A stretch of DNA of 35,513 bases from a virus. Location: positions 1 to 35,513 of IMG/VR virus record IMGVR_UViG_3300007074_000004. One strand, given 5' to 3'. The notes under the pieces were generated by a model, which did not search any database, had not been told where the DNA came from, and worked only from the letters and a program-made list of their open reading frames with translations. Made by a program: the position numbers and the translations under genes. Below are positions 1 through 35,513 of this stretch, piece after piece; position 1 is the first letter of the stretch, and each line of letters begins with the position of its first letter.

Positions 1-90
1 AGGTCTGTGCTACTCAAGATGTGGGTATTGCCCTACTACTCGTTATAACAATCTCATTATTACTATCAACATCATATTCCCTATCTGCTA
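1..90. repeat. Left copy of 90-bp terminal overlap
   Basis: Bases 1-90 are identical to bases 35424-35513. The segment codes for the C-terminus of the lysozyme and the first codons of the large terminase, which overlap by four bases across the junction. A packaged direct terminal repeat would normally lie outside such genes, so I read this as the redundant end of a circular or circularly permuted assembly. Confidence 0.93.
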
Positions 91-1279
91 CATATCTGCT
101 GTTGGATTCACTATTTCTTCCCTTGTACTCTTCATCGTCATGAACTAATCCCGTATTATCGTAGTATTCTACCTTAAACTTACTAGTGTTATCAGGGTCT
201 CTAATAGTTCTAATCTTGTTCACTTGTCTCCAACCTTTAACCTCAGCAATAGCGTTATACTCTCCAAGAGTTCTATTAACTACACCATTTAGTTGTAGTC
301 CACCAGAAGTAGTAATATCTAACAGACCTTCTTGTGAAGTAATCTCATTAGCTAAATCAAAAGAACTAGGTAGCTTACCTTTATTCCAAATATATTTAGT
401 CACCGCCTCCATTACTGCAGTAGGTTCATGTTCAATACCTTTAATAACTTTTAGTTTAGGTATTACGTTTGTCTCATAATACCTCAATGCGTGTGCTCTA
501 TCACTCTCACCCGTCTCCTTAGGAAAGCCAGCTACAGTCTTAGTTACAAGTTCACCATTTTCTCTCTTCACATATGTATGAGGTGTTACTACACCGTACC
601 TAGTGGTCTGTAGTATCGGAGTAGGGTTTAGGGCTGCCTTTATCTCAGCACCCTGATGTTGTATACCCTCACCTGTATCATCTCCACCTTCAGCTGTTAG
701 AATAGCTGCTAGATTGTCTGTAGTAAAGAGTTTAGAGTAAGCCTCTCTGGTCTCATTTCCTACAACACCATCCACTGTTACTCCTAGTATAGCTTGAATG
801 TTTCCAATATCGCCACCAATAGGAAACAACGTGCCAGTTTTTGCACTGTCGTAGACTGGAGTTACTTCTGGAGTTACTACTGGAGCTTGTGGTGGAACTT
901 CTCCTTCCACTTCTGGTATTGGAAAAGATGAAGCAGGTGTTTTAGTAAACGAAGAGTATACATCATCATCCTCGATAGAGCTAGCTGATAAGTCTTCATA
1001 GACATCACGAGCATCAGCACCAACTTCTCTAAAGAAACTTGTAGCCCAATCAGCAGCCCCCGATAAGAAACTCTCCTCACCACTAAGTTGTTGTTCTTGA
1101 CTTTCTTGTCCTTGTGGGACTATCGAATAGTCGTATAAGTTGAGGTCAATCTCTTGTCCTACCTGCAGTTTAGTAGGGTCATCAATACCGTTAAAGGCAG
1201 CTACTTCCTGCCAGTTCTGACCGAATAAATCAGATAGGGTATCACCCTCTTTAATTCTATATATGTTTTCTGCTGGCAT
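14..1279 (-). CDS. LysM-peptidoglycan-binding-lysozyme (endolysin or virion lysozyme)
   Basis: This enzyme probably cuts peptidoglycan during lysis or entry. An N-terminal LysM-like segment (YRIKEGDTLSDLFGQNW, about residues 7-48) is followed by an acidic linker with Pro-rich stretches. A PG_binding_1-like segment (ILGVTVDGVVGNETREAYS, about 164-182) comes next, then a lysozyme-like domain with a candidate catalytic Glu in AEGG (about residue 197) and TTRYGVV downstream. That spacing recalls GH24/GH108 muramidases, but the exact family is uncertain. I chose ATG at 1279, after the TerS stop at 1284, over a GTG at 1324 inside TerS. Its TGA overlaps the TTG start of the large terminase across the circular junction. 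Its place between the two terminase genes is unusual for an endolysin. Confidence 0.72.
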   Translation of the reverse strand: MPAENIYRIKEGDTLSDLFGQNWQEVAAFNGIDDPTKLQVGQEIDLNLYDYSIVPQGQESQEQQLSGEESFLSGAADWATSFFREVGADARDVYEDLSASSIEDDDVYSSFTKTPASSFPIPEVEGEVPPQAPVVTPEVTPVYDSAKTGTLFPIGGDIGNIQAILGVTVDGVVGNETREAYSKLFTTDNLAAILTAEGGDDTGEGIQHQGAEIKAALNPTPILQTTRYGVVTPHTYVKRENGELVTKTVAGFPKETGESDRAHALRYYETNVIPKLKVIKGIEHEPTAVMEAVTKYIWNKGKLPSSFDLANEITSQEGLLDITTSGGLQLNGVVNRTLGEYNAIAEVKGWRQVNKIRTIRDPDNTSKFKVEYYDNTGLVHDDEEYKGRNSESNSRYVADREYDVDSNNEIVITSSRAIPTS

Positions 1280-1283
1280 ATCG

Positions 1284-1814
1284 TTATTCGTTAGCTCCAC
1301 CGTATTCAAAAGAATCAATACCACCTACTTCTATTTCTATAGCTTCTTCTTCTATCTCTTCTTCTTCTTCTTCTTGTACTATTTCCATATTACCATCATC
1401 GTTACTACTAATACCACCTACTCCAGTAATAGTAATGTTAACAGATGGTCTACCTCCACCACCCATAACATCCTTCTCAAACAGACCAACAGGTAATATC
1501 CTATCAGTGACTATCTTCCAAGCAGCAGCCTGATGTTTATGTCCATCATCTAAAGCAGCACTAAGTATAGTATCTAATACCTTCCTACTTTTAGGGGAAG
1601 CCAACATACGAGCTTTATACTCATTGATGACAGAGTTATCCCCCTTAGGTCTACCGATAATACCAGAGCCCTTCTTTTTTAATTCAGCTTTACGAGGTCT
1701 TCCTCTTTTCTTTCTCTTCTCTGTATTCTTAGCTACATGTAAAGCATTAGCCTCTTCTGTAGTTAGAGGAGGAGGAGTTTCTAGTGTAGTAGTAGTTTTT
1801 TCTGTAATGATAAT
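1284..1814 (-). CDS. Small terminase subunit, non-canonical or frameshifted start
   Basis: The likely role is recognition of phage DNA at the start of packaging. The core has GRPKGDN, then INEYKARMLASPKSRKVL and an Ala-rich helix (HKHQAAAWKIVTDRILP), a pattern I associate with phage small terminases. An acidic tail (EEEEEEIEEEAIEIE) may contact the large subunit. It is the first gene after a strong late promoter and lies just before the lysozyme and large terminase. The only in-frame ATG is at 1607, giving 107 residues. The frame is open back to TAG at 1836-1838 and encodes a very basic segment, KRKKRGRPRK, like an AT-hook. No ATG, GTG or TTG occurs in that extension. Candidate starts are ATT at 1814, after a GAGG box, or ATG at 1834 followed by a -1 shift on the A6 run at about 1796-1801. 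Confidence 0.66.
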   Translation of the reverse strand: MIITEKTTTTLETPPPLTTEEANALHVAKNTEKRKKRGRPRKAELKKKGSGIIGRPKGDNSVINEYKARMLASPKSRKVLDTILSAALDDGHKHQAAAWKIVTDRILPVGLFEKDVMGGGGRPSVNITITGVGGISSNDDGNMEIVQEEEEEEIEEEAIEIEVGGIDSFEYGGANE

Positions 1815-1920
1815 AGCTTCCCTCGGTTCACCATACTAAGAGAGAAGGAGTAGTGGTGGTGTAAGAGAGAAAGTACAAAACCAAACAAACCTAAAATCTC
1901 TTAACTAACAAAGAAATAAG

Positions 1921-1949
1921 ATTATACCATACTTTTAATCCTTTGTCAA
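1921..1949 (-). promoter_or_regulatory. Late promoter 1 (sigma-70 type, extended -10)
   Basis: On the minus strand the -35 box is TTGACA (1949-1944), then a 17-base spacer, then TATAAT (1926-1921) preceded by TGG, giving an extended -10. A run of A with few T lies directly upstream of -35 and could act as an UP element. It points at the small terminase about 100 bases away and would drive the head gene cluster. The arrangement is near-identical to the site at 25842-25870. Confidence 0.9.
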
Positions 1950-1978
1950 GCTTTATTTTTATTTAGTTTAATATTATC

Positions 1979-2016
1979 TGAATAACACGTAGTTGCTAGA
2001 GGTAGCGTGTTATTCA
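1979..2016. repeat. Nested inverted repeat (cruciform or hairpin)
   Basis: TGAATAACACG (1979-1989) is the exact reverse complement of CGTGTTATTCA (2006-2016). Between them GCTA and TAGC (1995-1998 and 2003-2006) form an inner stem around GAGG. It lies 30 bases upstream of late promoter 1, beside its A/T-rich upstream block. There is no T run directly after either arm, so it is not a standard intrinsic terminator. Confidence 0.75.
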
Positions 2017-2212
2017 AATCTCCCCCCTTTAACAGTTTATATTATACTTTAGCTAAGTCGTTGTATTCGTTGGAGTTTATGGGGAATCCCTAAAAGCTAC
2101 TATTTTGTATTTAGGTGGGTACTATATATATAGAGTAGAAAAATTCCCCCCTCCCCCCTAGTTATATGGTGTTCTAGCCTGTTATTCGGTGAGTTTCTCG
2201 GTACCTCTAGCA
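1994..2212. repeat. Distant 11-base inverted repeat pair
   Basis: TGCTAGAGGTA at 1994-2004 recurs as its reverse complement TACCTCTAGCA at 2202-2212. GTTATTC occurs near each copy (2009-2015 and 2181-2187). The two sites are 197 bases apart in the gene-free region and could be binding sites for one protein. Their function is unknown. Confidence 0.6.
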
Positions 2213-2471
2213 GTTTACATAGAGGTGAGGGTTGGGGTGGCTACCTCCATACACATATATCCACACCATCCTATACTACTGCCCCAAGTACTCCTCCTCC
2301 ACTTGAAGAAGTCCTCCCCATAATGTACTTATCCCCCTTTATCCCCCTATGCTATCCTATAGGTGACGAGGAGTTCGTGGCTTGTACCCCCCTTAACGCA
2401 AGCCTACTTCTACGGATACATACATAACTATGCATTCTAACTAACTACATATATAAATGTAAAGATAATGC

Positions 2472-2500
2472 TTGACATCCCGAATATAGGGGTTTATGGT
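2472..2500 (+). promoter_or_regulatory. Early promoter, plus strand
   Basis: TTGACA (2472-2477), a 17-base spacer and TATGGT (2495-2500) fit a host sigma-70 site with a perfect -35 and a weak -10. It is about 40 bases upstream of the first plus-strand gene and is the best candidate for starting the early transcript. The spacer carries CCC and GGG triplets around GAATATA, which could be a weak operator dyad. Confidence 0.7.
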
Positions 2501-2538
2501 TATATCTAGCAACACCACAACAAACGAAAGGTATTAAG

Positions 2539-3120
2539 ATGAAAATATTAAACAGAGAAGATTATCTAAACCAAGCAAGTGATATCATACTGGCTGGCTT
2601 GTTCGTTAAGGCTGGTTATGACTTGCCTGACAAACTACGCTTGACGTGTGGCCTGCCGAGCAAGGGGGCATTCGGTGCTAAACTACGCACCATTGGGCAA
2701 TGCTGGTCTCCAGCCGCATCTGATGATAATACAACCGAGATTATGATATCTCCAACCGTTGACGATAACCAAATGATGTTGGGAGTATTGGTTCATGAAT
2801 TGGTACATGCTGTTGTAGGCAATCAAGCGGGACATGGCAAGGTGTTTAAACAGTGTGCTATAGCTGTAGGCTTAACAGGTAAGATGACAGCCACAACATC
2901 AACCGATACTTTGATTGACTATCTTCAAACCAATGTCATTGCCGTGCTAGGTGACTATCCACACGCGAAAATTGATTACACTAAGCAGAAAAAGCAAACC
3001 ACGCGCATGATAAAATGTGAGTGTGGGACTTGTGGCTATGTTGTAAGAACATCGCGTAAGTGGGCGGAGATTGCTCTACCTATATGTGGGGTATGTTCGG
3101 AAACCATGCAGGTTGTTTAA
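2539..3120 (+). CDS. SprT-like zinc metalloprotease
   Basis: A SprT-family protein of 193 residues. The zinc site HELVHA is at residues 86-91 and is followed by GHG (98-100), the usual third-ligand region. A C-terminal zinc ribbon has C160, C162 and C165, then C183 and C186. Cellular relatives (Spartan, SprT) act on DNA-bound proteins; phage relatives are common but mostly uncharacterised. It is the first gene of the early arm, preceded by AACGAAAGGT as ribosome site. The first RNA leader element begins directly after its stop codon. Confidence 0.88.
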   Translation: MKILNREDYLNQASDIILAGLFVKAGYDLPDKLRLTCGLPSKGAFGAKLRTIGQCWSPAASDDNTTEIMISPTVDDNQMMLGVLVHELVHAVVGNQAGHGKVFKQCAIAVGLTGKMTATTSTDTLIDYLQTNVIAVLGDYPHAKIDYTKQKKQTTRMIKCECGTCGYVVRTSRKWAEIALPICGVCSETMQVV

Positions 3121-3170
3121 CTATCTATCAAGGCATTGTTTAAACAGTGTCTTGATGGGCTGGTTTAGCC
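3121..3170 (+). ncRNA. Two-hairpin RNA leader element, copy 1
   Basis: Hairpin 1 pairs CAAGGCATTG (3129-3138) with CAGTGTCTTG (3145-3154) around TTTAAA, ten pairs including two G-U. Hairpin 2 pairs GGCT (3158-3161) with AGCC (3167-3170) around a five-base loop. The element starts right after the SprT stop and ends 23 bases before the next ATG. Further copies lie at 3376, 4124 and 5071. There is no T run, so it is not an ordinary terminator. Confidence 0.8.
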
Positions 3171-3193
3171 TCTACAAACGAAAGGTTTTAAAA

Positions 3194-3373
3194 ATGATTA
3201 TTACTGAAGTTACAAAAAGAAATACACTCCCTGTAAAATACATTGTAAACTTATACGCAAACGAAGATGCGCTTACACCACTATCAACACACATCTTTAA
3301 TAAAAAGATACATGCAGAACAAGGTGCGATCGATTTTAAAGAGATGTACGAAGCATTGCGTAGAGACTGGTAA
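3194..3373 (+). CDS. Small early protein of unknown function (59 aa)
   Basis: I do not recognise this protein. It is soluble-looking and mixed charge, with no cysteine and no membrane segment. The start ATG follows an ACGAAAGGTTTT ribosome site, the same non-standard type seen before the SprT and 5490 genes. It lies between leader copies 1 and 2, so each copy could set the translation or mRNA processing of one small gene. Longer in-frame starts upstream would run through leader copy 1 and are not credible. Confidence 0.65.
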   Translation: MIITEVTKRNTLPVKYIVNLYANEDALTPLSTHIFNKKIHAEQGAIDFKEMYEALRRDW

Positions 3374-3375
3374 AG

Positions 3376-3425
3376 CTATCTATCAAGGCATTGTTTAAAC
3401 AGTGTCTTGAGGGGCTAGTTAAGCC
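3376..3425 (+). ncRNA. Two-hairpin RNA leader element, copy 2
   Basis: This copy is nearly identical to copy 1. Hairpin 1 is the same sequence, and hairpin 2 keeps GGCT and AGCC around a changed loop (AGTTA). It starts two bases after a stop codon and ends 22 bases before the next ATG at 3448. Confidence 0.8.
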
Positions 3426-3447
3426 AAACAATATAAGGGAATACATT

Positions 3448-3594
3448 ATGACTCACTCATTTACACTAGACAACACAAGAGGCACGATTGACAATTACGG
3501 ATGGATACAGTGGCACACTATCAACTGTCATGTTGATAGCTTACAAGATACCTCAGAATTGAAGCAAGTGGCTTTGTCTACTTTAATTAAATAA
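3448..3594 (+). CDS. Small early protein of unknown function (48 aa)
   Basis: A 48-residue frame starting at ATG 3448, behind ATAAGGGAATAC as ribosome site. The product is hydrophilic, rich in Thr, Asp and His, with WIQWH near the middle. It matches no family that I recognise. It is the gene directly downstream of leader copy 2. An upstream in-frame start at 3391 lies inside the leader hairpin and is rejected. Confidence 0.55.
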   Translation: MTHSFTLDNTRGTIDNYGWIQWHTINCHVDSLQDTSELKQVALSTLIK

Positions 3595-3616
3595 CTTATA
3601 TAAAGGAATTATTATT

Positions 3617-4111
3617 ATGACAACAATACCAGCAAGCAATAGAACCAACAATTTATTAATGGCACGGACACGCTTAAGCGACTTTGTTACACGTAAGGCG
3701 CAACACGTGACACGTATAACGGGCGTAAACTATGAAGAGTGTGACAATGCACCTGATTCATTCGACACGGTAAAAGAATGCTTTAAAGCCGCACTACGTA
3801 ACGTTCAGCCTTATAAAGTATATAAAGGTGCAAGTGTTAATACCATCTATCTAAAGCCACACCATAATTGGGCGTTCAGATTTTGGCATGATTACCTTCA
3901 TTTTGTACGTGATTTAGACTTTAGCACTGAGCATGAAATTAGGGTAGGACAAATACAAATGGCAGAAGTAGCACAGGAATTTGGACTTGGTTCGCTTGAG
4001 TATCTTTTAATGGAAATTGACACGGTTAAGCAGGTGGAGCATTTTACACGCACTGGGCAATTCGTAGAAAATCAATTAGAATTCGCACTTGAACATTTAG
4101 AAATTGATTAG
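3617..4111 (+). CDS. Conserved-looking phage protein, function unknown (164 aa)
   Basis: A soluble 164-residue protein. The most distinctive stretch is HNWAFRFWHDYLHFV (about residues 77-91), followed by STEHEIRVGQ. That pairing of aromatic and His/Asp residues looks like a conserved core, and I have the impression of related proteins in other phages, but I cannot assign a function. AAAGGAATT provides a ribosome site. No leader element precedes it; leader copy 3 follows its stop by 12 bases. Confidence 0.75.
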   Translation: MTTIPASNRTNNLLMARTRLSDFVTRKAQHVTRITGVNYEECDNAPDSFDTVKECFKAALRNVQPYKVYKGASVNTIYLKPHHNWAFRFWHDYLHFVRDLDFSTEHEIRVGQIQMAEVAQEFGLGSLEYLLMEIDTVKQVEHFTRTGQFVENQLEFALEHLEID

Positions 4112-4123
4112 CATAATCATTTT

Positions 4124-4163
4124 ACAAGGTGTTTAAACAGCATCTTGTGGGGCTGATTAAGTC
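4124..4163 (+). ncRNA. Two-hairpin RNA leader element, copy 3 (diverged)
   Basis: Hairpin 1 pairs CAAGGTGTT (4125-4133) with AGCATCTTG (4139-4147), plus an extra outer A-T pair. Compared with copy 1, a C-G pair has become T-A and an A-T pair has become G-C, so pairing is kept by double changes. Hairpin 2 is GGCT (4151-4154) and AGTC (4160-4163) around GATTA, with one G-U pair. It ends 21 bases before ATG 4185. Confidence 0.8.
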
Positions 4164-4184
4164 AACAACAATGGAGATATTGAA

Positions 4185-4406
4185 ATGAATGATTTTAAAA
4201 TTACTAGTATGTGGTATGTCGATGACATACTTTCACTCAATGACACCTTATCAGAAGAGCAATGTATTGATGTTTTAAAGCTGGGTGAAACATACCACGA
4301 TGCAAATGTGGGTTATAATTGGGACTATTGGGAAGCTACAATTGAAACTTACTTAGCTATAGTTAAGAGAGAAAACTTTGTCCAAGATTGTAATAATGAA
4401 ACATGA
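4185..4406 (+). CDS. Small acidic early protein, paralogue of the 5490 gene (73 aa)
   Basis: Function unknown. The first 60 or so residues closely match the product of 5490-5684: both share DILSLNDTL, CIDVLKLGE and YHDANVGYNW. This copy has a longer C-terminus. The acidic, compact make-up is typical of small phage proteins that bind host proteins, but that is only a guess. GGAG at 4173 serves as ribosome site and also lies inside a five-codon upstream frame (4171-4188) whose stop overlaps this start. Leader copy 3 precedes it. Confidence 0.72.
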   Translation: MNDFKITSMWYVDDILSLNDTLSEEQCIDVLKLGETYHDANVGYNWDYWEATIETYLAIVKRENFVQDCNNET

Positions 4407-4482
4407 TTGGATTTTATACTGTATAATTGCTATTCTATCCTATTTGTGTTATGGTGCATTAATTACGTGGCTGGATTCTTGA
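4396..4482 (+). CDS. Tiny single-helix membrane protein (28 aa)
   Basis: ATG 4396 overlaps the end of the preceding gene by 11 bases. The 28 residues begin MKHDW and then form one hydrophobic helix (ILYCIIAILSYLCYGALI), ending TWLDS. The stop overlaps the first TGAATAGGTA repeat. No clear ribosome site is visible, so translation would depend on coupling. It is one of five such frames in the early region. Confidence 0.42.
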   Translation: MKHDWILYCIIAILSYLCYGALITWLDS

Positions 4483-4568
4483 ATAGGTATTTGAATAGGT
4501 AACACAGTTAATTTGCCATTCATAATCAATCATTTAGCATTTATTATGAATAGGTACCTGAATAGGTA
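4480..4568. repeat. Four-copy TGAATAGGTA cluster with internal dyad
   Basis: TGAATAGGTA occurs at 4480-4489, 4492-4501, 4547-4556 and 4559-4568: two pairs, each with a 12-base period, 67 bases apart. Between the pairs ATTCATAAT (4518-4526) is the reverse complement of ATTATGAAT (4543-4551), whose right arm overlaps the third copy. The cluster ends 20 bases before ATG 4589. Such spacing suits cooperative binding by a regulator or initiator protein. No function is shown. Confidence 0.85.
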
Positions 4569-4588
4569 AATTATAAAGGGGAAGTAAA

Positions 4589-5002
4589 ATGAAACCATTT
4601 AATAGTAGTAGATTGAAAGTAATAATTGATGTAATGCAACGGGCGTTGGATGTGGATAAACCGTTTCATATGGAAACTTGGCAAGACTCTTGGAATGGAA
4701 CATCGACTACGGAAGCAGAACTCCACACCTGTGGTATGTCCGCCTGTGTTGGTGGACATTTAGCAGTAAGTCCAGAGTGGAAGCACCACGGTGGTGAGGT
4801 TGGTGATGGTGGTATACCCGTATATTATGGTGCTGTTGGGTTTCAAGCGATTGCGGATTATTTAGAATGTCACATTCAATGCGCGGAAATGATTGTAAAC
4901 CCTGAGCAATCTGAATATTTTTATAAGGTGTACTTTGAGGCAGTGACCCCACAAATAGTAGTCAACAGATTAAATGAATTATTAGAAAGTGGGGATTGGT
5001 AA
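4589..5002 (+). CDS. Phage protein with CGMSACVGGHLA motif, unknown function (137 aa)
   Basis: The central segment HTCGMSACVGGHLAVSPEW (about residues 46-64) resembles a motif common in uncharacterised phage and plasmid proteins that carry a Cys-x-x-x-x-Cys pair followed by Gly-Gly. The rest is soluble, with a Gly/His-rich turn and an acidic C-terminus (ELLESGDW). AAAGGGGAAG is a strong ribosome site. The TGAATAGGTA cluster directly upstream suggests its own control. Its stop shares a base with the next tiny frame (TAATG). Confidence 0.72.
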   Translation: MKPFNSSRLKVIIDVMQRALDVDKPFHMETWQDSWNGTSTTEAELHTCGMSACVGGHLAVSPEWKHHGGEVGDGGIPVYYGAVGFQAIADYLECHIQCAEMIVNPEQSEYFYKVYFEAVTPQIVVNRLNELLESGDW

Positions 5003-5070
5003 TGTTTTTAAAATTTATTATCAGTTTGGTGGTTGTTTTCCTAACATCTCGCATTATGCAAGCGGTTTAA
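5002..5070 (+). CDS. Tiny membrane peptide (22 aa)
   Basis: TAATG couples this start to the preceding gene. The 22 residues, MFLKFIISLVVVFLTSRIMQ plus AV, form one hydrophobic helix with a short polar end. Leader copy 4 begins at the base after its stop, the same relation as copy 1 to the SprT gene, which supports this stop as a real gene end. The frame is short, so confidence is limited. Confidence 0.42.
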   Translation: MFLKFIISLVVVFLTSRIMQAV

Positions 5071-5116
5071 CTATCTTTCAATGCCTTTAACAGGGTATTG
5101 TGGGGCTATCTAAGCC
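5071..5116 (+). ncRNA. Two-hairpin RNA leader element, copy 4 (diverged)
   Basis: Hairpin 1 pairs CAATGCCT (5079-5086) with GGGTATTG (5093-5100) around TTAACA. Relative to copy 1, one G-C pair has become T-A and one A-T pair has become C-G, again keeping the stem. Hairpin 2 keeps GGCT and AGCC around ATCTA. The CTATCTTT lead-in matches CTATCTAT of copies 1 and 2. It ends 38 bases before ATG 5155. Confidence 0.8.
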
Positions 5117-5154
5117 AATATACAATTTACAACACAACAGGAGATACATATATC

Positions 5155-5457
5155 ATGGCACTAATCAGAGTAGTAAACGAATCAGAAGGTATGAGAATGT
5201 TATTATCAGATGAGTATGCTAATTGGACTTACTACCAAGCACAGGCATTACTTGAATACTATGAGCAATACAGTGAGGACACAGGGAAAGACTTAGAGCT
5301 TGACTTAGTAGCCATTAGATGTGAATGGGCAGGTTATGCCAGCATTAAAGAAGCCCTTGAAGACCATGGTAGCCCAATCACTTGGGAGGACTTACAAGAG
5401 CAGACAGGTACCATTGAGGGGCTTAATGATGGTTCTGTGTTAGTCCATGAATTCTAA
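5155..5457 (+). CDS. Small acidic phage protein, unknown function (100 aa)
   Basis: ATG 5155 follows CAGGAGATACATATATC, a good ribosome site; in-frame codons upstream run into leader copy 4 and are rejected. The product is very acidic and helical (YYQAQALLEYYEQYSEDTG). It ends with a segment like those of small phage proteins of unknown function (ITWEDLQEQTGTIEGLNDGS). The charge would suit binding to a host nucleic-acid-binding protein or DNA mimicry, which is speculation. Confidence 0.7.
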   Translation: MALIRVVNESEGMRMLLSDEYANWTYYQAQALLEYYEQYSEDTGKDLELDLVAIRCEWAGYASIKEALEDHGSPITWEDLQEQTGTIEGLNDGSVLVHEF

Positions 5458-5489
5458 ACTTAAACTTTACAACGAAAGGTAATATTATT

Positions 5490-5684
5490 ATGATGTTAGA
5501 TTTTAAAATTACTAGCTCTTGGGACATTAAAGACATACTTTCACTTAATGACACCTTAACAGAAGACCAGTGTATTGATGTTTTAAAGTTAGGTGAAAAA
5601 TACCACGATGCTAATGTAGGTTATAATTGGGAATATTGGACGGCTACAATAGATAATTATCTTGCTTCAAATGAGAGGTATTAA
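5490..5684 (+). CDS. Small acidic early protein, paralogue of the 4185 gene (64 aa)
   Basis: This is a second copy of the 4185-4406 protein: the cores DILSLNDTL, CIDVLKLGE and YHDANVGYNW are shared, and the DNA is also close, so the duplication is fairly recent. The C-terminus is shorter and ends NYLASNERY. Two adjacent ATG codons (5490, 5493) are possible starts; the paralogue aligns from the second. The 23 bases across the start (5478-5500) are repeated exactly at 5834-5856. Confidence 0.72.
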   Translation: MMLDFKITSSWDIKDILSLNDTLTEDQCIDVLKLGEKYHDANVGYNWEYWTATIDNYLASNERY

Positions 5685-5685
5685 A

Positions 5686-5838
5686 ATGTTAGATACAATA
5701 TTTATGATAGGTAACTTTATATTTATGATGATTGGCGCAATGGTGTGCATATTTATATTATTAGTTTGGTTGAATATCCTCAAGGATAATGATAAGATTA
5801 ATAAAGAGTATTTAAACAAGAAGAAAGATAAGGGGTAA
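5686..5838 (+). CDS. Small membrane protein with basic tail (50 aa)
   Basis: The start follows one base after the previous stop. The N-terminal half is strongly hydrophobic (about residues 5-32, with FIFMMIGAMVCIFILLVWL). The C-terminus is rich in Lys and Asp (KEYLNKKKDKG), as expected for an inner-membrane protein with a cytoplasmic tail. No family is recognised. A holin-like or superinfection-related role is possible but unsupported. It belongs to a run of four tightly packed small genes. Confidence 0.6.
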   Translation: MLDTIFMIGNFIFMMIGAMVCIFILLVWLNILKDNDKINKEYLNKKKDKG

Positions 5839-5845
5839 TATTATT

Positions 5846-5938
5846 ATGATGTTAGAGCTATTGTTTTGGATGTCACTAGCTGTTTCTTTTATCGTGGTAC
5901 TAGTAGTTATACACTACTTAATTTGGGGAGATGATTAA
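5846..5938 (+). CDS. Tiny single-helix membrane protein (30 aa)
   Basis: The product begins MMLELLFW and has one hydrophobic span (SLAVSFIVVLVVIHYLIW), ending GDD. AAGGGG is a clear ribosome site. The start region is an exact 23-base copy of that of the 5490 gene (5834-5856 against 5478-5500), although the proteins differ. This looks like reuse of a translation start region by a new small frame. Confidence 0.55.
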   Translation: MMLELLFWMSLAVSFIVVLVVIHYLIWGDD

Positions 5939-5939
5939 A

Positions 5940-6092
5940 ATGGATGATTTTAATGATGATGATAATAATAATGTTGAGTTTTACGAGGATGATATTAACC
6001 ATCTAGAGTATGCAGAGTTACAAGAGTTCGAGCAGTGGCTTGACGAAGTAAATAAATATAACGATTTAGTTGACTTTGGGGTATTTCCATGA
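5940..6092 (+). CDS. Very acidic small protein (50 aa)
   Basis: The sequence starts MDDFNDDDNNN and stays rich in Asp and Glu, with EYAELQEFEQWLDEVNKY in the middle. It begins one base after the preceding stop and its TGA overlaps the next ATG (ATGA), which supports translation of the whole run. Function unknown; the charge pattern fits a DNA-mimic or host-protein-binding inhibitor, which is inference only. Confidence 0.55.
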   Translation: MDDFNDDDNNNVEFYEDDINHLEYAELQEFEQWLDEVNKYNDLVDFGVFP

Positions 6093-6223
6093 TACAATCG
6101 AAGAATGTTAGAGGGGTTGGAAAAGAGAGAAAAGAGAAATACAAATTAATATTATTAAAGATAATATATACATTAATAGTTTTAGTGGTTGTATTTGTCT
6201 TATCGTTTACGTTACATACATAG
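6089..6223 (+). CDS. Small basic membrane protein (44 aa)
   Basis: ATGA overlap with the previous gene. The N-terminal 20 residues are highly basic (KERKEKYK). The rest is a hydrophobic helix (LIVLVVVFVLSFTL), giving a single-pass protein with its positive end likely in the cytoplasm. GAGGGGG follows directly and serves the next gene. No homology is recognised. Confidence 0.52.
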   Translation: MIQSKNVRGVGKERKEKYKLILLKIIYTLIVLVVVFVLSFTLHT

Positions 6224-6235
6224 AGGGGGTATAAA

Positions 6236-6433
6236 ATGATTAGTTCAAGAGTTCTAACTACAGGTTTTAGGACAGTACAAATTGATATTACTACGGAGCC
6301 AGACTTTAAAGCTATGTTATCTGCCTTACAAAAGTTTAAAGAGGTTATGGAGCAAGATGTATCATATACCTTTGTGGAACGTTGTGTTGTTTCAGACTTA
6401 GTAAGGGAGTTAGGGTACCAAAGTGTCCTTTGA
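6236..6433 (+). CDS. Small early protein of unknown function (65 aa)
   Basis: The start follows a strong AGAGGGGG ribosome site. The protein is soluble, with a predicted helix (FKAMLSALQKFKEVMEQDV) and a C-terminal VERCVVSDLVRELGYQSVL. It overlaps the next frame by 11 bases. No family is recognised. It is likely co-expressed with the primase-helicase two genes downstream. Confidence 0.62.
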   Translation: MISSRVLTTGFRTVQIDITTEPDFKAMLSALQKFKEVMEQDVSYTFVERCVVSDLVRELGYQSVL

Positions 6434-6665
6434 TGGCTTTGATGATGACTTTGATGATTACTATGGGGTTACTATAGAGGAGGAAGACACCCCATACACA
6501 TCTGTACAAACTAACCAGTTTTCAGGTAGTGATATAGTCTACCTAGTCATAGAGTCATTAGTACAAGATGGACACACACACGAGGTGACTTTATACGCAA
6601 ATGGGGAGGCTCTTGATATGAATGACTTAATTGTTAATATTAAGACTACTACGGTAATACAATGA
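6423..6665 (+). CDS. Acidic small protein with GTG start (80 aa)
   Basis: The GTG start at 6423 overlaps the end of the previous gene. The N-terminus is almost all Asp, Phe, Gly and Tyr (FDGFDDDFDDYYG). The C-terminal half looks like a small beta fold (DIVYLVIESL, HEVTLYANGEALDMNDLIV). Its stop overlaps the primase-helicase start (ATGA). A DNA-mimic or replication accessory role is possible but not shown. Confidence 0.6.
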   Translation: MSFDGFDDDFDDYYGVTIEEEDTPYTSVQTNQFSGSDIVYLVIESLVQDGHTHEVTLYANGEALDMNDLIVNIKTTTVIQ

Positions 6666-8329
6666 ATAAAGGTACACCAGTATATAAAACTTCCTGTCCT
6701 GAGTGTGGTAGTTCTGATGGGAAGCAGATATTTGAGCAAGAGGATGGGAGTTTAGATGCGTTCTGTTTTGCGTGTCTAAGCGTTTCTAATGAGCTAAGTG
6801 AGGGGGTAGGTATGGTAGGAGGTAGAAAGTCCGTTACAGAGCCACTACGTGCGTCTGAGGGCTATATTACAGTAGAAGAGATAGGCAAGTTACCTAGTGA
6901 TGGCTTCAGAAGTATTAAAAAGCAGGTTGTAGACCTCTTTAATGTTAAGGTTGGTTACAGTAAGAGTGATGGAAGTACGATTGTTAAGCATTACTATCCT
7001 ACTACTAAAGAGGGATTAGTAACAGGGTACGAGGAACGTACTGTATTAGATAAGGGTTTTCGTAGTGTAGGTGACAGAAAAGGAGATGTAGAGTTATTTG
7101 GAACAACACTAGCTAAACGTAATGGGGGTAAGAAGTTGTTTATTACTGAGGGTGCTTGTGATGCTATGGCTTTATACCAAGCTATTGTTATTCATACAGA
7201 CCCTAAGTATAAAACATTTAAACCTAGTGTAGTATCTCTAACACGAGGGGTTACCTCAGCAGTTAAGGATATTCTTAACAATAGGGCGTTCGTAGAGTCT
7301 TACAATGAAGTTATTTTAGTGTTAGATAATGATGATGCTGGTAAGAAGGCTGTTAAGGATGTTCTAAAGACCTTTCACACCTTCAAGGTGGCAGAGCTAC
7401 CCCTTAAGGATGCTAACGCTATGCTGGAGGCTGGTAGAACTCAAGAGCTGTATCAAAAAGTCGTGTGGGATAGCCAACCAGTACGACAAGGTGAAGTGTT
7501 GGATGTGTTAGACTTCATTGATAAAGCTTTAATTAAACCTGAGATGGGTATCAGTTTTCCATGGCCTACAGTCACAAAGGCTTGCTTTGGTATCAGGCCA
7601 CATAACATTCACATAGTTGGAGCAGCTCCTAAGATTGGTAAGACAGACCACCAACACCAGTTAGTAGAACATTTGATTTATAAAGAGAACACTAAGGTTG
7701 GTATGTTTGACCTTGAGAATGCACCAGCTAAGACAGCTAAGAAATTAGCAGGTAAGCATGATAAGGTTGATTACAGTAGACCAGATATTGAATATGATAT
7801 AGAAGACTTACGCAATACGCTAACAGATATGAATGGTAGGGTAAGGTTCTATGACAGGTTAGCTAGTCGTGATTGGAATGATATACGTATAGCCATTGAA
7901 GAGATGCACCTACTTGATGATATTAATATCTTTATCATTGACCCATTGACAGCATTGATTAGTAGGTATGCTAGTAGTGAAGCTAATGATAAACTCAATG
8001 AGATTATGACCGACATGGCAGACTTGGTTATGAAGTATCCAATCTCAATCTTTTGTTACAGTCATGTTAACCCTAAGCCTAAGACCTCTACACCCCATGA
8101 AGCAGGTGGTAAGGTACTAAGTTCAGAGTTTACAGGTAGTAGAGCGATGGAGAAGTGGGCTCATTATGGTCATGGTATTAGTCGAGACAGGACAGAGGAT
8201 TGTGAACCAGCTCGTAAGAATATGAGTGAGTTCAGGATGCTATTTGATAGAGACTTTGGACAAGGGTACAGTTGTGATGTATACTTTGATGAGAGAACAA
8301 TTACTTACTTAGAAGTGAAGGGGTACTAA
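6662..8329 (+). CDS. Bifunctional DNA primase-helicase (T7 gp4/Twinkle type)
   Basis: The protein unwinds DNA and primes lagging-strand synthesis at the phage fork. A zinc site has C12, C15, C35 and C38. The TOPRIM core has ITEGACDAM (Glu163) and LDNDDAG (Asp222, Asp224). The RecA-like helicase has Walker A GAAPKIGKTD (320-329), Walker B FIIDP (Asp427) and CYSHVNPKPK with SSEFTGSRA further on. The length (555 residues) is near that of T7 gp4 (566). It comes directly before ThyX and the polymerase, a usual order in marine podoviruses. The Walker A Lys and all four zinc Cys are present, so both activities are expected. Confidence 0.92.
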   Translation: MNKGTPVYKTSCPECGSSDGKQIFEQEDGSLDAFCFACLSVSNELSEGVGMVGGRKSVTEPLRASEGYITVEEIGKLPSDGFRSIKKQVVDLFNVKVGYSKSDGSTIVKHYYPTTKEGLVTGYEERTVLDKGFRSVGDRKGDVELFGTTLAKRNGGKKLFITEGACDAMALYQAIVIHTDPKYKTFKPSVVSLTRGVTSAVKDILNNRAFVESYNEVILVLDNDDAGKKAVKDVLKTFHTFKVAELPLKDANAMLEAGRTQELYQKVVWDSQPVRQGEVLDVLDFIDKALIKPEMGISFPWPTVTKACFGIRPHNIHIVGAAPKIGKTDHQHQLVEHLIYKENTKVGMFDLENAPAKTAKKLAGKHDKVDYSRPDIEYDIEDLRNTLTDMNGRVRFYDRLASRDWNDIRIAIEEMHLLDDINIFIIDPLTALISRYASSEANDKLNEIMTDMADLVMKYPISIFCYSHVNPKPKTSTPHEAGGKVLSSEFTGSRAMEKWAHYGHGISRDRTEDCEPARKNMSEFRMLFDRDFGQGYSCDVYFDERTITYLEVKGY

Positions 8330-8332
8330 AAA

Positions 8333-9004
8333 ATGAACGTAAAAATAGTAGGTATTACTCAACCTTTAGTTGAGGGTATGGAAACAGCAGAAGAGTTGGT
8401 GAGTTACTGTGCTAGGGTATCTAACCCTGATAACCAAATGAACTTTAAAACAAGTGGGGGATTATTAAAATATTGTATCAATCATAAGCACTTCAGTATC
8501 TTTGAGATGGTTAACGTAGTAATGGAGGTTACCACCACGAGAGATATTGGCAGACAGATTCTAAGACACCGCTCATTCTCCTTTCAAGAGTTTAGCCAAC
8601 GTTATAGTCAAGCTAGTCCAGACTTAGAGTTCAGGGAGATGAGGCTACAAGACACTAAGAATAAGCAAAACAGCATCAGCAGTGAAGATAGCATGGACTT
8701 TAGGGGTATGCAACAAGATGTGTGGGCTGTTGCAGTCTCAGCCTACATATATAGTTTAAACAACGGAGTAGCTAAAGAACAAGCAAGAGCTTTACTACCT
8801 GAAGGTCTTACAAGTACCTCTATGTATATGAATGGTACACTACGCTCTTGGATTACCTATTGTACTGTGAGGTGTGGAGTTGAAACACAAAAAGAACATA
8901 GGGATATAGCTAAGAAGTGTGCTATACTCTTATTTAAGGATTTCCCATTCCTAAAAGAAGTTATGGGTGATGTACTACAAGATGACTATTCAGCAGAGGA
9001 TTGA
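8333..9004 (+). CDS. thyX: Flavin-dependent thymidylate synthase
   Basis: It makes dTMP from dUMP using methylenetetrahydrofolate, FAD and NADPH. The signature RHRSFSFQEFSQRY (residues 78-91) matches the ThyX motif RHRxxSxxxxSxRY. An upstream HFSIFEMVNV segment and a C-terminal Arg-rich helix region also fit. The length (223 residues) is normal for the family. It sits between primase-helicase and polymerase, and with the reductase at 14803 it supplies thymidine and other deoxynucleotides for replication. The stop precedes the polymerase ATG by five bases. Confidence 0.95.
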   Translation: MNVKIVGITQPLVEGMETAEELVSYCARVSNPDNQMNFKTSGGLLKYCINHKHFSIFEMVNVVMEVTTTRDIGRQILRHRSFSFQEFSQRYSQASPDLEFREMRLQDTKNKQNSISSEDSMDFRGMQQDVWAVAVSAYIYSLNNGVAKEQARALLPEGLTSTSMYMNGTLRSWITYCTVRCGVETQKEHRDIAKKCAILLFKDFPFLKEVMGDVLQDDYSAED

Positions 9005-9009
9005 GTTGT

Positions 9010-10821
9010 ATGGAATGTGTATTTGATATTGAGACAGATGGTCTAAACCCCACAAAGATACATTGTATGGTGATAGACGGGCTAGCTATTACAGATTATC
9101 AAGAGATGAGAGACTGTTTAAACAAAGTGTCAACCTTAGTTGGTCACAATATCATACGATATGACATACCTGTATTAGAAAGACTACTAAATATAACTAT
9201 CAAGGCTACGTTAGTGGACACATTAGCATTGTCTTGGTACTTATACCCAACGAGGGCTAGGCATGGGCTAGCACATTATGGGGAGGACTTCGGTATCCCT
9301 AAGCCTAAGGTTGATGATTGGGAAAACCTACCACTAGAGGAGTATGTGAACCGATGTAAGGAAGATGTGAGGATAAATACCTTACTCTGGAAGTTACAGA
9401 AGGGGGACTTAGATGCACTATATGAGGGTAAATACAATGACTTAGTAGAATACCTAACCTTCAAGATGACTTGTGCCAGGGGGCAAGAGGAGGAGAGGTG
9501 GAAGTTTAATGAGGTACAGGGGGAGGAGTTACTATCCTTGATGATAGAGAGACAAGACACTGCTAAAGATACATTACATTCTGTCATGCCAGAAGTTCCT
9601 AAGTATACTAAGAAAGTTAGACCTAAAGAGCCCTTTAAGATGGATGGTACTTTAAGTGTAGTTGGGGTACGTTGGAAGGAGTTAGTAGAAGAAAAGAATT
9701 TAGGGTTTGATTACCAAGGGGAAGTGCAAGTATTCCAGAGGAACTTACCACCTAATGCTAGTAGCTCTAAGCAGATTAAGGATTGGTTGTTCGCTTTAGG
9801 GTGGGTTCCAGCTACTTTCAACTTTGTAGATGATAGACAGGTACCTCAGATTAAAAACAGTAGTGGTATGTTATGTTCTTCTATTGAGAATATGATTAAA
9901 GACCACCCAGAGTTAGCTAGTCTATCAGACTTGGGGGTACTTGGACACCGTATAGCGATTGTTAAGGGGCTCTTAGAGTCAGCTAAGAAGGGTTATGTAG
10001 TGGCAGGTATACAAGGCCTAACAAACACCTTAAGGTTTAAGCATAAGACTTGTGTTAATATACCTAGCTTACGTAAACCTTATGGGGAGGAGATTAGAAG
10101 TTTACTAACAGTTAGAAAGGATACTAATGAATTAATTGGTAGTGATATGTGCAGTCTTGAGGATAGGACTAAGCAACATTATATGTGGAGTCATGATGCA
10201 GAGTATGTAAAAGAGATGATGGTAGAGGGCTTTGACCCACACCTAGACATTGCAGTAGCAGCTAATATGATGACACAAGAGCAAGCTAACCAATACAAAG
10301 AGGGAGGTAAGACTGAGGTACTAGATAAGATTAGGTACAACGCTAAGACAGCTAACTATGCCTCTACCTATGGTGCTGGTGCAGCTACTATCGCAAGGCA
10401 AGCAGGGATGAGTGAGAGGGAAGCTAGGAAACTACATAAAGCTTATTGGGAACGTAATTGGAGTGTTAAGGCTATTGCAGAGGAGAGTATAGTAAAGAGT
10501 ATTAAGGGTAAGACGTGGTTGTATAACCCAGTGAGTAAGTTTTGGTACTTCTTAAAGGCTGATAAAGATAAGTTCAGCACCCTTAATCAAGGGACAGGTA
10601 CATTCTTATTTGATATGTGGGTTAAGGAACTAAAGAAAGGTGGGGTTAGGATACTAGGGCAGTTCCACGATGAGGTCATTGCTGAGGTTAAGCAAGGCCA
10701 ACAAGAGAAGGTGAAAGAATACTTTAAGCTAGCTGTACAGGAAGTTAATAACAAGTTCAGCTTGAACAGAGTCTTGGATGTAGATGTACAGTTTGGTAAG
10801 AATTATGCAAGTATACATTAG
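9010..10821 (+). CDS. Family A DNA polymerase with 3'-5' exonuclease domain
   Basis: The replicative polymerase. The exonuclease domain has FDIETDGL (Exo I), GHNIIRYDIP (Exo II) and YVNRCKEDVRIN (Exo III). In the polymerase domain motif A is SDMCSLEDR (Asp379), motif B has RYNAKTANYASTYG and motif C is FHDEV (His553, Asp554). The residue aligned with E. coli Pol I 762 is Tyr450, as in T7 (Tyr526). ATG 9010 is preferred because the GAGGA box is nine bases upstream; a TTG at 9001 touches that box. There is no 5' nuclease domain; a separate gene at 11568 supplies it. Confidence 0.95.
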   Translation: MECVFDIETDGLNPTKIHCMVIDGLAITDYQEMRDCLNKVSTLVGHNIIRYDIPVLERLLNITIKATLVDTLALSWYLYPTRARHGLAHYGEDFGIPKPKVDDWENLPLEEYVNRCKEDVRINTLLWKLQKGDLDALYEGKYNDLVEYLTFKMTCARGQEEERWKFNEVQGEELLSLMIERQDTAKDTLHSVMPEVPKYTKKVRPKEPFKMDGTLSVVGVRWKELVEEKNLGFDYQGEVQVFQRNLPPNASSSKQIKDWLFALGWVPATFNFVDDRQVPQIKNSSGMLCSSIENMIKDHPELASLSDLGVLGHRIAIVKGLLESAKKGYVVAGIQGLTNTLRFKHKTCVNIPSLRKPYGEEIRSLLTVRKDTNELIGSDMCSLEDRTKQHYMWSHDAEYVKEMMVEGFDPHLDIAVAANMMTQEQANQYKEGGKTEVLDKIRYNAKTANYASTYGAGAATIARQAGMSEREARKLHKAYWERNWSVKAIAEESIVKSIKGKTWLYNPVSKFWYFLKADKDKFSTLNQGTGTFLFDMWVKELKKGGVRILGQFHDEVIAEVKQGQQEKVKEYFKLAVQEVNNKFSLNRVLDVDVQFGKNYASIH

Positions 10822-10822
10822 C

Positions 10823-10851
10823 TTGCTTTATAGTATAGAATGTGTTACAAT
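10823..10851 (+). promoter_or_regulatory. Internal promoter before SSB-like gene
   Basis: TTGCTT (10823-10828), a 17-base spacer and TACAAT (10846-10851) form a fair sigma-70 site in the 60-base gap between polymerase and SSB-like genes. The gap is large for this tightly packed arm. The site would let the SSB-like protein and tRNA be made in larger amounts. Confidence 0.6.
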
Positions 10852-10881
10852 AACAGTTGAGTTAAACAAGGAGAAATAAGA

Positions 10882-11466
10882 ATGGCTATCAAGAGAACAA
10901 GTGCAACAGCAAGTACAGACCAGAACGATATACTACCAGAAGGTGAGTATGAAGGTCGTTTAGTTTATGTAGCAGACTTAGGTATGCAGAAGCGGGAGAA
11001 AGATTTTGGTGAGGGTGTACGAGCACCTATCCAACAGTTAGCATTAGGTATTGAGATTCTAGGACAGACTCGTACATATGAAGGAGAGACTAACCCAATG
11101 CTTATGTGGACTAATGGCTTCAACATCCTACGTACTCTAACAGAGATGGGTAATGAGCTTAAGCGGTTTAAGGTATTCTCTTCTTCAGCTAAAGAGGGAC
11201 AAGTAGCAGACTGGGATTCTGTAATTGGTAAGCCTTGTAGTGTTCAAGTTGTTCACCGTGGTGGGTATGCTAACATCAAAGAAATCCTAGCCATCCCAGA
11301 GAAGTATCAGAAGGATGTAGCAGAAGGTGGTATTACTGATGGGTGTACTGGTGATGTAGATGATGAGAACAACCCAGCACAGAAGGCTATGTATGGCTTA
11401 CCTCGCTGGTGTGTAGATAACAACCGAGCTTCTGGTGAAGAGGACACAGCTCCAGACTTCTCCTAA
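10882..11466 (+). CDS. Probable single-stranded DNA-binding protein
   Basis: A 194-residue protein that I read as the phage SSB from its start (LPEGEYEGRLVYVADLGMQ), beta-rich middle and acidic tail ending in phenylalanine (GEEDTAPDFS), like the protein-docking tails of SSBs. Its position between polymerase and 5'-3' exonuclease supports this. The fold cannot be confirmed by eye. AAGGAGAAATAAG is a strong ribosome site, and a promoter lies upstream, in line with a need for many copies. The tRNA gene begins eight bases after its stop. Confidence 0.7.
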   Translation: MAIKRTSATASTDQNDILPEGEYEGRLVYVADLGMQKREKDFGEGVRAPIQQLALGIEILGQTRTYEGETNPMLMWTNGFNILRTLTEMGNELKRFKVFSSSAKEGQVADWDSVIGKPCSVQVVHRGGYANIKEILAIPEKYQKDVAEGGITDGCTGDVDDENNPAQKAMYGLPRWCVDNNRASGEEDTAPDFS

Positions 11467-11474
11467 TAGGGATT

Positions 11475-11551
11475 GCGCCTATAGCTCAATCGGATAGAGC
11501 ACCAGCCTTCTAAGCTGGGGGTTGCAGGTTCGATTCCTGCTGGGCGCACCA
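11475..11551 (+). tRNA. tRNA-Arg (anticodon UCU)
   Basis: A full 77-base cloverleaf with encoded CCA. The acceptor GCGCCTA pairs with TGGGCGC. The D arm is GCTC/GAGC. The anticodon stem CCAGC/GCTGG holds loop CTTCTAA with TCT at positions 34-36, and the T arm is GCAGG/CCTGC around TTCGATT. It reads AGA and, by wobble, AGG, both frequent in this genome. It lies between the SSB-like and exonuclease genes and is likely transcribed with them. Confidence 0.96.
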
Positions 11552-11567
11552 AGAAAGGTAAGACTAT

Positions 11568-12290
11568 ATGAAACTATTAATAGACTTAGACCCTATAGTA
11601 TATAGAGTAGGGTTTGCTACACAACATAAGATGCCAGATGGGGAGATAGAAGCAGAACCAGTGCGCTATGCTTTGTACACTGTAAAGAGGTTTATGACTT
11701 CCCTATTGAATGATACGGGACCTGATGAGTATGTAGGGTTTCTGACAGGAAAGGATAACTTTAGGTATACAATAGATTCTGAGTACAAGGCTAATAGAAA
11801 GGGTGTGAGTAAGCCAGTACACTATCAAGCAATAAGAGATTATCTAGAGAAGAACTATAACACTGAGATTGTAGATGGGAAAGAAGCTGATGATGCACTA
11901 GCTGAACACCAAACAAACGAGACAGCAATAGCTACAATAGATAAAGACTTATTGATGGTGGCTGGGTGGCATTACAACTACGTTAAGAAAGAGTGGCAAA
12001 CAGTAACACCAGAAGGGGGTACTAAGTTCTTCTACAAGCAGATGTTGATGGGAGATAAGGTAGATAACATTCCAGGAATTAAGGGTATTGGTCCTAAGAA
12101 AGCAGAGAAGCTGTTGGACGAAACCAAAAGAGAAGACTGGGATAAGTTAGTAGAAGAGAAGTATGAAGAGTTCTTTGGTGATGGGTGGTTTACTAGAATG
12201 GTACAGAACACTCAGCTCTTGTGGATGATTCAAAAAGATACACTAATGCCAATGAACATAGAAGGGTACGCTAATGAAGCAGAAAAGTAA
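11568..12290 (+). CDS. 5'-3' exonuclease (FEN family)
   Basis: A flap-endonuclease-type nuclease that removes primers or degrades host DNA. Metal ligands are seen at Asp6, in the YKANRK region (73-78), at EADD (106-109) and TIDKD (Asp125, Asp127), and in GDKVDNIPG (Asp163, Asp166). The helix-hairpin-helix segment IKGIGPKKAEKLL follows. The polymerase lacks this domain, so the two proteins share the job done by Pol I in bacteria. The last 17 bases overlap the resolvase gene. Confidence 0.92.
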   Translation: MKLLIDLDPIVYRVGFATQHKMPDGEIEAEPVRYALYTVKRFMTSLLNDTGPDEYVGFLTGKDNFRYTIDSEYKANRKGVSKPVHYQAIRDYLEKNYNTEIVDGKEADDALAEHQTNETAIATIDKDLLMVAGWHYNYVKKEWQTVTPEGGTKFFYKQMLMGDKVDNIPGIKGIGPKKAEKLLDETKREDWDKLVEEKYEEFFGDGWFTRMVQNTQLLWMIQKDTLMPMNIEGYANEAEK

Positions 12291-12681
12291 CAGATACCGA
12301 AGTAAGCTTGAGACTCGCTTAGCTCTCACCTTACCAGAGGGATTTACATATGAGTGTACCACTTTAAAGTATCGTAAGAGGACTAGTAGGGAAATGGTAT
12401 GTCAAGGTTGTGGTGGTGTTAACATCTTGCAGTATGCAACGTACCTTACAGACTTCAGGTTGCCTAGTGGCATTTACCTAGAAGCAAAGGGTTGGTTCAA
12501 ACCTAGTGACAGAACAAAGATGGAATCAGTAATTGCTTGTAACCCAGACGTAGATATTAGAATGGTGTTCCAATCAGATGGATGGACTACCAAACTAAAG
12601 AAGCAGAGATACAGTGATTGGTGCAACAAGAGGGATATTAAATATTGTGTTGGTGAGATTCCGAAGGAGTGGATGCTATGA
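12274..12681 (+). CDS. Endonuclease I-like Holliday junction resolvase (T7 gp3 type)
   Basis: It likely resolves branched replication intermediates before packaging. It matches T7 endonuclease I in order: YRSKLET (Glu13), YLTDFRLPSG (Asp60) and YLEAKGWF (Glu70, Lys72), then DIRMVFQ. Together these form the PD-(D/E)xK site. An insert with CQGCGG (C43, C46), absent from T7 gp3 as I recall it, may bind zinc with later cysteines. The length (135 residues) is near T7's 149. Start and stop overlap both neighbours, so it belongs to the same translation block. Confidence 0.9.
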   Translation: MKQKSNRYRSKLETRLALTLPEGFTYECTTLKYRKRTSREMVCQGCGGVNILQYATYLTDFRLPSGIYLEAKGWFKPSDRTKMESVIACNPDVDIRMVFQSDGWTTKLKKQRYSDWCNKRDIKYCVGEIPKEWML

Positions 12682-12983
12682 GTGAAGAAAGTTTAATTTG
12701 TTATTCTTGCGGTGCAGAAGGGCCTGAGTTTGAGGTAGTAGATTACCAGAGGGTTTGTTCTGATTGTGGGGAGCCTATGGTAATGACCATAACAGAGGTT
12801 ATTGATTTACTAAATGACCTTAGACTAAAAGGGTTGATTAAAGATGCTATCATGGCTGAACATGTTGACGAAGACTACGGAGTTAAGGAGTTAGACTTTG
12901 AAGAGGACCAAGGTGAGTTAGAACATTCCTTCAGGGCTTTTGAGAAAGACTTTAAAGATGAGTATGGAGAAGACTATGATTAA
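12678..12983 (+). CDS. Zinc-ribbon protein with acidic tail (101 aa)
   Basis: A two-pair zinc ribbon (C8, C11, C27, C30) is followed by a helix (ITEVIDLLNDLRLKGLIKDAI) and a very acidic tail (FEEDQGELEHSFRAFEKDF). ATG 12678 overlaps the resolvase stop (ATGA), which fixes the start against a GTG nine bases upstream. Function unknown; it could bind nucleic acid or a host transcription factor. The end overlaps the start of the exported protein downstream. Confidence 0.72.
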   Translation: MSEESLICYSCGAEGPEFEVVDYQRVCSDCGEPMVMTITEVIDLLNDLRLKGLIKDAIMAEHVDEDYGVKELDFEEDQGELEHSFRAFEKDFKDEYGEDYD

Positions 12984-13338
12984 TCCGATAGCTTTAACTT
13001 TAGTAGGCCTCATGACAGTAGTGACAGCTAACGCAGCACCTCAGGAGGTAGTAACTGAGGTAACAAAAGGGGTGTTCCTTACACTAACAACCACCCCATG
13101 TACTATGTATGACCCACCCCCTAATGTATTTCTGTTCCAAGCTTATGCTGAGGATGTAAATATTAAGCAAAGGGCAGAGGGTTGTTTTTCAATAGAGAAA
13201 GATGGTACTGTGGTTATTAACTTAGTCAACACGAAGAACAATAATCAGTATGGGTATGTACTACCTATAGGAATTTTTAAGGAATTGGTTTGGGTATCTT
13301 TAACCCGTGACAATTTGACACAGGTTGGAAAGGAATAG
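12976..13338 (+). CDS. Putative exported protein (120 aa)
   Basis: The N-terminus MINPIALTLVGLMTVVTANA is a plausible Sec signal peptide with ANA before the cut, leaving a mature protein of about 100 residues with two cysteines (TTTPCTMYD, AEGCFSI). I chose ATG 12976 because GGAGAAG is at normal distance; TTG 12940 and ATG 12958 or 12964 are alternatives inside the upstream gene. It has no recognised family. An exported early protein could act in superinfection exclusion or envelope change, which is inference. Confidence 0.68.
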   Translation: MINPIALTLVGLMTVVTANAAPQEVVTEVTKGVFLTLTTTPCTMYDPPPNVFLFQAYAEDVNIKQRAEGCFSIEKDGTVVINLVNTKNNNQYGYVLPIGIFKELVWVSLTRDNLTQVGKE

Positions 13339-13342
13339 TAAA

Positions 13343-13522
13343 ATGAATGTTTTAAAAAAAAGTATTTCGGTGTTAGTGTCAATATGTTTATTTTGTGGGT
13401 TTGCATATTTGTGTTTTTGGGCGACTAAGAATTTCAGCTACTATTTTATGTATGATAGTTTGGTACAAGAAACTATCTCCGAGAATGTAAAAGCGGAATG
13501 TTTAATTATAAATAAGGAGTAG
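13343..13522 (+). CDS. Small membrane-anchored protein (59 aa)
   Basis: The start ATG lies behind GGAAAGGAATAGTAAA. One hydrophobic span (ISVLVSICLFCGFAYLCFW, about residues 8-26) is followed by a polar segment ending CLIINKE. It sits between two proteins with signal peptides, so the three probably form an envelope-directed set. Function unknown. A TTG at 13325 would add six residues but lies inside the upstream gene. Confidence 0.6.
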   Translation: MNVLKKSISVLVSICLFCGFAYLCFWATKNFSYYFMYDSLVQETISENVKAECLIINKE

Positions 13523-13526
13523 TACA

Positions 13527-13679
13527 ATGAAAAGATTATTAATCGCAACAGCTTTACTTGTAACATCACTAAGTGCGTATGCAGTGTGTACTTCTAACAC
13601 TTTCATCGACCCTAGTGGTAAGGTGGTTATGTGTACCACTTGCTGCTTTGGTGCAAGTTGCACCACCACTTGTTTTTAG
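13527..13679 (+). CDS. Secreted cysteine-rich peptide (50 aa)
   Basis: A signal peptide (MKRLLIATALLVTSLSAYA) is followed by about 31 mature residues with six cysteines (C21, C36, C39, C40, C45, C49) in the pattern MCTTCCFGASCTTTCF. Six cysteines in such a short exported peptide imply disulfides or metal binding in the periplasm. AAGGAGTAGTACA is a good ribosome site, four bases after the preceding stop. No family is named with confidence. Confidence 0.68.
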   Translation: MKRLLIATALLVTSLSAYAVCTSNTFIDPSGKVVMCTTCCFGASCTTTCF

Positions 13680-13692
13680 AAAGGATTAGGCT

Positions 13693-14463
13693 ATGAGTAA
13701 ACGAATTATAGTAATACCAGATACACAAGTTAAGTTGGGTGTACCAATGGACCATCTCAGGTGGGCTGGTGAGTACATAGCAGAGCTTAAGCCAGATTAC
13801 ATTGTACATATTGGTGACCATTGGGATATGCCTAGCCTCTCCTCTTATGACAAAGGCAAGAAGTCCTTTGAGGGTAGGCGTTATAAGGATGACATAAGCT
13901 CAGGTAATGAAGCAATGGACATACTACTAGAGCCTATCAAGAAAGAAATGAAGAGGTTGAAGCGAGGTAAGAAGAAGCAGTGGACACCAAGGTTAGTATA
14001 CTGTATGGGTAACCATGAGGAGCGTATCAAACGGGCAGTAGAGTATGATGCTATCCTAGAGGATGTCATTGGTTTTAAAGATTTAAACTTAAGTGATTGG
14101 GAAGTGTATGACTTTCTAGAGCCAGTCATCTTAGAGGGTGTAGCTTTTGCCCACTACTTCACTTCAGGTGTAATGGGTAGACCAGTAGCCAGTGCAAGAG
14201 CTTTACTAACTAAGAAGATGATGAGCTGTATTATGGGGCATGTTCAGGATAGAGACATAGCCTTTGGTAAGCGTGGTGATGGGGTTAGATTAACGGGATT
14301 GTTTGCAGGTATCTTCTACCAACACGATGAGAGCTACTTAGGGTATCAAGGAAACGGTTCTTGGAAAGGAATCTGGACATTGAATGAAGTAGAGAATGGT
14401 AGCTTCGATGAGATGCCTATTAGTATTAGATACTTGGAGGATAAGTATGCACGACAGGACTAA
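13693..14463 (+). CDS. Calcineurin-like metallophosphoesterase
   Basis: Metal-binding motifs appear in family order: VIPDTQ (residues 7-12), HIGDHWDMPS (39-48), CMGNHEERI (about 108-116), FAHYF and IMGHVQDRD. These mark a calcineurin-type phosphoesterase. Similar genes are frequent in marine podoviruses; the substrate is unknown, with roles in nucleic acid or nucleotide turnover proposed. AGAAAGGATTAGGCT precedes the start. The C-terminus overlaps the DUF3310 gene by 17 bases. Confidence 0.88.
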   Translation: MSKRIIVIPDTQVKLGVPMDHLRWAGEYIAELKPDYIVHIGDHWDMPSLSSYDKGKKSFEGRRYKDDISSGNEAMDILLEPIKKEMKRLKRGKKKQWTPRLVYCMGNHEERIKRAVEYDAILEDVIGFKDLNLSDWEVYDFLEPVILEGVAFAHYFTSGVMGRPVASARALLTKKMMSCIMGHVQDRDIAFGKRGDGVRLTGLFAGIFYQHDESYLGYQGNGSWKGIWTLNEVENGSFDEMPISIRYLEDKYARQD

Positions 14464-14737
14464 CAACCCAGACTGGTTCCTAGACAAAGTAAGGAAGATA
14501 AAAATGACAGAGAAGACAAAGGAAGTAGTAGCTAAGGCTTTTAAAGATATACAAGTAGGTGGTGACCATTACAAGAAGTACACCATCCAACCTTGGGATA
14601 TTGTAGATGAGTATAAACTAGGGTTCTATGCAGGTAACGCCCTGAAGTACCTACTACGAGATAAAGATAATAAGAAGCAAGACCTAGAGAAAGCTAGACA
14701 CTATATAGATAAGATGATTGGAGACCTACGAGAGTGA
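14447..14737 (+). CDS. DUF3310 protein (nucleotide-metabolism associated)
   Basis: The core QVGGDHYKKYTIQPWDIVDE followed by FYAGNALKYLLRDK and DLEKARHYIDKMI is the hallmark of DUF3310, a small domain common in phages and sometimes fused to nucleotide kinases. Its exact role is not known to me. ATG 14447 has GGAG seven bases upstream; earlier in-frame starts lie within the phosphoesterase gene. Its stop overlaps a GTG that is an alternative start for the reductase. Confidence 0.85.
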   Translation: MHDRTNNPDWFLDKVRKIKMTEKTKEVVAKAFKDIQVGGDHYKKYTIQPWDIVDEYKLGFYAGNALKYLLRDKDNKKQDLEKARHYIDKMIGDLRE

Positions 14738-14746
14738 AAGCTTGGG

Positions 14747-14776
14747 TAGACACATTCCCCCCAATCAATTTATACA
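14747..14776 (+). promoter_or_regulatory. Possible weak promoter before reductase
   Basis: TAGACA (14747-14752), an 18-base spacer and TATACA (14771-14776) lie 27 bases before the preferred reductase ATG. The match is weak and the only support besides the boxes is the low-coding-quality look of this leader. It would be moot if translation starts at GTG 14734. Confidence 0.25.
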
Positions 14777-14802
14777 ATTACAAACTAACAAGGAAACACG
14801 CA

Positions 14803-16650
14803 ATGGATAATTCACAAGAACTGTTATCAAACATTACAGTCTTCAACAAGTACGCAAAGTATGTAGATGGTCTTGAACGTAGAGAGACATGGGCAGAGTT
14901 AGTAGACCGTAACCTTGACATGCATGTACGTAAGTACCCAGACTTTAAAGGGGAGATAGTCTCTGCTTACAAGTATGTATACGCCAAACAAATACTACCT
15001 TCTATGCGTAGCTTACAATTTGGTGGAAGACCTATTGAGTTGAGCAACAACCGTATGTTTAACTGTGCCTTCTCACCAGTAGACCACCCTGCTGTCTTCA
15101 GTGAGACTATGTTTAATCTACTAGGTGGTAGTGGTGTAGGCTACTCAGTACAGAAGCGTCACACAGAGCAGCTACCAACCATTGTAGGGCCTCTAGAGCG
15201 TCAACGTAGGTTCTTAGTAGGGGATTCAATTGAAGGCTGGGCAGATGCCGTTAAAGTGCTAATCAAGGCATACACTAAAGGTAAGAGTGACCCACAGTTT
15301 GACTTCCGAGACATTAGACATAAGGGTGCTAGGTTAGTAACAAGTGGTGGTAAAGCTCCTGGACCAGACCCATTACGTATCTGCTTAGATAAGTTACGTA
15401 GTGTACTTAATGATGCAGTGGGTAGAAAACTACAACCACTAGAAGTACATGATATGATTTGTCACATTGCAGATGCAGTATTAACTGGTGGTATACGTAG
15501 AGCAGCTTTGATTAGTCTGTTTGATAAAGATGACTTAGATATGCTATCAGCTAAGGCAGGAGCTTGGTGGGAGTTAAACCCTCAACGTGGTAGAGCTAAC
15601 AACTCTGTGGTGTTACACCGAGATGATACCACTGAGGATGAGTGGAAGGATATCTGGAAGAAGGTAGAAGACTCAGGTAGTGGTGAGCCAGGTGTGTTCT
15701 GGACTAACAACTATGACATGGGTAGTAACCCTTGCTGTGAGATTGCCCTAATGCCTAACCAATATTGTAACCTAGTAGAAGTAAACGTAAGTGATGTAAC
15801 AAAACAAGAGGAACTAAACGCTCGTGTAAAAGCTGCAACCTTACTTGGTACACTACAAGCTGGGTACACAGACTTCCACTACCTTCGCTCTGTATGGAAA
15901 GAGACAACAGAGAGAGAAGGCCTACTAGGTGTGTCTATGACTGGGATTGGAAGTGGAGCTGTACTAAAGTTAGACCTGAAAGAGTCTGCAGAAATAGCTA
16001 AAGAGGAGAACGCCCGTGTTGCTAACCTTATTGGTATTAATATCAGTTATCGGATTACTACTGTTAAACCTGCGGGAACTACCTCACTGGTCTTGGGTTC
16101 AAGCAGTGGCATACACGCTTGGCATAATGACTATTATATTCGTCGTATGCGTGTTGGTAAGAACGAGCCACTATATGCCTACATGAAGTCTAAAGTACCA
16201 GACCTAATTGAAGACTGTGTTCATAAGCCTCACTTAGAAGCAGTCATGAGCTTCCCACAGAAAGCACCTAAAGGGGCTATGTTAAGGACTGAGAGCTACA
16301 AAGACTTACTAGAACGAGTACGGAGATTTAATCAGGAGTGGGTTGGCAATGGTCATAACAAAGGGGATAACACACACAATGTAAGTTGTACTATCTCCTT
16401 GAAGGATGATGAGTGGGAAGAGTGTGGACAGTGGATGTGGGATAACCGAGAAGAGTATACAGGTATTTCTGTACTACCATACAACGGGGGAACATATCAG
16501 CAAGCACCCTTCACAGATTGTACAGAAGAAGAGTATCATCTAATGTATGAGCAGTTAGCTAAGATAGACTTGACAGAAGTAATAGAAGGAGAGGATAATA
16601 CAGAAGCTAAAGATAACCTTGCCTGCTCAGGTAAGTCTTGTGAAGTATAA
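14803..16650 (+). CDS. nrdJ: Adenosylcobalamin-dependent (class II) ribonucleotide reductase
   Basis: It reduces ribonucleotides to deoxyribonucleotides by B12-generated radical chemistry. It resembles the monomeric RTPR type in length (615 residues) and motifs: FNCAF (Cys88, part of the active-site pair), SNPCCEI (thiyl Cys311, Glu313), NQYCNLVEVN (Cys322), and TVKPAGTTSLVLGSSSGIH. The C-terminal CSGKSCEV carries the redox pair that reloads the active site. ATG 14803 follows AAGGAAACACGCA; GTG 14734 overlaps the DUF3310 stop and would add 23 residues. With no partner subunit gene, it can work alone, with or without oxygen, but depends on host cobalamin. Confidence 0.93.
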   Translation: MDNSQELLSNITVFNKYAKYVDGLERRETWAELVDRNLDMHVRKYPDFKGEIVSAYKYVYAKQILPSMRSLQFGGRPIELSNNRMFNCAFSPVDHPAVFSETMFNLLGGSGVGYSVQKRHTEQLPTIVGPLERQRRFLVGDSIEGWADAVKVLIKAYTKGKSDPQFDFRDIRHKGARLVTSGGKAPGPDPLRICLDKLRSVLNDAVGRKLQPLEVHDMICHIADAVLTGGIRRAALISLFDKDDLDMLSAKAGAWWELNPQRGRANNSVVLHRDDTTEDEWKDIWKKVEDSGSGEPGVFWTNNYDMGSNPCCEIALMPNQYCNLVEVNVSDVTKQEELNARVKAATLLGTLQAGYTDFHYLRSVWKETTEREGLLGVSMTGIGSGAVLKLDLKESAEIAKEENARVANLIGINISYRITTVKPAGTTSLVLGSSSGIHAWHNDYYIRRMRVGKNEPLYAYMKSKVPDLIEDCVHKPHLEAVMSFPQKAPKGAMLRTESYKDLLERVRRFNQEWVGNGHNKGDNTHNVSCTISLKDDEWEECGQWMWDNREEYTGISVLPYNGGTYQQAPFTDCTEEEYHLMYEQLAKIDLTEVIEGEDNTEAKDNLACSGKSCEV

Positions 16651-16668
16651 CTAAGGGAGGAATAGATA

Positions 16669-16818
16669 ATGAAATGTCACGGTATGTCATGGAGTTGGAT
16701 TCCAGGAATGGGGTTGGGGGTTGAGTTTCCATCCACCCCCTCACAAGACATTACATTCATTATGACATTAGACTTCGTCATTGTGAGAGTAGTGTATTAT
16801 ATATTTAAAATAGAATAG
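16669..16818 (+). CDS. Small protein at the end of the early arm (49 aa)
   Basis: AAGGGAGGAATAGATA gives a very strong ribosome site for this 49-residue frame. The product starts MKCHGMSWSWIPGMGLGVEF and ends with a hydrophobic stretch (FIMTLDFVIVRVVYYIFKIE) that may touch the membrane. No family is recognised. Its stop is only five bases before the terminator stem, as expected for the last gene of an operon. Confidence 0.6.
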   Translation: MKCHGMSWSWIPGMGLGVEFPSTPSQDITFIMTLDFVIVRVVYYIFKIE

Positions 16819-16823
16819 AGAAG

Positions 16824-16845
16824 GGGGCTTAATTGCCCCTTTTTT
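16824..16845 (+). terminator. Intrinsic terminator between converging arms
   Basis: GGGGC (16824-16828) pairs with GCCCC (16835-16839) around TTAATT and is followed by six T. Flanking AGAGAAG and CTTCTCT can extend the stem. It ends the plus arm; 13 bases later lies the stop of the last minus-arm gene. On the minus strand the tract after the stem is CTTCTCT, so it may stop both directions, but less well in that one. Confidence 0.9.
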
Positions 16846-16857
16846 CTTCTCTTCTTT

Positions 16858-19800
16858 TTATTTGTAGTTACCCTTACTGTTGTAACCCATCTCTCTCATT
16901 TTAATCATAACACCTTTAGTTACAATCCCTTTCTTAAAGAGTTCGTTCAGTACCTTTGGATTGTTTCCTATTGTCTTAATAGCATACTCAGCTCTCTCTT
17001 CAAGAGACAACCCCTTGACTACAGTATCATAAGCAGAGACCCCTCTCACTTTAGCTTTCCTATTAGCTACGTACCTATCCCTTAAAGCTTTAGCTAGGTT
17101 CGCATCTGTCTTAAAGACTTCCCCCACCTTCTTACTAAACTCTTTAGGAGTAGCAGTGTCTAACCCTAACTCAGTAAAGATGTCAGCAGTAGTTGGTTCT
17201 TTATCAGGGGCAGGGATATTGATTCTACCTTCTAACAAACTTAGTATATCAGAACCTTTTGTACCAGCTTCTTTCAAGATACCAATTATTTTATCTTGGT
17301 CATAACCTAATGCTCTCATACTACCTATATTCTCTAGGGTATTCTTCATGTTGGCAGTATAGTCAGCTGAAGCTTCCTCGTATGCTTTAGCCATTGCCTG
17401 TGGGCTATCATCCCCCTTGTTCCGCATAGAGTTATACGCTCTAAAAGAGTCTCTACCAGCAAAGATGTTAGACCTAACAGTTTGTACTGAACGTTCCTCA
17501 ATATTAAACTTATTATTTCTAATACCTACTAACCTTAAAGCCATCTCTTCTCTAGTAAACTCTGGGTCTAAGCCCCTCTCAAACTCCCTAAAGACTCCAG
17601 GCTCAAGTATCTCATAGAGGGTGTGAGCAACTCTCTTACGAGCATTCACTAGTTTATCTGGAGAGTTAGAGATAGTTCTACCATACTCATCCCTGTTTGC
17701 TAAGCCTCTAGAGGCTTCTTGTAGTAGGAAAGAACCCTCACCTATAAAATACTCAGACAGACCTTCTGCAATGTCTCCTGCAGGGTCTTCCCCTAGGCCA
17801 GCGTTAATAAGGTCTGCTATCATAGCATGTGGAGAAAGGTAGGATAAGTTCATATACTCACCAGTCTTACCATCCTCACTCATCTTAAAGCTAAGAGACT
17901 TGCCCTTATCCCAAGGAGCTACGACAAGGTTAGTTAATAATTTCTCTTTGTCCTCAGTAACACCCTGCTCTTCATTCCACGCTCTTCTTCCTGCTTCCGT
18001 TGCACCTACTACTGCTGTTAGTGAAGCCATACGTTTAGCTCCTTCTAACTTCATAGCAGCGATGTTAGGTTGGTTTGTAATCCCTAACTCTTTTCCAAAC
18101 GTACCCATCATCATCTGCTTTGATACCTTTACTTGGTTTGTAATGTTTCTAGCAAACTCTAAAGTAAAAGAAGCAAACTGTGGCATAACACCTATACGAG
18201 AAAGAGTCTTAGCTGAGTCATTCAACCTAGCATAGTTCTGGAATGTATCATTTGTTAAGTCAGCAGCTCTTTGTTTAATACCTTCACTATCCATATCAGG
18301 GAACAGCTTGCCTACTACTGCCCTATTATGAACCCACACTTGGTATCTAGCAGCAGTATCCGTAGCAGAGTAGACTTTACCTACAGGGGTTAGTTTATCA
18401 GAGAGTGCTGTAGAAATCTTACCAGCATCTAACGTATCCCTAACATCAGATACTAAGATATTAGCATTAGACAGACCAAACCTTTCCATGTCCCTCATGT
18501 CAGTAAGCATAGCTTTCCTAGCTGCTGGGCTACCACCACTAGCTAAGTCTTCTACTATATTAAATTCAGACAGTGCTAACTTAAGACCTTTGAAGTAAGC
18601 TCTATTAGGTACAACACCCATACCTAGCATAGTAGCCATACCACCATACGCATTCACTCCGTAAGAGGATGGGTTAAATAGAACCTTAGTTGCCTTAGCA
18701 GCACCAGTACCAGCAAACCAGAAGTCTTGTATCATGTCTAAGAGTTCGTTAGCAGGTCTTTGTTCTTTAGTAAGGTAGTCCTTAATCAGAGCTTGGTTGA
18801 TAGCAGGAGGTACATGTAGACCTGTGTCTAAGTTCCCTCTAACTACTAAAGGTATCCAATGAGCTGGTGCACCCTTCTCAGCGGTAGCTAGACCTGCTTT
18901 CTCTAGTGTCTTAGCAATGGCAATATCCCCAGAGTTCCTCTCTACAATCCTAGTTAAAGAACTTAGAGTACCTCTAATCCTCTCACCTGGTTCTGTAATC
19001 TCTCCAAGGAATTCTCTCTCTGCCTCTCCAACATCTGCACGTTTCCTAAATACACCTTCTAAAGCTTTGTTCTTGTTATCACCACTTACAGACCTAGCAA
19101 AAGCACTACTATCTAATAGGGATTGTACTTTCTTAGTTGCTATCTCTGTAGCCTCTGCCCTCTTTACATTACCCTTTAGCATTTCTTTCTCTGCAATCTC
19201 TTCAACCGCAGCCGCTCTCTGTTGTGCACTAGGTTCATATTTACTATCCGTAAACATTTTATACTCTCTAGTGTTGTAGTTCTTATTCTTGTAGCTATCT
19301 TGTACTATCTTACTTAAGGCCTGTGTCTCCTCTCGAGTCATCTTAAGAAAGCTATTCTCATCTAGTTGGTCTATCAAAGATAGTTGTGATTCAGACCTTA
19401 GCTTGTCATAGAACTTTAAGTCTGTCTCTAATAGAGTTCCTTTTAAGGAGCTATCCATAACACCTGTGTCTAGGTACTGATTTACACTAGGTAGTAGGGT
19501 TGGGTTCTTCTCGATAGCTGTTGATACACTTCTCTCTATCCTAGATGCAGCAGCTATGTTACCTGTAGTAAGGTTAGAGTGTTTGATAATTAAATTCTGA
19601 ACTTCTTTACCAAGAGTAATAGATGGAGTCCACTTTGCAAAAGTCTTCTGGAACCAGTTTAGTCCACCAGACTCTTTCCTTAGTAACTCTTCAGCCTCAG
19701 CAACTTCCTTAGCTTCGTCTGCTAATACTGTTTTCTTAGCTACATCTTTTAGAGGCATGTCAGTTAACTCAGACAACTCCTCACGAGTAATGACACCCTT

Positions 19801-20457
19801 CTTAACTAACTCATCAATCTCTGCTGGTGTCTTACCCTCTATCTTTTTACCAACCTTAGAGGCAAACATACCACTAATTGATTTAGAGACTTTAGGGGAT
19901 ACACCACCTAACACCCCACCGAATGTAGCACCAGCTAACCCACCTGTCAATAACTCTTGAGGTGTAGGCATCCTATCCTCATCTATCGTAGCACGAGCTG
20001 TAGTATCACTAACACCAATGACAGCACCTTTAAACGCTTGGTCCTTAGCAGCTTCAGCTATTAACTGCTTAGTTATAACAGTACCCTTCCCAATGCCCTG
20101 TAAAGCCTTGCTAGCAGGTATTAAGTTAGCAGCACCCGCTACTAAGGCCCTACCCCAAGAAATGCCTTCAGCACCCTCTATCTCTTGTGCTGCGATGTTA
20201 CCTGCAACACCACCAGCAAATGCAATAGGAAGGTAGCCGATACCAGTAGCAGCCCCCGCAACCTGTGCCCCTGCTCCAATAGCAATTTCAGCAGCTAGGC
20301 CTTTAGCTATGTCCCCACCAGAGGGACCTGCTGCTTCCGTAGGGGGAGTGTATGCCGTGCCTTGAGGTAACTCATCCACAAAGGATAAGAACTCTTTAGA
20401 GTCCCCATCAAAGGTGGCTATCTTTCCATCGTCTTGCTTCTGATACAAAGTTGTCAT
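16858..20457 (-). CDS. Large internal virion (ejection) protein, T7 gp16-like position (1199 aa)
   Basis: The largest gene and the last of the virion arm. After about 40 residues comes a Gly/Ala-rich hydrophobic region (about 45-100) of the type seen in proteins that cross the cell envelope during DNA ejection. The rest is mainly helical with many charged segments. No transglycosylase motif is visible, unlike T7 gp16. Size, location after three smaller internal-protein candidates, and composition support an ejection protein. The ribosome site AAGG overlaps the upstream stop and is 15 bases from ATG because of an AC repeat. Confidence 0.75.
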   Translation of the reverse strand: MTTLYQKQDDGKIATFDGDSKEFLSFVDELPQGTAYTPPTEAAGPSGGDIAKGLAAEIAIGAGAQVAGAATGIGYLPIAFAGGVAGNIAAQEIEGAEGISWGRALVAGAANLIPASKALQGIGKGTVITKQLIAEAAKDQAFKGAVIGVSDTTARATIDEDRMPTPQELLTGGLAGATFGGVLGGVSPKVSKSISGMFASKVGKKIEGKTPAEIDELVKKGVITREELSELTDMPLKDVAKKTVLADEAKEVAEAEELLRKESGGLNWFQKTFAKWTPSITLGKEVQNLIIKHSNLTTGNIAAASRIERSVSTAIEKNPTLLPSVNQYLDTGVMDSSLKGTLLETDLKFYDKLRSESQLSLIDQLDENSFLKMTREETQALSKIVQDSYKNKNYNTREYKMFTDSKYEPSAQQRAAAVEEIAEKEMLKGNVKRAEATEIATKKVQSLLDSSAFARSVSGDNKNKALEGVFRKRADVGEAEREFLGEITEPGERIRGTLSSLTRIVERNSGDIAIAKTLEKAGLATAEKGAPAHWIPLVVRGNLDTGLHVPPAINQALIKDYLTKEQRPANELLDMIQDFWFAGTGAAKATKVLFNPSSYGVNAYGGMATMLGMGVVPNRAYFKGLKLALSEFNIVEDLASGGSPAARKAMLTDMRDMERFGLSNANILVSDVRDTLDAGKISTALSDKLTPVGKVYSATDTAARYQVWVHNRAVVGKLFPDMDSEGIKQRAADLTNDTFQNYARLNDSAKTLSRIGVMPQFASFTLEFARNITNQVKVSKQMMMGTFGKELGITNQPNIAAMKLEGAKRMASLTAVVGATEAGRRAWNEEQGVTEDKEKLLTNLVVAPWDKGKSLSFKMSEDGKTGEYMNLSYLSPHAMIADLINAGLGEDPAGDIAEGLSEYFIGEGSFLLQEASRGLANRDEYGRTISNSPDKLVNARKRVAHTLYEILEPGVFREFERGLDPEFTREEMALRLVGIRNNKFNIEERSVQTVRSNIFAGRDSFRAYNSMRNKGDDSPQAMAKAYEEASADYTANMKNTLENIGSMRALGYDQDKIIGILKEAGTKGSDILSLLEGRINIPAPDKEPTTADIFTELGLDTATPKEFSKKVGEVFKTDANLAKALRDRYVANRKAKVRGVSAYDTVVKGLSLEERAEYAIKTIGNNPKVLNELFKKGIVTKGVMIKMREMGYNSKGNYK

Positions 20458-20458
20458 A

Positions 20459-20470
20459 GTGTGTGTGTGT
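20459..20470. repeat. (GT)6 dinucleotide tract in a ribosome-site spacer
   Basis: Six GT units on the plus strand read as (AC)6 on the minus-strand mRNA, between TAAGG and the ATG of the 1199-residue protein. Without the tract the spacing would be near three bases; with it, 15. Changes in repeat number would alter translation of the largest virion protein. Confidence 0.85.
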
Positions 20471-20478
20471 TACCTTAT

Positions 20479-21159
20479 TTATTTGAATACAGGACGGTTG
20501 CTGGTGCCAAGAGACTCCCTATACAACTGCCAGAGCTGTTTGTCTTTTTCTACTGCAGTGCCTCTAACTGAGTTAACTCTAAAAGGGTCACCAGGTCTTG
20601 ACTTCCTAAGCCACGCATCTCTCTCTGCTTTATTAGTTTCTGCAGGAGGTGTTGTAATACCACTAGTGAATACGTCAGCACCCTCTACCTGCTGAGGGAT
20701 TGTAGGGTCTTGGTTAAATGTACCTGGACCTGCTGTTAGCACACTTTCAGGAGGGGCTGCACCTTCTCCTTCTCCCACAGTATTACTACTAATACCATTT
20801 AGTATTCTATCATAGTGTTCCCCTACCACACCAGCCTTGGTTGGGTCATACTCCCCTAGCAAATCCTGAGAGTTTTTATAAATAAACATCTCTCTCTTTA
20901 TACTGGCATCTAAATCTTTTTTAGCAATATCTTCTGCATCATTTGCCCTAGCTGCTGTCATCTCTGGAGACTCACTCTTGTACTTACCAGCTAACTTATT
21001 ACCTAAGGCAGTTGCTAATGTTTGCAATGCGTAATCTTGGTCTGCATACTCATTACCCATAGCAAGGTTTCGTTGGTAAGAATTTTGCAGTGCCCCATAT
21101 TGCCTATCTCTTGACTCTCTTTGTGCTCTAAGTATATCTTGTACGGTTTGTCTAGCCAT
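20479..21159 (-). CDS. Internal virion protein candidate (226 aa)
   Basis: A hydrophilic, Gln- and Arg-rich N-terminal helix (RAQRESRDRQYGALQNSYQR) leads into a helical region and a Pro/Gly-rich linker (about 130-170). The C-terminal segment has LRKSRPGDPF. No enzyme motif is seen. It lies between the 1199-residue protein and the 334-frame protein, matching the place of T7 gp15, though much shorter than that protein (747 residues). GGGAG lies nine bases before the ATG. Confidence 0.65.
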   Translation of the reverse strand: MARQTVQDILRAQRESRDRQYGALQNSYQRNLAMGNEYADQDYALQTLATALGNKLAGKYKSESPEMTAARANDAEDIAKKDLDASIKREMFIYKNSQDLLGEYDPTKAGVVGEHYDRILNGISSNTVGEGEGAAPPESVLTAGPGTFNQDPTIPQQVEGADVFTSGITTPPAETNKAERDAWLRKSRPGDPFRVNSVRGTAVEKDKQLWQLYRESLGTSNRPVFK

Positions 21160-21204
21160 AATTATTTACTCCCTAATAACTCATAATCCACTTGAAGGTA
21201 ACCA

Positions 21205-22128
21205 TCACGGTCCTACTGGTGCTGCTGGTCCCATCATATAGGCACTACCTAAAGAAGCAGCAGCCCCTAAGAGACCACCACCCTTACCCCTTTTCTGTGG
21301 GGTAGCTTGAGCTAGTTGTGCACCTGCCATAGCAGAGTTTGATAAAGCTCCAGACCTAGCTTGCTCGATAGAGAGACCTTGGTTAATCAGATTCATTTCT
21401 AGTTCTGAGATACCAGCACCTTGACCCATTAGACCAGCACTACCACCTTGTAGGTTTTGTAGGTACTGTTGCTGTGCGCCTTGATTCATACCGTAAGCTC
21501 CACTAGCAATGCCAAACAAACCTTGTTGTTCAGCTAAGGCTCTCTGTCTAGAGTCAGCACTAATACCAGCTAAGGTTTGAGATTGAGCTCTACCTAACCC
21601 GAAAGCATCAGGACTAACCATACCACCTTCACCAGCACCAACACTACTACCAGACAACATTAACCCCATACGACCACTACCGAAGAGGTCATTCTTGAGG
21701 TCTTGTCTTTGTTGTGCAAACTGAGGTTCTAGTAGTCCAGCCTGTTCTGTATAATATTCTTTAGCAGCAGCTCTAGGGTCATAGTCAAACGCAAAGTCGT
21801 CTGGTCTATCCTTGATAGCTGCTAGTAAGTCTGGCTGGAGTCCTAGAGCCCCTTCGTACCCAGCTTGTCCTAACGCTGCTATGGTAGGGTCAAGTTCTAC
21901 ATCCGCACCAAAGCCACCACCAGGAGTTGTTGCACCAGTAGTAGTTCCTGTGGAGGTTGTTAAGGCATAGGGCTTAAACTCCACACCAGCTAGGGGGGCA
22001 GCAGCTCTAGGCTTCTTGCCCTTACCACCACCACCATATAAGATAAAACCACTATTTTCAAACCAAGGCATAAATGTCTCATAGTAAAAGGGCTCTAATA
22101 AATCTACTAATAGTTCTTTAATCTTCAT
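21205..22128 (-). CDS. Internal virion protein, T7 gp14-like position (307 aa)
   Basis: ATG 22128 follows GGAGAGATAAGAAC, right after the stop of the preceding gene; an in-frame start at 22209 would overlap that gene by 77 bases. Features are an N-terminal helix (IKELLVDLLEPFYYETF), a GGGGKGKK turn, and a long Gly/Ala/Gln-rich section (QQGLFGIASGAYGMNQG). The C-terminus is hydrophobic and Gly-rich (GGGLLGAAASLGSAYMMGP), suited to membrane contact. This make-up is usual for podovirus core proteins released during ejection. Confidence 0.68.
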   Translation of the reverse strand: MKIKELLVDLLEPFYYETFMPWFENSGFILYGGGGKGKKPRAAAPLAGVEFKPYALTTSTGTTTGATTPGGGFGADVELDPTIAALGQAGYEGALGLQPDLLAAIKDRPDDFAFDYDPRAAAKEYYTEQAGLLEPQFAQQRQDLKNDLFGSGRMGLMLSGSSVGAGEGGMVSPDAFGLGRAQSQTLAGISADSRQRALAEQQGLFGIASGAYGMNQGAQQQYLQNLQGGSAGLMGQGAGISELEMNLINQGLSIEQARSGALSNSAMAGAQLAQATPQKRGKGGGLLGAAASLGSAYMMGPAAPVGP

Positions 22129-22132
22129 GTTC

Positions 22133-22549
22133 TTATCTCTCCACTGGCAATTCATAAAACGTAAATCTGGATTTGTATCCATCTTCCTTAAATACTTTAC
22201 CCCAACCAACCCTACCGTAAGACTCTATGATGTCACAACCGTTAGTCTTTGCGAACTCTTGTATATCTTTTAGCATAGGTGCTTTCCACAAAGGTAAATC
22301 TTTACCCCCTGTGAAGTGCATGATTAAGGCTCTAGTCTGAGGGTAGTCCATTACCTCTGTGATAGAGAAGCCTAACACCTCTTCCCCCTCATGAGCTAAC
22401 CAGAACTGCTGGCTACCCTTTTTATACTCTGTTCTAATATCATTAGTTGTGAATCTACCGTAAGTATACTCAGCAGCCACTTCCATAAAAGGTTTTACTT
22501 TAGTCCAGATACTATCTAAATCTGTTGGGCGTATGTAGGTTATTTCCAT
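22133..22549 (-). CDS. GNAT-like protein, T7 gp13-like (138 aa)
   Basis: The pattern ITYIRPTDLDSIW, FWLAHEGEEVLGFSITEV and a later GCDIIESYGRVGWGKVFKEDG follows the acetyltransferase fold, as in T7 gene 13 (internal virion protein A, also 138 residues by my recollection). It heads the row of internal virion protein genes, as gene 13 does in T7. Whether it binds acetyl-CoA cannot be told by eye; the classic RxxGxG/A loop is not evident. It may act as an assembly factor. Confidence 0.7.
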   Translation of the reverse strand: MEITYIRPTDLDSIWTKVKPFMEVAAEYTYGRFTTNDIRTEYKKGSQQFWLAHEGEEVLGFSITEVMDYPQTRALIMHFTGGKDLPLWKAPMLKDIQEFAKTNGCDIIESYGRVGWGKVFKEDGYKSRFTFYELPVER

Positions 22550-23245
22550 TTAGGCTGTTCGCTTCCAGTAGTATACAGTAATAAATGGTTGTAGGTTAGC
22601 ATTAGTGCCACTTGAGCCAGTAGTGCTGTTAGCTACCGTTATACCTGTAGCCGATGACTCTGTGTTTACTGAAGTTCCTACAAGCCCGCCTCCGTAGTCA
22701 AAAGCATTAATTCCCGACTCAACAAATATTCTAGATATTACATGAGTATGCCCAGGGTCTGATACAGTTGCAGTGTGAGAATGACTAACAACAACAGAAT
22801 CAGCACTACCCCCAGTTTCCTCTACTCCATCCATAAGAGTATTACTACTGTCAAGCCCAACTAACACCCTCCCAGTACCAAAGGCTTCCCACGTACCAAA
22901 CCCTACTAAGGTTGCTGGGTTAGTGCCACTAGTAGCGTTAGTGTATATTGTACCTACTGGGTATAAGGCTTGTAATAAAGTTTCTACCACAGAGTTATAG
23001 TTAGTAAGTGCAGTAGTTACAAAAGCAGTTGTAGCTAATTGAGCTGAGTTAGTGCCTACTGTTGCTGTTGGGGATAGTGGAACTCCTGTCAGTGTAGGGG
23101 ATAAGGTGTCTGCCTTTGTTCCTACAGCAGTTTGAATAGCATTGTACTCATCATTAATCTCTGTACCACTGACAATCTTTAAAGGGTTCCCTGTAAGTAA
23201 CCCATCCTTTACTGCAAAATCCGTACTTTTTATATAATTTGACAT
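22550..23245 (-). CDS. Tail fibre/collar-type receptor-binding protein (231 aa)
   Basis: The segment LYPVGTIYTN, FGTWEAFGTGRVLVGLDS and a His-rich SHSHTATVSDPGHTH belong to the phage tail collar and short-fibre C-terminal type. In T4 gp12 such His pairs bind metal along the trimer axis. The C-terminus NLQPFITVYYWKRTA is typical for this type. An N-terminal part (about 1-90) with repeated Thr/Ala likely attaches or extends the fibre. It is separate from the main fibre cassette at 26961-29756, so the virion may have two kinds of host-binding protein. Confidence 0.82.
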   Translation of the reverse strand: MSNYIKSTDFAVKDGLLTGNPLKIVSGTEINDEYNAIQTAVGTKADTLSPTLTGVPLSPTATVGTNSAQLATTAFVTTALTNYNSVVETLLQALYPVGTIYTNATSGTNPATLVGFGTWEAFGTGRVLVGLDSSNTLMDGVEETGGSADSVVVSHSHTATVSDPGHTHVISRIFVESGINAFDYGGGLVGTSVNTESSATGITVANSTTGSSGTNANLQPFITVYYWKRTA

Positions 23246-23247
23246 AT

Positions 23248-24816
23248 TTAGATTACCCTACCTAATTTAACATAAACATCTAATCGCTGCACACTGAATG
23301 GCGCACCATTAATCTCTGATTCAATACCAGCTTGTAGTACAACACCACTACCTCCTGCTGGAGCTTTCACATTCTCTATCCTCGTACCACCACTATACTC
23401 TGCAATATCATACTCTGTTGAACTGTACTCATAAATAGTACCAGTTGTTGAAAGGACAAAAGGGTATGAGGTGTAGTTCTCAGAGTAGTCTACACCTACC
23501 TTAACAACAAAGGTTTGACCTTCTGGAGCAATCAAGGTAGTACCTACTCTCTTAACAACTTTAGTGTTAGCACTTTGACCTAAGTCTGAGTGGTTAGTAA
23601 AGTAACTAAATCTATATCCCACACCATTATCTTGGTAGCCAAAGTACTCTGCTATACCATTTGCTTGTGTAGTCAATAACCTCTTGTTAAGGTTGTCATA
23701 TAAGTATGAAGTATGGGTTGTGTTATTCCAAGTGGTGACTCTGTATGAACCATCCTCAAGGGTAGCCTTAGTATTAAAACAGTACACAGCCTTAGAGCTA
23801 GGAAAGGCTAGTAAGTAGAAGGCTGAAGTTGGAGAGTAGACAGCTTTTATACTTTGTGGGTCAGCAGTATTGTCTACCAATGTTGCTAGGTCATCCCTCA
23901 CATTCTTAGATATATCTCGTAGTGGTTGGGACTTCTCTTGAATAGTCCTACCTAAACTCCTAACCCCTGTACTAGATAAGAATAAGATGTCAGTACCTGT
24001 ACTTTGTATACTATCCCTAGAGATACATCCGATACCCTCAATAGTCTCTACTAACTGAAGTGTAGTTACGTCAAAGCTACCTTGGAAGGAATCATTATCT
24101 TTAAATATAACAATAGAGTTCTTACAGAATATTATCAAAGCACCGTTATGTGCGCCTAGACCTACGATAGTATCACTGTTGGTACTAAACGTACCTGCTA
24201 TGTTAAGGGAGCCAGCACTACCAGAACCCCACTTAGAGCCATCTAGTAAATCTGAAAAGTATACAGTAGTCTTATTAGTCGAGGTATCAGCAGCCCACAA
24301 CCTTCCATAAGCGGAAAGAACGGCATTAGCTTTTGGAGCAGCTCCAGTAAAGCCAATTTTAGTATCGATAGATTTAAATTCACTAGCAGTTGTTTCATTT
24401 GTATAGTATAGGGGTTTATAATCTCTCTGGAAGAAGTACGCACTATCGTTTAAGGTAGCAGCTTGCCAACCACCTGCAACTACTGTGTCTGTGGTAGAAG
24501 GTGTAAGTGTTACTAAATCTTCATATCCCTTAAACAGTAGGGTGCTATTCCAAGATAGGTAAGTGTTTGTCCCTGCAAGGTCTAGAAAGCTGTGAGCCCC
24601 TAATAGGTTTAACCCTACGTTGTCTCCAACTACTGTGTCTCTTTTACTAGTACGATAAGCCCAACCTTTACGAGAGCCTAGTCTACCGTACTTATCTATT
24701 AAACAGTTATCAGCATGTAGTGCAAAACCTTCTTGCAAGGTAACTCCTGAGTCTTGAGTGTTTAACCCAAGAAAGCCTGGAGCTTCTAATGTCATTGGTT
24801 GTAATGGTTTAGCCAT
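23248..24816 (-). CDS. Tail nozzle / DNA stabilisation protein (P22 gp10-like)
   Basis: The opening PGFLGLNTQDSGVTL and HADNCLIDKYGRLGSRKGW is common to podovirus tail hub proteins annotated as stabilisation protein. The remainder is beta-rich with repeated strand-turn units, in line with a propeller-like nozzle. The length (522 residues) is close to P22 gp10 (472). It follows the adaptor and a small tail protein, the expected order. No sign of truncation. Confidence 0.78.
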   Translation of the reverse strand: MAKPLQPMTLEAPGFLGLNTQDSGVTLQEGFALHADNCLIDKYGRLGSRKGWAYRTSKRDTVVGDNVGLNLLGAHSFLDLAGTNTYLSWNSTLLFKGYEDLVTLTPSTTDTVVAGGWQAATLNDSAYFFQRDYKPLYYTNETTASEFKSIDTKIGFTGAAPKANAVLSAYGRLWAADTSTNKTTVYFSDLLDGSKWGSGSAGSLNIAGTFSTNSDTIVGLGAHNGALIIFCKNSIVIFKDNDSFQGSFDVTTLQLVETIEGIGCISRDSIQSTGTDILFLSSTGVRSLGRTIQEKSQPLRDISKNVRDDLATLVDNTADPQSIKAVYSPTSAFYLLAFPSSKAVYCFNTKATLEDGSYRVTTWNNTTHTSYLYDNLNKRLLTTQANGIAEYFGYQDNGVGYRFSYFTNHSDLGQSANTKVVKRVGTTLIAPEGQTFVVKVGVDYSENYTSYPFVLSTTGTIYEYSSTEYDIAEYSGGTRIENVKAPAGGSGVVLQAGIESEINGAPFSVQRLDVYVKLGRVI

Positions 24817-24818
24817 AA

Positions 24819-25181
24819 TTATCGTGTACTCACTATTCCAGTAGTTTCTTCTAAGGTAAGGATAACACCCACGCCAGTAGCAGCAGCACTCCCCTCAATC
24901 GTATCACCTGCTTCTAGGTATGCAAAGTCACTATTACCTAAAAGGATATGTTCACCTGCTGTTAAAGACTTAGAGCCAAGTACCTCAACAGCCTCCACTA
25001 CATCAACATTACTTGTATTCTTACGAGTAGTATTAGCTTTAATAATCACACCACTAGTAGTAGTACCTGCTGAGTTAGCAACAAATAACGATACCCACTT
25101 AGTATTAGTGTTGTTAGGGACTGTATAGAGGACTTCGTTTGAAGTAGCTAGAGAGGCTTTAAATACGGACCTTGCTCTCAT
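24819..25181 (-). CDS. Small beta-rich tail protein (120 aa)
   Basis: A compact protein of alternating strands (VLYTVPNNTNTKWVSLFVAN and GVIIKANTTR), then a jelly-roll-like stretch (GEHILLGNSDFAYLEAGDTI). This pattern recurs in small virion proteins next to tail adaptors, and I assign it to the tail on position and fold only. ATG 25181 overlaps the stop of the adaptor gene (ATGA); a GTG at 25193 is not needed. Confidence 0.65.
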   Translation of the reverse strand: MRARSVFKASLATSNEVLYTVPNNTNTKWVSLFVANSAGTTTSGVIIKANTTRKNTSNVDVVEAVEVLGSKSLTAGEHILLGNSDFAYLEAGDTIEGSAAATGVGVILTLEETTGIVSTR

Positions 25182-25825
25182 ACTGAGTACCACTCTGTTT
25201 CTTCTGGGTGCTTAGCTGCATCTAAAGCTACTGCATCACTTAGCACTTGTTGAGCTTTATTAAAAGCAGAGCTAGAAGATACACCACCATCCTCACCACG
25301 TTCTTCAATTGCCATAGCGTATGCTAACATCTCTACTGGTCTATTAGGAATAGTAAGTTTGTCAGAGTCTCCAACTAACTCTTGATTTCTTTGTACAATA
25401 TTAAACCTCAAGTCATAGGCTCCGTTAGGAATAGGATAAACATCTACTGTTGTATCCCCATCTGAAGAGACACCGTTAAAACTATAAAACCTAGGAGACC
25501 CCTTCTCAGGAGTAGTAGCTAGGAAGAGTTTATTAAACTCATGGGCAGTCCTGTATTCCATAAAGAAGTTATCGGTATCATTAAGAACATCTAAGACTGT
25601 TAGGCTGTTCTGAGTACCATTTAGTTCGTATGCAAAGATGTCCTCTGTGGTAGTAGCTGATAGAGTATTACGTAAAGCAGACCAATTCCAAGTAGACTCT
25701 ACTAGCTCCTTTGCATCATTAACTAGATAAGAGAGAAGAGATGAGTATGTTGTCTCTAATACAGTACCAACTGTTCTTTCTCTTAATCTAATTAGTAGTT
25801 TGTTTACTATTTCTAAGTGAGTCAT
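25178..25825 (-). CDS. Tail adaptor (head-tail connector, T7 gp11 / P22 gp4 class)
   Basis: The N-terminus LEIVNKLLIRLRERTVGTV, then YSSLLSYLVNDAKELVE and WNWSALRNTLS, is the pattern of podovirus tail adaptor proteins that bind under the portal. The length (215 residues) fits T7 gp11 (196). It is the first gene behind late promoter 2, so adaptor, nozzle, fibre and internal proteins share one transcript. Confidence 0.82.
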   Translation of the reverse strand: MTHLEIVNKLLIRLRERTVGTVLETTYSSLLSYLVNDAKELVESTWNWSALRNTLSATTTEDIFAYELNGTQNSLTVLDVLNDTDNFFMEYRTAHEFNKLFLATTPEKGSPRFYSFNGVSSDGDTTVDVYPIPNGAYDLRFNIVQRNQELVGDSDKLTIPNRPVEMLAYAMAIEERGEDGGVSSSSAFNKAQQVLSDAVALDAAKHPEETEWYSV

Positions 25826-25841
25826 TTAAATTCCTATATAT

Positions 25842-25870
25842 ATTATATCATATTTAGACAGGTTTGTCAA
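25842..25870 (-). promoter_or_regulatory. Late promoter 2 (consensus sigma-70, extended -10)
   Basis: On the minus strand TTGACA (25870-25865), a 17-base spacer and TATAAT (25847-25842) preceded by TGA. The upstream bases AATAAAAATAAA are shared with late promoter 1. It lies 17 bases before the adaptor ATG and 12 bases after the holin-like gene, so the tail and internal protein genes get their own strong start. The transcript leader would be very short. Confidence 0.93.
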
Positions 25871-25882
25871 GGTTTATTTTTA

Positions 25883-26311
25883 TTAAGATGCTTTTGCTAT
25901 TTGAGAACCAAAGTAGAACTCTACTATTAGAGAACACCAAGAGAATATCTCATCAAATTTATATAGTCCCTCTACCTTTACCATCTCTATTGTGTCACTA
26001 GCTTTAAAGAGCCCTAAGAAAGAGAACCCCTCTTTAACAACAGGGATAGTAGTATCTACCCCAAAGAGTCCTGCTAGTGGGTACACTGCTACCATACCTA
26101 GTATAACAAAGATTAGTACACGTCTGTTAAGGGCTGCCATAGGGCTCTCACGGTTCGATTGACCTCTAGCCTTATCCATGATATTAGATTTAACAGTCAT
26201 AGCCTCTAGCATCATCTTATGTGCGTCTGAAGCCTGTTGTGACTTAATAGCTGATAGCTTCATTAGAAAGCCTAAAAGAATAGGGGCTACGTTTGCTATA
26301 AAAGAAATCAT
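25883..26311 (-). CDS. Holin-like membrane protein (142 aa)
   Basis: Hydrophobic spans are seen at the N-terminus (FIANVAPILLGFLMKL), in the middle (RRVLIFVILGMVAVYPLAGL) and near the C-terminus (WCSLIVEFYFGSQIA), with a charged Gln/Lys-rich segment between the first two. I associate this layout with holin-like proteins of marine phages. It overlaps the XhlA-like gene by four bases, and the pair could form the lysis membrane unit, far from the lysozyme gene. The assignment rests on topology. Confidence 0.62.
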   Translation of the reverse strand: MISFIANVAPILLGFLMKLSAIKSQQASDAHKMMLEAMTVKSNIMDKARGQSNRESPMAALNRRVLIFVILGMVAVYPLAGLFGVDTTIPVVKEGFSFLGLFKASDTIEMVKVEGLYKFDEIFSWCSLIVEFYFGSQIAKAS

Positions 26312-26514
26312 CTTGTTAATACCTCCAGTAAACCTACGTTATCTATTACATAAAATGCTAGCCCACCAGTTGCTAACCATTTAATCTGGTTAAGGCTTGC
26401 CTTGATTGAGTCCAAGTCATCATCCATTCTATCTAGTTTATTGTAGAAGTGTTGGATGTCTCTAGTATGTTCTTTAAGTGTAGTTTCCATAACCGCGCAG
26501 TCGTGTTCGTTCAT
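26308..26514 (-). CDS. XhlA-like coiled-coil/membrane protein (68 aa)
   Basis: A polar heptad-like N-terminal helix (TLKEHTRDIQHFYNKLDRMD) is followed by a short hydrophobic segment (WLATGGLAFYVIDNVGLLEV). This is the layout of XhlA-type haemolysin or lysis accessory proteins. ATGA couples it to the holin-like gene. ATG 26514 has AAAGG ten bases upstream within the preceding gene end. Confidence 0.62.
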   Translation of the reverse strand: MNEHDCAVMETTLKEHTRDIQHFYNKLDRMDDDLDSIKASLNQIKWLATGGLAFYVIDNVGLLEVLTR

Positions 26515-26520
26515 TGAGGA

Positions 26521-26952
26521 TTAACCTTTTGGATATTTAGTCTTAACCGCAGTAATAGCATCATCAAGAGTAGTTGTGCCATTCTGTCTGTCCCAGTAAG
26601 CCATATCAGCTTGCTCTTTTAGAGATGGGTATGCTTTTGCTCGTAGTTCTTTGTATGTTAGAGGGGCTGGCTTTGGTTTTTCTAATAACGCATTATCAGG
26701 GAAGGCAATACCAGCTTCTGTAATTTCTTGTTCAGTGCCGTCTGCTAACCAGTATCTTTCGCCTTTAAGGTTGGGTAGTAGTCCCCATTCTTCCTTATCA
26801 AACTTGGCTATTTTTTTATCTTCTGCTGGCGGTTCTTTATCGGTTGAATATACAGGTGTTATAAAAACGCCTTCCTCCAAAGGGCTTTCCTGTGCTTGCC
26901 ACTCACCAAGAGTAAAGCCTGTGACCGCATCATATAAGTATACTGTTTTCAT
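26521..26952 (-). CDS. Tail fibre assembly-like protein (143 aa)
   Basis: The N-terminal part (YLYDAVTGFTLGEWQAQESP) and an acidic middle (KFDKEEWGLLPNL) are typical of tail fibre assembly chaperones. So is the C-terminus YPSLKEQADMAYWDRQNGTT followed by DDAITAVKTKYPKG. It lies next to the collar fibre pseudogene it may once have served. ATG 26952 has AGGA six bases upstream; a TTG at 26958 is less likely. Base composition here is more G+C-rich than in the core genes, in line with exchange. Confidence 0.72.
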   Translation of the reverse strand: MKTVYLYDAVTGFTLGEWQAQESPLEEGVFITPVYSTDKEPPAEDKKIAKFDKEEWGLLPNLKGERYWLADGTEQEITEAGIAFPDNALLEKPKPAPLTYKELRAKAYPSLKEQADMAYWDRQNGTTTLDDAITAVKTKYPKG

Positions 26953-26960
26953 TTTCAATC

Positions 26961-27384
26961 CTAATATTTAATACATTTAAGAACGCGAACACCTGCGGCC
27001 AAGTTGGCTGACCCGCCGCTAGAAGATGAGCCTCGATTAGTATAACCAGAAACACCTGCAGCTTCTCCATAGGGTAGGCCACCTGCGGAAGCCCACCAGA
27101 TGTTAGTTGTGTGGGTATGTGCTAAATTTTCACCAATAGTTGCCGTACCTACATTAGCATTAGCCTGAACGCTTGCATAATTGGCCGCGAACCACGGCAA
27201 TCCAAAAGTTGTTGAGCCATCACCTACACCCCATGTTGTGCCAATAGCCGTGAATAAATCCGCGTATTGGGCAGGTTAAAAAGCCAGTAGGGGGTGCAGT
27301 GCCAGCAAAGTCAATAACCGTACCCACAGGCATTCCCACTGTAGCAGAATCAAAGTTATCACTCCCTCTTATTTCACTAGCCAT
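26961..27384 (-). pseudogene. Tail collar fibre gene broken by a frameshift
   Basis: From ATG 27384 the frame reads MASEIRGSDNFDSATVG and GTVIDFAGTAPPTGFLTC, a normal collar-domain start, then leaves frame and stops at 27220. The expected continuation (YADLFTAIGTTWGVGDGSTT then FGLPWF) is in the +1 frame, which runs to 26961 and ends RVLKCIKY. The join lies near 27270-27275. Related domains usually carry about eight more residues after the Cys, so a deletion of non-multiple-of-three length fits better than one extra base. A +1 translational shift or an assembly error cannot be excluded. Confidence 0.78.
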
Positions 27385-27614
27385 TAGACTAACCCTTCAA
27401 CAATAGCCTTTAACTCATCTACACTCTTACCATCAGCAGTAGCTGTCATATCTCTTAGAGTTTGTTTGCTGGCTACGATAGCTGAGGTATCACCACCAAC
27501 TTCTACGGCACGTGTGTAGTCTACATCAAGTGCTTCTAGTAAAGGCTTGCGGTAGGTTCTGATAGCCTCTTTTGTAATCTCTGCTGCTTTGGTATTATTT
27601 ACTGTAATTGTCAT
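27384..27614 (-). CDS. Small fibre-cassette protein (76 aa)
   Basis: A soluble helical protein with IRTYRKPLLEALDVDYTRAV and SKQTLRDMTATADGKSVDEL. Similar short proteins sit beside fibre genes and are taken to help fibre folding; I have no firmer evidence. The stop shares a base with the collar pseudogene start (TAATG). Its leader (27610-27635) is a near copy of the one before the 28309 gene, an island of homology between cassette modules. Confidence 0.6.
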   Translation of the reverse strand: MTITVNNTKAAEITKEAIRTYRKPLLEALDVDYTRAVEVGGDTSAIVASKQTLRDMTATADGKSVDELKAIVEGLV

Positions 27615-27651
27615 TTTGTTTCCTTATCTAAAAATTACTATACTTCGTAAG

Positions 27652-27708
27652 CTACGGGACTATGATTGACACGCCGCCATCAGTGTTTGTGAATATAATA
27701 CGTTTCAT
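27652..27708 (-). pseudogene. Truncated copy of the 28100-28309 protein (18 codons)
   Basis: ATG 27708, with GGAGGT as ribosome site, encodes MKRIIFTNTDGGVSIIVP and then TAG. The full-length neighbour begins MTQRILITNDNGASIGVIVP. The shared RI, TN, G, S and VP positions and the same place behind a GTVAIR-domain gene show that this is the remaining start of a duplicate. The remainder is missing, and the leader of the next module follows. Confidence 0.72.
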
Positions 27709-27710
27709 TA

Positions 27711-28100
27711 TTATTTACCTCCGAATACTGTTACGTTAATAGAAGTTACATCAGCGGTGGCAGGAGTAGTATTAAACGTTAATATAGGTAGCGCGGAAAT
27801 CGTCCTCGTATATGTTGTTGAGTCAGTCTTAACATCACCCAGATAAGCGCTTGACCCACCACCAGCGACAGTAGCGGCATAATTATTATTAGCCATAGCC
27901 ACAGTAAAATTAACCGTATAATCCCCATCACCATTATCAGTAATAGAGCTAACATTATAACTATCTCTAATAGCAACTGTACCCGTACCATTAAAGTTTA
28001 CCCAAGCTGAACACAACCTAGTCTCTACAGAATCCCCACCTAGAGTAGGGAGACCACCCGTACTCGTTTCAAAGTTATCTGATACGACTGAGCTAGTCAT
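27711..28100 (-). CDS. Fibre-associated GTVAIR-domain protein, second copy (129 aa)
   Basis: Paralogue of the 28322 protein: both have AWVNFNG(S/T)GTVAIR and SYNVSSITDNG, a domain found at tail fibre C-termini in many phages. The N-terminus and the outer part of the domain differ, as expected if the variable part faces receptors. TAATG joins it to the preceding gene. With the 28100 gene and the remnant at 27652 it forms a tandem two-gene duplication, the second unit broken. Confidence 0.75.
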   Translation of the reverse strand: MTSSVVSDNFETSTGGLPTLGGDSVETRLCSAWVNFNGTGTVAIRDSYNVSSITDNGDGDYTVNFTVAMANNNYAATVAGGGSSAYLGDVKTDSTTYTRTISALPILTFNTTPATADVTSINVTVFGGK

Positions 28101-28309
28101 TACGCTTTCACCTTCCAATCAGATACATCAGTTTCTTCCCAAGCATCTCTAAATGTCCTGTCAGAAGGTACGTCATTAGCGTCTACAATCTTATACTTAT
28201 CACCTACTGGAACATCCTTGATGCAGAACTCAGCTGTGTGTTGTGAAGCAGGAACGATGACTCCAATAGAAGCACCGTTGTCGTTTGTGATTAAAATTCT
28301 TTGTGTCAT
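28100..28309 (-). CDS. Small fibre-cassette protein (69 aa)
   Basis: A complete member of the family that begins ILITNDNGASIGVIVP and ends YKIVDANDVPSDRTFRDAWE. This is a small phage protein type often found behind tail fibre genes; function is not known to me. AAGGGAAAC precedes the ATG. A truncated duplicate lies at 27652-27708. Confidence 0.72.
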   Translation of the reverse strand: MTQRILITNDNGASIGVIVPASQHTAEFCIKDVPVGDKYKIVDANDVPSDRTFRDAWEETDVSDWKVKA

Positions 28310-28321
28310 TTTGTTTCCCTT

Positions 28322-28714
28322 TTATCTAAAAATCGATACAAATATTTGTGGGTAATCCTCAAGGACATTGGTTATAGACCTACATTCCATTCGCACTGCC
28401 GAGGTAGATATAATACTAACCCCTATCATACGATTCCCAGAAGGGTCAGCTCCCGCAGCACCTAATCCAGAATGTGCAACAATAACGGAGTAATTAACAT
28501 CACTCATAACCTCTGTAAGGTTTGCAGTATATTCCCCAGTTCCGTTATCAGTTATAGAACTGACATTGTAACTGCCTCGAATAGCTACTGTACCAGAGCC
28601 ATTAAAGTTAACCCAAGCCTTACAGACCTGAGTTGAGTTAGTATCTACAATCTCATCTGTGTTTAAAGTCACAGCCCCTTTTGTTAAGGTATCTACTGTT
28701 ATATTAGAAGCCAT
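28322..28714 (-). CDS. Fibre-associated GTVAIR-domain protein, first copy (130 aa)
   Basis: It shares AWVNFNGSGTVAIRGSYNVS and SITDNGTGEYTANL with the 27711 gene, while the C-terminal third is different. It starts one base after the main fibre stop and may form the distal tip or a fibre-bound adhesin. The domain is typical of phage fibre tips, where sequence varies with host. Confidence 0.75.
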   Translation of the reverse strand: MASNITVDTLTKGAVTLNTDEIVDTNSTQVCKAWVNFNGSGTVAIRGSYNVSSITDNGTGEYTANLTEVMSDVNYSVIVAHSGLGAAGADPSGNRMIGVSIISTSAVRMECRSITNVLEDYPQIFVSIFR

Positions 28715-28715
28715 A

Positions 28716-29756
28716 TTAAATCACCACCCATCTGCCGTCAACCGTCACGGTATAAGTATCAGCAATTGTAATATCACCAATAGACATCCCATTTGTATCT
28801 GACGGTATTGTTATATTTTCACTGATAGTTTGTGCATTTGTTCTAATAATGCTATCAGTACCTAGACTAGGACCTCCACCTGCAATTGTCCCCCAGGAGG
28901 CAGCAGAGCCGTCAGTACCTAAGTATTTACCAGCGTGTGTAGCTTGTGCAGGAAGTGCATCCACAACTCCCCAAGAGGTAGCAGAACCATCAGTGGTTAA
29001 GAACTTCCCTGTGTTCCCTGTTTGTGTAGGTAGAGTATCCCCATCAGCTCCAGCTGCGCCTGTAGCCCCTGTAGCACCTGTAGAGCCTGTAGGGCCAGCT
29101 ACTGTAGAGTCAGCTCCTGTAGAGCCTGTAGCCCCTGTAGCACCTGTAGAGCCTGTAGCACCTGTAGCACCTGTAGGAAGTCCTAAACTTAGAACCCCTG
29201 TACCTGAACTGTAGCTAGAGGTAGAAGAGCCTCCAGCAGCTACCGTAGTGGTTGCTGTGGTTAAGGCTGTTAGTTCAGCTGCACTTGCTGCTGCATTCGA
29301 TTCTGAGGTACTTGCTTCACTTGCTTTAGTTGTAGCGATACCTGCTTGAGTAGTTGCTGTAGAAGCTGAAGTACTTGCCTCCCCAGCCTTGGTTGTAGCA
29401 ATGCCAGCTTGAGTTGAAGCTGTACCTGCTGAGGTACTTGAGTTTGACTCGCTTGTAGCTGCATTCGATTCTGAGGTACCTGCAGCGCTCTCTGACGCAC
29501 TTGCGTTCGTAGCTGAGGTACTTGCATTGGTTTCAGAAGTTAACGCGTTAGACGCGCTTGTAGAGGCCTCTGAAGCCTTAGTGGTAGCTTCGCTTGCTTT
29601 AGTTGTTGCTGTACTTGCGGAACCACTTGCACTTGTTTCTGAGACTAATGCTTCATCTCTATACCTTTTAGCATCTGTTGAAAACCCAGCTACTTCATCC
29701 CGTGTTACATCTGTGGATGAGTCACCAGACCCACCAGAACCTCTATAAATTGCCAT
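28716..29756 (-). CDS. Main tail fibre with Ala/Ser/Thr repeats and collagen-like region (346 aa)
   Basis: The N-terminus [20 protein letters not shown] is typical of podovirus fibres. Residues 41-160 are a low-complexity helical repeat ([21 protein letters not shown] units). Residues 194-240 are collagen-like Gly-X-Y ([16 protein letters not shown]). Two copies of GK(F/Y)L-TDGSA-SWG follow at 250-263 and 276-289. The C-terminus ends GRWVVI, with receptor binding likely left to the small proteins behind it. It is the first gene after the capsid. The DNA repeats make it prone to slippage and assembly collapse. Confidence 0.85.
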
Positions 29757-29804
29757 GTATATGTAACCTTATTTTTGAAGTTGTTAAAGATATAAAGATG
29801 AAGC

Positions 29805-29822
29805 AGGTAGGTTTCCCCACCC
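29805..29822 (-). terminator. Possible hairpin between capsid and fibre genes
   Basis: In minus-strand RNA GGTGGG and CCTACC pair around GAAA, with one G-U. It lies 28 bases after the capsid stop in the 93-base gap before the fibre. There is no T run, so it may be a partial terminator, a processing site or an mRNA-stabilising stem that sets capsid apart from fibre output. Confidence 0.4.
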
Positions 29823-29849
29823 ACTCCAAACTAGTTTACTAAATGTTAC

Positions 29850-30791
29850 TTAGTTAGGCACTGCAATAATTAAACCAGACTCTGGTCTAAGAACTGCTGT
29901 ACCATAGATAGTATCAGAAGTAAATAGATTTGCTAACCACTCTTGTTTGTACTGAGTTTGTGAACGAACACTTTGTTGCTCAGCTAATACTAGAGCATCT
30001 TTGTGGCCTAAGACAGCACCACGAGTGTCTACAGCTGAAGCTGTGTTAGCAGCAGCAGTTTCTACTACAGGACAGTTGCTTGATACATATACATCAACAC
30101 CGTATAGTGAACCAATTTTACCATTCTGAACACCACGACCATCAACGAAGTCACTAGATTGGTATCTATCAATACCCATAATAGTGTTACGTACTGAAGG
30201 TGGGATAACTAAGAAACGACCGTCCATAGGTGTATCATTGTCATCTAACTGTTGAATAGCAGCACGTAGTGCCAAGTCAGTGAATACATCAGTAGCAGCT
30301 ACAGTATCGACTGCATAAGCAGCAAGACCATTACCAGCATCAACATAGAAAGAGTTGTTATGTACATAGCTTGAGCCATCGCCATTACCGAAAGATTTAC
30401 CTAAAGCAAACAAGTCATTGTCAACTTGCTTAGCTAGGGCATAACCAGCGTCATCTGTGTAGAATTTACGTAATGATGCAAGAGCTTGAGCCTCTGCAAT
30501 ATCTTCAATTAAACGAGAATACTCGTAATGCTTGTTGATAGTTACAGCAACGTCAGCTTCAGTAGCAGCGATTAGTGATACTTGTGTAGATGCTGCTTTT
30601 GCAGAAGCACTACCACGAGTTGGTTTAGGGATGTGTAATGTATCACCCTTTTTACCAGTCATAGGCATGCGGTTAACAAGGTTAGCTAAAACCAAGTTTG
30701 ATTTATAGGCTGCTACAATCTCATCACTCCATAATTCTGGAATGAATGTTGCTGCAGTTGTTGTTGTTACGTGTGAAGTTCCTAGTGCCAT
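29850..30791 (-). CDS. Major capsid protein (HK97 fold)
   Basis: The 313-residue protein starts MALGTSHVTTTTAATFIPEL and has VLANLVNRMPMTGKKGDTLH, a Lys/Ser-rich bend, and INKHYEYSRLIEDIAEAQA. Those mark the N-arm, E-loop and spine-helix regions of the HK97 fold. DGRFLVIPPSVRNTIMGIDR and IGSLYGVDVYVSSN match the A-domain core of podovirus capsids. It follows the scaffold gene. No protease gene or cleavage site is obvious. Confidence 0.9.
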   Translation of the reverse strand: MALGTSHVTTTTAATFIPELWSDEIVAAYKSNLVLANLVNRMPMTGKKGDTLHIPKPTRGSASAKAASTQVSLIAATEADVAVTINKHYEYSRLIEDIAEAQALASLRKFYTDDAGYALAKQVDNDLFALGKSFGNGDGSSYVHNNSFYVDAGNGLAAYAVDTVAATDVFTDLALRAAIQQLDDNDTPMDGRFLVIPPSVRNTIMGIDRYQSSDFVDGRGVQNGKIGSLYGVDVYVSSNCPVVETAAANTASAVDTRGAVLGHKDALVLAEQQSVRSQTQYKQEWLANLFTSDTIYGTAVLRPESGLIIAVPN

Positions 30792-30822
30792 TTTGAAATA
30801 CCTTTATAATTAAGAAGTTGTG

Positions 30823-31671
30823 TTACCTAACCCTCTTCTCAGCGTATGCCTTTGTTATCTCATCGGATAACTCTAGATACCTGACAGGGTCATTTCGCAT
30901 TAAATTAATAATATCAGAACGTCTGTACAGTTTCCTTGATTTAGTTTCACCTGAGCCAGTAGCAGAGCCCGTGGAAGCAGCTTTACGCTGTTGTTTCCTA
31001 CTGGCATCCTCATTTTGGGTAGAGTCTTTTATGACTTGTTGTCTCTCTTTCCAATTTGATAAGAGTTCATTAGCAGAATCATAGTCAAAGCCTGAGTGCG
31101 CTCTCTCAAATAACTCTAGTCTAACTCTTGAACCCTTAACCCAATTAACGAAGGCTTCATTATTTACTACTTCTAAATAATCAGGGTGATTATCTGTAAG
31201 TTTAGTAGTAATGTCCTGTTGTTTAAGGGCTTGCTTAATTTCCTTCAGCTCTTTTGCTTGCTCGCTGTTGTTAATTGAGCGTTGGATATACTCTTCTGGT
31301 TTGTCAAATAAATCTAAATCGTCTTGCTTAGGTTTGCTTTCCTTGTTCTTGTGGGTTGTTGCTGCAATATCATCCCTTACATACTTGTCAATAACACTAC
31401 GTAAGTCACCTAACTCATTACCTTGTTTGCTGATATGCTTCTCAGCTTCTTGGTGCATCCTAATAATTTCAGGAATAGATTTGCCTGAGTATTTCTGCAA
31501 AGCTGGGTTTGGTGCTTCTTCTTCTTCTGAAACCTCTTCATTTACTTCAGGAGAATTGTCTGCTTCTAGTGCAGAGTCCCCTTCCATATCCTCAAATGTT
31601 TCCTTAGTGTTACTAACCTCTTCTGTTTCAAGGTCTGCTTCTTGCTCTTCAACTAAAAATTTTGCTGCCAT
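30823..31671 (-). CDS. Scaffolding protein (282 aa)
   Basis: Highly charged and helical. The first 60 residues are very acidic (EVNEEVSEEEEAPNP), the middle has long helices (NNSEQAKELKEIKQALKQQD), and the basic C-terminus (GETKSRKLYRRSDI) is the usual capsid-binding end. This layout and its place directly before the capsid gene identify it. GGAG lies nine bases before the ATG. Confidence 0.85.
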   Translation of the reverse strand: MAAKFLVEEQEADLETEEVSNTKETFEDMEGDSALEADNSPEVNEEVSEEEEAPNPALQKYSGKSIPEIIRMHQEAEKHISKQGNELGDLRSVIDKYVRDDIAATTHKNKESKPKQDDLDLFDKPEEYIQRSINNSEQAKELKEIKQALKQQDITTKLTDNHPDYLEVVNNEAFVNWVKGSRVRLELFERAHSGFDYDSANELLSNWKERQQVIKDSTQNEDASRKQQRKAASTGSATGSGETKSRKLYRRSDIINLMRNDPVRYLELSDEITKAYAEKRVR

Positions 31672-31698
31672 TTTGTTAACTCCGTACTTATAAAAGTA

Positions 31699-31926
31699 TT
31701 ATGGATTATTGTGTATACGTGAAGCGCTCTCATGATTCCTTGCCCACTTAATAGATTCCCCAGGAAAATCCCCAGAGATAGCATCTAACTTACAAGCAAC
31801 AGGAGAGATTATCCTCACCGCTTTCTCCCCACAAACCTCACACTCTACAGACTTTATTGTTGTGTCTATAAAACGCTCAGTTGTGTGGAAGTCTTCGCAC
31901 CTAAAATCAAACATCCTACGAGGCAA
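31699..31926 (-). CDS. Small zinc-ribbon head-region protein with TTG start (75 aa)
   Basis: Cys10 and His14, then Cys29 and Cys32, form a likely zinc site in MFDFRCEDFHTTERF and VECEVCGEKA, as in FmdB-like zinc ribbons of other phages. The TTG start at 31926 is chosen since AGGAG stands seven bases upstream and relatives begin with the same MPRRMFDFRC stretch; the ATG at 31914 has no spaced ribosome site. It overlaps the preceding gene by 11 bases. A head-assembly role is inferred from position. Confidence 0.72.
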   Translation of the reverse strand: MPRRMFDFRCEDFHTTERFIDTTIKSVECEVCGEKAVRIISPVACKLDAISGDFPGESIKWARNHESASRIHNNP

Positions 31927-32170
31927 AATCGTTCTCCTGTTCTTCGGAGATTATTTGGTCGTAAGAAGCTCGAGTATTAGTCTCGAAGTTTGAGATGTTC
32001 TTCAGAATGAAAATTTGTCCCTGCACATGTCGCAAGTGTTTCTCATCTTCTAAACCCTCTATACTGAACCCTTCTAAGTTTTCTTTGATAGTGGCTGTAA
32101 ATTGCTCCCAGCCATCTGTACCAAACAAATCAAAAAAGGTTTCATAGTATTTCTCATCTTCTAGATTCAT
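31916..32170 (-). CDS. Small acidic protein behind the portal (84 aa)
   Basis: A soluble acidic protein (YYETFFDLFGTDGWEQFTAT, ending EEQENDFAS) between portal and zinc-ribbon genes. Proteins of like size in this position occur in related podoviruses, probably as head assembly factors, but I recognise no defined family. Six bases separate it from the portal stop. Confidence 0.68.
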   Translation of the reverse strand: MNLEDEKYYETFFDLFGTDGWEQFTATIKENLEGFSIEGLEDEKHLRHVQGQIFILKNISNFETNTRASYDQIISEEQENDFAS

Positions 32171-32176
32171 TTCTTT

Positions 32177-34156
32177 TTACTTTCTGCCCATCATCTGCAT
32201 TTGTGCAATAACTTCATTGGACTCTACATCTGCGGCTTTAATGAGGTTGCCCTCTTCTTTAATTTTAAGTTCAGCAATCTTAACAGCTTTCTCAAAGTCA
32301 TCTACAGGAGTATTCTTAGACATGGCAGCGATACGTCTTGTCTCTTCCTCGAAAGGTAAGAGCTGAGTCTCAACGTTATTCTGTTGTACTCTTGATTGAA
32401 TCTCTGCTGCTTCTATTTGAAGTTTCTGTACTTGAGCTTGTGCTAGTTGTAGCTGAAGCATTAACTGTTGTTGTTGTGCTTGCTGCTGTTGTTGAGCTGC
32501 TTGTTGTTTCTCAGGAGTATCTGCATTAGCTGCTCTAATAGTAGCCAAGATAGATTCTCTGTTTGTAAGGTTCATAGACTCTACAATAGACTCTACTAAC
32601 ATTGGATACATTGGAGAATCCGCAGGCATAGTCTGTAGCAACTGTACTAGCTGTGTGACCTCATATTCTCTAGCAATAATACCTAAAGAGTTAGAAGCAA
32701 TGAACTTGTAGTCTTGTACTGGATAAGTCTCAGGGTCAAACTGCATGTACCTGTGAATTGCTTTGTGGATAAACGGTATAAGGAAATTCTCTTGGAAGTT
32801 TAAGAGAGTTCTCTTATGTCTCTTGATAACAGCACCCAGTGCCATTGAGATACCCGAAGCAGTTGCCTCTCCACTCAACGCACCTTGGAAGCCTACAGTA
32901 TCTACAGCACCCGTTGCTTGCTGTACCATGTTCTGTAGCTGTTGTCCTTGAGCAAAGGTAATCTGGTCTACTGCACCAAACTTAAATGGTTGTAGGATTT
33001 CTGAAGGGTTACCATTCGTAAGGAATGTCTTACCTGGTTTAATATCAAACTTAGCACCTCTAGGCATACGAGAAGCATCAATAGCCATCATAGGATGTAC
33101 TGTAAGAGCTAGTGCATCAATACGCGCTCTAAGCTCTGTATCTAATGCTTTCTGACTGTTATAGCCCTTCTCACAGACACCACGGCCCCAGAACTTACTA
33201 GGTACTGTATCCCATTGGAAGGCTACGATAGGTCTATCCTGCATCATAAACGGGTTAGCTTCTACTTTTAAGATAGTTTCCCCGTTAGCAATAATAACAA
33301 TAGCCTCCACATAGGAGTCATCATTACCAACCTCGTCAGGGAATAGGGACTCTAACTCACCCTCTTCTTCTTCATTATCCATCTCAGCTTCAAATAGATG
33401 CTTAGGGATTAGGCCGTAGTATTTAGTAAGACGAACTCTGTTGTCGTCTTGATAACTTGTATCTTGGTCTGCTTCTAATTTAGAGTCTGTAGAAGTAGTC
33501 TCAATCTCTACATTTCGGTAGATACCATTATCAATATCAATCTGTACTTGATGTGCAGGTACAAACATATCTGTAGCACAACCAAGTGCCTCTTCAATGC
33601 TTGATGCTACTGGGTCGATTAAGAAGTTTTGAGGAAGAATAGGTCTTAACTTAACGATAAACCTTTCTTTCTTGTTAACACCTACAGCTTGCATTGCACC
33701 ATCCATCACTGGTTGGCTAGTAGGGACGTATTCAATTACATCATCTAAGTAGACTTCACCAATACCTGTACCGTAGACAGCACTATTGATTAACACTTCG
33801 CTGATAGAGCTTCTAGCTTTAGCGAACTGCATGTCTTCTTCTAATTGTTTTTTAACTAACTCAATGTCAATCTTTTCATTATCTTGGAAGTCATCATGTA
33901 GGTCAAACCACTTACCACGACCAAAGGTTGCTTCTTCAACTTCTGCAACAGAAGACTCTACAGCCTGTTGTAATGCAGGTGTAATGATACGTGAACGTTC
34001 TGACTTTCTCTCTTGGTCACTAGATGCCCAGATACCTCTCCAGAGTCTATAGTACTCTTCGTGGTCTCCTCTATAGTTAGATTCGTAGTGGTCTCTCCAA
34101 GAGTCACACTTCTCCATCACCCATTGATTTAATTCTAGATTGTCCAGTTCTTCCAT
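32177..34156 (-). CDS. Portal protein (659 aa)
   Basis: The portal forms the dodecameric ring through which DNA passes. The N-terminal SWRDHYESNYRGDHEEYYRL and WRGIWASSDQERKSERSRII are typical of podovirus portals. So are a middle KFWGRGVCEKGYNSQKALDT and VDTVGFQGALSGEATASGIS. The C-terminus is a long Gln-rich helix (about 560-610) resembling the barrel of P22-type portals, which reaches into the head. It sits between the large terminase and scaffold-side genes, the standard order. Confidence 0.92.
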   Translation of the reverse strand: MEELDNLELNQWVMEKCDSWRDHYESNYRGDHEEYYRLWRGIWASSDQERKSERSRIITPALQQAVESSVAEVEEATFGRGKWFDLHDDFQDNEKIDIELVKKQLEEDMQFAKARSSISEVLINSAVYGTGIGEVYLDDVIEYVPTSQPVMDGAMQAVGVNKKERFIVKLRPILPQNFLIDPVASSIEEALGCATDMFVPAHQVQIDIDNGIYRNVEIETTSTDSKLEADQDTSYQDDNRVRLTKYYGLIPKHLFEAEMDNEEEEGELESLFPDEVGNDDSYVEAIVIIANGETILKVEANPFMMQDRPIVAFQWDTVPSKFWGRGVCEKGYNSQKALDTELRARIDALALTVHPMMAIDASRMPRGAKFDIKPGKTFLTNGNPSEILQPFKFGAVDQITFAQGQQLQNMVQQATGAVDTVGFQGALSGEATASGISMALGAVIKRHKRTLLNFQENFLIPFIHKAIHRYMQFDPETYPVQDYKFIASNSLGIIAREYEVTQLVQLLQTMPADSPMYPMLVESIVESMNLTNRESILATIRAANADTPEKQQAAQQQQQAQQQQLMLQLQLAQAQVQKLQIEAAEIQSRVQQNNVETQLLPFEEETRRIAAMSKNTPVDDFEKAVKIAELKIKEEGNLIKAADVESNEVIAQMQMMGRK

Positions 34157-34180
34157 TATCCCACCCTTAAGCTATCTATA

Positions 34181-35440
34181 TTAATAACCAGCAGTTATAT
34201 CCATTGGTTCGTAGTTATCTTCTTCAAAGTCATATCCGTAAGACACTAAAGCTAACTGGTCTATGTAGGATAAAGAGTCAATCAAGTCATCATGCACTAG
34301 AGGGTTAGGGAATTGAAACAGCTCATCTAAGAACTCAGCGTTCCAATCTCCTTCCGCTAGCTTGATAGTTCCGTGTTCAAACTTACCTTGTAAGGCAGAT
34401 ACTATCCTATCTGTTTTCTTTCTGTTACCGTGAGTTAACTCTACTACTCTAAAGAACCTACCCTGCTTCTTCATCATGTCTGTAAGGGGTGACATCACAG
34501 CTTGCCTAGCAATACCTTTCTCAATACCTACAGAGATTGGTTGGTACTTAGCAACAGCTTTGAATATCCTATTGACAGTCTCATCAAAAGTCCACCTACC
34601 GAAGATAATATCCTCTACATACCAACCATCTTCATTCACCTTAGCTATAGAGATGGCTGTGTTATCTAATCTTTTATGCTTTGTCTTAGCTTTCCCTACC
34701 TCTTCAAAGCCTGCCAAGTCAATGGCGATATAGTACTCTCCATGTTTTGGAGGTTCTGCTTCAAAGGATACCCACTCTTCTTTAAATATCTCACTACCCA
34801 TAGCTTCAAAAGAAGCCATGAACTCTTGTCTAAACGCATAAGAAGACATAGAGCTTTTTGCTAAGTTAATCTCCTCTGGGTCTAGTAGAGGGTTGTCATA
34901 CGAAGTAAAGTGCCAGCCCTCATACGTTACATCCTCTCCTAAGTCTGCATACTTATACAAGTCATAGAAGTGATTTCTCCCCATAGGAGTACCGATAAAC
35001 AGTGCTTCTCCCTTCTGGTCGGCAAGGGCTGGCCTTAAAATCTGCTCCCAGACTGCAGGTTTCATATCTGCATACTCGTCCATCACTAGGAACTTCAAAC
35101 TAACACCACGCATGGTCTCTGGTCTATCAGCTCCTTTTAGGGAAATAGTAGCACCATTGATTAACGTAATCTGTAAATTGTTAATATGACTGGTCTTTAT
35201 AACAGGATGAGCTAACTCTAATAGAGTCTGCCAAATAATATCCCTAGCCTGCCCTTGCGTAGGAGCAACGTAAAATACATTACCCTTACCTGTCTGTAGT
35301 GCATTAACGATAAGGAGCCAAGCAGCTAGTCTGGACTTACCAGTTCGTCTACCTGCGGCTACCACTTTAAATCTTGTCTTACTAGCCCATACCTCTTCTT
35401 GCCATGGTAGGAGCTTAATGTTTAGGTCTGTGCTACTCAA
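34181..35440 (-). CDS. Large terminase subunit, ATPase-nuclease (TTG start)
   Basis: The packaging motor. Walker A is AAGRRTGKS (residues 28-36), Walker B is LKFLVMDEY (Asp121, Glu122), and the coupling motif is FIGTP (148-152). Nuclease acids are IAIDLAG (Asp241), VGIEKG (Glu307) and VHDDLID (Asp384/385). The length (419 residues) is complete. The TTG start at 35440 overlaps the lysozyme TGA by four bases; there is no nearby ATG and an in-frame TAG lies 21 bases upstream. The redundant 90 bases at the window end allow the gene to be read whole. Confidence 0.93.
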   Translation of the reverse strand: MSSTDLNIKLLPWQEEVWASKTRFKVVAAGRRTGKSRLAAWLLIVNALQTGKGNVFYVAPTQGQARDIIWQTLLELAHPVIKTSHINNLQITLINGATISLKGADRPETMRGVSLKFLVMDEYADMKPAVWEQILRPALADQKGEALFIGTPMGRNHFYDLYKYADLGEDVTYEGWHFTSYDNPLLDPEEINLAKSSMSSYAFRQEFMASFEAMGSEIFKEEWVSFEAEPPKHGEYYIAIDLAGFEEVGKAKTKHKRLDNTAISIAKVNEDGWYVEDIIFGRWTFDETVNRIFKAVAKYQPISVGIEKGIARQAVMSPLTDMMKKQGRFFRVVELTHGNRKKTDRIVSALQGKFEHGTIKLAEGDWNAEFLDELFQFPNPLVHDDLIDSLSYIDQLALVSYGYDFEEDNYEPMDITAGY

Positions 35441-35513
35441 GATGTGGGTATTGCCCTACTACTCGTTATAACAATCTCATTATTACTATCAACATCATAT
35501 TCCCTATCTGCTA
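35424..35513. repeat. Right copy of 90-bp terminal overlap
   Basis: Identical to bases 1-90. Bases 35437-35513 repeat the last codons of the lysozyme gene and are not a second gene. Removing one copy gives a circular map of 35,423 bp. Confidence 0.93.

Follow-up and report, generated by a model that had tools for sequence, protein, structure and literature searches.

A recurrent intercistronic element with two competing predicted RNA folds at gene ends in phage early operons

The early operon of the phage studied here raises the question of why one and the same structure recurs four times between its small genes. The window, that is, the whole stretch of DNA that was analysed, is a complete phage genome from IMG/VR of 35,513 bases with a direct terminal repeat of 90 bp. 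It encodes a DnaB/Toprim primase-helicase and DNA polymerase A, giving a T7-like replisome, together with ribonucleotide reductase, thymidylate synthase, a 5'-3' exonuclease, endonuclease I and a terminase; a GenBank search for close relatives of the phage found none. An initial annotation had described the repeats as two-hairpin RNA leaders between early genes. The coordinates of the four copies, of the parts into which we divide them (P0, linker, P1, tail and P2) and of the neighbouring genes are collected in Table 1.

Table 1. Coordinates of the four element copies and of the early-operon features around them.
Feature	Position	Strand	Evidence	Remarks
Early promoter TTGACA-17-TATGGT	2472..2500	+	consensus scan, 10/12	conserved in L026 and L027; next gene without element
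SprT-like gene, gene 1 of early operon	2539..3120	+	Pfam SprT-like 2e-5, slightly under curated cut-off; PHROG 6361 1e-40	
Element copy 1	3117..3170	+	direct-repeat family, covariance model, folding	P0 5' strand 3117-3123 (stop TAA 3118-3120), linker 3124-3129, P1 hairpin 3130-3153, tail 3154-3157, P2 GGC 3158-3160, loop 3161-3167, GCC 3168-3170
59-aa gene 3' of copy 1	3194..3373	+		no family match
Element copy 2	3372..3425	+		P0 3372-3378, P1 3385-3408, P2 3413-3415/3423-3425
48-aa gene 3' of copy 2	3448..3594	+		
164-aa gene, followed by copy 3	3617..4111	+	PHROG 33646/7806	function unknown
Element copy 3	4113..4163	+		P0 4113-4119, P1 4126-4146, P2 4151-4153/4161-4163 (GGC/GUC)
73-aa gene 3' of copy 3	4185..4406	+		paralogue 5490-5684, 79% identical in DNA
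22-aa small hydrophobic ORF, followed by copy 4	5002..5070	+		
Element copy 4	5067..5116	+		P0 5067-5073 (stop TAA 5068-5070), P1 5080-5099, P2 5104-5106/5114-5116
100-aa gene 3' of copy 4	5155..5457	+	PHROG 9974	

Several other features of this genome were recorded in passing. A perfect sigma-70 consensus promoter (TTGACA-17-TATAAT with TG; 1921-1949, minus strand) faces the leftward genes, and a non-coding block of 480 bases (2028-2507) lies between the divergent operons, about 90% conserved with contig L026, more than one adjoining stretch (81%) in the same comparison. Positions 2308-2329 (22 bases) are complementary, with one mismatch, to positions 9270-9291 of the polA gene, both partners being kept in L026, and could possibly encode an antisense RNA to polA. 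At 29026-29185 (minus strand), a gene that reads leftward within the structural half carries nine-base tandem repeats of the GTAGCACCT type, a collagen-like repeat; the gene probably encodes a fibre protein.

All four copies were recovered where they had first been placed, both as a direct-repeat family (D5) and with cmsearch. Run over the window with filters off, cmsearch gave four matches of 59-68 bits (E 1e-11 to 1e-13), scores that are not independent because all four copies are among the sequences from which the model was built; the next best match had 11 bits, and no fifth copy was found above chance in the window genome. On the plus strand, copies 1 to 4 fold with z values of -6.4, -5.2, -4.9 and -3.0 relative to shuffles, while the corresponding values on the minus strand (-2.1, -0.8, -1.2 and -0.2) are barely or not better than shuffles. 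The recurrent structure was thus correctly recognised, but its true start lies about 4 nt upstream of the one first given and takes in the stop codon of the preceding gene.

The search for relatives that had been proposed found homologues in other phages, with covariation. These were located by pattern scans of IMG/VR, with patterns that were short and exact, so that more diverged relatives would be missed. Beyond the window there are 13 full and two partial copies in five other phage contig groups (five in L308, two in L330 = L316, three in L359 = L361, two in L362, and one full plus two partial in L026), and the distinct full copies total 17 with the four of the window. In each contig the elements are confined to one early-region cluster. 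The carriers differ, since L359 encodes a Sak annealing protein, YqaJ and SSB, L308 encodes a DUF1376 primosomal gene and L362 has a different terminase, and therefore the element crosses phage types. No family of Rfam 15 matched at its gathering threshold, in agreement with the initial remark that a described RNA of this form was not known. GenBank phages gave no copy at a usable E-value; plasmids, searched with one element query, and a pattern scan of genome contigs gave one match each, both attributed to chance (the latter in a Hylemonella MAG); and among the matches listed for the IMG/VR pattern TTTAAAC..GGGCT-N5-AGCC there were only known copies and chance matches. Contigs with relatives of the helicase and SprT genes are many, but only the nearest ones carry elements. 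As a separate observation, L308 (~250-690), L359 (~6980-7410, minus strand) and L362 (~2985-3400, minus strand) share a 430-base block, 83-97% conserved among these phages, that shows few coding signs, adjoins a divergent HTH gene and has no Rfam match; it is possibly an unlisted regulatory RNA or an origin.

Pairing was scored for three helices in an alignment (A2) of 17 sequences, whose hand-corrected register holds 16 full copies with a 7-nt loop and the partial copy L026c. For the whole structure, paired cells and covariation exceeded those of 500/500 shuffles and of every slid control. The core of P1 is paired in 112/112 cells, with many double-sided changes, 25 G·U cells and no A·C: pair 3 occurs as G-C, A-U or U-A, pair 6 as C-G, A-U or G-C, and pair 7 is always U·G. 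Both observations that the initial annotation had made on four copies, stem changes on both sides and G-U pairs at constant positions, hold over the larger set, the former over 17 copies and the latter with U·G at the top in 16/16 and G·U at pair 4 in 9/16. P0 consists of seven bases around the upstream stop codon, which pair with the 7-base loop of the second hairpin in 101/119 cells. A whole-loop permutation in fixed register gave p 0.0076 with relatedness ignored, which we prefer to the p 0.017 of a best-of-window permutation because the register was set by homology and not by best pairing. Pair 6 of P0 is paired in 17/17 sequences, as C-G, U-A or U·G (p 0.007, relatedness ignored), and pair 7 shows one A-U to U-A swap; many copies have mismatches in P0, chiefly at pair 5 (9/17). 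The partners of the six linker bases are the tail and the two G's of GGC, with 89/102 cells paired (permutation p 0.004 for linker pair 4, relatedness ignored). P2 (GGC/GCC) is paired in 51/51 cells and shows no covariation, its pairing being indicated by conservation only. For the motif first given as GGCT-N5-AGYC, the notation GGC-N7-GCC is to be preferred; its loop is complementary to the region of the upstream stop codon. Kissing between the P1 and P2 loops was rejected, as it fits copy 1 only.

Summed over all helices, 75 G·U cells stand against 6 A·C. Since G·U so far outnumbers A·C, the plus-strand RNA is the selected form, as had been proposed, and the strong folding z values are likewise found on the plus strand only. 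Comparison of the copies thus shows a plus-strand RNA structure at the gene ends of early operons, conserved by selection.

Some letters are invariant beyond what pairing needs: the top U·G already mentioned, a UAA in the P1 loop region, and GGC..GCC. A binding site for an RNA-binding protein, of the phage or of its host, through which the early-gene set is co-regulated could explain them, and also why the element is common to phages with different replication genes; in Cluster K mycobacteriophages such a protein partner has been considered for the SAS/ESAS repeats (PMC3203893). However, no candidate protein common to all carriers turned up in a non-systematic look at genes of which most small ones are unnamed, and we hold such a site to be improbable.

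P0, linker and P1 together form a long hairpin that has P1 as its top, contains a conserved bulged C and reaches 20-24 bp in the best copies. GGC-N7-GCC is an alternative hairpin made from its 3' strand, which competes with its base. In a nested fold P0 and P2 are mutually exclusive, and the two G's and the loop are common to both folds; a pseudoknot holding P0 and P2 simultaneously would be compatible with what these tools can predict. The long hairpin is the predicted minimum in 4/4 window copies and in 11/17 copies overall, whereas P1+P2 is predicted to be better or equal in 6/17 at 37 C, and the energy gap between the two folds reaches 7 kcal/mol in some copies and is about 0 in others. 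The two-hairpin form originally described therefore survives as one fold, but not as the sole fold. Among the copies of L026, a partial one without P1 keeps P0 in 7/7 pairs, and one without GGC/GCC still folds a long stem with other letters.

The stop codon of the upstream gene occupies nucleotides 2-4 of P0 in 15/19 copies (with L330g in its homologous register; 14 as first tabulated) and lies within a few bases of that place in the remaining ones. Read-through of the stop codon was rejected because the upstream and downstream gene frames disagree. Downstream, the next start codon mostly follows P2 after 20-38 nt; in the window, for which 21-38 bases had been reported, the gap counted from the second hairpin is 23, 22, 21 and 38 nt. 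The element is thus locked more tightly to the upstream gene end than to the downstream start, and the term leader is imprecise. Translation control was one of the three functions initially suggested; in the form of a hidden ribosome site it finds no support, since the element ends so far before most starts and the Shine-Dalgarno region is predicted to be largely unpaired.

These two properties, a stop codon at a fixed place and two exclusive folds with shared parts, could also belong to a switch that works without cleavage, in which a terminating ribosome opens P0 and lets P2 form, the long hairpin being the fold otherwise. Such a switch would tune Rho access, ribosome recycling or re-initiation and make each small gene independent of its neighbour, and the always-paired P1 starts some 10 nt past the stop codon, close to where the footprint of a terminating ribosome would end. 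We regard it as rather unlikely: the next ribosome site is mostly open, the energy gap varies from about 0 to 7 kcal/mol across copies, unlike that of a tuned switch, and the L026 copies without P1 or P2 persist.

No element precedes the gene that comes first after the promoter (window 2539, the SprT-like gene; L026 4963; L027 426). The L027 homologue of the 100-aa gene that follows copy 4 in the window lies directly behind the promoter and has none, and of the two paralogues at 4185-4406 and 5490-5684 only the first has an element upstream. Its absence from the first gene ties the element to gene ends within a polycistronic message and argues against a promoter-proximal leader. This bears on an antitermination signal like HK022 put, a second initial suggestion. 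As in put, two adjacent hairpins are possible on nascent early-operon RNA, and the elements have neither a T run, as first noted, nor a terminator. The put site sits in a promoter-proximal leader. The present elements, in contrast, occur between genes only and are absent between promoter and gene 1 in all three arrangements, the early operon yielded no convincing terminators, and the window copies are predicted as one long hairpin instead of two stable stem-loops, all of which makes this the most improbable reading that we considered. Promoter-like matches had no consistent place in the elements, and a promoter inside the element was rejected because the TTG..TACAAT spacing of copy 4 is not kept in other copies.

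The elements also mark places where related genomes part. Homology between the window and L026 runs to 2507 and resumes from 5086, inside copy 4, and that between the window and L027 jumps from 2515 to 5116, the final base of copy 4. Copy 4 is 94% identical to L330:3226-3275, which lies between unrelated genes. Element identity among copy 4, L330f and L308d is 92-94%, but their 100-base flanks are at or near the shuffled background (~0.57). Because the elements are near-identical, their flanks unrelated, and homology breaks at the element, we conclude that these phages exchange early genes with the elements at the joints, and the elements appear to double as short homology for the exchange of small early genes. 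Another early gene with its following leader (window 4396-4593) is 93% identical overall to its counterpart in L330. Within that region we noted a second conserved intercistronic block (window 4483-4590, L330 4530-4640), which the two phages share at more than 90% identity along with the small membrane-like gene that precedes it (MKHDW..). The block contains GAATAGGTA repeats and a 9-bp hairpin (ATTCATAAT..ATTATGAAT), and in the window it folds no better than shuffles (z 0.0).

Near-identical copies between unrelated genes of unrelated phages, a cassette-like array of small ORFs behind one promoter with no copy before the first, and inverted ends (TTAAC..GTTAA) would all suit a purely DNA-level mobile or recombination site, similar to integron attC or to REP, of which the RNA structure would be a by-product. 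The likeness to attC is that of a palindromic element between small ORFs behind a single promoter. But attC recombines via the bottom strand and has a GTTRRRY core, whereas the G·U bias points to selection of the single-stranded plus-strand form, the loops (UGAUUAA, UAUUUAA and UGCUUAA) do not conserve the core GTT, and no integrase was seen among the window proteins scanned, a subset of all. On strand bias and core letters we rejected attC itself, and we consider a DNA-level site in general very unlikely.

The reading that we favour, tentatively and at somewhat less than an even chance, is that of a cis-acting intercistronic element which processes the polycistronic early mRNA and protects the resulting ends at the 3' ends of genes, in the manner of the early RNase III sites of T7, and which also serves as a homology joint for early-gene shuffling. 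Of the three functions initially suggested, that of an RNase III-type site agrees best with the structure when the lower stem is taken into account. Sites of this enzyme are imperfect duplexes of about two turns, often with an internal loop, against which the helix measures 20-24 bp in 11/17 full copies, with P1+P2 preferred or equal in 6; this length is near the minimum for RNase III. The 3' strand would be cut near the bulge, by RNase III of the host or by a similar enzyme. P1 would then stay on the upstream messenger as a protective 3' hairpin, and the downstream messenger, having lost its pairing partner, would refold its new 5' end into a protective P2. A cut at the place corresponding to that in T7 R1.1 would leave P1 upstream and free GGC-N7-GCC as a 5' hairpin, which would explain the conservation of both folds. 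A ribosome terminating at the embedded stop might shield P0 and the linker, postponing the cut for as long as the upstream gene is read.

Another reading, which we regard as possible but doubtful, sees here a new family of bistable intercistronic RNAs in which the presence of a ribosome terminating at the embedded stop would determine the fold, and which would provide a common 'socket' in unrelated phages, probably of one host group, making tiny early genes exchangeable yet independently expressed.

The element constitutes an undescribed RNA family that shows real covariation and occurs in several lineages of phages. With it comes a testable reason for the free gain and loss of tiny early phage genes, namely the same RNA at each gene end, with which any new junction would already be equipped for processing and would offer homology for the next exchange. 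The natural partial mutants that have lost P1 or P2 can be used to dissect its function.

Among known repeats, the ESAS of Cluster K mycobacteriophages are inverted repeats with 17-bp arms and a spacer of 4-13 bp, found upstream of a subset of non-structural genes and of unknown function (PMC3203893). They resemble the present element in being repeated inverted repeats, but are tied to a 13-bp start-site sequence of the downstream gene, whereas the element is tied to the upstream stop and has two competing folds; the SAS/ESAS 13-mer (GGGATAGGAGCCC) was not seen in a visual look at the element leaders. The promoter early stem-loops (PeSL) of T4-like phages combine an early promoter with a terminator stem-loop (Arbiol 2010, Comeau 2014, as cited in PMC4503421). 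As outlined there, they are repeated stem-loops between small early genes at gene-exchange borders, where the element also lies; unlike PeSL as described in that account, it has no consistent early promoter and no terminator stem-loop with a T run.

Closest in arrangement to the reading as a processing element are the early RNase III sites of T7 (R0.5, R1, R1.1 and R1.3), which are likewise early-gene hairpins in plus-strand RNA between an upstream stop and the next ribosome site, in a phage whose replication genes are similar to those of the window. The T7 intercistronic hairpins have a stem of 9-10 bp of the AAGGUC..GGCCUU type, with an AAGG start in 3/4 sites, and at two sites the stem lies 8-14 nt past the upstream stop. 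In R1.1, which is cut once (PMC4858673), the order of pairs is nearly that of the AAGGCAUU subtype of P1 (p 0.001-0.005, post hoc), whereas the CC subtypes are unlike T7 stems. Since the family model gave no match over the T7 early region, the element may be said to work like the T7 sites without being a member of them. It differs from them in having the stop codon inside the structure, a conserved competing GGC-N7-GCC and near-identical copies in unrelated phages, and its cleavage is putative.
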